From: Salegentibacter tibetensis
GTDB lineage: Bacteria; Bacteroidota; Bacteroidia; Flavobacteriales; Flavobacteriaceae
DNA: 64,000 nucleotides
NCBI RefSeq assembly: GCF_020164485.1
Contig: NZ_JAIQZA010000012.1
Span: 1 to 64,000 of the forward strand
Direction: 5' to 3'
Made by a program: the position numbers and the translations under genes. Below, piece by piece: positions 1 through 64,000 of the stretch. The notes below the pieces were generated by a model that searched no databases, was not told where the DNA came from, and worked only from the letters and a program-made list of their open reading frames with translations. The first letter of the stretch is position 1, and each line of letters opens with the position of its first letter.

Positions 1-47
1 CTCACGATAAACTCACAAATTCACAGTGAACTCACGATGAACTCACA
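1..47. repeat. Degenerate short tandem repeat (ACTCAC units)
   Basis: Several imperfect copies of an ACTCAC/ATTCAC word follow each other in the first 47 bases. Nothing coding is seen here. The left part may continue outside the window. Confidence 0.4.
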
Positions 48-87
48 TAAAATTTAACACTATTTGTTAAAATTTAAGCACAAAAAG

Positions 88-127
88 AAAGGGTAACTAT
101 ATGAAAACCATACAATTACCCTTTTTT
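88..127 (+). terminator. Rho-independent terminator
   Basis: Perfect 9-bp inverted repeat AAAGGGTAA (88-96) and TTACCCTTT (116-124), with a T run after the right arm. It would end a + strand transcript entering from the left and, because the left arm begins with an A run, could also act on the tRNA transcript from the minus strand. Confidence 0.7.
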
Positions 128-151
128 ATGTTAAAATATAACTTGTAAAAG

Positions 152-226
152 TCGGGGTGGCAGGATTCGAACCTGCGGCCTCCTGCTCCCAAAGCAGGCG
201 CGATAACCGGGCTACGCTACACCCCG
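152..226 (-). tRNA. tRNA-Pro (anticodon TGG)
   Basis: The minus strand folds as a full cloverleaf. The acceptor stem is CGGGGTG/CACCCCG, the T arm carries GGTTCGAATCC, and the anticodon stem CCTGC/GCAGG encloses the loop TTTGGGA, which gives anticodon TGG. Base 152 supplies discriminator A. CCA is not encoded. Confidence 0.95.
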
Positions 227-299
227 TAGCTGATAGCTTACGCTATCGTTCAAAGTTTCAAATTCGTGGTTCAAGGTTACTTTTAAAAGTAGACCGGGA

Positions 300-435
300 A
301 CCGGGCGGAGCCTGTCCTGAGTAAATCTTGATAAAGATTTATCGAAGGGCTACACCCCGAGTAATTTATTAATCGCGCTCGGTGCGATAATTAGGCGGAG
401 TTTATCCCGACTTTATGTGGGGTCTACACCTCGTA
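300..435. repeat. Degenerate tRNA-flank repeats and hairpins
   Basis: The spacer between the two tRNA genes holds two degraded copies of a segment resembling the tRNA-Pro 5' end and its flank. GGCTACACCCCGAGTAA lies around 347-363 and GGTCTACACCTCGTAGCTT around 421-439; the tRNA-Pro gene ends as GCTACACCCCGTAGCTG. Between them are the hairpin AAATCTT/AAGATTT and a CCTGAG...TCGAAGGG word like the one at 19692. No folded tRNA is present. Confidence 0.45.
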
Positions 436-437
436 GC

Positions 438-459
438 TTGATGGTAAATATACCATCAA
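438..459. other. Perfect 9-bp hairpin
   Basis: TTGATGGTA (438-446) and TACCATCAA (451-459) are perfect inverted arms around the loop AATA. It lies between the two tRNA genes with no T run, so it is more likely a processing or repeat structure than a terminator. Confidence 0.5.
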
Positions 460-551
460 AAATTTTAGCCTTTCCGATCCAAAATACTCTTTCAAAAAGC
501 AGTCCGGGAGACGGAGGAAGATTATCCCTATCTTTTCCAGAAGAAAAGGAG

Positions 552-583
552 AATAAAAATCCGCAGACTAAAAGATCTTGCGG
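552..583 (-). terminator. Terminator of tRNA-Ser
   Basis: On the minus strand, immediately at the 3' end of tRNA-Ser, the arms CCGCA and TGCGG flank a 13-nt loop and are followed by ATTTTTATT. The left arm overlaps the last bases of the tRNA, so folding competes with the mature 3' end. Confidence 0.55.
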
Positions 584-663
584 AGAGACCGGGATTCGAA
601 CCCGGGCATCCAAAAAGGATGACAGCTTAGCAGGCTGCTGCATTACCACTCTGCCACCTCTCC
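581..663 (-). tRNA. tRNA-Ser (anticodon GCT)
   Basis: Minus-strand cloverleaf. The acceptor stem is GGAGAGG/TCTCTCC, the anticodon stem GCAGC/GCTGT encloses the loop CTGCTAA (anticodon GCT), a variable arm follows, and the T arm carries GGTTCGAATCC. Base 581 gives discriminator G, as usual for serine tRNA. Confidence 0.92.
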
Positions 664-808
664 AATATTTAAGAACGCGCAAACATTTTTGCGGTTGCAA
701 ATGTAACTTTTACTTACTTACCTTCCAAACTTTTTAGGCTAAAGAATGCAATTAAATGAACGCTAATTTTTAAAAGCTTTGCCATCAGAATTTTAAGTTA
801 TAAAGTTT

Positions 809-2047
809 TTAAACATTTATCCCTTCCTGGTCTATTAACTGGGCTACATTTTTAATAATTCGCCGGTGATTCTTTACAAAGGGATTGCTCTTATTCCAAA
901 CATAACCGGCTAAAACCGCGCAAATTTGTTCTTTTATTTCAGTTTTTGGGGTTTCGTGAAAAAACAGCTTTTGTAAATTCCCGGAGTACCATTCTTTTAC
1001 ATAACTGCTAAATACCGAAATTCCTGATTCCATATATTCCGCATAATCTTTCTCCCAATCAACTTCCCTTCCTTTTATTTCAAGCCTGGCAAGTTTGGCT
1101 GCCTGTAACCCAGATTCTGTTGCAAAAGCTACACCCGACGAGAAAACAGGATCAAGAAATTCTGCACTGTTGCCGGTTAAAGCAAATCCTTCGCCATAGA
1201 TTTTTTTTACGTTTCGGGAGATATTTGGCATTTTTATGGGTTCAAATAGAAAAGGCTCATCATCAAATCTATTCTTATAATATTTCAGTTTTTTCAGCAT
1301 TTCCTTAAAGGCTACTGAATTATCACTGCTGAAATCTCCAAACCAGTCATTATTACTTACAAAACCCAGGCTTGAATTTCCGTTAGAAAAAGGAAAATAC
1401 CAGAACCAGGTTTTATTGTCCAAAACTTCAAAGGTTATCAATTCGCCTTCTTTACCTTTTGGGCGGTTTGTTTCTTTAATATGGGTAAATATGGATGAAT
1501 TACCGGTAATTTTAGGGGATGCATTCAACTTTAATTGATGAGCCAAAACTCTTCCGTTGCCGCTGGCATCAATTATAAAATTAGCTTTGATTTCCATTTT
1601 TTCTTCGGAATTGATCACTATTTCAGTAATAGATTTTTTTCCGCAGAAATTAACATTTGTAACTTCAGCATTAAAAAGGATTTCAACTCCTTTTCGTTGA
1701 ATTTCATTTGCTAATACCAAATCAAAATCAGCCCTGGGAACCTGCCAGGTCCAATCCCAGCCTTCTCCATATTTTTCACTGAAATCAAATTCCCCAACTT
1801 TGTCGCCTTTTATAAACCTGGCGCCGTATTTTTTCTGAAATCCTTCGGTTTTAATAGCTTCCAGTAATCCTGCCTCCTTAAAATTATCCATGCTTTTGGG
1901 AAGTAGGCTTTCACCAATGCTAAAACGCGGAAAGGTATTTTTCTCTACCACCAAACAATCTATCCCGGATTTTTGTAAATATCCGGCAGCGACCATTCCG
2001 GAAGGACCGGCGCCAATAATTAAGACCTGGGTGCTAAGCTGTTTCAT
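809..2047 (-). CDS. FAD-dependent oxidoreductase, halogenase-like
   Basis: 412 aa flavoprotein of the geranylgeranyl-reductase / flavin-dependent halogenase superfamily. Visible features are the dinucleotide-binding motif GAGPSG (12-17), PRFSIGESLLP (40-50), DASGNGR (160-166) and the second FAD-site region near residues 292-311. A WFWYFP stretch (214-219) sits where halogenases carry WxWxIP, with F in place of I. Such enzymes occur in flexirubin-type pigment loci, where they may oxidise or chlorinate the aryl head. It is divergent from the ammonia-lyase, with 204 bp and a palindromic repeat between them. Halogenation versus hydroxylation or double-bond reduction cannot be decided from sequence alone. 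Confidence 0.8.
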   Translation of the reverse strand: MKQLSTQVLIIGAGPSGMVAAGYLQKSGIDCLVVEKNTFPRFSIGESLLPKSMDNFKEAGLLEAIKTEGFQKKYGARFIKGDKVGEFDFSEKYGEGWDWTWQVPRADFDLVLANEIQRKGVEILFNAEVTNVNFCGKKSITEIVINSEEKMEIKANFIIDASGNGRVLAHQLKLNASPKITGNSSIFTHIKETNRPKGKEGELITFEVLDNKTWFWYFPFSNGNSSLGFVSNNDWFGDFSSDNSVAFKEMLKKLKYYKNRFDDEPFLFEPIKMPNISRNVKKIYGEGFALTGNSAEFLDPVFSSGVAFATESGLQAAKLARLEIKGREVDWEKDYAEYMESGISVFSSYVKEWYSGNLQKLFFHETPKTEIKEQICAVLAGYVWNKSNPFVKNHRRIIKNVAQLIDQEGINV

Positions 2048-2065
2048 TTTAAAGGTTTCGCAGAT

Positions 2066-2164
2066 TTTTACTCGATAATCGAGATTTTAATGCTCCGAGG
2101 CTTGGCTCGAAATCAAGAATATTTTCCAGTAATGCCTCTTGGGGCTTGCCCCGAGGTAGTTTAC
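2066..2164 (+). repeat. ~100-bp dispersed palindromic element, copy A
   Basis: Begins with the palindrome CTCGATAATCGAG (2071-2083) and ends with GGGGCTTGCCCCGAGG followed by TAGTTTA. A second copy lies in opposite orientation at 33045-33146 and matches at both ends and through most of the middle. It fills most of the divergent intergenic region upstream of the ammonia-lyase. Confidence 0.85.
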
Positions 2165-2202
2165 TTAGTAATAAATATTCGTTCTAAATCTAAAATCAGC
2201 AA

Positions 2203-2233
2203 TTTTAAATACGGGCTAAATATAGTACATTTG
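2203..2233 (+). promoter_or_regulatory. Bacteroidota-type promoter of the pigment run
   Basis: TACATTTG (2226-2233) matches the -7 word TAnnTTTG. TTTT (2203-2206) stands 19 bp upstream at the -33 position (consensus TTTG). Transcription would start near 2238, just before the ATG at 2252. This excludes the much earlier in-frame ATG at 2090. Confidence 0.6.
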
Positions 2234-2251
2234 TTAAGATTCCTAAGAATA

Positions 2252-3793
2252 ATGAGGTCTATGCTCCAAATTAATGATTCCCTTAGCCTGGATGATTTTT
2301 ATAATGTTTTGTTTGAAAATACTGAAATTCAGTCTTCCTCACAGAGCCTTGAGAAAATCGAAGCCAGTTTTAAATTTCTAAACGAGTTTTCCCAGAATAA
2401 AGTTATTTATGGCGTAAACACCGGTTTTGGCCCCATGGCGCAATACAAAATTAAGAATAAAGACCGTATTCAGCTTCAGTATAATTTAATTCGAAGTCAT
2501 TCTTCAGGTTCCGGAAAAACAATGGAGCCGCTGTACGTAAAAGCTTTAATGCTCGCCCGTTTAAATACGCTTTCCTTAGGAAAATCTGGTGTTCACAAAT
2601 CGGTTGCTGAAGTTATGCAGCAACTTATCAATAAGAATATTACACCTTTAATTTTTGAACACGGTGGGGTAGGAGCTTCAGGAGATTTGGTGCAACTGGC
2701 GCATCTGGGACTGGTTTTAATCGGGGAAGGAGAAGTTTTTTATAAAGGTAAACGCTGCGAAACCAAAGCAGTTTTTTCCGAAGAAAATATTGATCCTATA
2801 GAAATTGAAATCAGGGAAGGCCTGGCTTTAATGAACGGCACTTCGGCAATGACGGGCATTGGGATTGTAAATATCATTTTCGCCAAACGCCTGCTTAACT
2901 GGTCGGTTTTTTGTTCTTCGGCGATCAATGAGATCGTTCAGGCATACGACGACCATTTATCTGAAGAGCTTAACTCCGCTAAAAAACATATAGGTCAGCA
3001 AAAGATCGCCGAAAAAATGAGAAATCATTTAAAAGACAGCAAACTTACCCGTGACCGTAATGAGCATTTGTACAACGATGCGGCCGATAAAAATACGTAT
3101 TTCGAAGAAAAAGTACAGGAATATTACAGTTTACGTTGTGTGCCGCAAATTCTCGGCCCTGTTTACGATACCCTGGAACATACCGCTAAAATTTTAATTG
3201 AAGAAGTAAATTCTGCCAACGATAATCCCATTATAGATGTGGAAAACAAGCACGTATATCACGGCGGAAATTTCCACGGGGATTATGTGGCTCTGGAAAT
3301 GGATAAATTAAAACTTGTTATCACTAAACTATCGATGCTTGCCGAACGCCAACTGAATTATTTACTGAACAATAAACTCAACGATATTCTACCTCCATTT
3401 GTGAATTTGGGAAAACTGGGCTTAAATTTCGGGATGCAGGGTGCGCAGTTTACCGCGGTTTCTACAACAGCCGAAAATCAGACGCTTTCTAATCCAATGT
3501 ATATTCATAGTATTCCCAACAATAACGACAATCAGGATATTGTGAGTATGGGCACTAACGCAGCCAATATCACAAAAACCGTTATCGACAATGCTTTTGA
3601 GGTACTTTCGGTCGAAATTATTACTATTGTTCAGGCTTTGCGTTATCTGGATTTTGATGAACAACTCTCGCAAAAGACCCGGGAGATTTTGGAAGAAATG
3701 AACAAAATAATTCCAGAAATAAAAGAAGATTTCCCATTGTATAAAATCAATGCCGAAGTAAAGAATTATCTCAAGAGTAACGAAGTTTATTAA
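2252..3793 (+). CDS. Tyrosine (aromatic amino acid) ammonia-lyase
   Basis: 513 aa enzyme of the HAL/PAL/TAL family. The Ala-Ser-Gly triad that cyclises to the MIO cofactor is at residues 142-144 in GGVGASGDLVQLAH. Family motifs VIYGVNTGFGP, NSANDNPI and GTNAANIT are also visible. It closely resembles the flexirubin-cluster TAL of Flavobacterium johnsoniae as I remember it, including the His in LIRSHSSG that favours tyrosine (or histidine) over phenylalanine. Expected role: tyrosine to 4-coumarate plus ammonia, the starter of aryl polyene synthesis. The frame is open back to 2090, but that stretch is repeat and promoter; ATG 2252 (or 2261) fits homologue length. The histidine-specific alternative is less likely here because of the polyketide neighbours. 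Confidence 0.9.
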   Translation: MRSMLQINDSLSLDDFYNVLFENTEIQSSSQSLEKIEASFKFLNEFSQNKVIYGVNTGFGPMAQYKIKNKDRIQLQYNLIRSHSSGSGKTMEPLYVKALMLARLNTLSLGKSGVHKSVAEVMQQLINKNITPLIFEHGGVGASGDLVQLAHLGLVLIGEGEVFYKGKRCETKAVFSEENIDPIEIEIREGLALMNGTSAMTGIGIVNIIFAKRLLNWSVFCSSAINEIVQAYDDHLSEELNSAKKHIGQQKIAEKMRNHLKDSKLTRDRNEHLYNDAADKNTYFEEKVQEYYSLRCVPQILGPVYDTLEHTAKILIEEVNSANDNPIIDVENKHVYHGGNFHGDYVALEMDKLKLVITKLSMLAERQLNYLLNNKLNDILPPFVNLGKLGLNFGMQGAQFTAVSTTAENQTLSNPMYIHSIPNNNDNQDIVSMGTNAANITKTVIDNAFEVLSVEIITIVQALRYLDFDEQLSQKTREILEEMNKIIPEIKEDFPLYKINAEVKNYLKSNEVY

Positions 3794-3800
3794 GAATGTC

Positions 3801-3822
3801 AGGTCGAGCGCAGTCGAGACCT
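3801..3822. repeat. Small REP-like hairpin
   Basis: AGGTC (3801-3805) and GACCT (3818-3822) flank GAGCGCAGTCGA, the GCAGTCGA core also found at 19692-19713. It lies between the ammonia-lyase and the ketoreductase and could attenuate or stabilise the transcript. Confidence 0.5.
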
Positions 3823-3842
3823 AACTGAAACCTAAAAATTCA

Positions 3843-4574
3843 ATGAAATACGCCCTAATCACCGGTGCTTCCCGCGGAATTGGAAAAGCGATTGCCCTAA
3901 ACCTGGCAAAGGAGCTGGGCTATAATATTTTGCTGAATTTCCATTCCAATACCGATGCTGCTACCGCTACTAAAGAGCTTATAGAAGCTGAAGGGGTAAA
4001 TTGCAAATTGCTTCAATTTGATGTGGCTGATGCTGAAAAAACTACAAAAACACTGAAAGATTTCAGCAAAAATAATCCTGATGCAGAAATTGAAGTAATT
4101 GTGAATAATGCAGGGATTACCCGCGACGGACTTTTTATGTGGATGAAACCGGAAGATTGGCACTCGGTAATCAATACCAGCTTAAACGGTTTTTACAATG
4201 TAACGCAACCCTTGATAAAAAATATGCTGAAACGCCGTTATGGTCGCATTATTAATATCGTCTCCCTTTCTGGATTAAAAGGCAATGCCGGGCAGGTGAA
4301 TTATTCTGCGGCAAAAGGAGCGATGGTTGCTGCCACTAAAGCCCTGGCGCAGGAAATAGGGAAAAGAAAGGTTACCGTAAATGCCGTTGCACCGGGTTTT
4401 GTCACTTCAGACATGACAGCCGATTTTGATGAAAACGAACTTAAAAAATTAATTCCCTTAAACCGTTTTGGCGAAGCCGAAGAAGTAGCCAATCTGGTAA
4501 GTTTCCTGGCTTCTAAAAAAGCTTCTTATATTACCGGTGAGGTAATAAATATTAACGGCGGACTCTATTCTTAA
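3843..4574 (+). CDS. 3-oxoacyl-ACP reductase (FabG-like)
   Basis: 243 aa short-chain dehydrogenase/reductase. The NADPH site TGASRGIG is at residues 7-14, NNAG at 88-91, and the catalytic Ser141, Tyr154 and Lys158 lie in VNYSAAKGA. The C-terminus ITGEVININGGLYS is typical of FabG. It should reduce the beta-keto group after each condensation in polyene chain growth, the role of ApeQ in aryl polyene clusters. Only 3 bp separate it from the next gene, so the two are co-transcribed. Cytosolic. Confidence 0.9.
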   Translation: MKYALITGASRGIGKAIALNLAKELGYNILLNFHSNTDAATATKELIEAEGVNCKLLQFDVADAEKTTKTLKDFSKNNPDAEIEVIVNNAGITRDGLFMWMKPEDWHSVINTSLNGFYNVTQPLIKNMLKRRYGRIINIVSLSGLKGNAGQVNYSAAKGAMVAATKALAQEIGKRKVTVNAVAPGFVTSDMTADFDENELKKLIPLNRFGEAEEVANLVSFLASKKASYITGEVININGGLYS

Positions 4575-4577
4575 ATT

Positions 4578-5456
4578 ATGGCGAATTGGAAGGGACAATC
4601 GCGCGGTACCGTGGTGGGATTGAGAATTTACGTTTTCATCATCAAAACTTTCGGGCTTTACGTTTCCTATTTTGTTCTTCTTTTTGTGGCGCTCTATTTT
4701 GTGTTTTTCGCGTTTAATTCTACCAAAAGTGTTTATTATTTGTTCAGAAAACGCCTGGGCTATTCCAGTTTCAAAGCAGCTTTTAGTGTTTATAAAAGCT
4801 ATTTCACTTTCGGAAAGATTCAACTAGACCGAATAGCTATCGCTTCTGGATTAAAACATAAATATAGCTTTGAGTTTGATGGGATTCACCACATTGAAAA
4901 TTTACTGGAACAGAAAAAAGGCGGGATCTTACTTACCGCACACATTGGAAATTTCAATCTTGCCAAACATTTTTTTGATGATAAGAACAATCATCAAATT
5001 GTAAACCTTGTGGTTACTGATTTAGAACACGAAGAGATAAAAAATTACCTGGACTCAGTAACTGGTAAGTCGGCTATAAAACTTATCGTTTTAAAAGACG
5101 ATCTTTCCCATATTTTTGAAATGAACAAAGCGCTTCAAAACAACGAACTTCTTGTTTTTGCCGCCGATCGTTATATCGAAAATGCCAAAACTTTTACTCA
5201 TAATTTTATGGGGGAAGCGGTGAGATTTCCGCAGGGACCCTTTAAACTGGCAGCGCGTAATAAAATTCCAGTATTGTTTGTACACATTATGAGGGAGAAG
5301 AATTTTCATTATCATTTCTATGCCAGGCCTTATAATCCTGAGAAAAATGATGCAAAAATTCTATTAAAAGCTTATCTTGAAAACCTGGAAACTATGTTAA
5401 AAAAGTATCCGCATCAATGGTATAATTATTACGATTACTGGAACGATTTCAGCTAA
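4578..5456 (+). CDS. LpxL/HtrB-type lipid acyltransferase
   Basis: 292 aa protein with an N-terminal membrane segment (about 26-46), then the lysophospholipid acyltransferase fold. The HX4D/E block appears as AHIGNFN: His122 is present, but the acidic residue is Asn127. The later blocks MGEAVRFPQGPFKLA and IPVLFVHIMRE match the family. Aryl polyene and flexirubin loci carry such a protein, thought to attach the acyl chain to a lipid or resorcinol acceptor at the inner membrane. The Asn is odd and may lower or change catalysis. Stop and start are 3 bp from the gene before and 9 bp from the gene after. Confidence 0.82.
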   Translation: MANWKGQSRGTVVGLRIYVFIIKTFGLYVSYFVLLFVALYFVFFAFNSTKSVYYLFRKRLGYSSFKAAFSVYKSYFTFGKIQLDRIAIASGLKHKYSFEFDGIHHIENLLEQKKGGILLTAHIGNFNLAKHFFDDKNNHQIVNLVVTDLEHEEIKNYLDSVTGKSAIKLIVLKDDLSHIFEMNKALQNNELLVFAADRYIENAKTFTHNFMGEAVRFPQGPFKLAARNKIPVLFVHIMREKNFHYHFYARPYNPEKNDAKILLKAYLENLETMLKKYPHQWYNYYDYWNDFS

Positions 5457-5465
5457 AAACAGCTT

Positions 5466-5915
5466 ATGGCAGAAAATTTACTCAAAGACCCGATTTTAGA
5501 ATTAGATCGAATTTTAGAATTAATTCCGCAGAAACCGCCCTTTGTGATGGTAGATAGTTTGCTGGAATACACCGAGAAAACTGGAACCACCGGCTTCACC
5601 ATACCTAAAAATAATATTTTGGTAGAAGATGCTAATTTTTCTGAACCAGGACTTATTGAGCATATGGCACAAAGTATGTCGCTTTGGCGCGGTTATCAGG
5701 GATTTTTAAGCGGACTTGACAAGCCAAAAACGGGGTTTATAGGAGCGATTAAAAATGTGGAAATCTTGGAACTTCCAAAAGCCGGCAGCAAACTGGTGAC
5801 TTATGTGGAAATTTTGCAGGAGTTTATGAACGTTACCTCTGTTGGCGCACGTACTCTAGATGAAGAAGGAAAGCTTTTAGCCACTTCAGAAATGAAAACC
5901 GTTACCGTAGACTGA
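5466..5915 (+). CDS. Hotdog-fold 3-hydroxyacyl-ACP dehydratase subunit (ApeP-like)
   Basis: 149 aa hotdog protein of the FabZ/ApeP kind. The opening LIPQKPPFVMVD (19-30) and the helix PGLIEHMAQSMSLWRGYQ are clear. Glu65 of IEHMAQ matches the FabZ catalytic Glu, but the GHFP block that should carry the catalytic His is absent and the loop is shortened to ANFSEPG. The other dehydratase in this locus (12121) has the His but not the Glu, so the two probably form one working heterodimer. Role: dehydration of 3-hydroxyacyl-ACP to extend the conjugated polyene. Confidence 0.83.
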   Translation: MAENLLKDPILELDRILELIPQKPPFVMVDSLLEYTEKTGTTGFTIPKNNILVEDANFSEPGLIEHMAQSMSLWRGYQGFLSGLDKPKTGFIGAIKNVEILELPKAGSKLVTYVEILQEFMNVTSVGARTLDEEGKLLATSEMKTVTVD

Positions 5916-6015
5916 TTTTTCGAATAAAATTTAGATAAAGTTTCGTAAGCCTAGATTTTTTGGTTCGTTTTTTTATCGATGGAAAAAATGAACACTATTA
6001 TTAAATTAAAACAAA

Positions 6016-6435
6016 ATGCTGGAAAAATCCTTAACCACAATTACAAATCTAAGGGTTCGTTTTCACGAATGTGATCCCCTGCAAATTGTATGGCACGGCA
6101 ATTACCTGAAGTATTTTGAAGAGGGACGCGAAGATTTTGGTAGGGAACACGGTATTTCCTATCTCGATGCCCAGGCAGAAGGCTTTTCCACGCCCATTGT
6201 AAAATCTCTTTGTGAACATAAATTACCATTAAAATACAGCGATGCGTTTCGGGTGGAAACCACTTTTATAAATTCTGAAGCCGCAAAAATAAATTTCACA
6301 TATAAAATCTTTAAAGGAGAAAATCTGATTTGTACCGGGGAAACCTTACAGGTTTTTCTGGATGAAAACCAGGAATTGGTGTTAAATAATCCGCCGTTTT
6401 TCTTAGATTGGAAAAAGAAAATGAAGCTGCTTTAA
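6016..6435 (+). CDS. YbgC / 4-hydroxybenzoyl-CoA thioesterase family protein
   Basis: 139 aa hotdog thioesterase. The N-terminal block RFHECDPLQIVWHGNYLKYFEE holds Asp20 at the catalytic position of the 4HBT family, followed by the helix GREDFGREHGISYLD. In aryl polyene loci the equivalent (ApeK) is proposed to release or proofread acyl intermediates. It follows a 100-bp gap with no clear promoter and ends one base inside the next start (TAATG), so translation is coupled to the ketosynthase. Confidence 0.85.
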   Translation: MLEKSLTTITNLRVRFHECDPLQIVWHGNYLKYFEEGREDFGREHGISYLDAQAEGFSTPIVKSLCEHKLPLKYSDAFRVETTFINSEAAKINFTYKIFKGENLICTGETLQVFLDENQELVLNNPPFFLDWKKKMKLL

Positions 6436-7580
6436 TGAAGAATCTCTACCTGTTAGATGATGCGATTATTTCTCCACTTGGATTTTCTATAGAAGAAAAT
6501 ATCCAGGCGATTCGTGAGGGGAGGTCAGGTTTAAAACTTCAGCAAAAACCTGAAATTACCGAAAATCCTTTTTTTGCCGGAATTATTGATGAATCACTTT
6601 TAAACCAAACTTTTTCAGAAATTGGAGCTACTGAAGATTTCACCAAACTGGAAAAAATGATCCTACTGGCAGTAAAGCAGATTTTAGATAAAAATATAAA
6701 CCTGGATCTAACTGAAACCGCTCTAATCATTGCTACAACTAAAGGCAACATCAACCTTTTAAAAGAACCCGGTGATTTTCCTGAAAACCGGTTAAAATTA
6801 GGCCAATTGGGAAAAGTTGTCGCTAATTTTTTTGGTTTTATCCAAACCCCTATAATTGTTTCCAACGCCTGTATTTCGGGTGGTTTGGGACTCGCAGTAG
6901 CAAGAAGGCTGTGTGATTCAGGAAAAATTAAAAATGCTATTGTAGTAGGAGCCGATTTAGTTAGTGACTTTGTGATCTCTGGTTTTAATTCTTTCCAGGC
7001 TTTAAGCGCTGAGGCCTGCAGGCCTTTTTCCAAAGATCGTGATGGGATAAGCCTGGGTGAAGCAGCAGCCGCTATTTTGGTAAGTACTGAAAAACCTAAA
7101 ATTTCAGGAGTTATTAACTTAATTGGCGACGCTTCAGCTAATGATGCAAACCATATTTCAGGACCGTCCCGGACCGGGAAAGGATTGTATAAAAGCATTC
7201 AAAAAGTCCTAAAAGAGGCTTCGATTTCCTCAGAAGAAATCGGTTTTTTATCAGCGCACGGCACGGCTACGGTGTATAATGATGAGATGGAAAGTATGGC
7301 TTTTCACCGTTCCGGTTTAGAGGAAACACCACTCCATAGCTTAAAGGGCTTTTACGGGCATACGCTGGGTGCTTCGGCTTTAATAGAAAGCATTATCACC
7401 AAACATTCAATGTTGAATAATGAATTATTTGCTTCTAAAAATTTCGGGGAATTGGGCGTTTCGAAACCACTAAATGTTATTCGAGAAAATCAGAAACAGG
7501 AAATCAGTTATGCATTAAAAACCGCATCTGGTTTTGGTGGCTGCAACCTGGCTTTGATTTTTAAAGCGGAAAAAAAATAA
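6435..7580 (+). CDS. Beta-ketoacyl-ACP synthase (FabF-type), catalytic triad intact
   Basis: 381 aa condensing enzyme. Cys146 in SNACISGG, His275 in SAHGTAT and His309 in GFYGHTLGAS form the complete KAS I/II triad. GFGGCNLALIF closes the fold. The frame is open to 6408, but ATG 6435 overlaps the upstream stop and gives the right N-terminus. In the pathway it elongates the aryl starter with malonyl-ACP. It may pair with the small Cys-less protein encoded immediately downstream, 1 bp away. Confidence 0.88.
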   Translation: MKNLYLLDDAIISPLGFSIEENIQAIREGRSGLKLQQKPEITENPFFAGIIDESLLNQTFSEIGATEDFTKLEKMILLAVKQILDKNINLDLTETALIIATTKGNINLLKEPGDFPENRLKLGQLGKVVANFFGFIQTPIIVSNACISGGLGLAVARRLCDSGKIKNAIVVGADLVSDFVISGFNSFQALSAEACRPFSKDRDGISLGEAAAAILVSTEKPKISGVINLIGDASANDANHISGPSRTGKGLYKSIQKVLKEASISSEEIGFLSAHGTATVYNDEMESMAFHRSGLEETPLHSLKGFYGHTLGASALIESIITKHSMLNNELFASKNFGELGVSKPLNVIRENQKQEISYALKTASGFGGCNLALIFKAEKK

Positions 7581-7581
7581 A

Positions 7582-8196
7582 ATGCCAAATCAATTTTACA
7601 TACAGGATTGGATTAAGATTAAAAATGGTGCAATTTTTAATTCAGAAGAGTCGGTTTTTGCATTTTCGGAAGATGAATTAAATCCATTTCTAAAAGCTGC
7701 CTACGACAATTTGAAGCTGGAATATCCTAAATTCCATAAAATGGACGGACTGTCGAAATTAGGAATTTTGGCTTCTGAAATTATTTTCAGAAAAAATAAA
7801 GCAACAAAAGATACTGCTCTGGTGTTCTCCAACAATGCTTCCAGTTTGGAAACCGACAGGCAGTTTCAGGACAGTACAAAGACTTTTGCCTCGCCTTCAC
7901 TTTTCGTTTATACCCTGCCAAACATTGTTTTGGGGGAGATAAGCATTAAGTTTAAGTTGCAAAGCGAGAATGCTTTTTTTATTTCTGAAAATTTTAATGC
8001 CGAATTGTTACAGAGTTATACCGAATCTTTATTGCTTTCAGAAAAAGCCCCCGAAGTGCTTTGTGGCTGGTTAGACTTGCAAAATGGCGAATATGATGTA
8101 TTTTTGTGCCTGGTTTCAAAGGAAAAGAATATTCCATTTTCCGAAGAAAACCTCAAAAAAATATATTGCGCTGAAAATGAAAAACCTACACACTGA
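7582..8196 (+). CDS. Short ketosynthase-like protein without active-site Cys
   Basis: 204 aa. The block FASPSLFVYTLPNIVLGEISIKF (residues 102-124, read in two parts) is the conserved strand-loop-helix of Cys-less beta-ketoacyl synthase-like partners in aryl polyene and flexirubin loci. No ACS/ACSS nucleophile and no catalytic His blocks are present, and the chain covers only about half a thiolase fold. It probably acts as a structural or chain-length partner, as ApeC does for ApeO. Its last 20 bases overlap the ACP gene. The family name rests on pattern recognition and context. Confidence 0.65.
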   Translation: MPNQFYIQDWIKIKNGAIFNSEESVFAFSEDELNPFLKAAYDNLKLEYPKFHKMDGLSKLGILASEIIFRKNKATKDTALVFSNNASSLETDRQFQDSTKTFASPSLFVYTLPNIVLGEISIKFKLQSENAFFISENFNAELLQSYTESLLLSEKAPEVLCGWLDLQNGEYDVFLCLVSKEKNIPFSEENLKKIYCAENEKPTH

Positions 8197-8434
8197 ACTT
8201 AAAGAAAGTATCATCGAGCAACTCAACCTGGAAGATATGGAACCCGCCGATATTGGCAACGAGGAACCGCTTTTTGGCGATGGCCTTGGCCTGGATTCCA
8301 TAGACGCGCTGGAGCTTATTGTGCTTTTGGAAAAAGATTACGGGATAAAACTTACCGATCCTACCCAGGGCAAGGAGATTTTTGTTTCCATAGACCGAAT
8401 GGCGACCTATATAGAAGAAAACCGAACGAAATAG
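8177..8434 (+). CDS. Acyl carrier protein
   Basis: 85 aa, helical and acidic, with the phosphopantetheine site Ser41 in GLGLDSIDALEL (DSID instead of the usual DSLD/DSLE). ATG 8177 lies inside the end of the preceding gene and gives normal ACP length; the longer open frame from 8084 is an overlap. It carries the growing polyene between the ketosynthases, reductase and dehydratase. It is the only ACP seen in the locus, while E. coli-type aryl polyene clusters have two. Confidence 0.9.
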   Translation: MKNLHTELKESIIEQLNLEDMEPADIGNEEPLFGDGLGLDSIDALELIVLLEKDYGIKLTDPTQGKEIFVSIDRMATYIEENRTK

Positions 8435-8437
8435 TTT

Positions 8438-9628
8438 ATGAATAAAGCTGTTGCCATTACCGGAATGGGGATTATTTCTGCTATTGGCAACGACACCGGG
8501 GAGAACTATCGCTCTTTAATTTTAGGAAAACACGGAATTTCTTCTCCTGAAATCCTTAAAACAATCCATCGGGATTTACCGGTTGGGGAAATTAAAATTT
8601 CCAATGAAACTCTTGCTCAAGATTTAAACCTTCCCAAAAATCATAGTTTTACACGGGCAGCCCTACTGGGAGCCTTTGCCGTTAGCGAAGCTATAACTCA
8701 ATCTAAGCTGAAAATAGATGGGGGGACTGGGTTTATTTCAGGAACCAGCGTAGGCGGAATGGATGCTACCGAAACTTATTTTAAAGAATTTACGGAAGGA
8801 AAAGCGGAGAACAGCAGATTTATCCGAGCGCAACATCCAGGATTTACAACTGAAATAATCGCTGAACACTTTGGGATTACGGGATTTGTAAGTACGATAA
8901 GTACTGCCTGTTCCTCAGGAGCTAACGCGATTATGCTGGGTGCCAGGATGATTAAAGCTGGAAAACTAAAGCGTGTAATTGTTGGCGGAACAGATTGCCT
9001 TACCAAGTTTACACTCAACGGATTTAATTCGTTAATGATTTTATCTGATGAGCATTGCAAACCCTTTGATGAAAACCGCAACGGCTTAAATCTTGGCGAA
9101 GGCGCTGCTTATCTGGTTTTAGAAGCCGAAGAAGAGCTAAATGTAAAACCGGTTTTAGGTAGGATTTCGGGATATGGGAATGCCAATGATGCATTTCACC
9201 AAACCGCGTCCTCGGAAAATGGGGAAGGGGCATTTTTAGCGATGCAAAAAGCCATGAAAACCGCTGGGATTTCTTCGGAAAAAATAGATTATATAAACGC
9301 TCATGGAACTGCAACTAAAAATAATGATAGTGCAGAAGCTAAAGCCTTAAAGCGAATTTTTTTTAAAAATTCACCCGATTTTAGTTCTACGAAAGCTTTT
9401 ACTGGGCATACTTTAGCTGCGGCGGGAGCATTGGAAGCGGTTTATAGCCTGTTATCAATTCAACACCAAGAGGTTTTTGCCAATCTCAATTTTTCCGACC
9501 CAATGGACAGTTCAGGTTTTATCCCCGTAACTCAATTAAAAGCGAAACCTATAGATCACGTACTTTCCAACTCTTTTGGGTTTGGAGGAAATTGTACTTC
9601 ATTAATTTTTAGTAAAAATGGAGAATAA
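8438..9628 (+). CDS. Beta-ketoacyl-ACP synthase (FabF-type), second copy
   Basis: 396 aa condensing enzyme with a full triad: Cys158 in STACSSGANA, His289 in NAHGTAT and His324 in FTGHTLAAAG. The C-terminus ends NSFGFGGNCTSLIF. It differs clearly from the first ketosynthase, so the two are probably not interchangeable. One may prime with coumaroyl and the other extend, or each may pair with a different Cys-less partner. It lies 3 bp after the ACP gene and overlaps the next gene by 11 bp. Confidence 0.88.
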   Translation: MNKAVAITGMGIISAIGNDTGENYRSLILGKHGISSPEILKTIHRDLPVGEIKISNETLAQDLNLPKNHSFTRAALLGAFAVSEAITQSKLKIDGGTGFISGTSVGGMDATETYFKEFTEGKAENSRFIRAQHPGFTTEIIAEHFGITGFVSTISTACSSGANAIMLGARMIKAGKLKRVIVGGTDCLTKFTLNGFNSLMILSDEHCKPFDENRNGLNLGEGAAYLVLEAEEELNVKPVLGRISGYGNANDAFHQTASSENGEGAFLAMQKAMKTAGISSEKIDYINAHGTATKNNDSAEAKALKRIFFKNSPDFSSTKAFTGHTLAAAGALEAVYSLLSIQHQEVFANLNFSDPMDSSGFIPVTQLKAKPIDHVLSNSFGFGGNCTSLIFSKNGE

Positions 9629-10682
9629 AATATACATTAACGGGATTGGTAGTATTTCGGCACAGCCCGGGGATGTGATTTCCTGGGAAGCGGCAAGGCT
9701 TTATCACGAGAATATCTTCCCGGCAATTTCACCAAATTATAAGGAGTTTATAAAACCTATGGCTTTAAGGCGAATGTCTCAAGCGATAAAAATGGGGATA
9801 ACTTCGGCGAAAATTGCTTTAAATGAAGCAGAGATTGAAATCCCCGAAGCAATTATTACCGGGACCGGCGAAGGTTGTAAACAGGACACCGAAAAATTCC
9901 TGGAGAATTTGCTGGATCAGGATGAAAAATTATTGACCCCGACTTCCTTTATTCAATCTACCCACAACACTATTGGCGGGCAAATCGCTTTGAATTTGGG
10001 CTGCAAGAATTATAATGTAACCTACACCCAAAATTCTGTTTCCCTAGAAACGGCTTTTTTAGATGCCCAAATGCAATTCAGTGAAAATCCTGAGATAAAT
10101 TCGGTTCTGGTTGGGGGAGTAGATGAGATTTCGGAAAAAATCACATCTTTCAGAAAACTCGATGGGCAATTAAAACCGGACCCAATTAAAAATACTGATT
10201 TACTGAAGGAAGATTCGACGGGCACGATTACTTCAGAAGGGGCACACTTTTTCGCCCTGTCAAAAGAAAAAAAGCAAAATACTTACGCTGAATTTCAAAG
10301 TGTGTTCATGAAAAATTCCATTCAGCCAGAGAAAATCAATGATGAAATAGAAGCTTTTCTAAAAATAAATAAACTGGATTTAGCAGCTGTAGATACGGTG
10401 ATTTTAGGTATTAATGGTGATAACCGGTATGACCATTATTATAAAAATCCTCAAGAAAAGCTGTTTAAAAATACAACGCAACTAGCCTATAAACATTTAA
10501 TTGGCGATTTTGATACGGCTTCGGGCTATGCGGTCTATCTGGCTGCCAATATTTTAAAATCTGGAGAGATTCCTGAAATTCTTAAGCTAAATAAGTTAGA
10601 ATGTAGTGTTCCTAAGACCATTCTTATTTACAATCAGTATCTTGGCAGGGATCACAGTTTAATCTTACTCAGTGCGGTTTAA
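9618..10682 (+). CDS. Ketosynthase-like chain-length-factor candidate (Cys to Ser)
   Basis: 354 aa protein with the N-terminal KS layout (NGIGSIS, later GEGCKQD and SFIQSTHNTIGGQIAL). At the nucleophile position the sequence reads YTQNSVSLETAF, so a Ser (about residue 140) stands where KAS enzymes have Cys. The catalytic His blocks HGT and GHT are not recognisable. By analogy with type II polyketide KS-beta subunits and ApeC, it probably forms a heterodimer with an active KS and shapes the tunnel that sets chain length. It overlaps both neighbours by 11 bp, a sign of tight co-expression. Confidence 0.72.
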   Translation: MENKIYINGIGSISAQPGDVISWEAARLYHENIFPAISPNYKEFIKPMALRRMSQAIKMGITSAKIALNEAEIEIPEAIITGTGEGCKQDTEKFLENLLDQDEKLLTPTSFIQSTHNTIGGQIALNLGCKNYNVTYTQNSVSLETAFLDAQMQFSENPEINSVLVGGVDEISEKITSFRKLDGQLKPDPIKNTDLLKEDSTGTITSEGAHFFALSKEKKQNTYAEFQSVFMKNSIQPEKINDEIEAFLKINKLDLAAVDTVILGINGDNRYDHYYKNPQEKLFKNTTQLAYKHLIGDFDTASGYAVYLAANILKSGEIPEILKLNKLECSVPKTILIYNQYLGRDHSLILLSAV

Positions 10683-11442
10683 AATTATAAACACGGTTGT
10701 TGTCCTTCTGCTTTTCGCGGGTTTGGTGCTGGCGTTTTTTGGTTTTGCCTCATTTTGGTACGTATTAACTTTTATTTTTTTCTACCTGCTTTTTTTGCTG
10801 ACTGTATCTACAAATGTTCGGTTTAATTTTTTTGTAAACTCTATTAGTGAAAACCGAAAAATTAAAGAAAAACAAATCGCCATTAGTTTTGATGACGGTC
10901 CGGTAGAAAATACCCTTGAAATTTTGAAGGTTTTGGAAAAGTACAACGCGCAAGCCGGGTTTTTCTGTATAGGGAAAAACATTAAAAAGCACCCGGGAAT
11001 TTTTAAAGAGATTATAGAAAAAGGTCATTTTGTAGGCAACCATACTTATAGCCATACCAGAAAAATGGGAGCTCTAAGCGTATCAACCATTGTGAGGGAG
11101 ATTGAAGCCTGCAATAAAATTGCTGAAGAGACAGCCGGAATAACGATGAAACTCTTTAGACCTCCTTTCGGAATTGTAAGTCCAAAAACGCAGAAGGCGC
11201 TTCAGGAAACCGGGATGCAATCCATAGGTTGGAGCATTAGATCCTTTGATGCGGTGCTTTCTTCTGAAGAAATTGTTTTAGAACGAATCAAAAAAAGGCT
11301 TAGGCCGGGAGCGGTTATCCTTTTGCACGATAATAATGCTAAAACCGTTAACATACTGGAACAGTTGTTGCTATTTTTGAAAAATAATCAATATGAGGTT
11401 GTAAGGCCTGATAAATTACTGGAAATCAATGCGTATTCTTAA
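10672..11442 (+). CDS. Membrane-anchored polysaccharide deacetylase family protein
   Basis: 256 aa with a GTG start. Two hydrophobic segments (about 7-46) anchor a NodB-homology domain. ISFDDGP supplies Asp74/Asp75, and HTYSH (124-128) supplies the metal His pair. RPPFG and LLHDN are also present, so the catalytic set of carbohydrate esterase family 4 looks complete. Its substrate in a pigment locus is unknown; a sugar or amide on the lipid carrier is possible. It overlaps the preceding gene by 11 bp and the LolA gene by 14 bp. Confidence 0.85.
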   Translation: MRFKIINTVVVLLLFAGLVLAFFGFASFWYVLTFIFFYLLFLLTVSTNVRFNFFVNSISENRKIKEKQIAISFDDGPVENTLEILKVLEKYNAQAGFFCIGKNIKKHPGIFKEIIEKGHFVGNHTYSHTRKMGALSVSTIVREIEACNKIAEETAGITMKLFRPPFGIVSPKTQKALQETGMQSIGWSIRSFDAVLSSEEIVLERIKKRLRPGAVILLHDNNAKTVNILEQLLLFLKNNQYEVVRPDKLLEINAYS

Positions 11443-12049
11443 TATTCTCCTTCTGTTTTTAAGTCTGAATCTGGTAGCTCAGGAAGAACTTTCCAAAGAG
11501 GAGGTTACTAAATTTCAAGAAGAAATGCTGGCAAAAGCCAATAAACTTGAAACTTTGGAAGCTGATTTTGTTCAAACAAAGAAAATTGAAATGATCACGG
11601 AGGAATCTGTAAGCCGCGGAAAACTTTATTACCAAAATCCTGAAAAACTAAAATGGGAGTATGCTGAACCGCAGGATTATATCATTTTGTTTATAGAAGG
11701 TGAACTTCATATCAATGATGCCGGGGATAAAAGTGTGAGAAATACCAATTCTAATAAACTTTTTGATAAAATTGCTAAACTTATTACGGGAAGTGTGAAT
11801 GGAAAATTGCTCCAGGATAATGAGAATTTTGATATTTCTTTCACCCGCGAAAACGATCTGGTTTCTGCTTTAATAATTCCGAAAGATAAAAATTTAAAAG
11901 CGATGTTTGCTGAGATCCATTTGCTTTTTAATGGGGAGAATATTGTAGAGCAGGTAAATTTAATGGAAGAATCCGGTGACGCAACGATTATTGAATTCAG
12001 TAATATTAGTATCAATCGGGATATACCTGCAACCGTATTTGAGCCATAA
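11429..12049 (+). CDS. LolA-type outer-membrane lipoprotein carrier
   Basis: 206 aa periplasmic protein with signal peptide MRILNILLLFLSLNLVAQ, then the LolA beta-sheet motifs (LEADFVQTKKIEM, GKLYYQNPEKLKWEY, GELHIND). Aryl polyene loci encode a dedicated LolA-like protein, thought to ferry the lipid-linked pigment across the periplasm together with the MMPL exporter. It overlaps the deacetylase gene by 14 bp. It is probably a pathway-specific paralogue and not the housekeeping LolA, judging from context. Confidence 0.85.
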   Translation: MRILNILLLFLSLNLVAQEELSKEEVTKFQEEMLAKANKLETLEADFVQTKKIEMITEESVSRGKLYYQNPEKLKWEYAEPQDYIILFIEGELHINDAGDKSVRNTNSNKLFDKIAKLITGSVNGKLLQDNENFDISFTRENDLVSALIIPKDKNLKAMFAEIHLLFNGENIVEQVNLMEESGDATIIEFSNISINRDIPATVFEP

Positions 12050-12120
12050 ATTGTTTCTAAAAGCTTAAAAATGCTAAATTTTCTGTGTAATTTAGTCCTG
12101 TACCAACAACCAGCCAATAC

Positions 12121-12492
12121 ATGTTATTAAAGAATTTTTATTCTGTTTTAGATTCTTCAGAGAAAGACGATAAAAATATCACTCAAATAAAGATCAATAA
12201 AGACCACGCTATTTACGATGGGCATTTCCCCGGAAGGCCGGTAACTCCAGGCGTTATTTTAATGAATTTGTTTAAAGAAGAAGCGGAGCGCCGTTGTGCT
12301 TGTAAACTTCAGTTTAAAAAAGGGAATAACGTGAAATTTATGGCTGTGGTAGATCCAAATACCGATGCAATTTTAAATCTTGAAACTGAAATTACGGAGG
12401 AAAATCAGGAAATAAAACTTAAAGGTATCGCTAAAAATTCTGCCGGTATTTCATTGAAAATCAACTCTATTTATAAAAAAGTTGAATCTTAA
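12121..12492 (+). CDS. FabZ/ApeI-like 3-hydroxyacyl-ACP dehydratase subunit
   Basis: 123 aa hotdog protein. DGHFPGRPVTPGV (33-45) carries His35, the FabZ catalytic His. The catalytic Glu expected 14 residues later is Asn49 (ILMNLFKEE). The upstream hotdog gene at 5466 has the Glu but lacks the His. In FabA and FabZ dimers the His and the acid come from different protomers, so a heterodimer of these two would contain one complete active site. It follows a 71-bp gap and closes the first transcription block. Confidence 0.82.
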   Translation: MLLKNFYSVLDSSEKDDKNITQIKINKDHAIYDGHFPGRPVTPGVILMNLFKEEAERRCACKLQFKKGNNVKFMAVVDPNTDAILNLETEITEENQEIKLKGIAKNSAGISLKINSIYKKVES

Positions 12493-12503
12493 ACTTTTAA
12501 GAG

Positions 12504-12533
12504 TTTGTGCTTTACTTTTTAATTTTACTTTTG
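12504..12533 (+). promoter_or_regulatory. Internal promoter for the export/finishing genes
   Basis: TTTG (12504-12507), an 18-bp spacer and TACTTTTG (12526-12533) match the Bacteroidota -33/-7 promoter (TTTG, TAnnTTTG) without mismatch. The predicted transcript begins near 12538, about 15 nt before the TTG start at 12553. It would let the GT-MMPL-Ntn-ligase block be transcribed separately. Confidence 0.65.
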
Positions 12534-12552
12534 CAAATAAAGCCATTTTGAT

Positions 12553-13752
12553 TTGAACCACGAACCAATACATCAGTCTAGATTTGAAGCTTTAAATTGT
12601 TGTATTATAATTCCTACTTATAACAACGAAAAAAGTCTGGGTAGCGTTTTACAGGATTTACTGTTATATACCTCTAATCTTTTGGTGATTAATGATGGTT
12701 CTACCGATGCTACTAAAGAAATACTCAAAGATTTTTCTGAAATAAATATTCAACATTTTGATGAAAACAGGGGTAAGGGCGAAGCATTAAAAAAAGGCTT
12801 TAAAATTGCCGAGGATCTTGGCTACGAATATGCAATAACCATAGATTCAGACGGGCAGCATTATCCTGATGATCTGGATGTTTTTCTTAGTCATTTGGAA
12901 GAGAAAAATCCTGATTCTGAAATTTTACTGGTTGGAGACCGTAATATGGGCCAGGACGGCATTCCTGGAAAAAGTACCACCGGAAATAAGTTTTCCAATT
13001 TCTGGTTTTTGGTAGTAACCGGTACCCAGCTCACCGACACCCAAAGCGGTTACAGACTTTATCCTTTAAAAGTGATTAACCAGATAAAACTTTATACCAA
13101 TAAGTTTGAGCTTGAAATCGAGATTATTGTAAAAGCTGCCTGGCGTAAAGTTAAGGTGAGAAATGTGCCGATAAAGGTTTTTTATGAAGAAGACCGGGTT
13201 ACGCATTTTCGACCTTTTTGGGATATCACCAGGATTACGCTACTTTATATCTGGTTTGTTTTGGTGAGTTTTTTCTATATCCATCCGCGAGATACGTACC
13301 AGGATTTTAGAAAGAAAGGCTATAAGCGTTTCTGGAAAGAAAATATTGTTAAAAGTCAGGAGCCGGCACATAAAAAAGCGGCAGCGATTGCATTGGGCGT
13401 TTTTGTTGGGATTTTACCATTTTGGGGTTTACATACATTATTGGTGTTTAGTTTGGCTGCAATGTTTAAACTCAATAAAGTAGTAGCTTTTTTATTCAGC
13501 AATATTAGCATTCCACCATTAATTCCGTTTATTATTTACGCCAGTTATCAAGCCGGATCTTTGCTCACCGGCCGCGGACTGGCCTGGGAATTAAGACCGG
13601 AAGATTTTGATTCTACAGCCGATATTTTTCTTGGCTTATGGCAGTATATCATTGGTAGTTTTGCCCTGGCAGGAATCGTCGCGCTACTGCTATGGATTGT
13701 GTTTTATTTCTTATTTTCGGTAACAAACCAAAAACAGGTGGTAAAACCTTAA
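12553..13752 (+). CDS. Glycosyltransferase family 2 with DUF2062 membrane domain
   Basis: 399 aa with a TTG start. The N-terminal GT-A domain is of the dolichyl-phosphate mannose synthase type: CIIIPTYNNE, VINDGSTDAT and TIDSDGQHYPDD (nucleotide-sugar and metal site), plus DTQSGYRLYP. A TM segment follows near 225-242. The C-terminal DUF2062 segment (AAAIALGVFVGILPFWGLHT onward) has two or three more TM helices. GT2-DUF2062 fusions are common in aryl polyene and flexirubin loci. It may glycosylate the pigment lipid or its carrier at the inner membrane. The next gene starts directly after the stop. Confidence 0.85.
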   Translation: MNHEPIHQSRFEALNCCIIIPTYNNEKSLGSVLQDLLLYTSNLLVINDGSTDATKEILKDFSEINIQHFDENRGKGEALKKGFKIAEDLGYEYAITIDSDGQHYPDDLDVFLSHLEEKNPDSEILLVGDRNMGQDGIPGKSTTGNKFSNFWFLVVTGTQLTDTQSGYRLYPLKVINQIKLYTNKFELEIEIIVKAAWRKVKVRNVPIKVFYEEDRVTHFRPFWDITRITLLYIWFVLVSFFYIHPRDTYQDFRKKGYKRFWKENIVKSQEPAHKKAAAIALGVFVGILPFWGLHTLLVFSLAAMFKLNKVVAFLFSNISIPPLIPFIIYASYQAGSLLTGRGLAWELRPEDFDSTADIFLGLWQYIIGSFALAGIVALLLWIVFYFLFSVTNQKQVVKP

Positions 13753-16728
13753 ATGCACAACTTTTTCCTAAAGCTTTATTATTTTTTCCGGAGGCAAAAA
13801 GCGATTGGTTTTTTGCTTCTGCTGCTGTTTGTGCTTGGTGGTGGATATTTTGCTTCTAAAATTCAGCTGGAAGAAGATATAACTAAGCTTATACCTTCCG
13901 GGGAAAAACAGGATGTTTTAAGAAAAGTACTCAATAATACCGAGTTTTCAGATAAACTCATTATCGCGGTTTCTTCGGAAGAAAAAAATCCTAAAAAACT
14001 TACTGAATATGCAAGTCAACTCATTGATTCCTTAAATAAAGAACTTCCTCAGTATATTACCAAAATCCAGGGAGAAATTCCTGATGAAGGTATTTTAGAA
14101 GTTTATGACTTTGTTTACCAAAACCTACCGTTATTCCTTAATGCGCGGGATTATGAGGAAATAAATTCCCGATTACAGGAAGACAGTATTCAGGAAAGAT
14201 TGGAAAGTTCTTACAGGGACTTGATTTCCCCAACCGGATTTGTGACCAAGCAATTTCTCTTTAAAGACCCACTTTCTATAACAAACCTGGGCTTACAAAA
14301 ATTGCAGGAACTTCAGGTAGACGATAATTTTAAGATTTATAATAATTACCTGCTAACTAAAGACGAGCAGCATTTATTGCTCTTTATCACTCCTGAATAT
14401 CCGGCTTCTGAGACCAAAAATAATGAGGTTTTTATAGAGCGTTTAGATGAGATAATTTCAGAGTTAAATGAGAATTCTGAAGTTAATGCCGAATACTTCG
14501 GTGGGGTTTTATTTGCCATTGCCAACGCAAAACAGGTTAAAAGAGATATTCAGCTTACGCTTAGCATAGCTTTTTCTATTTTGCTGGTCCTATTAATTTT
14601 ATTTTACCGAAGAATTTACGTACCGCTATTGCTTTTTCTTCCCAGTTTATTAGGGGCTTTAACCGCTATTACATTATTGTATTTCTTTAAAGGAAGTGTT
14701 TCGGCCATTTCCCTTGGTATTGGTGCGATTTTATTAGGAATAAGCCTTGATTATGCGCTGCATATCCTCACTCATTTTAGAAATAATGCCGATGTAAAAA
14801 CGCTATATCAGGAAGTTAGCAAGCCTATTCTAATGAGTAGTTTTACCACAGCTATCGCTTTTTTATGCCTACTTTTCCTTGAAAGTGAAGCCCTGAAAGA
14901 TTTAGGAATCTTTGCAGCTGTTAGTGTAGTAACGGCTTCAGTATTTGCTTTAATCCTTATTCCGCAATTTTATAATCCTCCTAAGAATAAAGAAAAAGAA
15001 AAAAGCAACTGGGTAGATAAACTCGCTGCACAACGATTTTATCAGAACAAATTTTTAGTCGGCTTTGTGTTGTTGTTATTTCTCGGCGGTTTGTTCTTCT
15101 TTACCAAAGTTGGGTTTAGCGAAGATATTTCGAAACTTAATTATGAACCCGAAAGCATAAAAAAGGCTGAAGAAAATATAAAACGAATTTCAGGTGATGC
15201 CGCGAATACCACCTATTTGGTTTCCTATGGAAAAGATATAGATGAAGCCCTTTCCCGAAATAACGAACTTTACCTGGATCTAAGAACTTTGAAAGAGGAC
15301 GGACAGGTTAAAAGTTTCAGTAGTATTGGCGGAGTAGTGCTTTCTACCGATAAACAAACCGAAAGAATTGAAGCCTGGGAAGAATTTTGGAGTGATTCTA
15401 AAAAGGAAAACCTAAAAAATAATCTCTTGCGGGAATCTGCTGAACTTGGCTTTAAAGCAGCGAGTTTTAACCAATTCTACGAGCAATTAAACAAAAATTT
15501 CAACGGCATATTCCTGGACGATTATCGTGATGTTTCAACACTTTATTTAGACGATTTTATAAACAGAAGTCCGGGTTTTTCTACGGTAACCAGTACCCTT
15601 AGTTTTGATAAAACCAATTCGGAGGTTTTACAGGAACTTCAAGAAGAGGAAGGAATTATCGCTATAGACCGAAAACAAATGAACCAGGATTTACTTGGGG
15701 ATTTAAAGAGTGAATTCAACCAGCTTATTTTATTCTCTCTAATTGCGGTTTTTATTGTTTTACTGCTTTTTTACCGGAATTTACTGCTTAGCGTGCTCAC
15801 TTTGCTCCCAATTGCCATTACCTGGATTATTACCCTGGGAATTATGGCTGTTTTAAACATAGAATTCAATATTTTAAATATCATTATTTCCACCTTTATT
15901 TTCGGGCTTGGGTTGGATTACAGCATTTTTATCACCAACGCCTGCCTTAAAGAATACGAAACCGGAAAACCTGCTTTAAAAACTTATCAGGCTTCTATTT
16001 TGCTTTCGGTTTTAACCACATTACTGGGAATTGGCGCCTTAGTTTTTGCCAAACATCCTGCACTTCAGGCGGTTTCTGTTGTTTCGGTGATTGGGGTTTT
16101 AACCGCTGTTTTAGTGGCTTTTGTAATTCAAACTAAAATATTCGATCTTTTATTTTTCCGAAGAAAAGTGGCGCAGAAAGCTCCTTTTAGTTTCTCTGCT
16201 TTAGTGATTAAATCGAAAAACAAGGAACAGCTCTATTTAAAAAATGCGGTTTTAGGAAATTACAGGTATAAGTCGGTTTTTTCAAAAGCGAAAAAGGAAT
16301 TTTCGCAAAACAGGGAACGATTTTTAAAGGTTTCCGGGTTTATAGATTCGGATGAAAAAATCTTTATGCTGAATTCCAATTTCGGTATACTCCCTATCTT
16401 TTTAAGTATGAAGAATCCTGAAAATGAATTCTTTGTTTTAGATACACATAAAGAAAACAGAAATATTGCCAATAATACGCCACAAAGCAATGCTGAGAAT
16501 CTTAAAATCAACAAGGAATGGCCTGAAGATTTCAAGGATTATCTGGTATTTATAATCAGTGAAAAGCCTTCAGAAGAAATCACTCCAGTTTTAAAAGAAA
16601 ATATCTCACGGTATGCTGAGAAAGTGATTATTTTAACTTCAGAATATGAAAACCGGTGGCTTATCGATTTAAATTTTGAGATTATATATCGGCAGAATAA
16701 TATCCTGGTTTTAAAAAGAATGGATTAA
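13753..16728 (+). CDS. MMPL/RND-family exporter with degenerate methyltransferase-like tail
   Basis: 991 aa. Two RND-like halves are visible, each with a first TM, a large periplasmic loop and a bundle of TM helices (first TM about 17-33; bundles near 265-400 and 645-790). Such MMPL proteins export the lipidated aryl polyene. Residues about 800-991 are extra and soluble. They resemble a class I methyltransferase, but motif I reads MLNSNFGILPIFLSM where DxGCGxG is expected, followed by VLDTHKENRNIANN. Related Bacteroidota proteins, from memory, are trifunctional MMPL-acyltransferase-methyltransferase fusions. Here no acyltransferase block is seen and the SAM site looks dead. Confidence 0.85.
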   Translation: MHNFFLKLYYFFRRQKAIGFLLLLLFVLGGGYFASKIQLEEDITKLIPSGEKQDVLRKVLNNTEFSDKLIIAVSSEEKNPKKLTEYASQLIDSLNKELPQYITKIQGEIPDEGILEVYDFVYQNLPLFLNARDYEEINSRLQEDSIQERLESSYRDLISPTGFVTKQFLFKDPLSITNLGLQKLQELQVDDNFKIYNNYLLTKDEQHLLLFITPEYPASETKNNEVFIERLDEIISELNENSEVNAEYFGGVLFAIANAKQVKRDIQLTLSIAFSILLVLLILFYRRIYVPLLLFLPSLLGALTAITLLYFFKGSVSAISLGIGAILLGISLDYALHILTHFRNNADVKTLYQEVSKPILMSSFTTAIAFLCLLFLESEALKDLGIFAAVSVVTASVFALILIPQFYNPPKNKEKEKSNWVDKLAAQRFYQNKFLVGFVLLLFLGGLFFFTKVGFSEDISKLNYEPESIKKAEENIKRISGDAANTTYLVSYGKDIDEALSRNNELYLDLRTLKEDGQVKSFSSIGGVVLSTDKQTERIEAWEEFWSDSKKENLKNNLLRESAELGFKAASFNQFYEQLNKNFNGIFLDDYRDVSTLYLDDFINRSPGFSTVTSTLSFDKTNSEVLQELQEEEGIIAIDRKQMNQDLLGDLKSEFNQLILFSLIAVFIVLLLFYRNLLLSVLTLLPIAITWIITLGIMAVLNIEFNILNIIISTFIFGLGLDYSIFITNACLKEYETGKPALKTYQASILLSVLTTLLGIGALVFAKHPALQAVSVVSVIGVLTAVLVAFVIQTKIFDLLFFRRKVAQKAPFSFSALVIKSKNKEQLYLKNAVLGNYRYKSVFSKAKKEFSQNRERFLKVSGFIDSDEKIFMLNSNFGILPIFLSMKNPENEFFVLDTHKENRNIANNTPQSNAENLKINKEWPEDFKDYLVFIISEKPSEEITPVLKENISRYAEKVIILTSEYENRWLIDLNFEIIYRQNNILVLKRMD

Positions 16729-18396
16729 TTGAAGCTAATTTTTATTAAAATATCTATTTTATTAGGGGTTTTATTTCTCCTTAATTCCTGCGGAATAAAG
16801 CGTTCTATGCAAGACAGGCCCGATATTTCGGGAATTGAGGCAATTGATACTACCAGGATCAAACACAGCGACACGCATTATAGCATTGGAAAGAATTCCC
16901 TTTATAAAAATCAATACGGAATTTGGGAACTCTACGTTGAAGGCGATGCCCTGGAACGAGGAGTAATAAGCGGTAGCCTTACCCGCGAATTAATGCATAA
17001 ACAGGAAACTGCTTTTATGGAGAAGATCTATAAATTGGTTCCGGAAACCGGATATCGAAATTTCCTAAAAAAAACGGTCACCTGGTTTAATAGAAAAATG
17101 TACCTGCACGTTCCTGAAGAATACAAACAGGAAATTTATGGTACATCGCTTTTTGGGTTGGAAAAGTACAATGATTTTGCGCCGGCTTATATAAGGATGC
17201 TCTATTTTCACGGGGCGCACGATATTGGTCACGCACTACAGGATTTAATGCTGGTGGGTTGTACTTCGTTTGCTGCCTGGGATGAAAAAACTGAAGACGG
17301 TCAATTACTTTTAGGTAGGAATTTTGATTTTTATGTAGGAGATGAGTTTGCTGAAGAAAAAATTGCCGCTTTTATAAACCCGGTAGATGGGCATAAATTT
17401 ATGATGTACACCTGGGCCGGAATGATTGGATCTGTAAGCGGTTTAAATGAAAAAGGAATCAGTGTAACCATAAACGCCGGGAAGAGTAAAATTCCTTTGC
17501 AGGCCAAGACACCTATTAGCCTGGTTGCCCGGGAAATTTTGCAATACGCATCTTCTACCAAAGAAGCTATAGAAATTGCTAAAAAACGAGAGGTTTTTGT
17601 TTCAGAATCTATTATGGTGGGAAGTGCTAATGAACGTAAGGCAATTTTAATAGAAGTAGCGCCGGGAAATTTTGGTGTTTACGAAGTTGAAAATTCTAAT
17701 GAACTGGTGTGTAGCAACCATTTTCAAAGTGAAGCTTACGTAGAAGATAATCGAAATTTAAAAGCCATAAAAGAGAGCCATACACAATATAGATTTGATA
17801 AAATGCGGGAACTGCTTTCTGAAAATGAAAAATTAACGCCTACAAAAGCTGCTGGAATTTTAAGAGACAAAGCAGGATTAAAAGGTTCTAATCTAGGACT
17901 GGGAAATGAAATGGCCATAAATCAATTGCTCGCCCATCACGGCATCATTTTTAAGCCTGAAGAGCGGAAAGTATGGGTTTCGGCTAATCCTTATCAGTTA
18001 GGTGCTTTTGCTTCTTACGATTTGGAACAAGCTTTTAAAGACTTTGAAGACGGAAATGTTTCAGGAAGCGTGATGACCGATGAAACTATTGCTGAAGATC
18101 CTTTTGTAAATACAGAAACTTATAAGGATTATGAAAAATATCGAACATTAAGTCGGGAAATTACAGAAGCGATTTTTGCCGAAAGAAAAATTTCCGAAGA
18201 AAAAATCAAGGAACTTAAATATTTAAATCCGCATTTCTGGGAGGTTTATAAGATTGCCGGCGATTATTATTTTCAGCAAAAAGAATATAAAAAAGCGGTG
18301 ATTAATTATAAACAGGGCAAAAGGAGGGAAGTAACCACTTTGCCGGACAAGGAATATTTAGAGAAAATGATTAAAAAATCTTACCGCAGACTGTAA
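16729..18396 (+). CDS. Lipoprotein, C45/AAT-type Ntn acyltransferase or hydrolase
   Basis: 555 aa with a TTG start. The lipobox LLNSC (Cys21) marks it as a lipoprotein. The Ntn-hydrolase region begins MLVGCTSFAAWD, with Cys178 as predicted nucleophile after autoproteolysis, followed by GRNFDFYVGDEF and SVSGLNEKGISVTINAGKS. This is the acyl-CoA:isopenicillin-N acyltransferase (C45) fold. About 175 residues precede the Cys, and a TPR-like tail (about 465-555) follows. It sits between exporter and ligase with no gap on either side. I infer that it transfers or removes an acyl group on the exported pigment at the outer membrane. Confidence 0.8.
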   Translation: MKLIFIKISILLGVLFLLNSCGIKRSMQDRPDISGIEAIDTTRIKHSDTHYSIGKNSLYKNQYGIWELYVEGDALERGVISGSLTRELMHKQETAFMEKIYKLVPETGYRNFLKKTVTWFNRKMYLHVPEEYKQEIYGTSLFGLEKYNDFAPAYIRMLYFHGAHDIGHALQDLMLVGCTSFAAWDEKTEDGQLLLGRNFDFYVGDEFAEEKIAAFINPVDGHKFMMYTWAGMIGSVSGLNEKGISVTINAGKSKIPLQAKTPISLVAREILQYASSTKEAIEIAKKREVFVSESIMVGSANERKAILIEVAPGNFGVYEVENSNELVCSNHFQSEAYVEDNRNLKAIKESHTQYRFDKMRELLSENEKLTPTKAAGILRDKAGLKGSNLGLGNEMAINQLLAHHGIIFKPEERKVWVSANPYQLGAFASYDLEQAFKDFEDGNVSGSVMTDETIAEDPFVNTETYKDYEKYRTLSREITEAIFAERKISEEKIKELKYLNPHFWEVYKIAGDYYFQQKEYKKAVINYKQGKRREVTTLPDKEYLEKMIKKSYRRL

Positions 18397-19653
18397 ATGA
18401 CGAATTTTTACTATATAAATGCAAATAAAAAATTGCTGAAACAACAGTTAAGTTACGTTTCGGCAAATTCTCGCTTCTATAAAAAGCATTTTAGCAATAA
18501 TAAAATAAGCCCTGGGGAAATCGAGTCTTATGAGGATTTCAGGAAAATCCCGATTACCACCAAGGAAGACCTGCAACAATATAATAAAGAGTTTTTAGCA
18601 GTTCCCCAGGAAGAAATAATAGATTATGTTACTACTTCCGGGACTTTGGGAAATCCTGTGAGTTTTGCCTTAAATGGTTCAGATCTGGAAAGATTGGCAG
18701 AAAATGAGCGGCAGTCTTTTGAAATGGTCGGAGTAAAAAAATCTAGCGTTGTGCAACTTACCACGACTTTAGACCGCCGATTTATGGCCGGAATGGCTTA
18801 TTTTCTTGGTTTAAGAAAACTGGGTGCCGGGATTGTAAGAACCGGCAGCGGGCTTCCCGGTTTGCAATGGGAATCTATAGAAAGATTCAAACCCGGATTC
18901 CTTGTGGCGGTTCCTTCATTTTTATTAAAGATGATCGATTTTGCCATCCAAAACGGAATCGACTATAAAAATTCTTCGGTTAAAACTGCAGTTTGTATTG
19001 GTGAGCCTTTGCGAAATCCAGATTTCAGCCTGAATTCTCTAGGACAAAGAATCAAAGAACTGTGGGATATTGAACTGTTTTCTACCTATGCCAGTACCGA
19101 AATGGGTACTGCGTTTACCGAGTGCGAGTTGCATACCGGTAATCACAGTCTTCCAGAGCTTATTTTTGCCGAAGTTTTGGACGAAAACGGTTTTCCGGTT
19201 AAGTCAGGGAAAATTGGAGAATTAGTGGTCACTCCATTGCAAACCCAAACAATGCCTTTGATAAGGTTTGCTACCGGGGACATGGTGAAATTCTATGGGC
19301 AAAATTGTGAATGTGGTAGGGAATCGCTACGCATTGGCACGCCGGTAGGGCGCAAACAGCAAATGATTAAGCTGAAAGGAACAACACTTTATCCGCAGCA
19401 AATCATCAATTTACTTACAGCGTTTCAGTCTTTAAAAATCTTTGTTATTGAAGCAAGGCTAAATGAAACCCAAACTGATGAGATCATAATTAGAATTCCG
19501 GAGGATTTTGCTGAAGTTAATGAGCTTCAGGAGCATTTGCAAGCTGGCTTAAATGTAAAAGTAGCACTAGAAAAAACTTCCGTAGAAAAAATCGAAAAAC
19601 TAAAATTTCCCAAGGAAAGCAGGAAACCAAAGCTTTTTCACGATTTTCGGTAA
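18397..19653 (+). CDS. Adenylate-forming ligase, PaaK/CapK family
   Basis: 418 aa ANL-superfamily enzyme of the phenylacetate-CoA ligase type. The phosphate loop TTSGTLGNP, the adenine/acyl motif YASTEMGT and the ribose-binding TGDMV are all visible. A C-terminal subdomain follows (KLKGTTLYPQQIINLL). It fits the activation of 4-coumarate from the ammonia-lyase for loading on the ACP or CoA, the job of ApeH in E. coli. It is the last gene of the + strand run. Another aryl or fatty acid is possible as substrate. Confidence 0.83.
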   Translation: MTNFYYINANKKLLKQQLSYVSANSRFYKKHFSNNKISPGEIESYEDFRKIPITTKEDLQQYNKEFLAVPQEEIIDYVTTSGTLGNPVSFALNGSDLERLAENERQSFEMVGVKKSSVVQLTTTLDRRFMAGMAYFLGLRKLGAGIVRTGSGLPGLQWESIERFKPGFLVAVPSFLLKMIDFAIQNGIDYKNSSVKTAVCIGEPLRNPDFSLNSLGQRIKELWDIELFSTYASTEMGTAFTECELHTGNHSLPELIFAEVLDENGFPVKSGKIGELVVTPLQTQTMPLIRFATGDMVKFYGQNCECGRESLRIGTPVGRKQQMIKLKGTTLYPQQIINLLTAFQSLKIFVIEARLNETQTDEIIIRIPEDFAEVNELQEHLQAGLNVKVALEKTSVEKIEKLKFPKESRKPKLFHDFR

Positions 19654-19691
19654 GGTTGAAATTATTATCTATTAACTTATTTTTACTTTTC

Positions 19692-19713
19692 ACCCTGAGT
19701 GCAGTCGAAGGGT
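19692..19713. terminator. Hairpin between convergent genes (GCAGTCGA repeat)
   Basis: ACCCT (19692-19696) and AGGGT (19709-19713) flank GAGTGCAGTCGA. The hairpin lies between the convergent ligase and NlpC genes, touching the stop of the latter. It belongs to the same GCAGTCGA hairpin family as 3801-3822 and may end transcription from both sides, although the following T run is weak. Confidence 0.5.
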
Positions 19714-20462
19714 TAAATAATCTTTTTAATTACGCGCAATTGGTGGGTATGCCTTTTTAATTCGGCATTAAAAATACCGGAATGATCAATGCGATCTATA
19801 CGTACTTTTCCGTCTACGTGGATAATGTAGTTATCGTTCATCATAATGCCCACGTGATCTATTACTCCATCTTTATCATCAAAAAAGGCAAGGTCACCAG
19901 CTTCACTTTCTTCAATAAAACTCAGCGCTTCTCCCTGTTTAGCCTGATCGGCTGAATTTCGATTTAACTGATATCCATTTAATTTATAAACCATTTGCGT
20001 AAGTCCGCTGCAATCAATTCCCAACGGCGATTTTCCGCCCCAGGAATACGGGCTGTTTAAATATAATAATGCCGTTTTTACAATTTCAACCTTAAGTTTT
20101 TCACCCGAAACTGAATGCCCTTCAAATTGATGATTTAGTAAGCCTGTAGCATTAAGAGCGGCTCCGATAGGTACGGTGATAAGATGGCCGTTTTGATCGG
20201 TTACAAAATCAAAAAGATCAGCAGAATAATTGGGAATAGCTTCGTCTAACCGGAAGTAAGTTTCTTCCGGGATTTTAAGCAATTGCTTATTTGAGATCCA
20301 GGCCTCAAAATTATCGAATGCAACACGAATCCTGCTCCACTGGGCACGTTCTTCAAGTATTTTAAAATGTTCTCCATAAAGAACCTGAGATACCATTTCG
20401 CTATTATTAGATGTGGTTTCGCGAAGTGGCACAATGCTTAGGGGGCAAATTCCGTATTGCAT
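19713..20462 (-). CDS. NlpC/P60 (C40) cell-wall peptidase
   Basis: 249 aa. An N-terminal SH3b-like region (about 5-70) precedes the NlpC/P60 domain. The catalytic Cys is in PLGIDCSGLTQMVY, the His in GVIDHVGIMM and the third polar residue in YIIHVDGKVRID. Expected activity: cleavage of the D-Glu-gamma-diamino-acid bond in peptidoglycan stem peptides. No signal peptide is evident, as in related cytoplasmic recycling enzymes of the YkfC type. It follows the thiolase gene by 18 bp on the same strand. Confidence 0.88.
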   Translation of the reverse strand: MQYGICPLSIVPLRETTSNNSEMVSQVLYGEHFKILEERAQWSRIRVAFDNFEAWISNKQLLKIPEETYFRLDEAIPNYSADLFDFVTDQNGHLITVPIGAALNATGLLNHQFEGHSVSGEKLKVEIVKTALLYLNSPYSWGGKSPLGIDCSGLTQMVYKLNGYQLNRNSADQAKQGEALSFIEESEAGDLAFFDDKDGVIDHVGIMMNDNYIIHVDGKVRIDRIDHSGIFNAELKRHTHQLRVIKKII

Positions 20463-20480
20463 TCAATAAAAAATATAAAA

Positions 20481-21665
20481 TTAAGAGTTTCTCTCTATTA
20501 CCATTGCAGATGCACCGCCACCGCCATTACAAATCGCGGCTGCTCCTAATTTAGCATTATTTTGCTGCAGTACGTTTAATAAAGTGATAAGAATTCTTAC
20601 TCCGCTGCAACCCAGTGGGTGACCAAGGGAAACGGCACCACCATGAACATTGGTGATCTCGTCGCTAATTCCTAAAATCTTCATATTCGCTAATCCTACA
20701 ACAGAGAAGGCTTCATTAAATTCAAAGAAATCTATATCATCCTGGGCAACGCCAGCATTTTTTAGTGCTAAAGGCAAAGCTTTGGCTGGAGACGTGGTAA
20801 ACCATTTTGGTTCCTGTGCGGCATCGGCAAAACCTTTAATGCTGGCTAAGATTTCCAAACCTAATTCTTCAGCTTTTTCGCGGCTCATTAAAACCACGGC
20901 TCCTGCACCATCATTGATAGTAGAAGCATTTGCAGCAGTTACGGTTCCATCTTTACTAAAAGCGGGGCGAAGTGAAGTTATTTTATCCATTCTCACATTC
21001 TTGAATTCCTCGTCTTCTTTTACCACTAAAGGATCTCCTTTACGCTGTGGAACTATAACCGGAACAACTTCATTATCAAACTTCCCGTCGGCCCAGGCTT
21101 GAGCAGAACGCTCATATGATTTTATGGCAAAAGCATCCTGATCTTCTCTTGAAAAGCTATGCTCTGTAGCACAAAGATCGGCGCAAACTCCCATTGCATT
21201 ATGGTCGTAAGCATCTACCAATCCATCTTTTTGCATTCCGTCTTCCATTTTTGCAGGGCCAAATTTCTGACCTTTTCTATGGTATAGATAATGTGGAATT
21301 AAACTCATATTTTCCATTCCACCGGCAACTACTATAGAAGTTTGTCCCAGCATAATAGATTGTGCGCCCTGCATCACGGCTTTCATCCCGCTGGCACATA
21401 CTTTATTAACGGTTGTACAGGGAACTGAATCTGGAATGCCGGCTTTAAGAGCAGCCTGTCTGGCAGGTGCCTGGCCAACTCCCGCCTGCACTACATTTCC
21501 CATTAAAACTTCCTGTACAAGTTCGGGTTTCAATTTAATTTTATTTAAAGCTCCTTTGATGGCCACAGCACCAAGATCGGTAGCTTCTACGGTAGATAAG
21601 CTACCTAAAAAACTTCCAATCGGAGTCCTTGCGGCACTTACAATTACTACTTCGTTATTCATCAT
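20481..21665 (-). CDS. Acetyl-CoA C-acyltransferase (thiolase)
   Basis: 394 aa thiolase. The acyl-accepting Cys90 is in NKVCASGMKAV, the base His in GHPLGCSGVRI and the second Cys in AICNGGGGASAM. Length and motifs match biosynthetic or degradative thiolase II: two acetyl-CoA to acetoacetyl-CoA, or the reverse, in fatty-acid and ketone metabolism. The first two codons are both Met; either can be the start. It is divergent from pgpH, sharing a 112-bp intergenic region. Confidence 0.92.
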   Translation of the reverse strand: MMNNEVVIVSAARTPIGSFLGSLSTVEATDLGAVAIKGALNKIKLKPELVQEVLMGNVVQAGVGQAPARQAALKAGIPDSVPCTTVNKVCASGMKAVMQGAQSIMLGQTSIVVAGGMENMSLIPHYLYHRKGQKFGPAKMEDGMQKDGLVDAYDHNAMGVCADLCATEHSFSREDQDAFAIKSYERSAQAWADGKFDNEVVPVIVPQRKGDPLVVKEDEEFKNVRMDKITSLRPAFSKDGTVTAANASTINDGAGAVVLMSREKAEELGLEILASIKGFADAAQEPKWFTTSPAKALPLALKNAGVAQDDIDFFEFNEAFSVVGLANMKILGISDEITNVHGGAVSLGHPLGCSGVRILITLLNVLQQNNAKLGAAAICNGGGGASAMVIERNS

Positions 21666-21732
21666 TTATGTTTTAGTTATTTCTTCTTTTGCGAATTTAG
21701 TGATTTTATAAGGAACTTAGCAACAGCGCTAA

Positions 21733-21759
21733 TTTGGCCGCTATTTTTTAGTACATTTG
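21733..21759 (+). promoter_or_regulatory. Candidate promoter of the PgpH gene
   Basis: TACATTTG (21752-21759) matches TAnnTTTG, and TTTG is at 21733-21736 with a 15-bp spacer, shorter than usual. Start of transcription would be near 21765, before ATG 21778. This makes the upstream in-frame start at 21757 unlikely. Confidence 0.45.
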
Positions 21760-21777
21760 AGCAATAGCACTAATTAT

Positions 21778-23823
21778 ATGAAGAAAATCGTAAATAACCT
21801 GTATAAAAATCAGGCGTTATTTTACAAGGTATTTTTATTTGCGCTTACCGCGGTGCTAATTGTTTACCTACTTCCCAAAGGTGGAAATTTTAAATATGAA
21901 ATTCCCAAAGGGAAACCATGGCAGTATGAAAATCTTTATGCGCCTTTTGATTTCGCTATATTAAAATCTGAAGAAGAAATCCAGGACGAGCGCCAGCAGA
22001 TTATAAGCAACCACACCCCATATTTGCAATTTAACCAGGAAATCCCAAAGCAGGTAAAATCTGAAGTACCTGAAGTAGTACAGGAAGTTTTTCCCGATAG
22101 CATTCTAAATAACAGGGAAACCCAATTTATTGGCTTTGTAAATGAAACTCTGGAAGACGTTTATGAATATGGTTTACTGCAGTCTAATAATAGAATAGAG
22201 GACAATCAGGTAGTTTACTTACGAAAGGGGAATGAAGCTTTTGAAATTTCCTATAAGAATATTCTAAAACAGGATCAGGTAAGAAATTTTCTAAATACCA
22301 AAATTGAAGAAACTAATCTATCAAACTTCGAGAATGAGCTATTGGAAGTTTTCTTTAACCTTATAGAGCCCAACGTAAGTTTTGATAGTGGATTTACCCA
22401 GAAGGAATTACAAAGTAAATTAGATAATATTTCTTATACCCGCGGCAATATTGAGCAGGGAAGTAGAGTGATTGCTCGTGGCGAAGTGGTAGAAGGCAAC
22501 AAATACGACATACTTAGATCACTTAAAAATGAATATGAATCGCAGGTTTGGAGTGAAAGTAATTACAAATGGATAATTGTAGGTTACAGCGTTCTGGTTG
22601 CCCTGGCACTTTTAATGCTCCTGTTGTTCATTAGAAAATACAGGGAAGAAATATTTGAAAACAATGTAAAAGTCACCTTTATTTTCTTTAATATCCTCTT
22701 TATGGTATTGTTAACCAAATTGGTGGTTAATTTTAATATAGATTATGTGTATGTAGTACCACTGTGTGTTTTACCACTTACTTTAAAAGCATTTTTTGAC
22801 GCCCGTTTGGGGATGTTTACTCACGTAATTACAGTACTTCTATTAGGCTTTATTGTGCCCAATAGTTATGAATATATGTTCCTGCAAATTATTGCCGGGA
22901 TTGTAACCATACTAACGGTATCTGAGCTTTACAAAAGGGCTAACCTGTTTATTTCGGTAGGACAAATAACCTTGGTGTATATTATTTCCTATTTCGCTTT
23001 TACGGTTATTCAGGAAGGGAATATCGCCGATGTGGAAGCTGAAGTCTTACTTACGTTTCTCCTGGGAGGTCTGGCAACGCTATTTGTTCAGCCATTAATT
23101 TACATTTATGAAAAAATCTTCGGAATGGTTTCAGATATGTCCCTGCTGGAACTTTCTGATACCAATGCTAAATTGCTGAAAGAACTTTCAGAGAAAGCTC
23201 CGGGAACTTTTCATCATTCTTTAAATGTTGCAAACCTGGCTGAAGCTGCTGCGAATGAAATTAATGCGAATGCGATGTTGGTTAGGGTAGGAGCACTATA
23301 CCACGATATCGGTAAAATGAAAAACCCAACCTATTTTTCTGAAAATCAAACTTCAGCAGTGAATTCTCACGATGAATTGGAACCTCGGGAAAGTGCCCAG
23401 ATTATTACAGACCATGTGATTAATGGAATTGAAATTGCTAAAAAATACAACCTCCCCGATAGGGTCATCGATTTTATTAGAACGCATCACGGGACCACTA
23501 CTGTTTACTTTTTCTATATGAAAGAAAAGGAAAGAAATGAAAATGCGGTTGCAGACGATTTTAGATATCCCGGGCCTATTCCATTCAGCAAAGAAACCGC
23601 GATTTTAATGATGTGTGATAGTGTGGAGGCGGCTAGCAAAAGTTTAAAAGAGCCTACCGCCGGGGTAATAGATAATTTTGTAGAAAAGATTATTAATAAG
23701 CAAATGAAGGAAGAGCAGTTCTTAAACGCTAATATTACTTTTAAGGAAATACAAGTGGTGAAAAAAATCCTTAAACGTAAGCTTAAGAATATTTTTCACC
23801 TTAGGGTAGAATACCCAGAATAG
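21778..23823 (+). CDS. pgpH: 7TM-HD phosphodiesterase, PgpH family
   Basis: 681 aa. An N-terminal TM precedes a long extracytoplasmic 7TMR-HDED region (about 35-265), then seven TM helices, then a cytosolic HD domain. The metal motifs are FHHSLNVANLAEAAA and ALYHDIGKMKN, with later HHGTTTVYFF. In Firmicutes PgpH hydrolyses cyclic di-AMP, and the same role is expected here. ATG 21778 is chosen because the -7 promoter word lies just upstream. Confidence 0.88.
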   Translation: MKKIVNNLYKNQALFYKVFLFALTAVLIVYLLPKGGNFKYEIPKGKPWQYENLYAPFDFAILKSEEEIQDERQQIISNHTPYLQFNQEIPKQVKSEVPEVVQEVFPDSILNNRETQFIGFVNETLEDVYEYGLLQSNNRIEDNQVVYLRKGNEAFEISYKNILKQDQVRNFLNTKIEETNLSNFENELLEVFFNLIEPNVSFDSGFTQKELQSKLDNISYTRGNIEQGSRVIARGEVVEGNKYDILRSLKNEYESQVWSESNYKWIIVGYSVLVALALLMLLLFIRKYREEIFENNVKVTFIFFNILFMVLLTKLVVNFNIDYVYVVPLCVLPLTLKAFFDARLGMFTHVITVLLLGFIVPNSYEYMFLQIIAGIVTILTVSELYKRANLFISVGQITLVYIISYFAFTVIQEGNIADVEAEVLLTFLLGGLATLFVQPLIYIYEKIFGMVSDMSLLELSDTNAKLLKELSEKAPGTFHHSLNVANLAEAAANEINANAMLVRVGALYHDIGKMKNPTYFSENQTSAVNSHDELEPRESAQIITDHVINGIEIAKKYNLPDRVIDFIRTHHGTTTVYFFYMKEKERNENAVADDFRYPGPIPFSKETAILMMCDSVEAASKSLKEPTAGVIDNFVEKIINKQMKEEQFLNANITFKEIQVVKKILKRKLKNIFHLRVEYPE

Positions 23824-23826
23824 GAA

Positions 23827-24276
23827 TTAACCTACTGCGGTAATTTTAACTTCTTCATCATTAAAGTTGAAAGTTTCACCCTCTTTTTTGCCTACCATTT
23901 CTTTATAAATAGGGGCTTCAGTTGAAATGGCATAAACGCTGCTTCCGTCTTCCATAGCAATTTCACCTATAGGAACAGAAATAAAGTAATAGTTCCCGCT
24001 TGTTTCTACAACACTGCCAAGATTTATTACTTCGCTATAATGATCAGGGTCTATTCGACTTAGACTTTCTTTCATTTCCTGGGCAGTGCTCAAACGCCCT
24101 GCAAATTTTTCAAAATCGCCCAGAAGTTCTCCTTTATTATCTTCATCATAATCTGTTTTAATATCATTAGCTTCCATAGATTCTTTTATATTATCCATTT
24201 GCTTTTGATATCGTTCTATTTGCTCATTTATAGTTTTTAAGCAGTTAAAATAAAGTTCTTTCTTATTGCTTACCAT
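23827..24276 (-). CDS. GreA/GreB-family transcription factor
   Basis: 149 aa. A predicted N-terminal coiled coil (about 10-75) is followed by the Gre C-terminal FKBP-like domain: INLGSVVETSGNYYFISVPIG, read in parts, then YAISTEAPIYKEMVGKKEGE. Gre factors enter the RNA polymerase secondary channel. The tip acids of canonical GreA are not clearly placed (DYDEDNKGELL is the acidic turn), so it may be a non-cleaving relative. It converges with pgpH, 3 bp apart. Confidence 0.8.
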   Translation of the reverse strand: MVSNKKELYFNCLKTINEQIERYQKQMDNIKESMEANDIKTDYDEDNKGELLGDFEKFAGRLSTAQEMKESLSRIDPDHYSEVINLGSVVETSGNYYFISVPIGEIAMEDGSSVYAISTEAPIYKEMVGKKEGETFNFNDEEVKITAVG

Positions 24277-24367
24277 AGTATTTTTTATTGATTTTTTTAA
24301 AATTAAATAACCTAAGCAGGCTGAAAGAACATTTAGGAAAAATTTAATAACACATACATTTATTAAA

Positions 24368-24442
24368 TTATAAGCCTATATACTTATAATATATAAATAT
24401 AAGTCTTAGTACTTATAAATAATGAATATAAGTCCTGGGACT
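24368..24442 (+). promoter_or_regulatory. Three operator-like dyads at 29-bp spacing
   Basis: Dyad 1: TTATAAG (24368-24374) / CTTATAA (24383-24389). Dyad 2: TATAAGT (24398-24404) / ACTTATA (24411-24417). Dyad 3: AGTC (24431-24434) / GACT (24439-24442), preceded by TATA. The centres are 24378.5, 24407.5 and 24436.5, so the spacing is exactly 29 bp twice. Dyad 3 occupies the -33 region of the promoter ending at 24462. This looks like a binding array, possibly for the HTH protein encoded next. Confidence 0.65.
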
Positions 24443-24454
24443 AATATATTTTGT

Positions 24455-24462
24455 TATATTTG
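24455..24462 (+). promoter_or_regulatory. -7 promoter element, probably leaderless transcript
   Basis: TATATTTG matches TAnnTTTG and lies 4 nt before ATG 24467. Transcription would then begin at or next to the start codon, giving a leaderless mRNA. It also argues against the earlier in-frame ATG at 24422. Confidence 0.55.
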
Positions 24463-24466
24463 GATT

Positions 24467-25120
24467 ATGATAGCCGTTATTACAGCCGATTTAGTAGATT
24501 CTTCAAATTATTCTGAAGCTCTTTTAGATGAAATTTTAAAGAATTTAAATTCAGAATTTGAAAAACTTCAGCAAGAATATGCTGAAGATGAAGTAGATTT
24601 TAAAATTTACAGAGGTGATAGTTTTCAGGGCGTTATTTCAAGGTTTCAGGATTCATTACAAATTGCACTACGGATAAAAAGCCTTATAAATAAAGTGAAA
24701 CTAAAAGATCAAAAACCTGCAAGCACTTTAGCCGATGTAAAAATAGCCATAGGTATTGGCACTTTTGATTATAAAGGAGATTCTATGGCTGAATCCAACG
24801 GGCAGGCTTTTCAATTCTCCGGAAGAACATTAGACGAAATGAAAAACGATTCCAGGAAAATTCGTTTAAAAACTCCTTTAGATAGTCTGAATGCAGAATT
24901 CGGGGCGAGTTTGTTTTTACTGGATGCCGTGATGGAAAAATGGAGCCAGGCTTCGGCAGAAGTGGTTTACTACTTACTAAAAGGAATGAAGGAAACCGAG
25001 ATTGCCGAAATATTAAAAATCAGCCAATCGGCGGTAAACCAGCGAAAAAAGGCCTGTGGATGGGAAGCAATTTCGATCCTGCTGAAACGTTTTGAAAATG
25101 TAACTGCCCAGAGTTTTTAA
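24467..25120 (+). CDS. SatD-like protein with C-terminal HTH
   Basis: 217 aa. The N-terminal block MIAVITADLVDSS and the later EVDFKIYRGDSFQGVI with IAIGIGTFDYKGD match SatD-family proteins, named from a streptococcal acid-stress locus. The C-terminus ETEIAEILKISQSAVNQRKK is a helix-turn-helix. The start is set by the promoter at 24455; the open frame extends back to 24422. It is followed by the DUF3307 membrane gene after 2 bp, a recurrent pair. A role as regulator of its own promoter through the three dyads is inference. Confidence 0.72.
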   Translation: MIAVITADLVDSSNYSEALLDEILKNLNSEFEKLQQEYAEDEVDFKIYRGDSFQGVISRFQDSLQIALRIKSLINKVKLKDQKPASTLADVKIAIGIGTFDYKGDSMAESNGQAFQFSGRTLDEMKNDSRKIRLKTPLDSLNAEFGASLFLLDAVMEKWSQASAEVVYYLLKGMKETEIAEILKISQSAVNQRKKACGWEAISILLKRFENVTAQSF

Positions 25121-25122
25121 TT

Positions 25123-25854
25123 ATGGAAGAAACTACAATAATCTTGCTTCAACTCCTCCTGGCACATATTTTAACCGATTTTGTGCTGCAACCTACCAAA
25201 CTGGTAAAACACAAACGGGAGAAAAAGGCGGGTTCGTGGTTTTTATATTTTCACTCATTTTTAGCAGGATTTCTTACCTATATTTTTCTGCAGGAATGGC
25301 ATTTATGGTATATACCGATAGTAATTAGTGTCAGCCATTTTTTTATCGATTTATGGAAACTTCAGCATAAAAGCGACACTTTAAAACTGTTTTTAATAGA
25401 TCAGTTTTGGCATATTTTAATAATAATTTTAGTCTGGATCTATCTTATTGAAGGCTTTTCAGAATTGATTCCTTTTATTGCTGAATTCTTTTCTTCTCCT
25501 CAAATCTTAGCAATCATTATTGGCTACTTACTTGTTATTTTCCCAACCGGATTTTTAATTGGTAAGGCCACCCGGCGATGGCATAACGAACTTCAGCCCA
25601 ATGGCGAAAATCAAAGCCTGGAAGCCGCAGGTCGATACATAGGTATTTTTGAAAGGATTTTGGTACTAACCTTTATTCTTACTCACAATTTTTCAGCAAT
25701 AGGGTTTCTTATCGCTGCAAAATCTATTTTACGCTTTAGTGATAAAACCGATGCCAGTGCGAGAAAACAAACTGAATACGTACTTATAGGAACACTAATG
25801 AGTTTTGCTATAACTATCTTAATCGGACTCCTAGTACGCTACTTCCTCTTCTAA
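25123..25854 (+). CDS. DUF3307 membrane protein
   Basis: 243 aa integral membrane protein with about six hydrophobic helices. The N-terminal signature HILTDFVLQPTKLVKHKREK and HFFIDLWKL are characteristic of DUF3307. Function is unknown. It is the likely target or partner of the SatD-like protein, from which 2 bp separate it. Its last 24 bases overlap the convergent gene on the minus strand. Confidence 0.8.
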   Translation: MEETTIILLQLLLAHILTDFVLQPTKLVKHKREKKAGSWFLYFHSFLAGFLTYIFLQEWHLWYIPIVISVSHFFIDLWKLQHKSDTLKLFLIDQFWHILIIILVWIYLIEGFSELIPFIAEFFSSPQILAIIIGYLLVIFPTGFLIGKATRRWHNELQPNGENQSLEAAGRYIGIFERILVLTFILTHNFSAIGFLIAAKSILRFSDKTDASARKQTEYVLIGTLMSFAITILIGLLVRYFLF

Positions 25855-26238
25855 AAGTTGAATATTGCTCTGCAAACGCTCTTTTACAATATTCATCATT
25901 CGCTTATTTAAGGCCGAAGAATTCTCGATATAACCAGCATATTCTTCTAAAGTGAATTGTCCTATAATTATTCCCTTTAGGCTATTCCTGAATTTCACAT
26001 CTTTCTGAATAGCGTTTTCAATATAAATAAAGCGCTGATCAAGTTTGAGTTCATAGAATTTGTTCTTGTGTTTTTTAGTGTAATTTCTAAAAACTTCCAG
26101 CAGCAATTCATCCTGAAGTTTGGCAATGGGCCGTAAAGTTTTGTTTTGAAATTGTTCGTCAAAACTCATGTTTTCTGAAACTCTGGCCGAAGGGATCTCA
26201 GGCCTAAGTTCTACTAATTGAAGGTCTCGTGGTATCAT
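25831..26238 (-). CDS. Conserved hypothetical protein
   Basis: 135 aa, charged and probably alpha-helical, with no signal peptide or TM. Similar short Bacteroidota proteins are often labelled glyoxalase in databases, but no VOC metal residues are recognisable, so I give no function. It overlaps the DUF3307 gene tail to tail by 24 bp. The 190 bp upstream to 26428 hold no other gene. Confidence 0.65.
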   Translation of the reverse strand: MIPRDLQLVELRPEIPSARVSENMSFDEQFQNKTLRPIAKLQDELLLEVFRNYTKKHKNKFYELKLDQRFIYIENAIQKDVKFRNSLKGIIIGQFTLEEYAGYIENSSALNKRMMNIVKERLQSNIQLLEEEVAY

Positions 26239-26428
26239 AAGAACTTGTTTTCTTAAATTTAATAAACTTTAAACCTCAAAATTCGAGCCCGATTAAAGAC
26301 TTGTAAACTACTTATAAACATTCATACACGTTAAAATCGTCTTAATCGCCCTGTTTAAGCCTATTCTTCTTTTTATCTTTAGTTAGAAGCCTAAATCAAC
26401 CAAATAATTTAAAAATTCTAATTAGCCA

Positions 26429-27787
26429 ATGATAATTTCAAAAAACCCTTATACCGGAGAACAAATCTCCAGCCATCACGAATTAAGTGATACAGAAGTT
26501 GAAAAATCTATAAAAAGAGCGCATTCCAGGTTTAAATCCTGGCGAGAAACTTCTTTTGCAGAGCGTAGTAATTTAATGATGAAAGCTGCAAAAGAACTTA
26601 AAGACAATTCCCGGGAATACGCAGAAGCCATCACCAAAGAAATGGGGAAACCAATTAACCAGGCTATCGCTGAAGTAGAGAAATGCGCCTGGGTTTGTGA
26701 ATACTATGCTGAAAATGCCGAATCCCACTTACAAAATGAAAAGATAAAAACCGATGCGAAAAATTCGTATGTGGCTTATGAACCTTTAGGAGTAGTCCTG
26801 GCCGTAATGCCATGGAATTATCCCTTTTGGCAAGTGTTCAGGTTTGCGGCACCCGCACTTATGGCTGGAAATATTGGAATTTTAAAACACGCCAGTAATG
26901 TAATGGAGTCAGCTAATAATATTCAAAAGATATTTGAAAAGGCTGGTTTCCCGGAGGATTGTTTTCAGAACCTGGTAATTGGCAGTAAGAAAGTTGAAAA
27001 TATAATTAGAAACAAAAGAGTAAAAGCAGTAACCTTAACTGGTAGTGAAAGGGCAGGAAGTAGTGTTGCTTCAATTGCCGGGGAAGAGATCAAAAAGTCG
27101 GTTCTAGAACTTGGTGGGAGCAATGCACTTGTGATTTTTAAAGATGCTAATATTGCTAAAAGTGTAAAAACCTGTGTACAGGCCCGTTTTCAAAATACTG
27201 GACAAAGTTGTATTGCCGGGAAACGTTTGCTGCTACATAAGGATATAGCTGAAGATTTCTTGGAGGAATTCACACGCCAGGTGCGAGAATTAAAAAGCGG
27301 CGACCCAATGGATGAAGAAACTTTTATTGGGGTAATGGCCAAAGAAAATCTGGCGGAAGATTTGGAAGACCAGGTTAAAGATTCAGTAAAAAAAGGAGCG
27401 AAAATTATTTTAGGCGGAAAAAGGGACGGCACCTATTATGAACCAACTATAATTACTGGAGCCAGGGAGGGAATGCCCGTTTTTGATGAAGAAACATTTG
27501 GTCCTGTCATTTCGGTTACAGAATTTAAAGATGAGGAAAAAGCAATAGATCTGGTTAACTCCTCCAGTTTCGGACTTGGGGTTTCTATTTTTACAGAAGA
27601 TGAAGATTTTGCCCTTAAAGTGGTTCCACGATTTGAAGATGGGGCTGTGTTTGTAAATGAGCTGGTTAAAAGCGATCCAAGATTACCTTTTGGCGGAACC
27701 AAAATGTCAGGATACGGAAGAGAATTGTCCCATCACGGCATCCAGGAATTCACCAATAGAAAAACGGTGTACTTTAACAAATATTAG
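26429..27787 (+). CDS. NAD(P)-dependent succinate-semialdehyde / aldehyde dehydrogenase
   Basis: 452 aa ALDH. PWNYPFWQVFRFAAPALMAG, the Rossmann turn LTGSERAGSSVA, the general base Glu in LELGGSNALVI and nucleophile Cys in FQNTGQSCIAGKRL are in order. The C-terminus ELVKSDPRLPFGGTKMSGYG is typical of succinate-semialdehyde dehydrogenase GabD/YneI, which oxidises succinic semialdehyde to succinate. Other aliphatic aldehydes remain possible. It is followed by the DUF72 gene after 9 bp. Confidence 0.88.
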   Translation: MIISKNPYTGEQISSHHELSDTEVEKSIKRAHSRFKSWRETSFAERSNLMMKAAKELKDNSREYAEAITKEMGKPINQAIAEVEKCAWVCEYYAENAESHLQNEKIKTDAKNSYVAYEPLGVVLAVMPWNYPFWQVFRFAAPALMAGNIGILKHASNVMESANNIQKIFEKAGFPEDCFQNLVIGSKKVENIIRNKRVKAVTLTGSERAGSSVASIAGEEIKKSVLELGGSNALVIFKDANIAKSVKTCVQARFQNTGQSCIAGKRLLLHKDIAEDFLEEFTRQVRELKSGDPMDEETFIGVMAKENLAEDLEDQVKDSVKKGAKIILGGKRDGTYYEPTIITGAREGMPVFDEETFGPVISVTEFKDEEKAIDLVNSSSFGLGVSIFTEDEDFALKVVPRFEDGAVFVNELVKSDPRLPFGGTKMSGYGRELSHHGIQEFTNRKTVYFNKY

Positions 27788-27796
27788 TAGAACACT

Positions 27797-28672
27797 ATGA
27801 ACTTTGGAAAAGTAGATCATCCTGAGAATATAGATTTTTCCCTGCCTAAAACGCATCCGGACACCATTAAAATTCTTAATGAAAAGGGAGATAAAGGAGG
27901 ATTTAAAGATGTGCGTATTGGCTGTGCAAAATGGAGTAGAAAAGACCTTAAGAACTTCTATCCGCGAGGGACAAAAGATGAGCTTGTTTACTACTCCTCG
28001 CAGTTTAACAGTATAGAATTCAATGGTTCTTTCTATAGAATGTATCCTGAAGAGCAGTTTAAAAAATGGTATGGAAAAGCTGATGAAGATTTTAAGTTTT
28101 TCCCTAAAATACCCAGACTTATAAGTCATAGAAAGTGGCTTAACGGAACAGAAGAGCTGACCGATGATTTTGTAAAAAATCTGCTTCAGTTAAAAGAAAA
28201 ACTGGGAATGGTTTTCCTGCAAATGCGTGAGAATTTCACCCCAAAGTTTATTGATAGACTGGATGAATTTTTTGCTCATTGGCCAAAGGAAATTCCGCTT
28301 TCAGCAGAATTAAGACATGAAGATTGGTATGCAGATGAAAAAGTAGCCAACGAACTTTACGATATTCTCAAAGCAAGGGATGTAGCGCACATAATAACCG
28401 ATACCGCGGGAAGACGCGATCTAATTCATATGCGATTGAGTAATACCACGGCCTTTATAAGGTATAACGGAGCCAACCATAGTTCAGATTACACAAGATT
28501 AGATGATTGGTTGGATAGGCTGGAAAAATGGCATAAAGAAGGGCTTGAGAATGTTTACTTTTTTGTGCATCAAAATGTGGAAGAGGCCTCTCCCTTACTT
28601 TCGGCCTATTTTATTGAGAAATTCAACAAACGATTTAAAACAGATATACAAATACCTAAAACTTTAAATTAA
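27797..28672 (+). CDS. DUF72 family protein
   Basis: 291 aa TIM-barrel-like DUF72 (YecE-type) protein. The signature GCAKWSRKDLKNFYP, FNSIEFNGSFYRMYP and FKFFPKIPRLISH is clear, with SAELRHEDWYAD and VHQNVEEASPLLSAY further on. Biochemical function is not established for the family. It lies between the aldehyde dehydrogenase and a Nudix hydrolase with gaps of 9 and 1 bp, so the three probably share a transcript. Confidence 0.88.
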   Translation: MNFGKVDHPENIDFSLPKTHPDTIKILNEKGDKGGFKDVRIGCAKWSRKDLKNFYPRGTKDELVYYSSQFNSIEFNGSFYRMYPEEQFKKWYGKADEDFKFFPKIPRLISHRKWLNGTEELTDDFVKNLLQLKEKLGMVFLQMRENFTPKFIDRLDEFFAHWPKEIPLSAELRHEDWYADEKVANELYDILKARDVAHIITDTAGRRDLIHMRLSNTTAFIRYNGANHSSDYTRLDDWLDRLEKWHKEGLENVYFFVHQNVEEASPLLSAYFIEKFNKRFKTDIQIPKTLN

Positions 28673-28673
28673 A

Positions 28674-29087
28674 ATGAAACAGCAAGAAGTAGCAGTAACC
28701 GTAGATAGTGTAGTTTTTTGTAACGCAAATAATGAATTTAAGGTATTACTCATAAAAAGGAAAAACGATCCTTTTGGGGATCAATGGGCATTGCCGGGAG
28801 GTTTTATAGATGAATCTGAAGATTTGGTAACCGCTGCCAAACGGGAACTTAAAGAAGAAACAGGGGTTGCGGTAGAAACAATGGAACAGGTAAGAGCGTT
28901 TGGCGCTCCCGGTCGTGATCCCAGGGGAAGAACCATTTCTATTGCTTTTGTAGCTCGAATTTTTTGTGAGGAAGATCTAAATGCTGGTGACGACGCAGCA
29001 GAAGCTTCCTGGGTAAGTATAGATGATTTACCAAAACTCGCTTTTGATCACGCTGAAATCATTGAAGCTGCGAAAAATTATTTATAG
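28674..29087 (+). CDS. Nudix hydrolase
   Basis: 137 aa. The complete Nudix box is GGFIDESEDLVTAAKRELKEETGV, given here in parts: GGFIDESEDL and RELKEETGV. The surroundings (VFCNANNEFKVLLIKRKNDP, APGRDPRGRTISIAF) resemble ADP-ribose pyrophosphatase/NrtR-type domains. It hydrolyses a nucleoside diphosphate derivative, probably ADP-ribose; the substrate is inference. Last gene of the ALDH-DUF72-Nudix set. Confidence 0.9.
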   Translation: MKQQEVAVTVDSVVFCNANNEFKVLLIKRKNDPFGDQWALPGGFIDESEDLVTAAKRELKEETGVAVETMEQVRAFGAPGRDPRGRTISIAFVARIFCEEDLNAGDDAAEASWVSIDDLPKLAFDHAEIIEAAKNYL

Positions 29088-29212
29088 TATTGGTAATTTA
29101 CAAGCCCTTTTTTTATCAAAATCTAAAATGATCAACTTGATATTATAGTACCGGTAAATCTTAGAAAAGCTTTTACCCGCCCACATTTTATGGTTACTTT
29201 TAAAACAAAAAT

Positions 29213-29608
29213 ATGAGATTTCATACCAGAAAATGGATTAAACCTGAAGACCTAAACCCTAACGGAACTTTGTTTGGCGGGTATTTACTGGCCTGGATAG
29301 ATGAAGAATGTGCTTTGTACAGTATCATTCAGCTGGAAAATTCTAAGTGTGTCACTAAATATATGAGTGAGATTAATTTTCAGCATTCTGCAAAACAAGG
29401 GGATATTGTTGAAATTGGGATTGAAGTACTGAAATTCGGTACTACCTCGCTAACTTTAAAGTGCGAGGTTAGAAATAAAATGACACGGCACACTATTATT
29501 ACTATAGATAAAGTGATTATGGTGACCTTAGATGAAAATGGAAAACCAACGGCGCACGGGAAAACTAAGGTAGAATTTGTGAAAGACAGGTTGCAAGAAC
29601 GCGCTTAG
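29213..29608 (+). CDS. Acyl-CoA thioesterase (YciA/BFIT-type hotdog)
   Basis: 131 aa single hotdog domain. LNPNGTLFGGYLLAWIDEECA holds the conserved Asn, GG and Asp of the YciA/acyl-CoA hydrolase family, followed by INFQHSAKQGDIVEIGIEV. It hydrolyses acyl-CoA to free acid and CoA in the cytosol. It overlaps the convergent methyltransferase gene by 4 bp. The 125-bp gap upstream shows no clear promoter. Confidence 0.88.
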   Translation: MRFHTRKWIKPEDLNPNGTLFGGYLLAWIDEECALYSIIQLENSKCVTKYMSEINFQHSAKQGDIVEIGIEVLKFGTTSLTLKCEVRNKMTRHTIITIDKVIMVTLDENGKPTAHGKTKVEFVKDRLQERA

Positions 29609-30783
29609 CATTTTTCACAGAATAACACGATCTTTTCATTATTTATATTGGTGGTGAAGAATAAATAGGTTTTACCACCTTCTTTTATTTTGAACTTTTT
29701 TCGTAAAACCGCAACGCTTTCGTGGAAGTTTCTGGTGGTAATGTTGGCTTTTAAATTCTTAAATTTTTTCTTTAATGAACTGGGCTTATATTCTTGATTA
29801 TCAATAATTTTAAATCTTCTTCCGGGAAAATTAATTTCTTTTTCTGAAGTATATAAATGAGAATTGGGATGAAGTTTTTCTGTTTGCGTTTGATGCGCGA
29901 TTTCTTCGAAAAGTCCACTTTTCATAATCGCTGCATTGGGCTCGTAAAGAAAATTCTTAGGTAGGGAATAGTTTAGTTCAGAAGTAGTTTTATTAAAAAT
30001 TCCTTCAAATTCTTCAAGGCCGGTTTTAGTAAAATTCCTGGTTTTTATTTTAGTTGCTGAAGTATTGTCTTTTTTCAGCATCCATAATAATTCTTTCACA
30101 TCATTATTTACTGCGATTATATGAATTTCGGCTACAAATTTCAACTCTGAAATTCCGGCCTGCAAATCGAGTAGTGGAGAGGTTTTGATGAGGATTGTTT
30201 TGCTTTTTCTAAATAGCAATTCAATATTTTCCGGGACATTAGGTAAGCAATCAGCAAGTTTAAAGACTTTTCCTCCCGAATCGTCCCGCCGAGCCGGATC
30301 TATATAAATACAATCGAATCTTTGATCAGTATCCTTTAGAAACGCAATGCTATCTTCATTTCTAAAGGAAATATTTTTCACCCCTAATTGTTTCAAATTA
30401 TGCGCTGCAATTTCAGATAATTCAGCATTTAATTCACAATGTATAACCTCCTTAAAATTTTCAGCAAAATAATAATCGTCTATTCCCAGTCCGCCGGTTA
30501 AATCGATTAAAGTTTCGCCTTTAAGCAATGAAGCTTTATATTTTGCGGTAGTTTCAGAGGAGGTTTGTTCTAAATTTAACTTTGGCGGATAGTAAATTCG
30601 GGTTTGCTTAAACCAGGTTGGCAGCTTTTTTTCAGCCTTTTGCAAACCTGTTAACTGTTGTGCCAATTCTGAAGAGGAAATATTAGGAAATGGACTTCCG
30701 CGTAGTGCTAATTCAGCAGGAGTTGCTTTCAGGTGCTTCCTTAAGAACTCCTGAACTTCGGGATTTAATAGCGCTTTATTCAA
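29605..30783 (-). CDS. SAM-dependent methyltransferase with THUMP-like C-terminus
   Basis: 392 aa with a TTG start. Motif I is LIDLTGGLGIDDYYFAE and motif IV CIYIDPARRD, so this is a class I methyltransferase. The C-terminal third (SSLKKKFKNLKANITTRNF) resembles the THUMP-like domain found in a Bacteroidota family related to RNA methyltransferases. Substrate unknown, probably RNA. It is downstream of the AI-2E gene (9 bp) in a minus-strand run starting at DUF4159. Confidence 0.82.
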   Translation of the reverse strand: MNKALLNPEVQEFLRKHLKATPAELALRGSPFPNISSSELAQQLTGLQKAEKKLPTWFKQTRIYYPPKLNLEQTSSETTAKYKASLLKGETLIDLTGGLGIDDYYFAENFKEVIHCELNAELSEIAAHNLKQLGVKNISFRNEDSIAFLKDTDQRFDCIYIDPARRDDSGGKVFKLADCLPNVPENIELLFRKSKTILIKTSPLLDLQAGISELKFVAEIHIIAVNNDVKELLWMLKKDNTSATKIKTRNFTKTGLEEFEGIFNKTTSELNYSLPKNFLYEPNAAIMKSGLFEEIAHQTQTEKLHPNSHLYTSEKEINFPGRRFKIIDNQEYKPSSLKKKFKNLKANITTRNFHESVAVLRKKFKIKEGGKTYLFFTTNINNEKIVLFCEKC

Positions 30784-30792
30784 AATGCAGAT

Positions 30793-31881
30793 TTAAAGGT
30801 CCCGGGTAAGTCGTTTTACGATCTTGTATTCGCTTAAAGATTCTTTAGCGATCACTTTAAGGGCCGTATAGAAGGGCACAGCGATAACCATTCCGGTGAT
30901 GCCGAACATAATTCCGGCAATAAGAATGATAAGAAATATTTCTAAAGGATGTGATCTCACACTGGCGCCAAAAATCATAGGCTGAGAGATCATATTATCT
31001 ATAAGCTGACAAATAGCATAGCCAAGCATTATGTAACCTAATTTAGGCAGAATAACCAATTGAAAATCGGCACCAAGATTACTGGAAATCACAAAAAGAG
31101 CCATTAAAATTCCCGCAAAGAGAGGCCCTAAATAAGGGACCAAATTTAGAAAAGCGCAAATAAAGGCAATGGCAATAGGATTATTGATTTCGAACACACT
31201 TAGTAGAATAGCATAAAGCACAAATAAAACCGTGATTTGCAGGGTTAACCCAACAAAATAACGGGAAAGCAAAATTTTAATCTTATTAAAAACACGTTGA
31301 AATTTCTTTTCGTCCCCACGATTGGCAAAAACAAGAATACTATTCAACATTAATTTACTGTCTTTCAGCAAGAAAAAAGAAATAAAGAGAATGGAAAAAA
31401 TGGCTATAATAGTGGCTCCCAAAATACTAAAAACATTATTTAAAAGTCTGGGAACCGCACCAATATCAAAATTTCTTATAAATTCACTCTGCTTTAAACC
31501 CTCTATTAGATTAATTTCTTGAACTCCTAAATAATTATTTATTTGATTGTTTAGTTCATTAACATCGCTTCTAAAAGCTTCCATGTCTATTCGACTTAGA
31601 TAATGACTTTGCTCAATTACAATAGGTACGAAAACAAGTATAATTCCCGCGAAGATAGAGAGGACAAGGATTAGCACTATAATTACTGAAAGCTGATTGG
31701 GTATTTTTAACCGCTGTCTAAGAAAGATTACTACTGGCCGGCCAACCAGAGAAATTACCGCGGCGATAGCGATATAAACCAAAACCGATTGGATTTCCCA
31801 TAAAAAATACAGCAGTAGAATAATACCTATCATTATTCCTGCTGCCCTTAAAATCCCTAAAGTAATTGATTTTGAATTCAC
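30793..31881 (-). CDS. AI-2E family transporter (PerM-like)
   Basis: 362 aa with a GTG start. About seven to eight TM helices are arranged as in the AI-2E/PerM family: an N-terminal pair, a soluble loop (about 95-150), then the core FLNLVPYLGPLFAGILMAL and LIDNMISQPMIFG. Members export autoinducer-2 or act as Na+/H+ antiporters; the substrate here is not known. It lies 12 bp after the TrmH gene. Confidence 0.88.
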   Translation of the reverse strand: MNSKSITLGILRAAGIMIGIILLLYFLWEIQSVLVYIAIAAVISLVGRPVVIFLRQRLKIPNQLSVIIVLILVLSIFAGIILVFVPIVIEQSHYLSRIDMEAFRSDVNELNNQINNYLGVQEINLIEGLKQSEFIRNFDIGAVPRLLNNVFSILGATIIAIFSILFISFFLLKDSKLMLNSILVFANRGDEKKFQRVFNKIKILLSRYFVGLTLQITVLFVLYAILLSVFEINNPIAIAFICAFLNLVPYLGPLFAGILMALFVISSNLGADFQLVILPKLGYIMLGYAICQLIDNMISQPMIFGASVRSHPLEIFLIILIAGIMFGITGMVIAVPFYTALKVIAKESLSEYKIVKRLTRDL

Positions 31882-31893
31882 GGGGTAAATATA

Positions 31894-32415
31894 TTATTTC
31901 TTAGCGAAAGCAAATATTGTTTTTGATATTTCGTATAAGGCTATTCCTGCAGCTTGTGCAACATTCATACTGCTATTTCGTCCAAACATATTGATATGCA
32001 AATGTTTATCTGAAATTTTTAATAATTCTTTATTGATACCTGAAACTTCATTTCCCAAAATCAAAATGATGCCTTTATGATCTTCGGAATAATGGAAATC
32101 CTCAATAGGAATACTGCCTGAAGTGATCTCCAGTGCATAAACATCACAATTTGCTTTAGAATTTTGAATAAAATTAATCGTATTTTCGGTAAATTCGTGC
32201 GTAACGGTTTTGTGTGTATTTCTTGCTGTTTTATGAAGCCTTCGGCTATTAAGGTTTGGTTCGGTCCCCGAAAAAACAATTTTTTCCACGTTAAAAGCAT
32301 CAGCAAGCCTGAAAATGCTGCCGATATTGGCTTCTCCCGTAATGTTATCTAACAGAAGAATAACGGGAAATTTTTCTTTGCTGAATTTTTCGTCAAAATG
32401 GGATAGTTGTACCAT
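31894..32415 (-). CDS. TrmH/SpoU-family RNA 2'-O-methyltransferase
   Basis: 173 aa SPOUT protein with the three trefoil-knot motifs: NIGSIFRLADAFNVEKIVF, ILGNEVSGI and MNVAQAAGIALYEI. It should 2'-O-methylate a tRNA or rRNA ribose using SAM. It lacks the extra N-terminal substrate domain of RlmB. Its start codon shares a base with the stop of the DUF4159 gene (TAATG), so translation is coupled. Confidence 0.9.
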   Translation of the reverse strand: MVQLSHFDEKFSKEKFPVILLLDNITGEANIGSIFRLADAFNVEKIVFSGTEPNLNSRRLHKTARNTHKTVTHEFTENTINFIQNSKANCDVYALEITSGSIPIEDFHYSEDHKGIILILGNEVSGINKELLKISDKHLHINMFGRNSSMNVAQAAGIALYEISKTIFAFAKK

Positions 32416-33164
32416 TAATTTTCAAAGGCGTATTTCAAAATATTTGCTCCCATCTGTAATGCTTTTAATCTTACTTCTTCCGGATCGTTATGAACTTCGG
32501 GGCTTTCCCAACCATCGCCAAGATCACTTTCTACGGTAAATAAAAGTACCAGTCTGTTTTCATCAAAGATCCCAAAAGCCTGTGGCGGTTTATTATCATG
32601 TTCGTGAATTTTGGGTAAACCTCGAGGAAAATTAAAAGCAGTGCTAAAAATAGGGTAGTTTGCGGGTAGTTCTTCCAGTTTTTTCTCAGGAAATACCTTT
32701 TGCAACTCTTTCTCCAAATATTGTTGCATCCCGTAGTTATCGTCTATATGAAGAAAACCACCACTTAATAAATAATTTCTAAGATTTTCAGCTTCTTTAT
32801 CACTGAAAATCACATTTCCATGGCCCGTCATATGTACAAAAGGATATTGAAAAATATCTGAATTTTCCGGTGTGACGGTTACAGGTTTGGCTTTTAAACT
32901 GGTCTCGATATTATTATTTGCAAAAGTGATAAGATTGGGCAGGGAAGTAGGATTTGCATACCAGTCGCCGCCACCATTGTATTTTAGAAGCGCAATCTCC
33001 TGCGCAGCTAGAAACGGGCAAAAACCAATAAAAAGAAATAACGGTAAACTGCCTCGAAGCAAGCTCAAGAGGCTTTCAGAGAGGAAAGTAAATTTGAATT
33101 TCGAGGCAAGCCTTGGAGCATTTAAATCTCGATTATCGAGTAAATATTTTTTTAAAGTCAACAT
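32415..33164 (-). CDS. DUF4159 protein with a repeat inside its signal region
   Basis: 249 aa. The mature part starts AQEIALLKYNGGGDWYANP, followed by the ThuA-like/DUF4159 body (PFVHMTGHGNVIFSD, GFLHIDDNYGMQQYL). Residues about 6-40 are encoded by copy B of the ~100-bp palindromic element, lying between MLTLKK and the hydrophobic core LPLFLFIGFCPFLAAQ. Translation may run from 33164 through the repeat, or start at an internal TTG (codon 33 or 35), which would give a normal signal peptide. The family is exported and of unknown function. Downstream trmH is coupled to it. Confidence 0.82.
   Translation of the reverse strand: MLTLKKYLLDNRDLNAPRLASKFKFTFLSESLLSLLRGSLPLFLFIGFCPFLAAQEIALLKYNGGGDWYANPTSLPNLITFANNNIETSLKAKPVTVTPENSDIFQYPFVHMTGHGNVIFSDKEAENLRNYLLSGGFLHIDDNYGMQQYLEKELQKVFPEKKLEELPANYPIFSTAFNFPRGLPKIHEHDNKPPQAFGIFDENRLVLLFTVESDLGDGWESPEVHNDPEEVRLKALQMGANILKYAFEN
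33045..33146 (-). repeat. ~100-bp dispersed palindromic element, copy B
   Basis: Reverse-oriented copy of 2066-2164. Shared are the palindrome CTCGATAATCGAG, TAATGCTCC-type and AGGCTTG words, GCCTCTTG and the terminal CGAGG with AGTTTA. It lies inside the open reading frame of the DUF4159 gene and keeps the frame open. Confidence 0.85.
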
Positions 33165-33271
33165 CAGTGTAAAAATATCAATAAAAAAGAGAGTATACTA
33201 AACGGATACAAATCTAAAAAATTCTGAGTTTGCAAAATTAATAGTGATAAATCTCACTTAGTGATCAAAAA

Positions 33272-33982
33272 TTAATCCTGATTTATAAGAGCAATGGTAT
33301 GACAGGCAACCATGGCTGCTGTTTCTGTTCTCAGTCTACTATCGCCTAAACTAACCGCATTCCAGCCTTTTTCAATTGCCTGTTCTATTTCTTCAGGAGA
33401 AAAATCACCTTCAGGGCCAATAAGAATGCATATATTTTCTTTTGGTTTAGCTTCGTTTTTCAGTGAAAGACGGGGAATATTTTCTTCGCAGTGAGCTATA
33501 AATTTCTGTGCTTCAGTTTCATTTACAAGAAATTCTGAGAAATTAACTGCTTCATTTATAATTGGTAAACTGAAATGTAAAGATTGCTTCATTGCGCTTT
33601 GCAAAACCCTTTCATAGCGATTTAGCTTTATTGTTTTTCTTTCGCTGTGATCGCAAATTATGGGTGTGATCTCATCAACTCCGATTTCTGTCGCTTTTTC
33701 CAGGAACCATTCATACCTGTCGTTCATTTTCGTAGGCGCTACTGCAAGGTGTAATCGATATTTTTTTGGTTTTTCCTCTTCAACTTCAATAATTGTAGCC
33801 AAACATTGTTTTGGATCAGCTGTTATGATTTCCGCCGTAAATAAACTTCCTTTTCCGTTTGTCACTTTTAATGAATCTCCAGGATTTTTTCGCAAAACCT
33901 TTGCGATATGCCGACTTTCATCTTTTGGGAAGACAATTTGCTTATCGGTTTTTTCAATATTCGGGGTGTAAAAAAGTTGCAT
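33272..33982 (-). CDS. rsmE: 16S rRNA m3U1498 methyltransferase
   Basis: 236 aa SPOUT methyltransferase. An N-terminal PUA-like region (HIAKVLRKNPGDSLKVTNGKG) precedes the knot motifs LIGPEGDFSPEEIE and VSLGDSRLRTETAAMVA, which define RsmE. It methylates N3 of U1498 in 16S rRNA of assembled 30S subunits. It is encoded 3 bp after tsaD on the same strand, so the two are co-transcribed. Confidence 0.95.
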   Translation of the reverse strand: MQLFYTPNIEKTDKQIVFPKDESRHIAKVLRKNPGDSLKVTNGKGSLFTAEIITADPKQCLATIIEVEEEKPKKYRLHLAVAPTKMNDRYEWFLEKATEIGVDEITPIICDHSERKTIKLNRYERVLQSAMKQSLHFSLPIINEAVNFSEFLVNETEAQKFIAHCEENIPRLSLKNEAKPKENICILIGPEGDFSPEEIEQAIEKGWNAVSLGDSRLRTETAAMVACHTIALINQD

Positions 33983-33985
33983 CGA

Positions 33986-35008
33986 TTAAAATTTATAACG
34001 TGCCTGCGCAGTAATAGAAAAATCGGAAAAATCCTGGTTCAAATATTTATAATGACCGGCAATAGCTATCATCGCAGCATTATCTGTAGTGTATTCAAAT
34101 TTGGGGATAAAACAATTCCAACCATATTTTTTCTCCGCTTCCATGAGTGCATTTCTAATTCCGCTGTTTGCTGAAACCCCACCGGCGATGGCAATTTGGT
34201 TAATGCCTGTTTGTTTTACTGCCTTTTTCAGCTTATCCATTAAAATTCTTACTATGGAAAACTGAATTGAAGCACAGATATCCTTTAAATTTTCAGCAAC
34301 AAAATCAGGGTTTTCTTTGGTTTGTTTTTGCACAAAATAAAGCACTGAAGTTTTAAAGCCGCTAAAGCTAAAATTCAAATCCGGTACCTTTGGATTTGGA
34401 AACGGAAAAGCTTTGGGATTTCCTTCCTGTGCATATTTATCGATTAATGGACCGCCGGGATAGGGCAGGCCTAAAATCTTTGCGCTTTTATCAAAGGCTT
34501 CACCTACAGCGTCATCTGTAGTTTCACCTATTACTTCCATTTCAAAATAGTTGGAAACCTTTACTATTTGGGTATGTCCGCCACTAATAGTTAATGCCAG
34601 AAATGGAAAGCTTGGTTTCTTGAAGTGTTCTTCCTCAATAAAATGCGCCAGAATATGCGCTTGCATGTGGTTCACCTCTATAAGAGGAATCCCTAAACCA
34701 AGTGATAAGGATTTAGCGAAAGAGGTACCAACCAGTAAAGAACCCATAAGTCCCGGACCCCTCGTAAATGCAATTGCAGATATATCTTTTTTACCGATAT
34801 TTGCCCTGGCTATGGCCTGGTGAATCACTGGAACTATATTTTGCTGGTGAGCTCTGGAAGCGAGCTCTGGAACCACACCACCGTATTGTTGATGAACTTC
34901 CTGAGTTGCTACAATGTTAGATAGTATTTTGCCGTTATGCAATATAGCAGCGGCAGTATCGTCGCATGAAGATTCGATCCCTAATATGTAAATATTTTGT
35001 GAAGCCAT
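33986..35008 (-). CDS. tsaD: tRNA threonylcarbamoyltransferase TsaD
   Basis: 340 aa ASKHA-fold enzyme. GIESSCDDTAAAI, the metal His pair in NHMQAHILAH, and TISGGHTQIV are all present, with GGVSANSGIRNAL near the C-terminus. TsaD transfers the threonylcarbamoyl group to A37 of ANN-decoding tRNAs with TsaB/TsaE. It is divergent from the TamB gene, with about 90 bp between them. Confidence 0.97.
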   Translation of the reverse strand: MASQNIYILGIESSCDDTAAAILHNGKILSNIVATQEVHQQYGGVVPELASRAHQQNIVPVIHQAIARANIGKKDISAIAFTRGPGLMGSLLVGTSFAKSLSLGLGIPLIEVNHMQAHILAHFIEEEHFKKPSFPFLALTISGGHTQIVKVSNYFEMEVIGETTDDAVGEAFDKSAKILGLPYPGGPLIDKYAQEGNPKAFPFPNPKVPDLNFSFSGFKTSVLYFVQKQTKENPDFVAENLKDICASIQFSIVRILMDKLKKAVKQTGINQIAIAGGVSANSGIRNALMEAEKKYGWNCFIPKFEYTTDNAAMIAIAGHYKYLNQDFSDFSITAQARYKF

Positions 35009-35101
35009 TAAGTAATAAGGGGCATAGAAATTGTTAATATTGTGTACAAAGTTAAAATATAAAAGCGTATCAAAAAATTCTGGAAAATATTAACTAGAAC
35101 C

Positions 35102-38100
35102 GTGGTTGCGCTGGTTTTGCTTTTTGTCATAATTTTGATCGTTTTCTCCATTCCCGCTGTTCAAACAAGTGTCGCAAACCGCATCACTAATTCTATTAAC
35201 GAAAATAACGATGTAAATATTTCTGTAGACGGAGTAAGTTTAACCTACTTCGGCAGGGTGAAAATTAGTGGAATTTACATTGAAGACCATCACAAAAATA
35301 CCTTAATTTTTTCTGAAGAATTACGCACTTCTCTTTTGGGAATTACAAACCTGCTTGGTAATAAACCACATTTAGGAAAAACCTATTTAGAGGGGTTAGA
35401 ATTAAACATGCGAAAATATAAAGGTGAAGATAAAGATAACCTTGCCAGGTTTATAGAAAAATTAAGCACACAGCCTACCGGAGACTCTACGCAATTCGAG
35501 TTGCTGGTGGATCGGGTAGAAATTACTGATGGAAATTATAGTTTTATCAACGAAGAGAGTGAAAACCCTGAATTCCTGGTATTGAAAAATTTAAATGTTT
35601 ATGGAAAAGAACTAAGAATTAAAGGTCCTGAATTAAGTATAAATATTGTAGGGCTTAATGCAATCGAAAAGCGCGGACTCGATATCGTTAACTTAAGTAC
35701 GCAGTTCCTCTATAGTCCCGAGCATATGATTTTTGATAATCTCATAATTCAAACGCCGCAATCTTTGGTGAATGCTGAACTTGAATTTAATTACAAAACT
35801 GAAGATTTTTCCGATTTTGAAAACAAAGTAGAAATTACAGGAACATTTACCGAAAGTGTTATTTCCAGTACCGATCTTCAGGCATTTTATGCTGAATTTG
35901 GTAATGACCAGATTATGCAATTAAATACCGACATAAAAGGTACTCTTAATGATTTTGTACTTCCTAATTTACGGCTAACCGGGATGGATCGTAGTAAAAT
36001 AGAAGGAAATGTAAATATTGAAGGAGCCTTTTCACAGGGAGGTGAAGATTTCAAACTTACCGGCGATTTTACCGAATTTACCAGTAATTATTATGATCTC
36101 GTAAACTTATTACCCGGTGACCTTAAAGGAAAACTTCCCGAAAATCTGCGTGATTTTGGTAATTTAACAATGCAGGGGGATGCTGTTGTAACCAGTTCTA
36201 ACCTTAATGCAGATATGACAATAGATACACAACTGGGATCGGCTGAGGCTAACGTGGTTTTACGAGGTTTCAATAATTCAAGAAATGTTACTTATCAGGG
36301 GAAATTAATTTTTGAGGATGTAAATATTGGGAAACTAACCAATAATGAGAATCTGGGAAAAACCAGTTTTAACCTGGATATAGATGGTACCGGATTTGAC
36401 GCTGAAACGCTTAACGCCGAATTGAGAGGTCAAATTTCTAAATTGCAATTCAATGATTATACTTACCAGGGGATTCGGGTAATCGGAAATCTTAGAAATC
36501 CTGTTTTTAACGGTTTATTAATGGCCAACGATCCCAATCTAAAGATGGAATTTAACGGTTTAGCCGACCTTTCTGAAGACATAAATAACTACGATTTTGA
36601 AGCTTCTGTTGGTTTTGCCGATCTAAATGCGCTTAATTTCGTTTCGCGTGACAGCCTTTCTGTTTTTAAAGGAGATGTGATTATGAATATGAAAGGCACC
36701 AGTATAGATGATGCTTTTGGTGAAATCTTATTGCTGAATACTTCCTATCAAAATCAAAACGACCTCTATTATTTTGATGATTTTAGTATTACCTCAAGCT
36801 TTGAAGGCCCTGTGAGAACCTTGAGTATTAACTCTCCAGATGTTATAAGTGGGGAAATTAAAGGAGATTTCAATCTTTCAGAAATAAGACCTTTAATCGA
36901 GAATTCCCTGGGCAGTATTTACACCAATTATAAGCCCAGAACCATTACTAACAATCAGTATCTTGAATTCGATTTTGACATTTATAACAAGATAATAGAA
37001 GTTTTTTATCCTGAAATTAACCTTGCTCCAAATACCTTTATTCGGGGTCGGTTAGCTTCAGATGAATCTGAATTTAAAGTGAATTTCCGTTCTCCAAAGA
37101 TAGATATCTTTGGAAATATGATGGAAACAGTTAATCTAAACGTAGATAATACCAATCCTATTTATAACACTTATTTTGATGCCGACAGTGTTTCAACAGA
37201 TTTTTATAATTTTTCTGAATTTAGCTTTATCAACGTAACTCAGAGAGATACGCTTTTTATAAGATCTGAATTTCAGGGAGGAAAAAATAATGAAGACATT
37301 TTTAACCTAAATCTTTTTCACACGATTAATAAAGAAAATAAATCGGTAGTTGGGGTTCAGCGTTCCGATCTTACTTTTAAAAATAATACCTGGTATATTA
37401 ATGAAGAAGGCAATAAAAGTAACAAGATAATCTTTGATCTCGATTTTCGTGATATCACCATAGATTCTCTGGTGATGAGTCATAAAAATGAGGAAATAAG
37501 GCTTAGTGGAGTTATGCGGGATTCCACTTATAAGGATTTTAAAATGGAATTTGATGATGTGGATATTGGTAAGATCACTCCCCACATAGATAGTCTGGAT
37601 CTTGCCGGAACATTAAATGGTAAATTTGATTTACTCCAGGAAAACGGAGCGTATTATCCCAACACAAACCTGAGGGTAGATTCTTTAAATATTAATGATA
37701 ATTTGCTGGGTAATTTGGTACTTGATGTCGAAGGAAATGAAACACTTACCAGTTATGTGATAAATGCTAATTTACGTAAAAACGGCAATGAATCTCTAAA
37801 TGCAATTGGGAATATAGATGTAAGTGGTAATGAACCCATTATAGATTTGAACGTAGATTTGGACGAATTAAATCTGGCTGCGTTTAGTCCTCTGGGAGGG
37901 GAAGTGATTAGTAATATTCGGGGTGCTGCATCGGGAAATGCCAAGGTTTCAGGGAATTATAAAAATCCCGATTTTTCTGGTGAAATTAGCTTGGCAAACG
38001 CGGGGTTAAGAGTTCCTTATCTTAATATAGACCTTGATTTTAAGGATGATGCGATAGTAAGTCTAAATCAGCAGGAATTTATTTTTGACAATGTTGAAAT

Positions 38101-39502
38101 TGAAGATACTAAATACCAAACGGGGGGAAGGCTAAATGGAAGTATAGGTCATCAAAATTTTTCGGAATGGAACCTGGATCTCAATATTGATACCAACAGA
38201 CTTCTTGTTTTAGATACTGAAGCCGATGAAGATGCACTTTATTACGGAACAGCTTTTATAAGTGGTAACGCCAGTATAGTTGGTCCAACAGATCAGTTGG
38301 TTATAGATGTTACCGCAACTACTGAGCGGGGAACCGTTTTTAAAATTCCTTTAAGCGAGACCGAATCGGTTGGAGATAACTCCTATATTCATTTTTTAAG
38401 TCCAGAAGAAAAAGCTGCCCGGAAAGCGGGTGAAGACATTATACTCCCTGAAGTGACCGGAGTGGAACTTATTTTTGATCTCGATATTACAAATGATGCC
38501 GAAGTGGAAGTAGTAGTAGACCAAACCAGTGGAAGTACCTTAAGAGGCCGGGGTTCGGGAAATTTACTACTGGAGATTAACACCAATGGAAAATTCAATA
38601 TGTGGGGGGATTTTGTAGTATATGAAGGTGTTTACAACTTCAAGTACGCAGGACTTGTTCAAAAAGTTTTTAATGTAGAATCGGGTGGAAGTATCAACTG
38701 GAACGGTGATCCTACCGATGCCGAACTGGATGTAAGCGCAATCTATGCTTTAAATGCTAACCCTGCAGTTCTACTGGAGAATCCATCTATTAACAGAAAA
38801 ATTCCTGTTGAAGTAATTATTAACCTTCAGGGTGATATAGAACAACCCGATATTACTTTCGATATAGCTTTCCCCAGTGCCAGCTCCGTAGTGCGATCAG
38901 AACTGGAATATAGAATGGACGACCGTACCAGTAAAGAACTTCAGGCTTTATTCCTGGTAACCCAGGGAGCATTCTATAGTGAATTTGGTTTAAGGCAAAA
39001 CGCAATTACAGGAACTTTGGCAGAAAGGGCCTCAAGTATTGTAAATGATATTTTTGCGGGAGATGATGGTAAATTTCAGGTTGGAGTAAACTATGTGCAG
39101 GGTGATCGTACCCCAGATCAGCAAACCGTAGACCGTTTTGGTTTAACACTTTCAACACAAATAAGCAATAGGGTTATCATTAATGGCCAGGTAGGGGTTC
39201 CAATAGGAGGGATGACCGAATCTGTTATTGTTGGTGATCTGGAAATTGACTTCTTATTGAATGAAGACGGGACCTTAAGAGCCAAGGTTTTTAATAGGGA
39301 AAATAATATTCAATTTATTGGTGAAGAAATAGGCTTTACACAGGGTATAGGCTTATCCTATTCGGTAGATTTCGACACTTTTAAAGAATTGATTAGAAAA
39401 ATTGCCAATACAGAGATTCAGTCACTAAAGAAAGAGGCTGAACAGAATACCACATCTCGTCCTGAAGCTCCCGATTATATTCGCTTTCCCGATCAGGATT
39501 AA
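35102..39502 (+). CDS. tamB: Translocation/assembly module TamB
   Basis: 1466 aa in this frame. An N-terminal membrane anchor (VALVLLFVIILIVFSIPAVQ) is followed by a very long repetitive beta-helical body and the C-terminal DUF490/TamB domain (about 1060-1430), ending near the conserved GVSYSVDF-like strand GIGLSYSVDFDTFKELIRK. TamB-like proteins bridge the periplasm and move lipids or assist outer-membrane assembly. The GTG start at 35102 is doubtful: the frame is open back to 35063 and codes for KRIKKFWKILTRT, a good positive n-region, yet without ATG, GTG or TTG. Confidence 0.88.
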   Translation: MVALVLLFVIILIVFSIPAVQTSVANRITNSINENNDVNISVDGVSLTYFGRVKISGIYIEDHHKNTLIFSEELRTSLLGITNLLGNKPHLGKTYLEGLELNMRKYKGEDKDNLARFIEKLSTQPTGDSTQFELLVDRVEITDGNYSFINEESENPEFLVLKNLNVYGKELRIKGPELSINIVGLNAIEKRGLDIVNLSTQFLYSPEHMIFDNLIIQTPQSLVNAELEFNYKTEDFSDFENKVEITGTFTESVISSTDLQAFYAEFGNDQIMQLNTDIKGTLNDFVLPNLRLTGMDRSKIEGNVNIEGAFSQGGEDFKLTGDFTEFTSNYYDLVNLLPGDLKGKLPENLRDFGNLTMQGDAVVTSSNLNADMTIDTQLGSAEANVVLRGFNNSRNVTYQGKLIFEDVNIGKLTNNENLGKTSFNLDIDGTGFDAETLNAELRGQISKLQFNDYTYQGIRVIGNLRNPVFNGLLMANDPNLKMEFNGLADLSEDINNYDFEASVGFADLNALNFVSRDSLSVFKGDVIMNMKGTSIDDAFGEILLLNTSYQNQNDLYYFDDFSITSSFEGPVRTLSINSPDVISGEIKGDFNLSEIRPLIENSLGSIYTNYKPRTITNNQYLEFDFDIYNKIIEVFYPEINLAPNTFIRGRLASDESEFKVNFRSPKIDIFGNMMETVNLNVDNTNPIYNTYFDADSVSTDFYNFSEFSFINVTQRDTLFIRSEFQGGKNNEDIFNLNLFHTINKENKSVVGVQRSDLTFKNNTWYINEEGNKSNKIIFDLDFRDITIDSLVMSHKNEEIRLSGVMRDSTYKDFKMEFDDVDIGKITPHIDSLDLAGTLNGKFDLLQENGAYYPNTNLRVDSLNINDNLLGNLVLDVEGNETLTSYVINANLRKNGNESLNAIGNIDVSGNEPIIDLNVDLDELNLAAFSPLGGEVISNIRGAASGNAKVSGNYKNPDFSGEISLANAGLRVPYLNIDLDFKDDAIVSLNQQEFIFDNVEIEDTKYQTGGRLNGSIGHQNFSEWNLDLNIDTNRLLVLDTEADEDALYYGTAFISGNASIVGPTDQLVIDVTATTERGTVFKIPLSETESVGDNSYIHFLSPEEKAARKAGEDIILPEVTGVELIFDLDITNDAEVEVVVDQTSGSTLRGRGSGNLLLEINTNGKFNMWGDFVVYEGVYNFKYAGLVQKVFNVESGGSINWNGDPTDAELDVSAIYALNANPAVLLENPSINRKIPVEVIINLQGDIEQPDITFDIAFPSASSVVRSELEYRMDDRTSKELQALFLVTQGAFYSEFGLRQNAITGTLAERASSIVNDIFAGDDGKFQVGVNYVQGDRTPDQQTVDRFGLTLSTQISNRVIINGQVGVPIGGMTESVIVGDLEIDFLLNEDGTLRAKVFNRENNIQFIGEEIGFTQGIGLSYSVDFDTFKELIRKIANTEIQSLKKEAEQNTTSRPEAPDYIRFPDQD

Positions 39503-39584
39503 AATTATATTATAATTCCTAAAACTTAATCTTTTTCTTTTGAGATAGCGCCTGAGTTTGTAATTTTAGGCTAGAATTTAAAAT

Positions 39585-40571
39585 ATGACAAAAAGGATAA
39601 AACGAATAGGAGTAATGACTTCCGGAGGAGATTCCCCTGGAATGAATGCTGCTATAAGAGCTGTGGTTAGAGCGTGTGCCTATTATCGTGTAGAATGCCT
39701 TGGTTTTATGCAAGGTTTTCAGGGAATGATAGAGGGTGATTATATAGAACTAAATGCACGTAGTGTAAGAAATGTGATTAATTTGGGTGGAACTTTTCTA
39801 AAAACGGCCAGATCAAAAGAATTTCTAACTGAAGAAGGACGAGAGAAGGCAGCCAGTCATTTAAAAAAGGCAAATGTGGATGCCATGATTTTAATTGGTG
39901 GAGATGGAACCTTTAGAGGAGGTCAAGTCTTTAGTAAGGAACATAACATCCCTGTAATTGGTGTTCCGGCAACCATAGACAATGATATCTTTGGTACACA
40001 TTATACCATAGGCTATGATACTGCTTTAAATACCGTTATAGATGCGGTAGATAAAATCAGGGATACCGCAAGCTCCCATAATAGGTTGTTTTTTGTGGAA
40101 GTTATGGGTCGGGATGCCGGATTCATAGCTTTAAATAGTGGAATTGGTGCCGGTGCAGAAGAAATTTTAATCCCGGAAGAGGATCTTGGTTTAGACCGAT
40201 TGTTAAATTCATTGGAACGCAGCAGGCGTTCAGGGAAAACTTCGAGCATTGTTATAGTTTCTGAAGGTGACAAAATTGGTAAGAACGTTTTTGAATTAGC
40301 AGCTTACGTGAAAGAAAACTTGCCTTATTACGATGCTAAAGTTACCGTTTTAGGGCATGTCCAGCGGGGAGGTCGCCCCACTTGCTTTGATCGTGTTTTG
40401 GCGAGCAGGCTCTGCGTAAAAGCTGTAGAACTTGCCCTGGACGGGCAACGTGATATTATGGTAGGAATGATGAATAATGAAGTTCAGGCCATTGAGCTGG
40501 AAAAAGCCCTAAAAGCAAAACCAACTATTAATAAAGATTTGCTTCGCATATCTGATATATTATCTGTATAA
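39585..40571 (+). CDS. pfkA: 6-phosphofructokinase
   Basis: 328 aa. GVMTSGGDSPGMNAAIRAVVR (N-terminal ATP site, given in parts), IGGDGTFRGG, the catalytic loop PATIDNDIFGT and VMGRDAGFIAL identify the enzyme. GGDGT and the PATIDNDI loop indicate the ATP-dependent type and not the PPi-dependent one (PKTIDND). It phosphorylates fructose-6-phosphate to fructose-1,6-bisphosphate. The methylglyoxal synthase gene follows after 2 bp. Confidence 0.96.
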   Translation: MTKRIKRIGVMTSGGDSPGMNAAIRAVVRACAYYRVECLGFMQGFQGMIEGDYIELNARSVRNVINLGGTFLKTARSKEFLTEEGREKAASHLKKANVDAMILIGGDGTFRGGQVFSKEHNIPVIGVPATIDNDIFGTHYTIGYDTALNTVIDAVDKIRDTASSHNRLFFVEVMGRDAGFIALNSGIGAGAEEILIPEEDLGLDRLLNSLERSRRSGKTSSIVIVSEGDKIGKNVFELAAYVKENLPYYDAKVTVLGHVQRGGRPTCFDRVLASRLCVKAVELALDGQRDIMVGMMNNEVQAIELEKALKAKPTINKDLLRISDILSV

Positions 40572-40573
40572 TT

Positions 40574-40939
40574 ATGAAAACAGTTGCAATTATTGCCCAC
40601 AATGGGAAAAAGGCCGAAATGGTTCAGTTTCTAAATAATCATAAAGAAGCTCTTCAAGCTAAAAATATTAGACTAATTGCCACCGGAACAACTGGTGCAA
40701 AAACCGAAATCGCCGGTTTTGAAGTTGAAAAATTGCTTTCGGGGCCAATTGGTGGCGATGCGCAAATTGCTTCGCGAATTGCCGAAGGTAAAGTAGATAT
40801 GGTGATCTTCTTCCGTGATCCTTTGGATAAACATCCACACGAACCAGATATTTTTATGCTGATGCGTTTATGTGATGTTCATGATATCCCTCTGGCTACA
40901 AACCCCGCCAGTGCTAAGTTACTAATGCAAGCTTTCTAA
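40574..40939 (+). CDS. mgsA: Methylglyoxal synthase
   Basis: 121 aa, shorter than the 152 aa E. coli enzyme but complete in motifs. IIAHNGKK (His10), ATGTTG (phosphate loop), GPIGGDAQIA (Asp62, catalytic) and FFRDPLDKHPHEPD are visible. It converts dihydroxyacetone phosphate to methylglyoxal and phosphate, a bypass of lower glycolysis under phosphate limitation. The 2-bp spacing from pfkA implies one mRNA linking entry into glycolysis with overflow. Confidence 0.92.
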   Translation: MKTVAIIAHNGKKAEMVQFLNNHKEALQAKNIRLIATGTTGAKTEIAGFEVEKLLSGPIGGDAQIASRIAEGKVDMVIFFRDPLDKHPHEPDIFMLMRLCDVHDIPLATNPASAKLLMQAF

Positions 40940-40955
40940 AACTTCAAAAATTTTC

Positions 40956-41699
40956 TTGATATATTCGCCCCGAATTATTCCATTATTGTTTGTTTTGATG
41001 ACCTCAAGCTCATCGCTACATTCACAGAATAATTATACCGAAGCGGCTTTATTCAACATAGGAATAGGTTCAGTTTTTAGTGGAATAGGAGCGGTAATCA
41101 ATAAAGAACCTCAAGAGAAGATTGGCGATGTTCTTTTTAAAGGAATGGCGCAGGGCGCGTTAGGCGGTTACCTGGTTTTTGAGAGTAAAGTAATTGCGGG
41201 GAGAATTGCCAGGCACGAAAACCTAAGCTATGGCTGGCCGGCAAAATTCGTGAATTCAGCTGGTACTTCTATTATTGAAAATGCTGCTTCAAACAGGAAT
41301 TTCTGGGAACAATGGAACCTGAATATTGGTTTTAACCGAATAGAATTTCACACCAAAAATCGATTTCAGATTAAATACAGGATTCAACCAGTATCTTTTC
41401 TTTTAACTGCTTATACCGCTGTCCAGAATCAATTTGAGCCAAATTTGAGTTTAAGGCTTGGGGAATTCGTTTTTTCGGGTAATAGTTATTTCAGGAGTAA
41501 AGATAAATCCTATCGAGGTGCGGCAATAGGTACAGCAATTCTATTAAACCCTGAAGCAGGCGGATTTAATTATAATACTATCGTCCACGAAATGATTCAT
41601 GTTTTTCAGTATCATGATTTTAATGTGCTCAATACTTATATGAATAAGCCTTTGGCCCAATTTAAAGAAGGTTCGGTTTTTTTTCAGAAAAATGGATGA
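40956..41699 (+). CDS. Exported HExxH protein, C-terminus shifted at a T8 tract
   Basis: 247 aa in the frame read, with a TTG start and signal peptide (IIPLLFVLMTSSSSLHSQ). VHEMIHVFQYHDF contains HEMIH, a zinc-metalloprotease-like HExxH. The frame stops shortly after a run of eight T (41677-41684). Dropping one T gives a continuation of 48 residues, to a stop at 41836-41838 (see the next feature). So this is a frameshifted gene, a sequencing error in a homopolymer, or a slippage site. No characterised family is recognised. Confidence 0.62.
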   Translation: MIYSPRIIPLLFVLMTSSSSLHSQNNYTEAALFNIGIGSVFSGIGAVINKEPQEKIGDVLFKGMAQGALGGYLVFESKVIAGRIARHENLSYGWPAKFVNSAGTSIIENAASNRNFWEQWNLNIGFNRIEFHTKNRFQIKYRIQPVSFLLTAYTAVQNQFEPNLSLRLGEFVFSGNSYFRSKDKSYRGAAIGTAILLNPEAGGFNYNTIVHEMIHVFQYHDFNVLNTYMNKPLAQFKEGSVFFQKNG

Positions 41700-41838
41700 G
41701 TTTTTAAACTACGACAGTAATATCTTTATCTTCGCCGGCCTGTATAAAATGGAACATTTTGGCGAAGATATAAAGACTTTTGATGGCTATTACTCCAATT
41801 ACTTTGAACGGGAAGCCCATCTGTTCAGTGATTATTAA
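41692..41838 (+). other. Out-of-frame C-terminal tail of the HExxH protein
   Basis: Reads MDEFLNYDSNIFIFAGLYK onward, in the frame reached by removing one T from the T8 tract, and ends ...EREAHLFSDY at TAA 41836-41838. It fills the space to the convergent RidA gene, overlapping it by 4 bp, as a natural C-terminus would. It could also be a separate 48-aa ORF, but I consider the frameshift more likely. Confidence 0.55.
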
Positions 41839-42218
41839 TACTTTACCGCAATAGCGCTTATCTCTACATTTACAAATTTGGGTAAATTTGCAACTTCTAC
41901 AGTTTCTCGGGCAGGTGCAGTTTCCGCATTAAAATATGATCCATAAACCTCATTTATTTTAGCGAAATTATTCATATCACTAATAAAGATTGAAGTTTTT
42001 ATTACGTTTTCAAAATCCATTCCAGCTTCAGCAAGAATCGCTTTTAGATTTTGCATTACCCGGGTTGTTTCCTCTTGAAGTTCGTCTGTCTCTAATTCGT
42101 TGGTTTCTGGATTAAGTGCTATTTGTCCTGAAACATAAAGCATATTGCCGGTTAAAACAGCCTGGTTATATGGCCCGATAGGAGCAGGGGCTTTGTCGGT
42201 TTTAATAATCTTTTTCAT
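41835..42218 (-). CDS. ridA: RidA family reactive-intermediate deaminase
   Basis: 127 aa. APAPIGPYNQAVLTGNMLYVSGQIAL, AGMDFENVIKTSIFI and the Arg of PARETVEVANLPKF are family hallmarks; the Arg binds the imine substrate carboxylate. It hydrolyses enamine/imine intermediates such as 2-aminoacrylate. It follows lptD by 20 bp on the same strand and may share its transcript. Confidence 0.94.
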   Translation of the reverse strand: MKKIIKTDKAPAPIGPYNQAVLTGNMLYVSGQIALNPETNELETDELQEETTRVMQNLKAILAEAGMDFENVIKTSIFISDMNNFAKINEVYGSYFNAETAPARETVEVANLPKFVNVEISAIAVKY

Positions 42219-42238
42219 GATAAATATTTTAAATTGGT

Positions 42239-44968
42239 TTATAATCTACGGTCTGGTTCTCTTCGTTTGTCATACTTGAGATCACTTAAGATTGCCGATT
42301 TAATCCCAATAAAGAAATACCAGGAGCGACGTTCACTGAACGGCACCCAGTTAAAACTTAATCGCCAGGTATTCAAATCCCGCTGGAATCTTAATTGGGT
42401 ATAGGTAAATCCTAATTCTTTTAAATCGTAACCTGAGGAGGCTCCAACTTGCCATTTAGGAGAAAGTTCTACATCTCCTGAAAACATTATGGAGTGGGAG
42501 GTTATCTCATTTTGTCGTGCGGTATTATTATAAGTCATGGTATATGACACACGCAAATCCCACGGTATTTTATAACTATACCAGTTGTCGTTTCTTTCCG
42601 GGCGATCTTCATCAGCAAAAGGATCGTCTTCTTCATCATAGAATTTTCCATCCAGATCAGATCCCTTCCCGAACAGGTCGTCTCTTCTTCCCCCACCACG
42701 ATAGGTGTCGTTATCTATATCATCTTCACTTTCGTCTTCGCCTTCGTCCTCAAAATCTTTACTGGAAAACGCATATCCAAAACTTACGTTTGCATTGGTA
42801 AACCTGAATAAACTCCCTCCATTATTTATGTTAAGCTGGTTGGTTCTTCGGTTATTGTTATCTAATGCATAGATATCCATATTTCCTGCAACGTTAATAT
42901 CCAGTTTATCTCGAACAATCGGGATGCTTCCCCTTAGGGCTATGGGCGAAAGTTTAGGTTGACCTGCTTCAGCGGCGAGATTATAAGCCGTACTCATGCT
43001 AAAGTTATTTAATAATGTGATCTTCTCCGGCTCTGTTGCGGTACTGTCCTTAGAACGCACTTTTGCTTCCAGGGTATTACTAAGACTAAGTCCCAGGGAA
43101 CTGGAAAATCTGTTTCCCGGAGCACCATATAAGGTCCCGCTAAACCTGGAATAATCTACCATATTGGTTTCCATTGGATTTGCCGGATTAAGTCGTTCGT
43201 AGGTATCGTAATATTGATCAAACGCCGGATTTACATTATAACTAATTGAAGGTCGCACTACGTGCCTAATAGCCTGTATTTTCTTATCCTTTCCAAAATT
43301 CTTTAAACCATACAAGGTTGTACCTATGCTGGTTCCAAAATTATATGTCCTGTAAGCATCAAATCCGTTGATGGTATCAGTTACAACTTGATTATTGAAC
43401 TCATCATAGGATTGCTCAAAGGTTTTAAAAACCCAGTTTTCTTCGTAATTGGCATTAGCACTAACACTTAAATAATTGAATAATTTAAAGTTGGTCGCTA
43501 CCGGAATGGAATGTTGAGCCCCATAATTTGCATCGCGAAACATTTCTGGTTTAAAAAACAGGGAATCTGTAGTTCTAATCTGGTTTTCCCCTCTTATATT
43601 ATACTGAAAGTTTATATTCTCAATAATTCCCTTTTTTGCACCGGTCTTTGGTGCAAAAGGATAAATTCTCGTCATACTGGCCTGCACGGTAGGCAAACTC
43701 ATATCAATAGTTTGTGTCCGTGTATTTTGACTATGCCGCGCGGCAACACTTAAATTAACCTGAGGTTCACCGGGAAATGTTTTGCTATATGAAACCGAAG
43801 AGCTTAAAGTGTTGGTTAAGAAATTACCGGTATTCATTTGATTTACTGATTGTTGGTAATAAGTACTGCTTCCCAGGTTTACAGAAGCATTAAATCTTGA
43901 ATTAGGATTTGCCTTGGCATCCTGATTATGTGACCATTGAATATTGTAAACAGATTGTTCGGCAAAATCCGGGAAACCTCGTTCGCTTTGAAAAAGGTTT
44001 TCATACCTAATTCTTACGTTTCCACGGAAGCTATAGCGTTTGGCGTAATTACTTTCCAGTCTTACCGCATAACTCCCATTTGTATAGTAATCCCCCAGGG
44101 TTAATAGATCTACATAGTCATTAATAGCAAAATAATACCCGCCGTTTTGAAGGAAATATCCACGCTGGCTATCCCCAAAACTGGGAATTATAAAACCCGA
44201 GGTTTCTTCTTCAGTTAACGGGAAATATCCAAAGGGGAGTCCTAAAGGAGTTGGTACATCGGCCAGGTACATATTTACAAAGCCGGCAACGATTTTCTTT
44301 TCAGGAACAAATTTAATTTTCCTGGCATAGAAGTAATAATCGGGGTTATCTAAATCTTCATCAGTAGTAAACCGCACATTTTGCATAAAGTAAACCGAAT
44401 CATTTTCACGTTTGGTTACTTCGCCTCTTACATTAAAACTAGCTTGCTGGGTCCTGGAATTATAAACCAAGGCTCTTTCAGTATCAAAATTAAAACGAAT
44501 AGAATCGGGTTCTACGGTTTGATTTCCCTGTACAAAAACCGGTTTTTGAGAATAGGTGCCCGTGGAATCGGGAATTCCATAAGCATAAACTTCATTTTTT
44601 TCATTGTCCATTATAATCAAACCCGCATTTATCTGCATATCCCCGTAGATAATTTGCGCTTCATTATAAAGATACATTCGGTTTTCTTTCTGACTAATGC
44701 GCATATAGTCTTTAGCTTCATATTTAACCACTCCGGTAATAAGCTGATTTCCCTGTTGTGGGACCTGAAGGGAGTCTCCAACAATGCTATCGGTGATTTT
44801 TATGCTTTCGGCAAGAGGTAAGGAGTCGCCAACGGTAACTAGAGAGTCCCTTTCTTTGGCATCTATGTTTATTTCTTTATCGGTTCCTATTTCCTGAGCG
44901 TTTAGACAAACGAGAGGAAGCAGTATAAAAATACAGCAAAAAAGTATATTAGGTATGTTTGTTTGCAA
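42239..44968 (-). CDS. lptD: LPS-assembly outer-membrane protein LptD
   Basis: 909 aa with a TTG start and signal peptide (ILFCCIFILLPLVCLNAQ). A short N-terminal OstA/LptA-like beta-jellyroll (about 75-240) is followed by a large C-terminal barrel with many alternating aromatic strands, ending in RRSWYFFIGIKSAILSD. An acidic, low-complexity loop (DEGEDESEDD, near 755) precedes the last strands. With LptE it inserts LPS in the outer leaflet. It is divergent from the amidase gene. A -7 word (CAAAATTA on the + strand, 45016-45023) may be its promoter. Confidence 0.9.
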   Translation of the reverse strand: MQTNIPNILFCCIFILLPLVCLNAQEIGTDKEINIDAKERDSLVTVGDSLPLAESIKITDSIVGDSLQVPQQGNQLITGVVKYEAKDYMRISQKENRMYLYNEAQIIYGDMQINAGLIIMDNEKNEVYAYGIPDSTGTYSQKPVFVQGNQTVEPDSIRFNFDTERALVYNSRTQQASFNVRGEVTKRENDSVYFMQNVRFTTDEDLDNPDYYFYARKIKFVPEKKIVAGFVNMYLADVPTPLGLPFGYFPLTEEETSGFIIPSFGDSQRGYFLQNGGYYFAINDYVDLLTLGDYYTNGSYAVRLESNYAKRYSFRGNVRIRYENLFQSERGFPDFAEQSVYNIQWSHNQDAKANPNSRFNASVNLGSSTYYQQSVNQMNTGNFLTNTLSSSVSYSKTFPGEPQVNLSVAARHSQNTRTQTIDMSLPTVQASMTRIYPFAPKTGAKKGIIENINFQYNIRGENQIRTTDSLFFKPEMFRDANYGAQHSIPVATNFKLFNYLSVSANANYEENWVFKTFEQSYDEFNNQVVTDTINGFDAYRTYNFGTSIGTTLYGLKNFGKDKKIQAIRHVVRPSISYNVNPAFDQYYDTYERLNPANPMETNMVDYSRFSGTLYGAPGNRFSSSLGLSLSNTLEAKVRSKDSTATEPEKITLLNNFSMSTAYNLAAEAGQPKLSPIALRGSIPIVRDKLDINVAGNMDIYALDNNNRRTNQLNINNGGSLFRFTNANVSFGYAFSSKDFEDEGEDESEDDIDNDTYRGGGRRDDLFGKGSDLDGKFYDEEDDPFADEDRPERNDNWYSYKIPWDLRVSYTMTYNNTARQNEITSHSIMFSGDVELSPKWQVGASSGYDLKELGFTYTQLRFQRDLNTWRLSFNWVPFSERRSWYFFIGIKSAILSDLKYDKRREPDRRL

Positions 44969-45015
44969 TGCTCTAAGTGCTATTTTTGTAAAGAATGGCT
45001 TGCTTTTTGCAATTT

Positions 45016-45023
45016 CAAAATTA
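45016..45023 (-). promoter_or_regulatory. -7 element of the LptD gene
   Basis: On the minus strand this reads TAATTTTG, matching TAnnTTTG. Transcription would begin near 45011, about 40 nt before the TTG start at 44968. No clear -33 TTTG is seen. Confidence 0.35.
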
Positions 45024-45104
45024 CATATATTTTTTCAGCTTAGATTTGAGATTGACTGAAAAAAGTAATTAAAATAATCAGCCTAAATTTAGCGTTATCT
45101 TTTT

Positions 45105-46211
45105 ATGAGAACGAACCTACTTAAACTTTTCGTATTTTTTTTCATTTTTCCTGCAAGCTTGCAGAATTTATTCGCTTTCAATGATAAGCCGCGAGACCGT
45201 TTCGTAGTGGTACTTGATGCAGGTCACGGAGGGAAAGATCCCGGTAATATGGGAAATGGTTTTAAGGAAAAAGATATTGCGCTCAATATTATTCTAAAAA
45301 TTGGCGAGGCTTTAGAAAAGCAAGGGGGTATAGAAGTGATTTATACCCGTGATTCTGATGTTTTTATTCCTTTAGATAAAAGGGCTAGGATTGCCAACGA
45401 GGCAAATGCCGATCTTTTTGTATCGGTACACTGTAATTCACATAACTCCCAGGCTTATGGCACCGAAACTTTTGTTTTAGGGCTTCATAAAACTGAAGAA
45501 AACTTTGAAATTGCAAAAAAGGAAAACTCGGTGATTTTTTTAGAGGAAGATTATGAAGTAACCTATGGAGGTTTTAATCCTAATTCTCCTGAATCTTATA
45601 TAGGGATGGCTTTAATGCAGGAAGAATATCTAAATCAAAGTATTCTTTTAGCCGATTTTGTACAGAAAAACTTCACGAACGATCTAAAAAGAAAGAATCG
45701 TGGTGTAAAACAAGCCGGATTCGTAGTATTAAAAATGGCGGTAATGCCAAGTGTTCTTATAGAAACAGGATTTTTAACCAATAATCACGAAGGCCCATAT
45801 TTAAATAGTGGAGGGGGGCAAAATAAAATGGCTGCTGCAATTGTAGAAGCTATAGAGAAATATGCGAATAGTATTAACTTATCTAACCTGGAAAGTATAG
45901 GAGGTGTATCGGCTCCGGTTCCAACCTCTCAAAGCGAGATTTATGAAGGAATTACTTTTAAAATCCAACTGGCAGCTGGTTCTAAACGACTGGAGACCAA
46001 ACCCTATAATTTTAAAGGTTTAAATAATGTAGAACGCGCAAGGGAAGATGGAATGTATAAGTATTATTACGGTGCCACTTCAGATTATATTAAAATAAAC
46101 AAACTTCATAGTGAGACAAAGCAAAATGGATATCCATCAAGTTATATCGTGGCTTTTAGGAATGGTAGCAAGATTACAGTTAATGAGGCGTTAAAATCTA
46201 AGGTGAATTAA
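45105..46211 (+). CDS. N-acetylmuramoyl-L-alanine amidase
   Basis: 368 aa. A signal peptide (about 1-25) precedes the Amidase_3 domain: VVVLDAGHGGKDPGNMG (zinc His), ADLFVSVHCNSHNS (second His) and SVLIETGFLTNNHE (catalytic Glu). The C-terminal region TFKIQLAAGSKRLE resembles a SPOR domain, which would bind septal glycan. It cleaves stem peptides from MurNAc during cell separation. It starts the run amidase-MlaD-Fe-S proteins. Confidence 0.92.
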   Translation: MRTNLLKLFVFFFIFPASLQNLFAFNDKPRDRFVVVLDAGHGGKDPGNMGNGFKEKDIALNIILKIGEALEKQGGIEVIYTRDSDVFIPLDKRARIANEANADLFVSVHCNSHNSQAYGTETFVLGLHKTEENFEIAKKENSVIFLEEDYEVTYGGFNPNSPESYIGMALMQEEYLNQSILLADFVQKNFTNDLKRKNRGVKQAGFVVLKMAVMPSVLIETGFLTNNHEGPYLNSGGGQNKMAAAIVEAIEKYANSINLSNLESIGGVSAPVPTSQSEIYEGITFKIQLAAGSKRLETKPYNFKGLNNVERAREDGMYKYYYGATSDYIKINKLHSETKQNGYPSSYIVAFRNGSKITVNEALKSKVN

Positions 46212-46233
46212 CGGCTCTTTTCTATTTTATTTC

Positions 46234-46241
46234 TAAATTTG
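46234..46241 (+). promoter_or_regulatory. -7 element upstream of the MlaD gene
   Basis: TAAATTTG matches TAnnTTTG, 23 nt before the TTG start at 46265. The -33 box is weak. Confidence 0.35.
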
Positions 46242-46264
46242 TCCGTATCCTAAAAAAATAGCTT

Positions 46265-47221
46265 TTGAAATTTACACGTGAAGTAAAAACTGCATTACTA
46301 GCAATAATTGCTATCCTCCTACTAATTTTTGGTTATAGTTTTTTAAAAGGTAAAAACCTTTTGGATTCCAGTAGAACATTTCATGCAATTTATAACGATG
46401 TAGAAGGATTATCTCCCTCCTCGGCTGTTACAATTAATGGACTCAAAGTTGGCCAGGTAACCAAAATCGGTTTTCTTGATGAACAGGGTACCCTTGTAGT
46501 TAGCTTTACTGTAGAAAATGACTTCCAGTTTTCAAACAATAGTACCGCTCAAATTTATGGTGGTAATATAATTGGCGGAAAATCTTTAGCTATTATTCCA
46601 GACTACGAGATTGATGAAATGGCAAAATCTGGAGATACTCTGCAAAGTGATATAGAAGAAGGAATCATGGAGTTGGTAAACGATAAGTTAACCCCGCTTC
46701 AGGACAAAGTTGAAAATACTATAGTTAGTGCCGATTCCCTGGTTACGGCAATTAATAGAATTCTGGATGACAGTACGAGATACAATATTCAAAACACTTT
46801 TAAGGATCTTAGCGCGACTGTAGCTTCATTTAAAGTAACCGCAAATGAATTGGAGGGAATTGTAGGCCGAAACTCGGGAAAACTGGATAGGACGTTCACC
46901 AATCTTGATGAAATGAGTACTAATTTCAACTCCTTTTCAGATACGCTAACTCAAATGGATATTGGAAAAATTACCAAGGATCTTGAAAAAGTAGTGGCCG
47001 ATTTTGAAAGTGTTTCAGATAAATTAAATAATAAAGAGGGTACCGCCGGGAAGTTAATTAATGATGATGCGGTTTATAACAACCTGGACAATGCTACTAA
47101 ACAGTTGGAACAATTACTTGAGGACGTAAAACTTAATCCTAAACGATATGTGCATTTCTCTGTCTTTGGAAAAAATGCAAGACCTTATCAGGAACCAGAA
47201 GAAGAGGATTCAATTAAATAA
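46265..47221 (+). CDS. MlaD/MCE-family lipid transport protein
   Basis: 318 aa with a TTG start. One N-terminal TM (about 8-26) anchors an MCE domain (AIYNDVEGLSPSSAVTINGL, then GQVTKIGF and GGNIIGGKSLAIIP). The C-terminal half is helical and Ser/Asn rich, and probably builds the periplasmic hexameric tube. Such proteins bind phospholipid for transport between inner and outer membrane. The partner Mla ATPase and permease are not in the window. Confidence 0.88.
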   Translation: MKFTREVKTALLAIIAILLLIFGYSFLKGKNLLDSSRTFHAIYNDVEGLSPSSAVTINGLKVGQVTKIGFLDEQGTLVVSFTVENDFQFSNNSTAQIYGGNIIGGKSLAIIPDYEIDEMAKSGDTLQSDIEEGIMELVNDKLTPLQDKVENTIVSADSLVTAINRILDDSTRYNIQNTFKDLSATVASFKVTANELEGIVGRNSGKLDRTFTNLDEMSTNFNSFSDTLTQMDIGKITKDLEKVVADFESVSDKLNNKEGTAGKLINDDAVYNNLDNATKQLEQLLEDVKLNPKRYVHFSVFGKNARPYQEPEEEDSIK

Positions 47222-47227
47222 CCAACT

Positions 47228-48568
47228 ATGCAAATTATTGCCCAAGTCTTATTTTTAATAGCCTTAGTAGTAGGTATCGGATTTTTTATACGGAACATCC
47301 GCAGGTTATTAAGAAATATCAAGTTAGGAAAAGAGGTAGACCGCAACGATAATAAAGGAGAACGTTTTGCTAAAATGGCAAGGATTGCTTTTGGCCAGAG
47401 CAAAATGGTTAAAAAACCGGTTTCTGGATTGCTTCACGTGATTGTTTACGTAGGTTTCATAATAATAAACATTGAAGTTCTTGAAATTATTATAGATGGT
47501 TTATTCGGTACTCACCGTGTCCTGTCTTTTATGGGCGGCTTCTACGATATACTTATTGCTTCTTTTGAAGTATTAGCTTTATTGGTTCTAATTGGAGTAA
47601 TTGTATTCTGGATAAGAAGAAATATCTTAAATATTTATCGCTTTTTAAGCCGGGAATTAAAGGGATGGCCTAAAAATGACGCCAATTACATTCTTTATTT
47701 TGAAATGGTACTTATGGTACTTTTCCTGGTAATGAACGCTACAGATTATCAGCTTCAGCTAAATGGAGCGCCGCATTATACGAGTGAAGCAGGAATAACC
47801 GGAAGTTTTCCAATAAGCCAGTTTTTGTTGCCTATTTTTGAAGGAATGAGTACTGCAACACTCATTATTATTGAAAGAGCAGCCTGGTGGTTGCATATTT
47901 TAGGAATTCTTTTCTTTTTAAATTACCTGTACTACTCCAAGCATTTGCATATTTTACTGGCTTTTCCAAATGTTTATTTTTCAAAGCTTCAGCCACAAGG
48001 AGAGATGAATAACCTGCAATCGGTTACCGACGAAGTTAAATTGATGATGGATCCCGATGCAGATCCTTTTGCTGCTCCTGCAGAAGAAGAGGAAGGTACT
48101 GAACCCGATAAGTTTGGAGCTTCAGATGTTTTTGATCTTAACCAGGTGCAATTATTAAACTCCTATACCTGCACCGAATGTGGAAGATGTACTGCAGAAT
48201 GTCCCGCCAACCAAACCGGTAAAAAGCTTTCTCCCAGAAAAATTATGATGGATACCCGTGATAGATTGGAAGAAGTAGGGGAGATCATCAATACAAAAGG
48301 AAAATACGAAGATAACGGGAAGCAATTACTGGACGATTTTATATTACGTGAAGAACTTTGGGCCTGTACTACCTGCAATGCTTGCGTGGAAGCCTGCCCG
48401 GTTGGCATAGATCCACTTTCTATAATTTTAGATATGCGTCGTTATTTAGTGATGGAAGAAAGTGCTGCTCCAAACGAACTTGCCATTGCAATGACCAATA
48501 TTGAAAACAATGGAGCACCCTGGCCTTACAATCAACAGGACCGATTGAACTGGGCGAAAGAAAATTAA
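47228..48568 (+). CDS. Membrane Fe-S oxidoreductase (HdrE/HdrD-like N part)
   Basis: 446 aa. About five to six TM helices (residues 5-240) resemble a nitrate-reductase-gamma/HdrE-like cytochrome b segment. Then come two 4Fe-4S motifs, CTECGRCTAECP and CTTCNACVEACP. An acidic linker (AAPAEEEEGTEPD) separates the two parts. Together with the next gene it forms a split heterodisulfide-reductase-like quinone oxidoreductase; donor and acceptor are unknown. It is 6 bp after mlaD. Confidence 0.82.
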   Translation: MQIIAQVLFLIALVVGIGFFIRNIRRLLRNIKLGKEVDRNDNKGERFAKMARIAFGQSKMVKKPVSGLLHVIVYVGFIIINIEVLEIIIDGLFGTHRVLSFMGGFYDILIASFEVLALLVLIGVIVFWIRRNILNIYRFLSRELKGWPKNDANYILYFEMVLMVLFLVMNATDYQLQLNGAPHYTSEAGITGSFPISQFLLPIFEGMSTATLIIIERAAWWLHILGILFFLNYLYYSKHLHILLAFPNVYFSKLQPQGEMNNLQSVTDEVKLMMDPDADPFAAPAEEEEGTEPDKFGASDVFDLNQVQLLNSYTCTECGRCTAECPANQTGKKLSPRKIMMDTRDRLEEVGEIINTKGKYEDNGKQLLDDFILREELWACTTCNACVEACPVGIDPLSIILDMRRYLVMEESAAPNELAIAMTNIENNGAPWPYNQQDRLNWAKEN

Positions 48569-48681
48569 TTTTTCTGAAAGTTTATTCAAAATCCTACAGG
48601 AAAGCACAGAAGGTTTTATAATAATATTTTTGAATCACTGGACTGAAAAAGTCTTTTGAATAAAATTAAAAGAGATTAGAT

Positions 48682-49473
48682 ATGGCAGAAGCATTGAAAG
48701 TACCAACAATGGCCGAGTATATGGCCGAAGGCAAAAAACCTGAAGTCTTATTTTGGGTTGGTTGCGCCGGTAGTTTTGATGACAGGGCAAAAAAGATCAC
48801 CAAAGCTTTTGTGAAACTTTTACACGAAGCGGGCGTAGATTTTGCTGTTTTAGGAACTGAAGAAAGTTGTACCGGAGATCCGGCAAAGCGTGCAGGGAAC
48901 GAATTTCTCTTCCAAATGCAGGCGGCTACGAATATTGAAGTCCTTAACGGTTATGAAATTGAAAAAGTAGTAACTGCTTGTCCACACTGCTTTAATACCA
49001 TAAAAAATGAATACCCTGCCTTAGGTGGAAATTACGAAGTAATGCACCATACGCAATTTTTAAAAGCTCTTCTAAACGAAGGAAAATTAAAGGTTGAAGG
49101 CGGGAAGTTTAAAGGAAAACGCATCACTTTTCACGATCCCTGTTATTTAGGCCGTGCTAACGGAGAATATGAGGCACCTCGTGACTTACTTAGAAAGCTT
49201 GAAGTAGAGCTAGTAGAAATGCGTAAATGTAAATCTAACGGACTTTGTTGCGGTGCCGGTGGAGGACAAATGTTCAAAGAGCCTGAGCCCGGTAATAAAG
49301 ATGTAAATATTGAAAGAACCGAGCAAGCTATGGAAGTAAAACCAGAAGTTATTGCTGCTGGTTGCCCGTTTTGCAACACGATGATGACAGATGGGGTAAA
49401 AGGTAAAGACAAAGAAGATAGCGTGGCTGTTATGGATGTAGCAGAGCTCATTGCTAATGCCCACGATCTCTAA
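48682..49473 (+). CDS. CCG-domain Fe-S protein (HdrB/GlpC-like)
   Basis: 263 aa with two cysteine-rich CCG domains: VGCAGSFDD...EESCTGD with TACPHCFNTI, then HDPCYLGR, GLCCGAGGG and AGCPFCNTM. These ligate a noncubane 4Fe-4S cluster in heterodisulfide reductase. It probably completes the dicluster protein encoded 113 bp upstream. A TATTTTTG word (48625-48632) in that gap could be an extra promoter. Confidence 0.85.
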   Translation: MAEALKVPTMAEYMAEGKKPEVLFWVGCAGSFDDRAKKITKAFVKLLHEAGVDFAVLGTEESCTGDPAKRAGNEFLFQMQAATNIEVLNGYEIEKVVTACPHCFNTIKNEYPALGGNYEVMHHTQFLKALLNEGKLKVEGGKFKGKRITFHDPCYLGRANGEYEAPRDLLRKLEVELVEMRKCKSNGLCCGAGGGQMFKEPEPGNKDVNIERTEQAMEVKPEVIAAGCPFCNTMMTDGVKGKDKEDSVAVMDVAELIANAHDL

Positions 49474-49505
49474 TAATCTTCCCAGATTGATATAAAATTT
49501 ATAAT

Positions 49506-49539
49506 TAAAAAAGCTTGAGATTTCTACTCAGGCTTTTTA
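49506..49539 (+). terminator. Rho-independent terminator
   Basis: AAAAAAGCTTGAG and CTCAGGCTTTTT form a stem with one wobble pair around the loop ATTTCTA, and the right arm ends in a T run. It ends the amidase-MlaD-Fe-S transcript. Confidence 0.7.
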
Positions 49540-49596
49540 GCATTTCACCTCTTACTTAGAGAGTGAAAAATCAAACGTTAAAACCCAAAACTATAC

Positions 49597-49626
49597 TTGG
49601 GACAACAGCTAAATCAGTTAGTTTTG
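49597..49626 (+). promoter_or_regulatory. Promoter of the 161-aa/GH3 operon
   Basis: TTG (49597-49599), a 19-bp spacer and TAGTTTTG (49619-49626) match the Bacteroidota promoter. The start codon follows at 49650. It stands directly after the terminator at 49506, so a new transcription unit begins here. Confidence 0.6.
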
Positions 49627-49649
49627 TAAAAATATAATTTAAGCAATTT

Positions 49650-50135
49650 ATGTTAGTACCATTCGAAAATCTACCCGATTCTTCAAGGGTTTGGATATAC
49701 CAGGCCAACCGTTCTTTTACAGCTGAAGAGTTGGAAGAAATACAAAGCCGCTTAGACCAGTTCGTAACACAATGGACTGCTCATGGAGCAGATTTACAGG
49801 CCGGTTATCTCATAAAATACAAGCGATTTATCGTTCTGGCTTTAGATCAGGAAATCAATGCAGCTACCGGCTGTTCTATAGATGCTTCTGTACATTTTAT
49901 TCAGCAATTAGAGAAGGAATTCAATGTAGACCTTCTGGATAAGATGAATGTTTCCTATAAACAGGGAGAATTCATAGCCTATAAAACGCTTACAGATTTT
50001 AGAAAAATGGCGAAACAAAAAGCCGTTTCTCCTAAAACCATCGTTTTTAATAATCTTGTAAACAATAAAGCCGAATTTCTTTCAGATTGGGAAGTTCCCG
50101 CTTCTGAAAGTTGGCATAATCGTTTCCTTAATTGA
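49650..50135 (+). CDS. Conserved Bacteroidota protein of unknown function
   Basis: 161 aa, soluble, no signal peptide. Close relatives are often labelled ABC transporter ATPase, but no Walker A, Walker B or signature motif is present, so that name is not supported. Conserved-looking blocks are RVWIYQANRSFT, GYLIKYKRFIVLALDQ and ATGCSIDASVHFIQ. It shares its stop with the start of the GH3 gene (TGATG), so translation is coupled. Confidence 0.75.
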   Translation: MLVPFENLPDSSRVWIYQANRSFTAEELEEIQSRLDQFVTQWTAHGADLQAGYLIKYKRFIVLALDQEINAATGCSIDASVHFIQQLEKEFNVDLLDKMNVSYKQGEFIAYKTLTDFRKMAKQKAVSPKTIVFNNLVNNKAEFLSDWEVPASESWHNRFLN

Positions 50136-53062
50136 TGAAATTTATTTTTGCTCCGAAAATCTTCCTCTTAACCTGCTTTCTTTTTGTTTCTTCCCAGCTT
50201 TTATCGCAAAATAATCCTTTGCTTACTGAAGATGCTGAAGCTCAAAAACAGTGGGTAGATAGCGTTTATAATGCAATGAGCCTTAAAGAAAAAATAGGGC
50301 AGTTGTTTATGGTAAGTATTGCATCAGAAAGTGGTGCAGATTATATTAATAAGGCTAAAAAACAAATTGCTGAAGAATATATTGGTGGAGTTATTTTCTC
50401 CAAAGGTGGGCCGGGAAAACAGGCTAAATTAACCAATGAGTTTCAGGAACTTTCCAGCACACCTCTTCTTATAGGAATGGATGCCGAATGGGGACTGGCT
50501 ATGCGCCTGGATTCTACCTTTGCACTACCCTGGAATATGACGCTGGGTGCTATTCAGGATAATAATTTAATTGAAGAAGCCGGTGCAGCAATTTCCCGTC
50601 ATACCAAAAGATTGGGGGTGCATATTAATTTTGCTCCGGTAGTAGATATTAATACCAATCTCAATAATCCGATTATTGGAAATCGAAGTTTCGGGGAAAA
50701 TAAAATTAATGTAGCGGAAAAATCCCTTGTTTTTATGCGTGGGATGCACCGCGAAGGAATGCTCTCCAGTGCCAAACATTTTCCCGGTCACGGTGATACC
50801 GATGCAGATTCGCATAAAACTTTACCAACTATTCCGTTTTCCAAAGAAAGGTTAGATAGTTTAGAGTTATACCCGTACTATCCCTTGATTACCCACGGGC
50901 TTACCAGTGTTATGGTGGCCCATTTAAATGTTCCGGCACTTCAGGAAACTCCTAATACGCCATCTTCGCTTTCAAAATCAGTAATCACAGATCTTCTAAA
51001 GGAAAAAATGAATTTTGAAGGCTTGGTTTTTACCGATGCACTTAATATGAAGGGGCTTACGGATAATACAGAACCCGGAGATGCAGAGTTAAGAGCTTTT
51101 TTAGCAGGAAATGATATGCTTTTAATGCCGGAAAATATAGAAGTTGCTTCAGAAGTGCTCGTCAATGCCTTTAAAAATAATATTATTAGTCCCGGGAGAT
51201 TAGCTCATTCAGTAAAAAAGATACTTCAGGCAAAATATAAAACCGGCCTGCATCAACAGAAATTAGTACAGGAAAATTTTCTTTCCGAGGAACTCAATAC
51301 CGTGCGTGATCAGGTTTTATTAGAAGAACTTTTTGAAAACGCGCTTACACTTATAAAAAATAATAAAGGTGTTTTACCGGTTAAAGATCTTGAAGAGACT
51401 AAAATCGCTTATGTTAATTTTGGAGATGCAGATGGAAGTGTATTTTTAAAGGAATTAAAGAAATATGCACATATAGACTGGGTTTCTGCAGTAAGGCTAA
51501 ATGATTTACAAGAGAAATTAGCTTACTATGATTTGGTGATTTTAGGTTATCATAAATCGAATAACAATCCCTGGGCTTCCTATAAATTTTCATCCGGAGA
51601 ATTGCATTGGATTAGTCAAATTTCCAAAGAAAATAAAACGGTGCTAAGCCTTTTTTCAAGTCCGTATGCACTAAGTGAACTCCGCGGACTCAATGAATTG
51701 GATGGGATTCTGGTTAATTATCAAAACCATCCTATTGCACAGGAAAAAGCTGCTCAGTTAATATTTGGTGCTATTGAGGCCAGAGGAAAGCTTCCTGTAA
51801 GTATAGGGAATAATTTCCCGGAAGGTACCGGTTATCAAACAAATAGTCTTGATAGATTAGCTTACGGTTTACCCGAAAGTGTTGGTTTAAATTCCTATAA
51901 ATTAGGCCGAATTGACAGAATAATTACTGAAGCTATCGATAAGAAAATGACTCCCGGGGCTCAAATTCTAATAGCCAGAAAAGGAAAAATTGTTTATAAT
52001 AAAAACTTTGGGCATCATACTTATGATAAGCAAATCCCGGTTTCAGATACTTCAGTTTACGACCTAGCTTCCTTAACTAAAATCCTGGCAACATTACCTT
52101 TGATAATGGAACAGGAAGAAGAAGGAATTGTAAACTTTGACAGTACGTTAGGAGAAATGATGCCTGTTTTTCAAAATTCAAATAAAGCCAATATTCGCTT
52201 GCAGGATATGTTGATGCATTATGCACGATTAAAATCGTGGATTCCTTTTCATATAAATACTATAGATCGAAAAACCCGTTTACCTTCTGAAAATTATTTC
52301 CATAAAACGCCTTCTGCTACTTTTAATACGAAAGTGGCCAACGAAATGTATCTTAGAAACGATATGCAGGATACAATTGTAAATATTATAAAGGACAGCG
52401 ACTTAGAACGAAATTTGAATTATAAATACAGTGATCTACCGTTTTACATACTGAAATATTACCTGGAGGCTTATTACAATCAAACCCTGCATAATCTAAC
52501 GCAAAAGAAGATTTATAAGCCATTAGGAGCTACACATACAGGGTATTTACCAACTTCCAGATTTCCTTTGGAGCAAATTGTACCCACTGAAATAGATAAA
52601 CTCTGGCGAAGACAGCTTATTCACGGTGTGGTTCACGATCAGGGTGCAGCTTTACAGGGAGGAATTGGCGGTCACGCTGGACTTTTTAGCACTGCTAACG
52701 ATGTCGCCAAAATAATGCACGTTTACCTCAATAACGGGGTTTACGGCGGAAAAAGATATCTTAACGAAGAAACAATTTCTAAATTCAACACCTGTTATTA
52801 TTGTGAAAAAAATGTAAGACGTGGCGTTGGATTCGACAAACCCCAGCTGGGAAGTTCAGGACCAACCTGTAATTGTCTTTCTATGCAAAGTTTTGGTCAT
52901 AGTGGCTTTACAGGTACTTTTGCCTGGGCAGACCCCGAAGAAGAAATTGTTTATGTATTTTTGTCTAATCGTACTTTTCCCGATTCTACTAATAGAAAGT
53001 TGATTCGGGAAGATGTTAGATCAAGAATACAGGAAGTTATTTATGAATCTATAGATTTTTAG
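50135..53062 (+). CDS. GH3 beta-N-acetylglucosaminidase / beta-lactamase fusion
   Basis: 975 aa exported protein (signal peptide about 4-24). Residues about 30-370 are a NagZ-type GH3 domain with KHFPGHGDTDADSHKTLP, which holds the His-Asp catalytic dyad. A GH3 C-terminal-like region follows (about 385-585). Residues about 595-975 are a class C beta-lactamase-like serine hydrolase with ASLTK (SxxK) and KYSDLPFYILKY (YxN-like YSD). The fusion is known in Bacteroidota and fits combined glycan and peptide trimming of peptidoglycan. It may be a D-Ala peptidase or esterase and not a resistance enzyme. Confidence 0.88.
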   Translation: MKFIFAPKIFLLTCFLFVSSQLLSQNNPLLTEDAEAQKQWVDSVYNAMSLKEKIGQLFMVSIASESGADYINKAKKQIAEEYIGGVIFSKGGPGKQAKLTNEFQELSSTPLLIGMDAEWGLAMRLDSTFALPWNMTLGAIQDNNLIEEAGAAISRHTKRLGVHINFAPVVDINTNLNNPIIGNRSFGENKINVAEKSLVFMRGMHREGMLSSAKHFPGHGDTDADSHKTLPTIPFSKERLDSLELYPYYPLITHGLTSVMVAHLNVPALQETPNTPSSLSKSVITDLLKEKMNFEGLVFTDALNMKGLTDNTEPGDAELRAFLAGNDMLLMPENIEVASEVLVNAFKNNIISPGRLAHSVKKILQAKYKTGLHQQKLVQENFLSEELNTVRDQVLLEELFENALTLIKNNKGVLPVKDLEETKIAYVNFGDADGSVFLKELKKYAHIDWVSAVRLNDLQEKLAYYDLVILGYHKSNNNPWASYKFSSGELHWISQISKENKTVLSLFSSPYALSELRGLNELDGILVNYQNHPIAQEKAAQLIFGAIEARGKLPVSIGNNFPEGTGYQTNSLDRLAYGLPESVGLNSYKLGRIDRIITEAIDKKMTPGAQILIARKGKIVYNKNFGHHTYDKQIPVSDTSVYDLASLTKILATLPLIMEQEEEGIVNFDSTLGEMMPVFQNSNKANIRLQDMLMHYARLKSWIPFHINTIDRKTRLPSENYFHKTPSATFNTKVANEMYLRNDMQDTIVNIIKDSDLERNLNYKYSDLPFYILKYYLEAYYNQTLHNLTQKKIYKPLGATHTGYLPTSRFPLEQIVPTEIDKLWRRQLIHGVVHDQGAALQGGIGGHAGLFSTANDVAKIMHVYLNNGVYGGKRYLNEETISKFNTCYYCEKNVRRGVGFDKPQLGSSGPTCNCLSMQSFGHSGFTGTFAWADPEEEIVYVFLSNRTFPDSTNRKLIREDVRSRIQEVIYESIDF

Positions 53063-53181
53063 CCAACATATTCCAGGCTATCATATAAATTGGGGGATGA
53101 GTCCACGAGACTTTAATTTGAAAATAAAAAATTCGGCGCCTGCGTCGCTATATTCTCACTCAGTGAGTAAAATCAAACTTG

Positions 53182-54315
53182 ATGAAAATAGCCATTGTTT
53201 GTTATCCTACCTTTGGAGGTAGTGGAGTGGTAGCCACAGAGCTGGGTCTTGCCCTTGCGAAACGCGGTCACGAAATACATTTTGTTACCTACAGTCATCC
53301 TGTTCGTTTAGATCAGCTTTCCAGTAATGTGCGTTTTCACGAAGTACATGTACCAGAATATCCGCTTTTTCATTACCAGCCTTATGAACTTGCATTGAGT
53401 AGCAAACTTGTAAATGTGGTAAAGCAATTTGGAATTGAACTCCTGCACGTTCATTATGCAATTCCACACGCGTATGCCGGTTATATGGCTAAAGAAATGC
53501 TTGCTGAAGAAGGGATTAATCTACCAATGGTAACGACACTTCACGGTACCGATATTACTTTAGTTGGAAATCATCCTTTTTATAAACCAGCAGTTACTTT
53601 TAGTATTAATAATAGCGATGTGGTGACTTCGGTTTCTCAAAGTTTAAAGGAAGACACTTTAAAATTCTTTAAAATTAGAAACGAAATTGAAGTAGTTCCC
53701 AATTTTATTGATTGCAGCAAATACGATAAAAAAGAATTTACCGATTGCCAGCGTGAAATGATGGCCGATAAAAAAGAGAAAATCATCACACATATCAGTA
53801 ATTTCAGAAAAGTAAAGCGTATAGATGATGTGATCAGGATCTTTTATGAAATTCAGAAGAAAATAGATGCCAAGCTAATGATGGTAGGAGAGGGTCCTGA
53901 AAAGGAAATGGCAGAGGATTTAGCCGATGAACTCAACATCTCAGATAAAGTGATGTTTTTAGGTCAAAGCCACGAAATCGACAAGATTCTGTGCTTTTCA
54001 GATTTATTCCTGCTGCCCTCAGAAAAAGAAAGCTTTGGGCTTTCAGCCTTAGAAGCTATGGTAAATGGGGTAGCTGTAATTTCCACAAATACCGGTGGCC
54101 TTCCGGAAGTTAATCAAAATGGTATTTCCGGTTATTTAAGCAATGTTGGGGATGTTCAGGAAATGGCTGCAAATGCCTTAAAAATCCTTGAGAATGAAGA
54201 AATCCTTGAGGAATTTAAAAACAACGCCAGGAAAGTTGCTGAAAAATTCGATATAAAAAATGTAATGCCGCTTTATGAGGATGTTTATGAAAAGGCTTTA
54301 CAAACTACCGTATAA
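53182..54315 (+). CDS. bshA: N-acetyl-alpha-D-glucosaminyl L-malate synthase
   Basis: 377 aa GT4 glycosyltransferase. The N-terminal GGSGVVATELGLALAKRGHE, TLHGTDITLVGNHPFY and the C-terminal EX7E motif in PSEKESFGLSALEAMVNGVA match BshA. It joins GlcNAc from UDP-GlcNAc to L-malate, the first step of bacillithiol synthesis. The other bsh genes are not in the window. The 119-bp gap upstream contains no clear promoter and only a weak palindrome. Confidence 0.93.
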   Translation: MKIAIVCYPTFGGSGVVATELGLALAKRGHEIHFVTYSHPVRLDQLSSNVRFHEVHVPEYPLFHYQPYELALSSKLVNVVKQFGIELLHVHYAIPHAYAGYMAKEMLAEEGINLPMVTTLHGTDITLVGNHPFYKPAVTFSINNSDVVTSVSQSLKEDTLKFFKIRNEIEVVPNFIDCSKYDKKEFTDCQREMMADKKEKIITHISNFRKVKRIDDVIRIFYEIQKKIDAKLMMVGEGPEKEMAEDLADELNISDKVMFLGQSHEIDKILCFSDLFLLPSEKESFGLSALEAMVNGVAVISTNTGGLPEVNQNGISGYLSNVGDVQEMAANALKILENEEILEEFKNNARKVAEKFDIKNVMPLYEDVYEKALQTTV

Positions 54316-54320
54316 AAAAA

Positions 54321-54473
54321 GAGGCTGTTTAAAAAGTATCCTTATTTTGTCAAGCTGACTTGTTTCAGCTTCTAACATGTTTTAATTATTAACATCTTAG
54401 ATCCCCTATAAAAATCGGGGCAGGCTCTGAAATAAATTCAGGATGACAATTTTAAAACTTTTTAAACAGCCTC
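54321..54473. repeat. 153-bp cloverleaf-like inverted-repeat element
   Basis: Perfect 17-bp outer arms (54321-54337 and 54457-54473, GAGGCTGTTTAAAAAGT and its complement). They enclose four smaller hairpins: AAGCTGA/TCAGCTT (54352-54371), ATGTT/AACAT (54377-54395), CCCC/GGGG (54403-54420) and CTGAA/TTCAG (54427-54441). It lies between the convergent bshA and barrel genes, where it can act as a two-way terminator. It looks like a mobile or dispersed non-coding element, but only one copy is in the window. Confidence 0.8.
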
Positions 54474-54496
54474 TATACTTTAATTTATTCTCTTAT

Positions 54497-54997
54497 CTAG
54501 AACTGGTATCTAACTCCTAATGCGATATCTGGAGAAAAATCATTCAATACAGCGTTGTCACTAAAGAACCCTAATTCTGGTCTAAAGTCTAATGAAATCA
54601 ATAAAGGAATATCAAAATTATATTCAATACCTATATCTCCCGCAAGGAACAAATAAGTACCATCGTCATCAAAATCATCACCTCTTTGGCCATCAACACC
54701 TAGGATTCCGGCACCGGCACCAACATACCAGTTAAATCCACCTTCAATATTCCAAACCCATTGATAAAGACCGGTAAGCTTAAAGGCATCATAATTTTTA
54801 CTATCACGCCAACCAAGGTCTAGTTCCAAACGGTTGTTGTTAGTTCCTAAAGCCCTTTGGTAAGAGATTTCGGCTCCAACACCATCACCACCACCAAATC
54901 GCAGTCCGAGGGCATTGTCTGAAATAGTTTGGGCTTCAGCCTGATTATAAAATGTAGCGCCGATTACAAAAGCGGCAAGTAAAATTAATTTCTTCAT
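54497..54997 (-). CDS. Small outer-membrane beta-barrel protein
   Basis: 166 aa. The signal peptide (MKKLILLAAFVIGATFYNQ, then AEAQ) is followed by an 8-stranded-barrel pattern: alternating strands separated by short turns, ending with SPDIALGVRYQF and a terminal Phe. ATG 54997 is chosen over an upstream in-frame ATG at 55024, which lies right on the -7 promoter element. Function unknown; related proteins are labelled porin family or outer membrane beta-barrel. Confidence 0.82.
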   Translation of the reverse strand: MKKLILLAAFVIGATFYNQAEAQTISDNALGLRFGGGDGVGAEISYQRALGTNNNRLELDLGWRDSKNYDAFKLTGLYQWVWNIEGGFNWYVGAGAGILGVDGQRGDDFDDDGTYLFLAGDIGIEYNFDIPLLISLDFRPELGFFSDNAVLNDFSPDIALGVRYQF

Positions 54998-55021
54998 AGT
55001 TAGTGTTTTTAGATTTGTTAG

Positions 55022-55029
55022 CAAATTTA
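55022..55029 (-). promoter_or_regulatory. -7 promoter element of the small barrel gene
   Basis: On the minus strand the sequence is TAAATTTG (TAnnTTTG). TTTC lies 18 bp upstream at the -33 position. The start codon at 54997 follows with a leader of about 20 nt. Confidence 0.5.
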
Positions 55030-55136
55030 AATGTTAAAACATCACTTGAAACGTAGGCAAAGCCAATCTATTGTTAATATTGTTTAAAAATCTGTTAAGC
55101 GTATTAGGGGAATTTTTCTATTTTTAACCCAATATT

Positions 55137-58055
55137 ATGAAAGAAAAACTTAACCTATTCTCCCGGCAAATTGACGGTCAGTTATATGACGATAAATTGT
55201 GGCGCTCAATTTACGCTACCGATGCTTCCGTTTATCGGGAAATGCCTTTGGCGGTCTGCTATCCAAAAAGCGAAAATGATTTAAAGAAGCTTATTCATTT
55301 TGCAAAAACTAATAAAACTTCATTAATCCCAAGAACTGCGGGAACTTCACTGGCAGGCCAGTGTGTAGGTGATGGAATCGTGGTAGATGTTTCCAAACAT
55401 TTTACAAAAATCATAAAAATAGATAAGGAAGCTAAAACCGTAACTTTACAACCCGGCGTTATTCGTGACGATTTAAACAGGGTTTTGAAAGAAGACGGAC
55501 TTTTCTTCGGGCCAAATACTTCTACTTCCAACCGTTGTATGATTGGCGGAATGGTGGGGAATAATTCCAGCGGAACTACCTCTATTAAATATGGTACCAC
55601 CCGCGAAAAGTTAGTTTCTTTAAAAACAATTCTGAGCGATGGGAGTGAAGCTGAATTTAAAGATATCTCAGCGAAAGAATTTCAGAAAAAATTAAAGCTC
55701 GAAAATCTGGAAGGCGAGATTTACAGGAATATCCACAAACACTTATCTTCTGAAGAAAATAAAAAAGAACTGATTGAAAAATATCCGCCTAAAAGTTTAC
55801 ATAGAAGGAATACCGGGTACGCTATAGATGAACTACTCTATGCTGAAGTTTTTTCTGAAGGTTCAAATGAGCCTTTAAATTTATGCAAACTTCTTTGTGG
55901 AAGTGAAGGCACACTTGCCTTTACCACCGAAATCACGATGAAGCTGGATGATCTTCAACCACCCGAAGCAGCAATGATCGCAGCCCATTTTAATAGTATT
56001 GAAAGCTGTATGCAAGCCGTGGTACCGGTAATGGAACACTCCCTCTTCACCTGCGAGATGATGGATAAAACCATCCTGGATTGCACCAAACAAAACCTGA
56101 AATACAAAGAAAACCGATTCTTTATTGAAGGAGACCCCAAAGCGATTTTAATGCTGGAAATACGGGCAAATACTGCTGAAGAAGTCCAGGAGCAAAGTCA
56201 GCAGGTCTTGGAAACCCTAAAATCTTCCAATTTAAGTTATGCTTTTCCTGTTTTAATGGGCGAACAAATAGAACTTGCGATGGAGTTGCGTAAGGCAGGT
56301 CTTGGATTATTGGGAAATATCGTGGGAGATAAAAAAGCGGTTGCCTGTATTGAAGACACTGCGGTGGCAATTCCATATTTAGCCGATTATATTGCTGAAT
56401 TTGCCGAAATCATGAAAAATTACGGCCAGGATGCGGTGTATTATGCCCACGCTGGCGCCGGGGAAATTCATTTACGTCCAATTCTGAATTTAAAAAAATC
56501 TGAAGAAGTAAAGCTCTTTAGAAGTATTACAACTGATGTTGCCAAACTGGTAAAGAAATACAACGGTTCCTTAAGCGGTGAACACGGAGACGGTAGGGTA
56601 AGGGCCGAATTTATTGAGATGATGATTGGCCCTAAAAATTACCAGATTCTCAGGGATATTAAATACACTTTTGATCCCGATAATATCTTTAACCCCGGAA
56701 AAATTGTTGATACCGCACCAATGGACACCTCGCTTCGTTATGAGGTAGACAGAAAAGAGCCTGAAATTTCAACCTTAATGGATTTCTCTGAATCTGAAGG
56801 GATTCTCAAACTTTCTGAAAAATGTAATGGTAGTGGCGATTGTAGAAAATCTGCTGAAGCGGGCGGTACCATGTGTCCTAGTTATCGTGCTACAAAAGAT
56901 GAAAAAGATACTACCCGCGCCCGCGCAAATACACTTCGCGAATTTTTGACCAATTCAGATAAAAGCAACCGATTTAACCATAAAGAAATAAAAGAGGCCT
57001 TTGATCTTTGTATAAGTTGCAAGGGGTGTAAAAGTGAGTGCCCTTCCAGCGTTGATGTTGCTGCTTTAAAGGCTGAATTTCAGTATCAATATCAAAAAGA
57101 AAATGGCAAAAGCTTTAGAAGCAAAGCTTTTGCAAATAATGGCAAAATGAACGCTCTGGCTTCAAGAACCCCAGGGATTGCCAACTTTTTCTTTAAAAAT
57201 TCCTTTACTTCTGGTATCGCTAAAAAGATGATGGGTGTAGCACCGGAAAGGAATTTACCAATTTTGGCAAAGCGAACGCTTGCCAATTACTATAAGAAGA
57301 ACAAGAAGCGTTTTCAGCTTGAAAATCCTATAAAAACGGTTTATTTTTTCAACGATGAATTTACCAATTTCCTTGATTCAGAAATAGGAATTGATGCCTT
57401 GGAATTATTGCATAATCTCAACTATAGAATAGAATTTGTAAAACACGAAGAAAGCGGCCGGAGCCATATTTCTAAAGGTTTTCTGGAAGAAGCAGAAGAC
57501 TTTGCCAATAAGAATATTAGCATATTTAAGGATGTTATTTCTGAAGAAACACCTTTAATAGGTTTGGAGCCTTCGGCAATTTTGACTTTTCGGGATGAAT
57601 ATTTGCGTTTGGCCGATAATAAAACCGAAGCCGAAAACCTTGCGAAAAATTCATTTATCATTGAAGAATTCCTGAAAAAAGAAATCGCGCTTGGAAATAT
57701 AAATTCAGAACAATTTACTTTAGAAGAAAAAACGATCAAAATCCACGGACATTGCCACCAAAAGGCACTCTCAAATACCGCAGTAACTTTTGATATTCTC
57801 AACCTTCCGAAGAATTATAAGGTGAGCATAATTCCATCAGGTTGCTGCGGGATGGCAGGTTCTTTTGGTTATGAAAAGGAACATTATGAAGTGAGTATGA
57901 AAATTGGGGAGCAAACTTTGTTCCCTGCGGTTCGAAAAGCTTCTGAAGAAACGATTATCTCAGCCAATGGTACAAGTTGTCGCCACCAGATTTTTGATGG
58001 CACCCAACGCAGCGCGATGCATCCGGTGAGTATTTTAAGGGATGCTTTGATCTAA
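55137..58055 (+). CDS. FAD-linked oxidase / Fe-S fusion (D-lactate or glycolate dehydrogenase-like)
   Basis: 972 aa. Residues about 25-530 are a FAD_binding_4 plus FAD-oxidase_C module (SLIPRTAGTSLAGQCVGDG, MIGGMVGNNSSGTTSIKYG, SGEHGDGRVR). Then come Fe-S motifs including CISCKGCKSECP and a CCG domain (GHCHQKAL, SGCCGMAGSFGYEKEHYEVS). The order GlcD-GlcF in one chain is known as a membrane-associated D-2-hydroxyacid dehydrogenase. The exact substrate is not determined. Its stop is 1 bp from the tail of the broken GlxA gene on the other strand. Confidence 0.88.
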   Translation: MKEKLNLFSRQIDGQLYDDKLWRSIYATDASVYREMPLAVCYPKSENDLKKLIHFAKTNKTSLIPRTAGTSLAGQCVGDGIVVDVSKHFTKIIKIDKEAKTVTLQPGVIRDDLNRVLKEDGLFFGPNTSTSNRCMIGGMVGNNSSGTTSIKYGTTREKLVSLKTILSDGSEAEFKDISAKEFQKKLKLENLEGEIYRNIHKHLSSEENKKELIEKYPPKSLHRRNTGYAIDELLYAEVFSEGSNEPLNLCKLLCGSEGTLAFTTEITMKLDDLQPPEAAMIAAHFNSIESCMQAVVPVMEHSLFTCEMMDKTILDCTKQNLKYKENRFFIEGDPKAILMLEIRANTAEEVQEQSQQVLETLKSSNLSYAFPVLMGEQIELAMELRKAGLGLLGNIVGDKKAVACIEDTAVAIPYLADYIAEFAEIMKNYGQDAVYYAHAGAGEIHLRPILNLKKSEEVKLFRSITTDVAKLVKKYNGSLSGEHGDGRVRAEFIEMMIGPKNYQILRDIKYTFDPDNIFNPGKIVDTAPMDTSLRYEVDRKEPEISTLMDFSESEGILKLSEKCNGSGDCRKSAEAGGTMCPSYRATKDEKDTTRARANTLREFLTNSDKSNRFNHKEIKEAFDLCISCKGCKSECPSSVDVAALKAEFQYQYQKENGKSFRSKAFANNGKMNALASRTPGIANFFFKNSFTSGIAKKMMGVAPERNLPILAKRTLANYYKKNKKRFQLENPIKTVYFFNDEFTNFLDSEIGIDALELLHNLNYRIEFVKHEESGRSHISKGFLEEAEDFANKNISIFKDVISEETPLIGLEPSAILTFRDEYLRLADNKTEAENLAKNSFIIEEFLKKEIALGNINSEQFTLEEKTIKIHGHCHQKALSNTAVTFDILNLPKNYKVSIIPSGCCGMAGSFGYEKEHYEVSMKIGEQTLFPAVRKASEETIISANGTSCRHQIFDGTQRSAMHPVSILRDALI

Positions 58056-58056
58056 A

Positions 58057-59042
58057 TTAAGCAGTTACCCTGGCTCGGTTGTATTTATTACGGTATTGCA
58101 CCGGGGAAATTCCGGTTATTTTCTTAAATGTATTTCGAAACGCTTTTTCGTCTGAATAACCGACTTCATACATTACTTCGCCCACTTTCTCGCGTGAAGT
58201 TTCCAGGCTTCGTTTGGCAGCTTCCACTTTTACGCGTTGTGTGTATTGGCTAATAGTATTATTGGTTGCTTTTTTAAATCGGCGTTCCAGGCTTCTGCGG
58301 CTTACAGCAAATCGGTTGGCAAGATTGTCTACATTTATTTTTTCTTGAAAATGAGCTTCAATATATTCCTGTACTTTTTTCACGGTCGGGTCTTCGTGAC
58401 TTTTCTGACCTTCAAAAATTCGAAATGCTGATTGTTCGGCTTTGTCCATATCAATCATAAAAGCTTTGGAAGTAAGAATTGCCATTTCCCGACCGGCGTA
58501 TTTTTCAACTAAATATAGGAGTAAGTTCAGGTAAGAATATGCACCACCGCTGGTGTAAATTCCGGAATCTTCAGTTAAAATTTTATCCGGTAACAAGTTT
58601 GCTTTGGGGTAGCGGGATTTAAAATTTTCAGCGTGAATCCAGTGAGTTGAACATTGTTTCCCATCTAAAAGTCCAGTTTCTGCCAGGAAAAAAGCCGCCA
58701 CACATAAACTGGCAATTTCGGTTCCCAATTTATACTGTTTCTTGAGCCACGGATAAAATCTTTATTTCGCTCAAGAGCGATTTCCGGTTCGTCGTGGATG
58801 GCCGGGATAATTATAAGATCTGTTTTTGTGATCTCATCAATCATTTTTTCAGGGTTTACCGAAAAAAGCCCGTTGGTTTGCTCGGTAGGTTTGGAGATAC
58901 CTACCAGTTCATTTTCAAAAAGTGGTTCCCTACCTCATTGTTGTAAAAAGCCATTCACCTGGTTGAAAATTTGATGGGCACCCACAATATTCACCAAACT
59001 GGTATGGCCTTTAGGAATTAGGATGGAAATATGCTTTTTCAT
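58057..59042 (-). pseudogene. GlxA-type AraC family regulator, broken
   Basis: Two lesions disrupt a gene of about 328 codons. From ATG 59042 the frame reads MKKHISILIPKGHTSLVNI... to a TGA at 58935-58937, then continues in the same frame (GREPLFENELVGISKPT). Near 58751 one base is missing: restoring it links NKDFI-P-WLKKQYKLG with the intact downstream frame. The remaining ORF (58057-58728, 223 aa, TTG start) still has part of the DJ-1/PfpI-like domain and a full C-terminal AraC HTH (RFAVSRRSLERRFKKAT, SDEKAFRNTFKK). A truncated regulator could still be made. Confidence 0.82.
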
Positions 59043-59387
59043 TTAAACCTTTTTTAAGTTGAAATTCAGAAGTCTTAAGTTAATGTAAATCTGATAGTTT
59101 CAATTTCAGGCTTAAACAAAAATTAAAATTCCTGCAGACAAACCTTTGTCACATTGCCTGTTTAATTTTGATTATCACTTTAAACCAAAAACTTATAGCA
59201 ACTCAAAAAGTATTTCTAAGCATCCTGAACATTTTTGTTAAAAAGTTCTTCGGAAGGATTGATAAACACCTATGATTATATGGCCGAAACCATATCTTTT
59301 TCTGAACCGCGCAACACCTTAATAAGAATTGCCACAATTCGGTCAAATCGTTTTAGGGCTTCAGGAATATAAGTTATCTTAATTAGG
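59043..59387. other. Intergenic, 345 bp, possible remnant of a WYL/YafY regulator
   Basis: No intact gene. On the minus strand, about 59280-59365 reads KRFDRIVAILIKVLRGSEKD, which resembles the N-terminus of WYL-domain (YafY) regulators. No continuation is recognisable. The rest is AT-rich with no clear promoter, repeat or RNA structure. Confidence 0.35.
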
Positions 59388-61067
59388 TTATATTTTGTTT
59401 AACTCATCCATAAAAGCGGGTCGGTTATTATATTGTTCTCTCAGATTTTTTATTAACTCATCGGCTTCAGCAACACCTCCTAAGTTTTTCATTCGTTTTA
59501 AATATCCGCAGGCAGTTTGATAATGGTTCCTACCCACATTTTTACTTAAGTATTTTGAAATCTGTTCGGTGTACATTTTAAGCAAATCAGGAGTGTAATC
59601 TGTAGCAAGATATGGTTCATAATATTGAAGATTTTGTAAATATGGATTAATTTTAAGATAGGATAACAGTTCTTTCCACATTGCCTCCTTGATATATATC
59701 TTAGTAAGCAGTTCATTTTTAACCCTACCGTGTTGGTTTTTTATTTCGCTTAATAAATCCTGTACAAAACCCGGCCAATCTTCCCTGGGAATTTGTGCCC
59801 TAAGCACCTCAAAATAATCTTGTTCGTTCCTGAAACTATCAATAAATAAAATGCGTGCGTATTTGATAATTTCTTCTGAATCTTTCATTGTTTGCGCAAT
59901 CTTTAAAAGCCAATTATACCATTCGGTAACCAATCCCGGCTTATCGATTTTGTTATGTTCAATCCCGTCTTTACATATTTCTTTCGCCTTTTTAAAATTT
60001 TTATGTTTCACTGCTTTTTCAATTTCACTGCGCTTTATGGCAGGATTGTCCAAATGATGCTCAATAAAATCAGCTACCTCATCTTCATCTTTAAACTGCC
60101 TTAAGATTGATAATTGAATGGATTGAGCCTCTTCTATTTCGTATTTGCCATTTACTGTTTCCAGCAGTTTTAATATTTCATCAGCTTCATCTTCATTTTT
60201 AGAAAGGTTTTTCGCAATATTAAGCATGGACAGATGCCAGTTCCAACCCTCATATATTTTTTTCTGAAAGGATGTAAGGCAATAGGTAAAGAATGTAATT
60301 CTTAATTCTTCCGGAAGGTCTTCATTAGCAAGCTGATATAACATATTTTCGGCAAAATCTATATGATAGCCAATATCGGCATTACTATCATCACCAAATT
60401 CAAACGCAGCTGTCATCTCCTCTAGTAAAGCAGTATTAAAATAAAAAACCTTTTCAAAATCACTATTATTATAAAAAGATTGGGAATGATCAAGAAAGGG
60501 TTCCATAGCGCGTACCATTCTAGGCATTTCCGCCCAACCTATAAAACCGTCCCTTCCAGCTGCGCTATTTAATACAGATTGAATTTGTTTTGCAAAATAA
60601 TCTTTGTTTTGACACTCCACCAAATCACTGAAACTAGCAAAAAAAGTATTTCTAAATTCCTGATTTTTTGTACAGTTTTCCTGAATAAATTTCCTCAATT
60701 CAACATCTGGAATTTTCACCAAAACCTCTTCTACCTGTTGGTATAAAGGTTTCCGGTTTTTAACTTTAGAAACCTCATTAACGTTCATACTTTTAATGGA
60801 AGTTTCTCTAATGGCAAATAAAACCGCTACCATATGTTTGCAAACAGGCCCATAATCATAGGGGCAATCGCAACTATGTTTAACAATTAAACCCTCTTCT
60901 AAAACCATTTTCACACAATATTCATCACTACCCAGCACTTGAGCTTCATAATTACCGGGTTTTATTTCTACCAGATTGTTTACCTGACTATCTTCAAAAT
61001 AAGAAAAACCACGACTCAATATTTTTTCTTCAATGTAGTTTTCGAAACTTTCAAAAGGAATAAGCAT
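59388..61067 (-). CDS. SWIM zinc-finger protein
   Basis: 559 aa. The N-terminal SWIM motif is HSCDCPYDYGPVCKHMVAV (CxCx8CxH, about residues 75-95). The remainder is a long alpha-helical repeat region. Bacterial SWIM proteins of this type are of unknown function; DNA or protein binding is proposed. It is isolated, with the broken regulator downstream and the VOC gene divergent. Confidence 0.82.
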   Translation of the reverse strand: MLIPFESFENYIEEKILSRGFSYFEDSQVNNLVEIKPGNYEAQVLGSDEYCVKMVLEEGLIVKHSCDCPYDYGPVCKHMVAVLFAIRETSIKSMNVNEVSKVKNRKPLYQQVEEVLVKIPDVELRKFIQENCTKNQEFRNTFFASFSDLVECQNKDYFAKQIQSVLNSAAGRDGFIGWAEMPRMVRAMEPFLDHSQSFYNNSDFEKVFYFNTALLEEMTAAFEFGDDSNADIGYHIDFAENMLYQLANEDLPEELRITFFTYCLTSFQKKIYEGWNWHLSMLNIAKNLSKNEDEADEILKLLETVNGKYEIEEAQSIQLSILRQFKDEDEVADFIEHHLDNPAIKRSEIEKAVKHKNFKKAKEICKDGIEHNKIDKPGLVTEWYNWLLKIAQTMKDSEEIIKYARILFIDSFRNEQDYFEVLRAQIPREDWPGFVQDLLSEIKNQHGRVKNELLTKIYIKEAMWKELLSYLKINPYLQNLQYYEPYLATDYTPDLLKMYTEQISKYLSKNVGRNHYQTACGYLKRMKNLGGVAEADELIKNLREQYNNRPAFMDELNKI

Positions 61068-61216
61068 ATTTTTAAAATAAATTGATAATACGAAGATACT
61101 TCACTGATTTTAAAAACGTGATAATTTTGTCGTAATCTCCCCCAAAACTTGGCGTATTTCCCCCATACGATTTTATTATAAAGGGAGTAACTTTATGATA
61201 ACCAATCAAAAGAGAA

Positions 61217-61597
61217 ATGTTTCGGTATTCTATAGTATTCAGCAGCTTTTCGGTAAACGATATTGAGGTGGCGCAAGATTTTTATACAAATGTGCTGGGA
61301 TTTTCAGTAAAAAATAATTCTATGGGAATTCTTGAACTTGAAATCCCGAACGCTAACAATATCATTATTTATCCAAAACCTGATCACAAACCAGCAGTTT
61401 TTACAGTAATGAATATTCCAGTGGAAAATATAGAGGTTGCTGTAGATCTCCTCACGGAAAAAGGAATTCAGTTTGAACAGTACGAAGGCGAGATTGCTAC
61501 AGACGAAAAGGGGATTTGTAGAAGCGATGGAAAGGGACCGAACATTGCCTGGTTTAAGGATCCTGTGGGAAATATTTTATCGATTTTGGAAGATTGA
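61217..61597 (+). CDS. VOC/glyoxalase superfamily protein
   Basis: 126 aa, one VOC unit (VNDIEVAQDFYTNVLGFSVK at the start, IAWFKDPVGNILSILE at the end with the usual metal Glu-like position). Substrate unknown. It is 25 bp upstream of a second, larger VOC gene, so the two are probably co-transcribed. Confidence 0.85.
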   Translation: MFRYSIVFSSFSVNDIEVAQDFYTNVLGFSVKNNSMGILELEIPNANNIIIYPKPDHKPAVFTVMNIPVENIEVAVDLLTEKGIQFEQYEGEIATDEKGICRSDGKGPNIAWFKDPVGNILSILED

Positions 61598-61622
61598 TGC
61601 ATACCCAACAAATAACAATAAG

Positions 61623-62567
61623 ATGAAAACACAAAAAATAATTCCTAATCTCTGGTTTAACCCTGAGAAATTTCCAGTTGAAAAAGCTGTTGAATTTTAT
61701 AAATCGGTTTTTAAAAATGTCAAGATTGAAACGATTGCCCGTTATGGGGAATCGGAGAAGGAAATCCACGACCAAAAACCCGGCAGTGTGATGACAGTTA
61801 AATTTTCTATTGAAAACCACGAATTTGTTGGCTTAAATGGTGGGCCGTATTTTCAGTTTAATCCTTCGGTGTCCTTTTTTGTGCTTTGCAACTCGGAAGA
61901 GGAAATTGACGGGTTATGGGAAAAATTAAAAGAAAACGGACAGGTTTTAATGCCTTTAGATAAATACGACTGGAGCCCGAAATATGCCTGGGTTCAGGAT
62001 AAGTTCGGGGTAAACTGGCAATTAATGCTTGAAAAATCTTCAACCACGCAACAAAAAATAATTCCCTGTTTTTTCTTTACCGGGAAAAGTCACGGCAAAG
62101 CCGAAGAAGCAGTACAATTCTATACTTCAGTATTTAAAAATTCGAATATTGAAGGAATTCTAAAATATACTGAAGAAGATAATAATGATTACGCTTTGGG
62201 AACAGTAAAGCACGCTCAATTTCAGCTGGAAGGACAAACCTTTATGACAATGGACAGCGGGATGGAAAACGACTTTCCGTTTAGTGAAGCCATCTCTTTT
62301 ATTATCGATTGCCACACCCAGGAAGAAATTGATTATTACTGGAACAAACTCTCCGCAGTTCCTGAAGCTGAGCAATGTGGCTGGCTAAAAGATAAATTCG
62401 GAGTTTCCTGGCAAGTTGTGCCTGCAACGATATTAAATAAAATGATGCAGGATCCCGATAACGCAAAAAGGGAGCGCGCCATCGCTTCCTTTATACAGAT
62501 GAAGAAATTCAATCTTCAGCAATTAAAGTCAGATTTTGAAGGCAAAATAACAACAATCAATAGATAA
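61623..62567 (+). CDS. PhnB-like protein with two VOC domains
   Basis: 314 aa. Two PhnB/3-demethylubiquinone-methyltransferase-like VOC units in tandem: domain 1 from IIPNLWFNPEKFPVEKAVEFY to DKFGVNWQLML, and domain 2 from IIPCFFFTGKSHGKAEEAVQF to DKFGVSWQVVP. The repeated endings DKFGVNWQ / DKFGVSWQ show an internal duplication. The frame is open to 61473 inside the preceding gene; ATG 61623 is right for the family. Function unknown. Confidence 0.86.
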   Translation: MKTQKIIPNLWFNPEKFPVEKAVEFYKSVFKNVKIETIARYGESEKEIHDQKPGSVMTVKFSIENHEFVGLNGGPYFQFNPSVSFFVLCNSEEEIDGLWEKLKENGQVLMPLDKYDWSPKYAWVQDKFGVNWQLMLEKSSTTQQKIIPCFFFTGKSHGKAEEAVQFYTSVFKNSNIEGILKYTEEDNNDYALGTVKHAQFQLEGQTFMTMDSGMENDFPFSEAISFIIDCHTQEEIDYYWNKLSAVPEAEQCGWLKDKFGVSWQVVPATILNKMMQDPDNAKRERAIASFIQMKKFNLQQLKSDFEGKITTINR

Positions 62568-62571
62568 AATT

Positions 62572-63438
62572 ATGGAACGAAAAGATTTTACGGCTACAAT
62601 TAATGCGCCGCGTGAAAAAGTGTGGGACGTCTTATGGAGCGATGAAACCTACCCAAAATGGACGGCGCCATTTAGCGAAGGCTCCCGGGCTAAAACTGAT
62701 TGGAAAGAAGGCAGCAAAGTGTATTTTTTAAATGCTGAAGGCGAAGGAATGGTGGCAGTGATCGATAAACGTAAAGATCCCGAGATTATGAATTTTAAAC
62801 ATCTCGGGATGGTTGATAAAAACGGGAATGAAGACCTGGAAAGTGAAAAGGTGAAAGCCTGGGCAGGAGCAATGGAAAAATATCGTTTAGAAGAGAAAAA
62901 TGGGGAAACCCGTCTTACTGTTAATATGGATCTTGAGGACGAATACAAGGATTTTTTTCTAAAAACCTGGCCAAAGGCATTGGAGAAATTAAAAGAATTA
63001 GCTGAAGACGGCCACCCGATGCAAAACCCTATAAATATTTCCACCAGCATTAATGCACCGATTCACAAGGTTTGGGAAGTTTGGAACGCCCCAGAACATA
63101 TTGAAAACTGGAATGCAGCTTCAGATGACTGGCATACCACTTCAGCTAAAAATGATTTACGCAAAGGCGGGAAAATATCCAGTAGAATGGAAGCCAAAAA
63201 TGGTAGTGCAAGTTTCGATTTTGAAGGTGTTTATAATATAGTAAAACCTAAAGAACATCTTGCTTACACACTAACGGATGGAAGAAAAGTTAATGTAACT
63301 TTTAAAGCAAACGGTAAAACCACCGTTGTAGAGGAAAGCTTTGAAGCTGAAAGTGAAAATAGTCGTGAAATTCAGCAGCAAGGCTGGCAGGCGATTTTGG
63401 ATAATTTTAAAAAGTATGTGGAACAGGGATGGGGCTAA
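62572..63438 (+). CDS. Double SRPBCC (AHSA1-type) protein
   Basis: 288 aa made of two START/AHSA1 units. Unit 1 begins ATINAPREKVWDVLWSDETY, and unit 2 (about 152-288) begins STSINAPIHKVWEVWNAPEH. Each closes with a long C-terminal helix (GWQAILDNFKKYVEQ at the end). Single-domain versions are common, so this looks like a tandem fusion. It sits 4 bp after the doubled VOC gene. Ligand unknown. Confidence 0.85.
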   Translation: MERKDFTATINAPREKVWDVLWSDETYPKWTAPFSEGSRAKTDWKEGSKVYFLNAEGEGMVAVIDKRKDPEIMNFKHLGMVDKNGNEDLESEKVKAWAGAMEKYRLEEKNGETRLTVNMDLEDEYKDFFLKTWPKALEKLKELAEDGHPMQNPINISTSINAPIHKVWEVWNAPEHIENWNAASDDWHTTSAKNDLRKGGKISSRMEAKNGSASFDFEGVYNIVKPKEHLAYTLTDGRKVNVTFKANGKTTVVEESFEAESENSREIQQQGWQAILDNFKKYVEQGWG

Positions 63439-63463
63439 AGTCCAGACTTTTTTATTATAGAAT

Positions 63464-63628
63464 CAGTTGGCTGAATCCAACTGGAAATTAAATTCTCTTG
63501 AGATTTAGTAAGTATAAGTAATAGAATGCAAGTTTAAGAATCATTTCATCAACTTGGATATAGTAAACTATTGCAGTCAGCTTTAGCTGACTGAAAATAG
63601 AAATTAATAAATGAGTGGCTTTAGCCAC
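63464..63628. repeat. Three REP-like hairpins upstream of the transposase
   Basis: Hairpin 1: CAGTTGG (63464-63470) / CCAACTG (63477-63483). Hairpin 2: CAGTCAGCT (63574-63582) / AGCTGACTG (63585-63593). Hairpin 3: GTGGCT (63615-63620) / AGCCAC (63623-63628). Hairpins 2 and 3 share a TT loop within GCTTTAGC. Clustered short palindromes before a RAYT gene are the usual arrangement of REP elements. Confidence 0.7.
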
Positions 63629-63644
63629 ATTAAAGCACAAAATT

Positions 63645-64000
63645 ATGAGCTGGGTAAGAATTTGGATCCATGTGGTCTTTTCAACAAAAAACAGGACACC
63701 TTTTTTACAAACCAAAGAAATTAGAAATAAGTTATTTCAGCACATCAGGCAAAATGCAAGAGAGAAAGGCATCTGGCTTGATTGTATAAATGGTTATAAA
63801 GACCATGCACATTGTTTATTAACCCTTGGCAAAGATCAACAATTAAGTAAAGTGGTTCAGCTAATTAAAGGTGAATCTTCCTACTGGATTAATAAAAATG
63901 AGCTAATCTCCCACAAATTTATGTGGCAGGATGATTACTGGGCGGTAGGGGTGAGTGAGACACATTTACAAGCAGTTCGGAACTATATCTATAATCAGGA
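63645..64000 (+). CDS. REP-associated tyrosine transposase (IS200-type), partial
   Basis: 118 codons to the window edge, 3' end missing. MSWVRIWIHVVFSTKNRTPF and YKDHAHCLLTL fit the Y1 transposase family: DHAH is the HUH metal motif and the Tyr of VRNYIYNQ is the likely catalytic Tyr. It nicks and joins single-stranded DNA at hairpins. The frame is open and intact as far as seen. The upstream hairpins are its probable substrates. Confidence 0.9.
   Translation, partial: MSWVRIWIHVVFSTKNRTPFLQTKEIRNKLFQHIRQNAREKGIWLDCINGYKDHAHCLLTLGKDQQLSKVVQLIKGESSYWINKNELISHKFMWQDDYWAVGVSETHLQAVRNYIYNQ

Follow-up and report, generated by a model that had tools for sequence, protein, structure and literature searches.

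A probable half-site dehydratase pair in a Salegentibacter flexirubin cluster

Catalytic residues of a single FabA active site come from different subunits, and the FabA and FabZ dimers superpose with conserved dyads (PMC2698920). ApeI/ApeP is described as a heterodimer with a single active site (PMC8041823), so the principle of a one-site dehydratase heterodimer is already known. In PDB entry 6qsr, chain A is ApeI-like and chain B is ApeP-like. The ApeI:ApeP structure has reportedly been published in a dedicated paper. For the flexirubin cluster of Chitinophaga pinensis, two dehydratases, FlxF and FlxS, have been named as a prediction (PMC3992019). Among the matches listed in a search of open-access literature, with subscription papers mostly outside it, there was no report of a split active site in flexirubin dehydratases.

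The window analyzed here is a 64,000-nucleotide stretch of Salegentibacter tibetensis. Two hotdog proteins in it, termed P1 and P2, had been placed in an aryl-polyene-type cluster by a sequence-only reading, and the host locus is a flexirubin (aryl-polyene) cluster, with FlxA and FlxB equivalogs that both score over cut-off, an acyl carrier protein (ACP), ketosynthases, and a chain-length factor:

2090..3793, + strand: FlxA tyrosine ammonia-lyase (NCBIfam NF053541, 875 bits versus a cut-off of 700)
3843..4574, + strand: FlxB SDR ketoreductase (NCBIfam NF053542, 405 bits versus a cut-off of 340)
5466..5915, + strand: P1, ApeP-like hotdog dehydratase subunit, 149 aa, Glu present and FabZ His absent
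5658..5660, + strand: codon of P1 Glu65, the FabZ catalytic-acid position in alignments with FabZ
6016..6435, + strand: third protein of hotdog type, acyl-CoA thioesterase-like and outside the pair (Pfam 4HBT_2; TIGR00051 over cut-off)
8174..8434, + strand: acyl carrier protein, start picked by eye (Pfam PP-binding, 2.3e-9)
8438..9628, + strand: ketosynthase with active-site Cys motif TACSSG (Pfam ketoacyl-synt; motif by eye)
9618..10682, + strand: chain-length-factor-like ketosynthase without active-site Cys (Pfam Ketoacyl-synt_2; motif by eye)
12121..12492, + strand: P2, ApeI-like hotdog dehydratase subunit, 123 aa, His present and acid at His+14 absent
12223..12225, + strand: codon of P2 His35, the FabZ catalytic-His position, invariant in 53/53 rows of the P2 alignment (A4) and in 81/81 sequences
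12265..12267, + strand: codon of P2 Asn49 (His+14), Glu in FabZ (81 P2-type sequences)
12277..12279, + strand: codon of P2 Glu53 (His+18), a conserved acid one helical turn on (81 P2-type sequences)
12553..13752, + strand: glycosyltransferase 2 plus DUF2062 gene adjoining P2 (Pfam; neighborhood)

The FlxA match begins at residue 65, and the real start probably lies downstream of the listed one. Elsewhere, the genome encodes two complete FabZ proteins with both His and Glu, one an LpxC-FabZ fusion and the other near a type III polyketide synthase (PKS) gene.

P1 carries the Glu of the FabZ site. Within its PGLIEHMAQ motif, Glu65 lies opposite the FabZ catalytic Glu in both family and profile alignments. 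This residue and the E..AQ motif are invariant in 117/117 distinct P1-type sequences, a set in which tandem paralogues are counted, and Glu65 is present in all 68 rows of the P1 alignment (A3). The P1 loop is five residues shorter than that of FabZ, which makes the equivalent of the FabZ His ambiguous. The FabZ-His column is a gap in 117/117 sequences of the family alignment, and a profile alignment with the type III PKS-cluster FabZ sets its His opposite P1 Asn57 (Glu-8), where six of the 117 relatives have His and two of these read GHF. At no loop position does His exceed 9/117 in the P1-type set, and no A3 column has His in more than 60% of rows. The nearest candidate for a conserved His is Glu+1 (His in 70 and Asn in 47 of 117 sequences). 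One pairwise comparison with the LpxC-FabZ domain, made by local alignment, was discordant, putting EHMAQ of P1 opposite GHFP, a pairing that the LpxC-FabZ profile comparison did not reproduce. In many relatives P1 is adjoined by a tandem paralogue, another P1-type protein with Glu only, so pairing may be more complex there.

P2 carries the His. Its stretch GHFPGRPVTPGVILMN contains His35 and Asn49, and Asn49 lies opposite the FabZ Glu, ungapped against LpxC-FabZ. The catalytic-position His is found in 81/81 distinct P2-type sequences; one of them has the motif variant SHFP. The residue at His+14 is Gln in 66, His in 7, Asn in 6, and Glu in 2, so that Gln, His, or Asn replaces the acid in 79/81. 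Position His+18 is Glu in 78, Asp in 2, and Gln in 1 (acid in 80/81), and Lys occupies His+17 in 77/81; at the His+18-equivalent position the genome's two FabZ proteins have Gln (EAMAQ, ECMAQ). Both P2 proteins with Glu at His+14 also carry the His+18 acid, and in a Persicobacter relative +14 is Phe and +18, as read by eye, is Asn. The P2 tree, built by a quick method with 28 of 50 inner branches weak and long branches flagged, implies at least six changes at His+14. Simple decay of this position was considered and is weakened by the prevalence of Gln and the acid at +18.

The sequence-only reading had proposed that P1 and P2 split the FabZ catalytic Glu and His. Alignment with FabZ, ApeI, and ApeP bears this out, placing Glu in P1, the GHFP His in P2, and Asn at His+14, with the Glu conserved in 117/117 and the His in 81/81 sequences. 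That the loss was clean is true in part: the canonical residue is missing from each subunit, but the P2 family conserves an acid at His+18.

Chance similarity to FabZ is ruled out for both proteins, as 0/500 shuffled copies of P1 and 0/500 of P2 reached the FabZ-relationship score. In profile comparisons, the P1 family matched Escherichia coli ApeP (96.7%, E 3.6e-10) and the P2 family matched E. coli ApeI (96.4%, E 1.1e-9), versus 0.3% and 0.9% for the crossed comparisons of P1 with ApeI and P2 with ApeP; the suggested parallel to ApeI/ApeP is upheld by this matching. The P1 profile also matched LpxC-FabZ (95.8%, E 8e-9) and the type III PKS-cluster FabZ (87.8%), as did the P2 profile (96.8%, E 2.2e-10, and 96.4%), and FabZ chains outranked Ape chains for both profiles in a PDB search. 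A closer affinity to Ape proteins than to FabZ was thus not borne out, the profile matches being about equal. Neither protein belongs to the FabZ equivalogs, because scores fall below cut-off (NF000582: P1 24.4 and P2 28.6 of 113 bits, with E 2.2e-5 for P1; TIGR01750: P1 17.4 and P2 29.4 of 155 bits) and His and Glu are not in one chain. Pfam FabA matched P2 over cut-off (1.1e-6) and Pfam ApeI-like matched it under cut-off (1.9e-4). Both proteins lie below the gathering cut-offs of their Ape families (P1 11.4 of 27 bits for ApeP-like, PF22817; P2 22.1 of 28.5 bits for ApeI-like, PF22818), which at E<=0.01 matched 3/68 P1-type and 33/53 P2-type members, respectively.

Profile comparison finds no match between P1 and P2 (hhalign, 0.3%). 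Given this mismatch and their separate Ape partners, the subfunctionalization that had been suggested is not supported as a local event in the present genome; instead, the two halves look older than the flexirubin cluster in which they now reside.

The two genes travel together. One search found P2 (E<=1.1e-11) in 32/32 P1-positive versus 0/20 P1-negative genomes. In a second genome set P2 was present in 17/18, the single miss being an 84% complete genome. P1 and P2 are on the same strand at all 60 loci carrying both (54 distinct P2 sequences). Four genomes of two genera, three Salegentibacter and Christiangramia bathymodioli, keep P1 and P2, and the glycosyltransferase gene beside them, where neither chain-length factor nor FlxA scores over cut-off. 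The three cluster-less Salegentibacter have both genes intact, and per site the changes among them are mostly silent. The P2 tree sets the cluster-less genomes beside cluster-keeping relatives, many of its branches being weak. The polyene synthase appears to have been lost and P1, P2, and the glycosyltransferase gene retained in two lineages, and the pair seems to outlive the remaining pathway in some bacteria. The chances are about even that P1:P2 stands alone as a half-site dehydratase and has a second role beyond pigment, serving fatty-acid or envelope-lipid synthesis in cluster-less lineages.

P1 and P2 probably combine into a single ApeP/ApeI-like heterodimeric 3-hydroxyacyl-ACP dehydratase with one composite site, acting in the flexirubin cluster. 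The hotdog P1:P2 dimer would have two tunnel mouths. At the first, P2 His35 and P1 Glu65 would dehydrate the growing polyene-ACP; at the second, the P2 Asn (mostly Gln in relatives) would face the short P1 loop, which has no conserved His, leaving this mouth dead. One complete and one dead site had been predicted earlier, and the prediction holds as a deduction from the cross-subunit sites of FabA (PMC2698920) and the single site of ApeI/ApeP (PMC8041823). Since the canonical His-acid pair is absent from both homodimers, the enzyme should need the couple. The two sequences, their conservation, their co-occurrence, their ApeP-versus-ApeI match, and their common strand and cluster are documented; we infer from these the dimerization, site geometry, activity, and substrate. 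Counting for the heterodimer are the complementary invariants, co-occurrence, matched Ape pairing, the two chains of 6qsr, the published ApeI/ApeP and FabA precedents, the common strand, and survival of the pair. Counting against it are FabZ matches as good as those to Ape, scores below the Pfam Ape cut-offs, a P2 His+18 acid that could stand in for the lost one, a His at P1 Glu-8 (an alternative FabZ-His place) in 6/117 relatives, tandem Glu-only P1 paralogues, and the genome's two intact FabZ-type proteins as a possible other source of the activity.

The His+18 acid suggests an unlikely alternative, in which P2 alone is a homodimeric dehydratase with its acid shifted one helical turn to Glu53 and P1 serves as an accessory partner, for ACP docking or for shaping the substrate. 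The conservation of this acid and of Lys at +17 fits such a shift, as does the well-conserved Gln at +14, from which it follows that the helix is not simply decaying. However, one helical turn spans ~6 Å, which counts against a shifted acid, and an invariant Glu and E..AQ motif would be unexpected in P1 as a mere scaffold. Moreover, the two P2 proteins with both Glu at +14 and an acid at +18 indicate that the latter is not simply a substitute, and the Persicobacter relative lacks an acid at either position.

It is quite improbable that P1 and P2 are both non-catalytic and that a complete FabZ, either the LpxC-FabZ fusion or the type III PKS-neighboring protein, performs the dehydration; both are encoded with His and Glu in each, but strict conservation of one catalytic residue per partner, Glu in P1 and His in P2, speaks against it. 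FabA and FabZ are native to the host in which the E. coli aryl-polyene cluster was expressed. The cluster's three hotdog-type proteins (at 5466, 6016, and 12121) and the tandem P1 paralogues of relatives would also allow P1 and P2 to be unpaired, each forming a mixed dimer with some other protein of the hotdog type. Given P1/P2 co-occurrence and joint survival and the ApeI/ApeP precedent, this arrangement is scarcely credible.

If P1 and P2 form the proposed heterodimer, half-site pairing would newly extend to flexirubin clusters. Two further observations are new: P2 lacks the His+14 acid that sampled ApeI proteins retain (Asp in 13/13), and the pair persists in genomes of two genera without the cluster. 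The latter points to a non-pigment function, unexpected from cluster annotation. The couple would offer a natural complementation test of how hotdog dehydratases catalyze across subunits. With the other's residue missing from the canonical place in each subunit, activity should require both, and the composite site could be studied free of second-site background. A Glu without His next to a His without acid is a suggested sequence rule for such enzymes.

Among known systems, mycobacterial HadAB resembles P1/P2 in being a heterodimeric dehydratase with one working site. It differs in that HadB carries both catalytic residues, so the HadAB site is not shared between subunits. FabZ and FabA share the hotdog family with P1/P2, and the His and acid of a FabA site lie on different subunits, but they form homodimers or hexamers in which a single chain bears both residues, giving two sites per dimer. 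The C. pinensis cluster, of the same kind, likewise has two predicted dehydratase genes, and gene order suggests that P1 corresponds to FlxF and P2 to FlxS; the accessible part of that report mentions neither a split site nor a heterodimer (PMC3992019). Closest is ApeI:ApeP (PDB 6qsr; E. coli CFT073; Acinetobacter), with two different hotdog subunits from one aryl-polyene-type cluster, ApeP having Glu without the GHF His, as in P1, and ApeI having the GHF His, as in P2. Unlike P2-type proteins, with Gln, His, or Asn at His+14 in 79/81 and Asn in P2 itself, ApeI has Asp there in 13/13 sequences, a trait of the sample rather than a published definition. The split is cleaner in P1/P2 than in ApeI/ApeP, though the His+18 acid of P2 keeps it from being perfectly clean.

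P1 and P2, two hotdog dehydratase-like proteins of 149 and 123 residues, form a conserved pairing of half-site dehydratase subunits, as sequence comparison confirms. Both are encoded in a flexirubin cluster (window 2090-13752) whose FlxA tyrosine ammonia-lyase and FlxB ketoreductase exceed the NCBIfam cut-offs. The cluster also encodes an acyltransferase, a thioesterase-like protein, two ketosynthases, an ACP, a chain-length-factor-like protein, a polysaccharide deacetylase, LolA and a glycosyltransferase/DUF2062 protein; beyond it comes an MMPL protein.

5466-5915: P1, in the flexirubin cluster
7582-8193: unannotated cluster protein, 204 aa, 0 Pfam or NCBIfam matches
12121-12492: P2, in the flexirubin cluster

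At the place of the unannotated gene, two plasmid records carry a hypothetical gene (L194) and a ketosynthase N-terminal-like gene (L195). A complete FabZ-type dehydratase with both His and Glu (L081, contig C24 near 86490) lies on the same contig about 22 kb past the window end and adjoins what appears by eye to be a type III polyketide synthase gene.

The sequence-only reading held that P1 and P2 divide the FabZ catalytic pair between them, and the residue split is present as it described, at its stated coordinates. P1 has its Glu (Glu65) within an EHMAQ motif; its loop is shorter than that of FabZ by five residues. Relatives were gathered from 42 named loci and further genomes. Glu is kept in all 117 distinct P1-type sequences, tandem paralogues counted in, and the family alignment places a gap opposite the FabZ His in every one. 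With so short a loop in P1, the FabZ His could instead align with the position eight residues before Glu65 (Glu-8), which is His in six of the 117, two as GHF. At no single loop position does His exceed 9/117; a conserved His is therefore absent from the aligned P1 family, although individual P1 proteins do carry a His close by. The two GHF motifs belong to Gillisia proteins (L048, L049) and reflect perhaps chance, perhaps a regained His. Invariant P1 positions in a larger alignment (68 rows) are Glu65, Ala68, Gln69 and Pro104. A tandem second P1-type gene, with Glu and no conserved His, is common in other flexirubin clusters (L016-L022, L024, L025, L112-L135, L182-L186, L188-L190); none was found in the window's genome.

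P2 has Asn 14 residues past its His (His+14). The His is kept in 81 of 81 distinct P2-type sequences, and His35, Phe36, Pro37, Gly44 and Pro79 are invariant (larger alignment, 53 rows). Position His+14 is Gln in 66 of the 81, His in 7, Asn in 6 and Glu in 2; as with the P1 counts, shared descent makes these non-independent events. The Asn of the window represents a local state: distinct P2 sequences from the named Salegentibacter loci have Asn (4), His (4) or Gln (4); Gillisia (8) and Zunongwangia (3) have Gln throughout, and Christiangramia and Gramella together have 12 Gln and 2 His. Given the codons (Gln CAA/CAG, His CAT/CAC, Asn AAT/AAC), a single-base route from Gln through His to Asn is possible. 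Within the P2 family, Glu at His+14 occurs only in G403 and G407, genomes lacking FlxA over the cut-off in which P1 and P2 are neighbours; these clusters (L172, L175) are a possible intermediate state. At the equivalent position, two plasmid-borne relatives from Aureispira and Persicobacter, both Bacteroidota, have Gln and Phe, respectively.

In FabA, more than one subunit contributes residues to each site, and the dimers of FabA and FabZ can be superposed with conserved catalytic dyads, according to PMC2698920. On that basis, a P1:P2 dimer would join P2 His35 and P1 Glu65 in one site, leaving in the second the P2 Asn or Gln and a loop without a conserved His. This composite-site heterodimer, also proposed in the sequence-only reading, is probably right; the dimer, its site geometry and its activity are predictions from family knowledge and sequence. 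The main caveat is an acid at P2 His+18 in 80 of 81 sequences, one turn down the same helix as His+14, which might be structural, ACP-binding or a relocated catalytic acid. The FabZ E..AQ corresponds to Q..KE in the P2 family; the near-invariant Lys-Glu at His+17/+18 (window 12274-12279) stands where FabZ has Ala-Gln.

The two proteins also co-occur. The P1 profile matched 42 of 395 genomes in a phylum sample (E<=1e-8), or 36, the window's own included, once five LpxC-FabZ-like matches (frames of 466-503 aa) and G428 (a weak match of FabZ length) were left out. P2 was found in all 32 checked out of these 36 (E<=1.1e-11), whereas among 20 P1-negative genomes of the same family (of 353 without a P1 match) P2 matches were weak in 12, the best at 1.1e-5 and mostly at FabZ-like frames, and absent in 8. 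In a second set, which covers the other three non-own genomes of the 36, P2 was present in 17 of 18 P1-positive genomes (E<=2.7e-26), the sole miss being G029 (84% complete, 350 contigs). FlxA exceeded its cut-off in 38 of 41 P1-positive genomes (all except G403, G407 and G450) versus 0 of 20 P1-negative ones. Both genes share a strand in 60/60 loci that have them (54 distinct P2 sequences), some of these loci being one place taken twice.

In 33 of the 42 named loci a distance of 6.0-7.8 kb, which includes seven to nine matched cluster-gene stretches, separates P1 from P2; in five, P2 was not found before the locus end. The remaining four have them within 0.72 kb: Salegentibacter LH_M81 (a MAG; the corresponding G008 is 61% complete), S. 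sediminis, S. flavus and Christiangramia bathymodioli (stretches L038 and L039, 10001-12162; L040, 3877-6019; L072, 10001-15757). The three Salegentibacter retain P1, P2 and the glycosyltransferase; C. bathymodioli retains P1, LolA, P2, the glycosyltransferase and MMPL. A genome-wide search with the window's chain-length factor found it in 12 of 15 Salegentibacter and not in G001, G003 and G008, the three close-pair genomes; FlxA exceeded its cut-off in the same 12, with weaker ammonia-lyase matches in all 15. The factor was found in 19 of 21 genomes of another set. One miss was C. bathymodioli (G451), where FlxA is also below cut-off; the other was G452, whose 5-kb P1 contig still carries ketosynthase and ACP genes.

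Among the three cluster-less Salegentibacter, dN/dS indicates strong constraint on P1 (0.04-0.07) and the glycosyltransferase (0.04-0.06) and weaker but real constraint on P2 (0.31-0.36 in one calculation, 0.30-0.40 in another; Fisher p 0.012, 3e-4 and 5e-5). Since the P2 values exceed the unsaturated ones between other species (0.07-0.22), selection on it may have relaxed in these genomes. Against other species, silent sites are mostly saturated, and part of the constraint among the three could be older than the cluster loss. P1 lies inside the cluster and could persist only if genes on either side of it were lost, in two genera. Position may explain why P2, the glycosyltransferase and MMPL were spared, as they form a group at the opposite side. 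Read most simply, the two proteins serve one another and have a use apart from the polyene.

Profile comparison pairs P1 with E. coli ApeP (96.7%, E 3.6e-10, Glu aligned to Glu) and not ApeI (0.3%), and P2 with ApeI (96.4%, E 1.1e-9, His aligned to His) and not ApeP (0.9%); between P1 and P2 themselves there is no match (0.3%). The genome's own two complete FabZ proteins, used as a control, match about equally well (P1 95.8% and 87.8%; P2 96.8% and 96.4%). In PDB searches FabZ chains ranked above Ape-like ones, both for P1 (1.8e-8, against 1.2e-4 for 6qsr chain B, ApeP-like) and for P2 (1.6e-6, against 0.0022 for 3esi and 0.027 for 6qsr chain A, ApeI-like). These sequence matches therefore tell which Ape subunit each protein resembles, not that either is closer to Ape than to FabZ. 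For the flexirubin cluster of Chitinophaga, PMC3992019 proposes FlxF and FlxS as the dehydratases; its consulted sections make no mention of a split active site. PMC8041823 describes the ApeI/ApeP dehydratases of the aryl-polyene cluster as heterodimers that have a single active site, so the split-site principle is already in print for that family. Relative to the original claim, the split itself is less novel and the cluster-less genomes are more so. ApeI has Asp at His+14 in E. coli and in the PDB chains 3esi and 6qsr chain A; all 10 proteobacterial matches additionally examined (10 of 25 plasmid records listed, including three Cupriavidus and three Pseudoalteromonas) have it too. The P2 family has lost this acid, save for the Glu of G403 and G407; therefore neither P1 nor P2 alone offers the canonical pair, whereas an ApeI homodimer, by sequence, still could. 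P1 and P2 would be a variant of the ApeI/ApeP kind of enzyme as far as the working principle goes.
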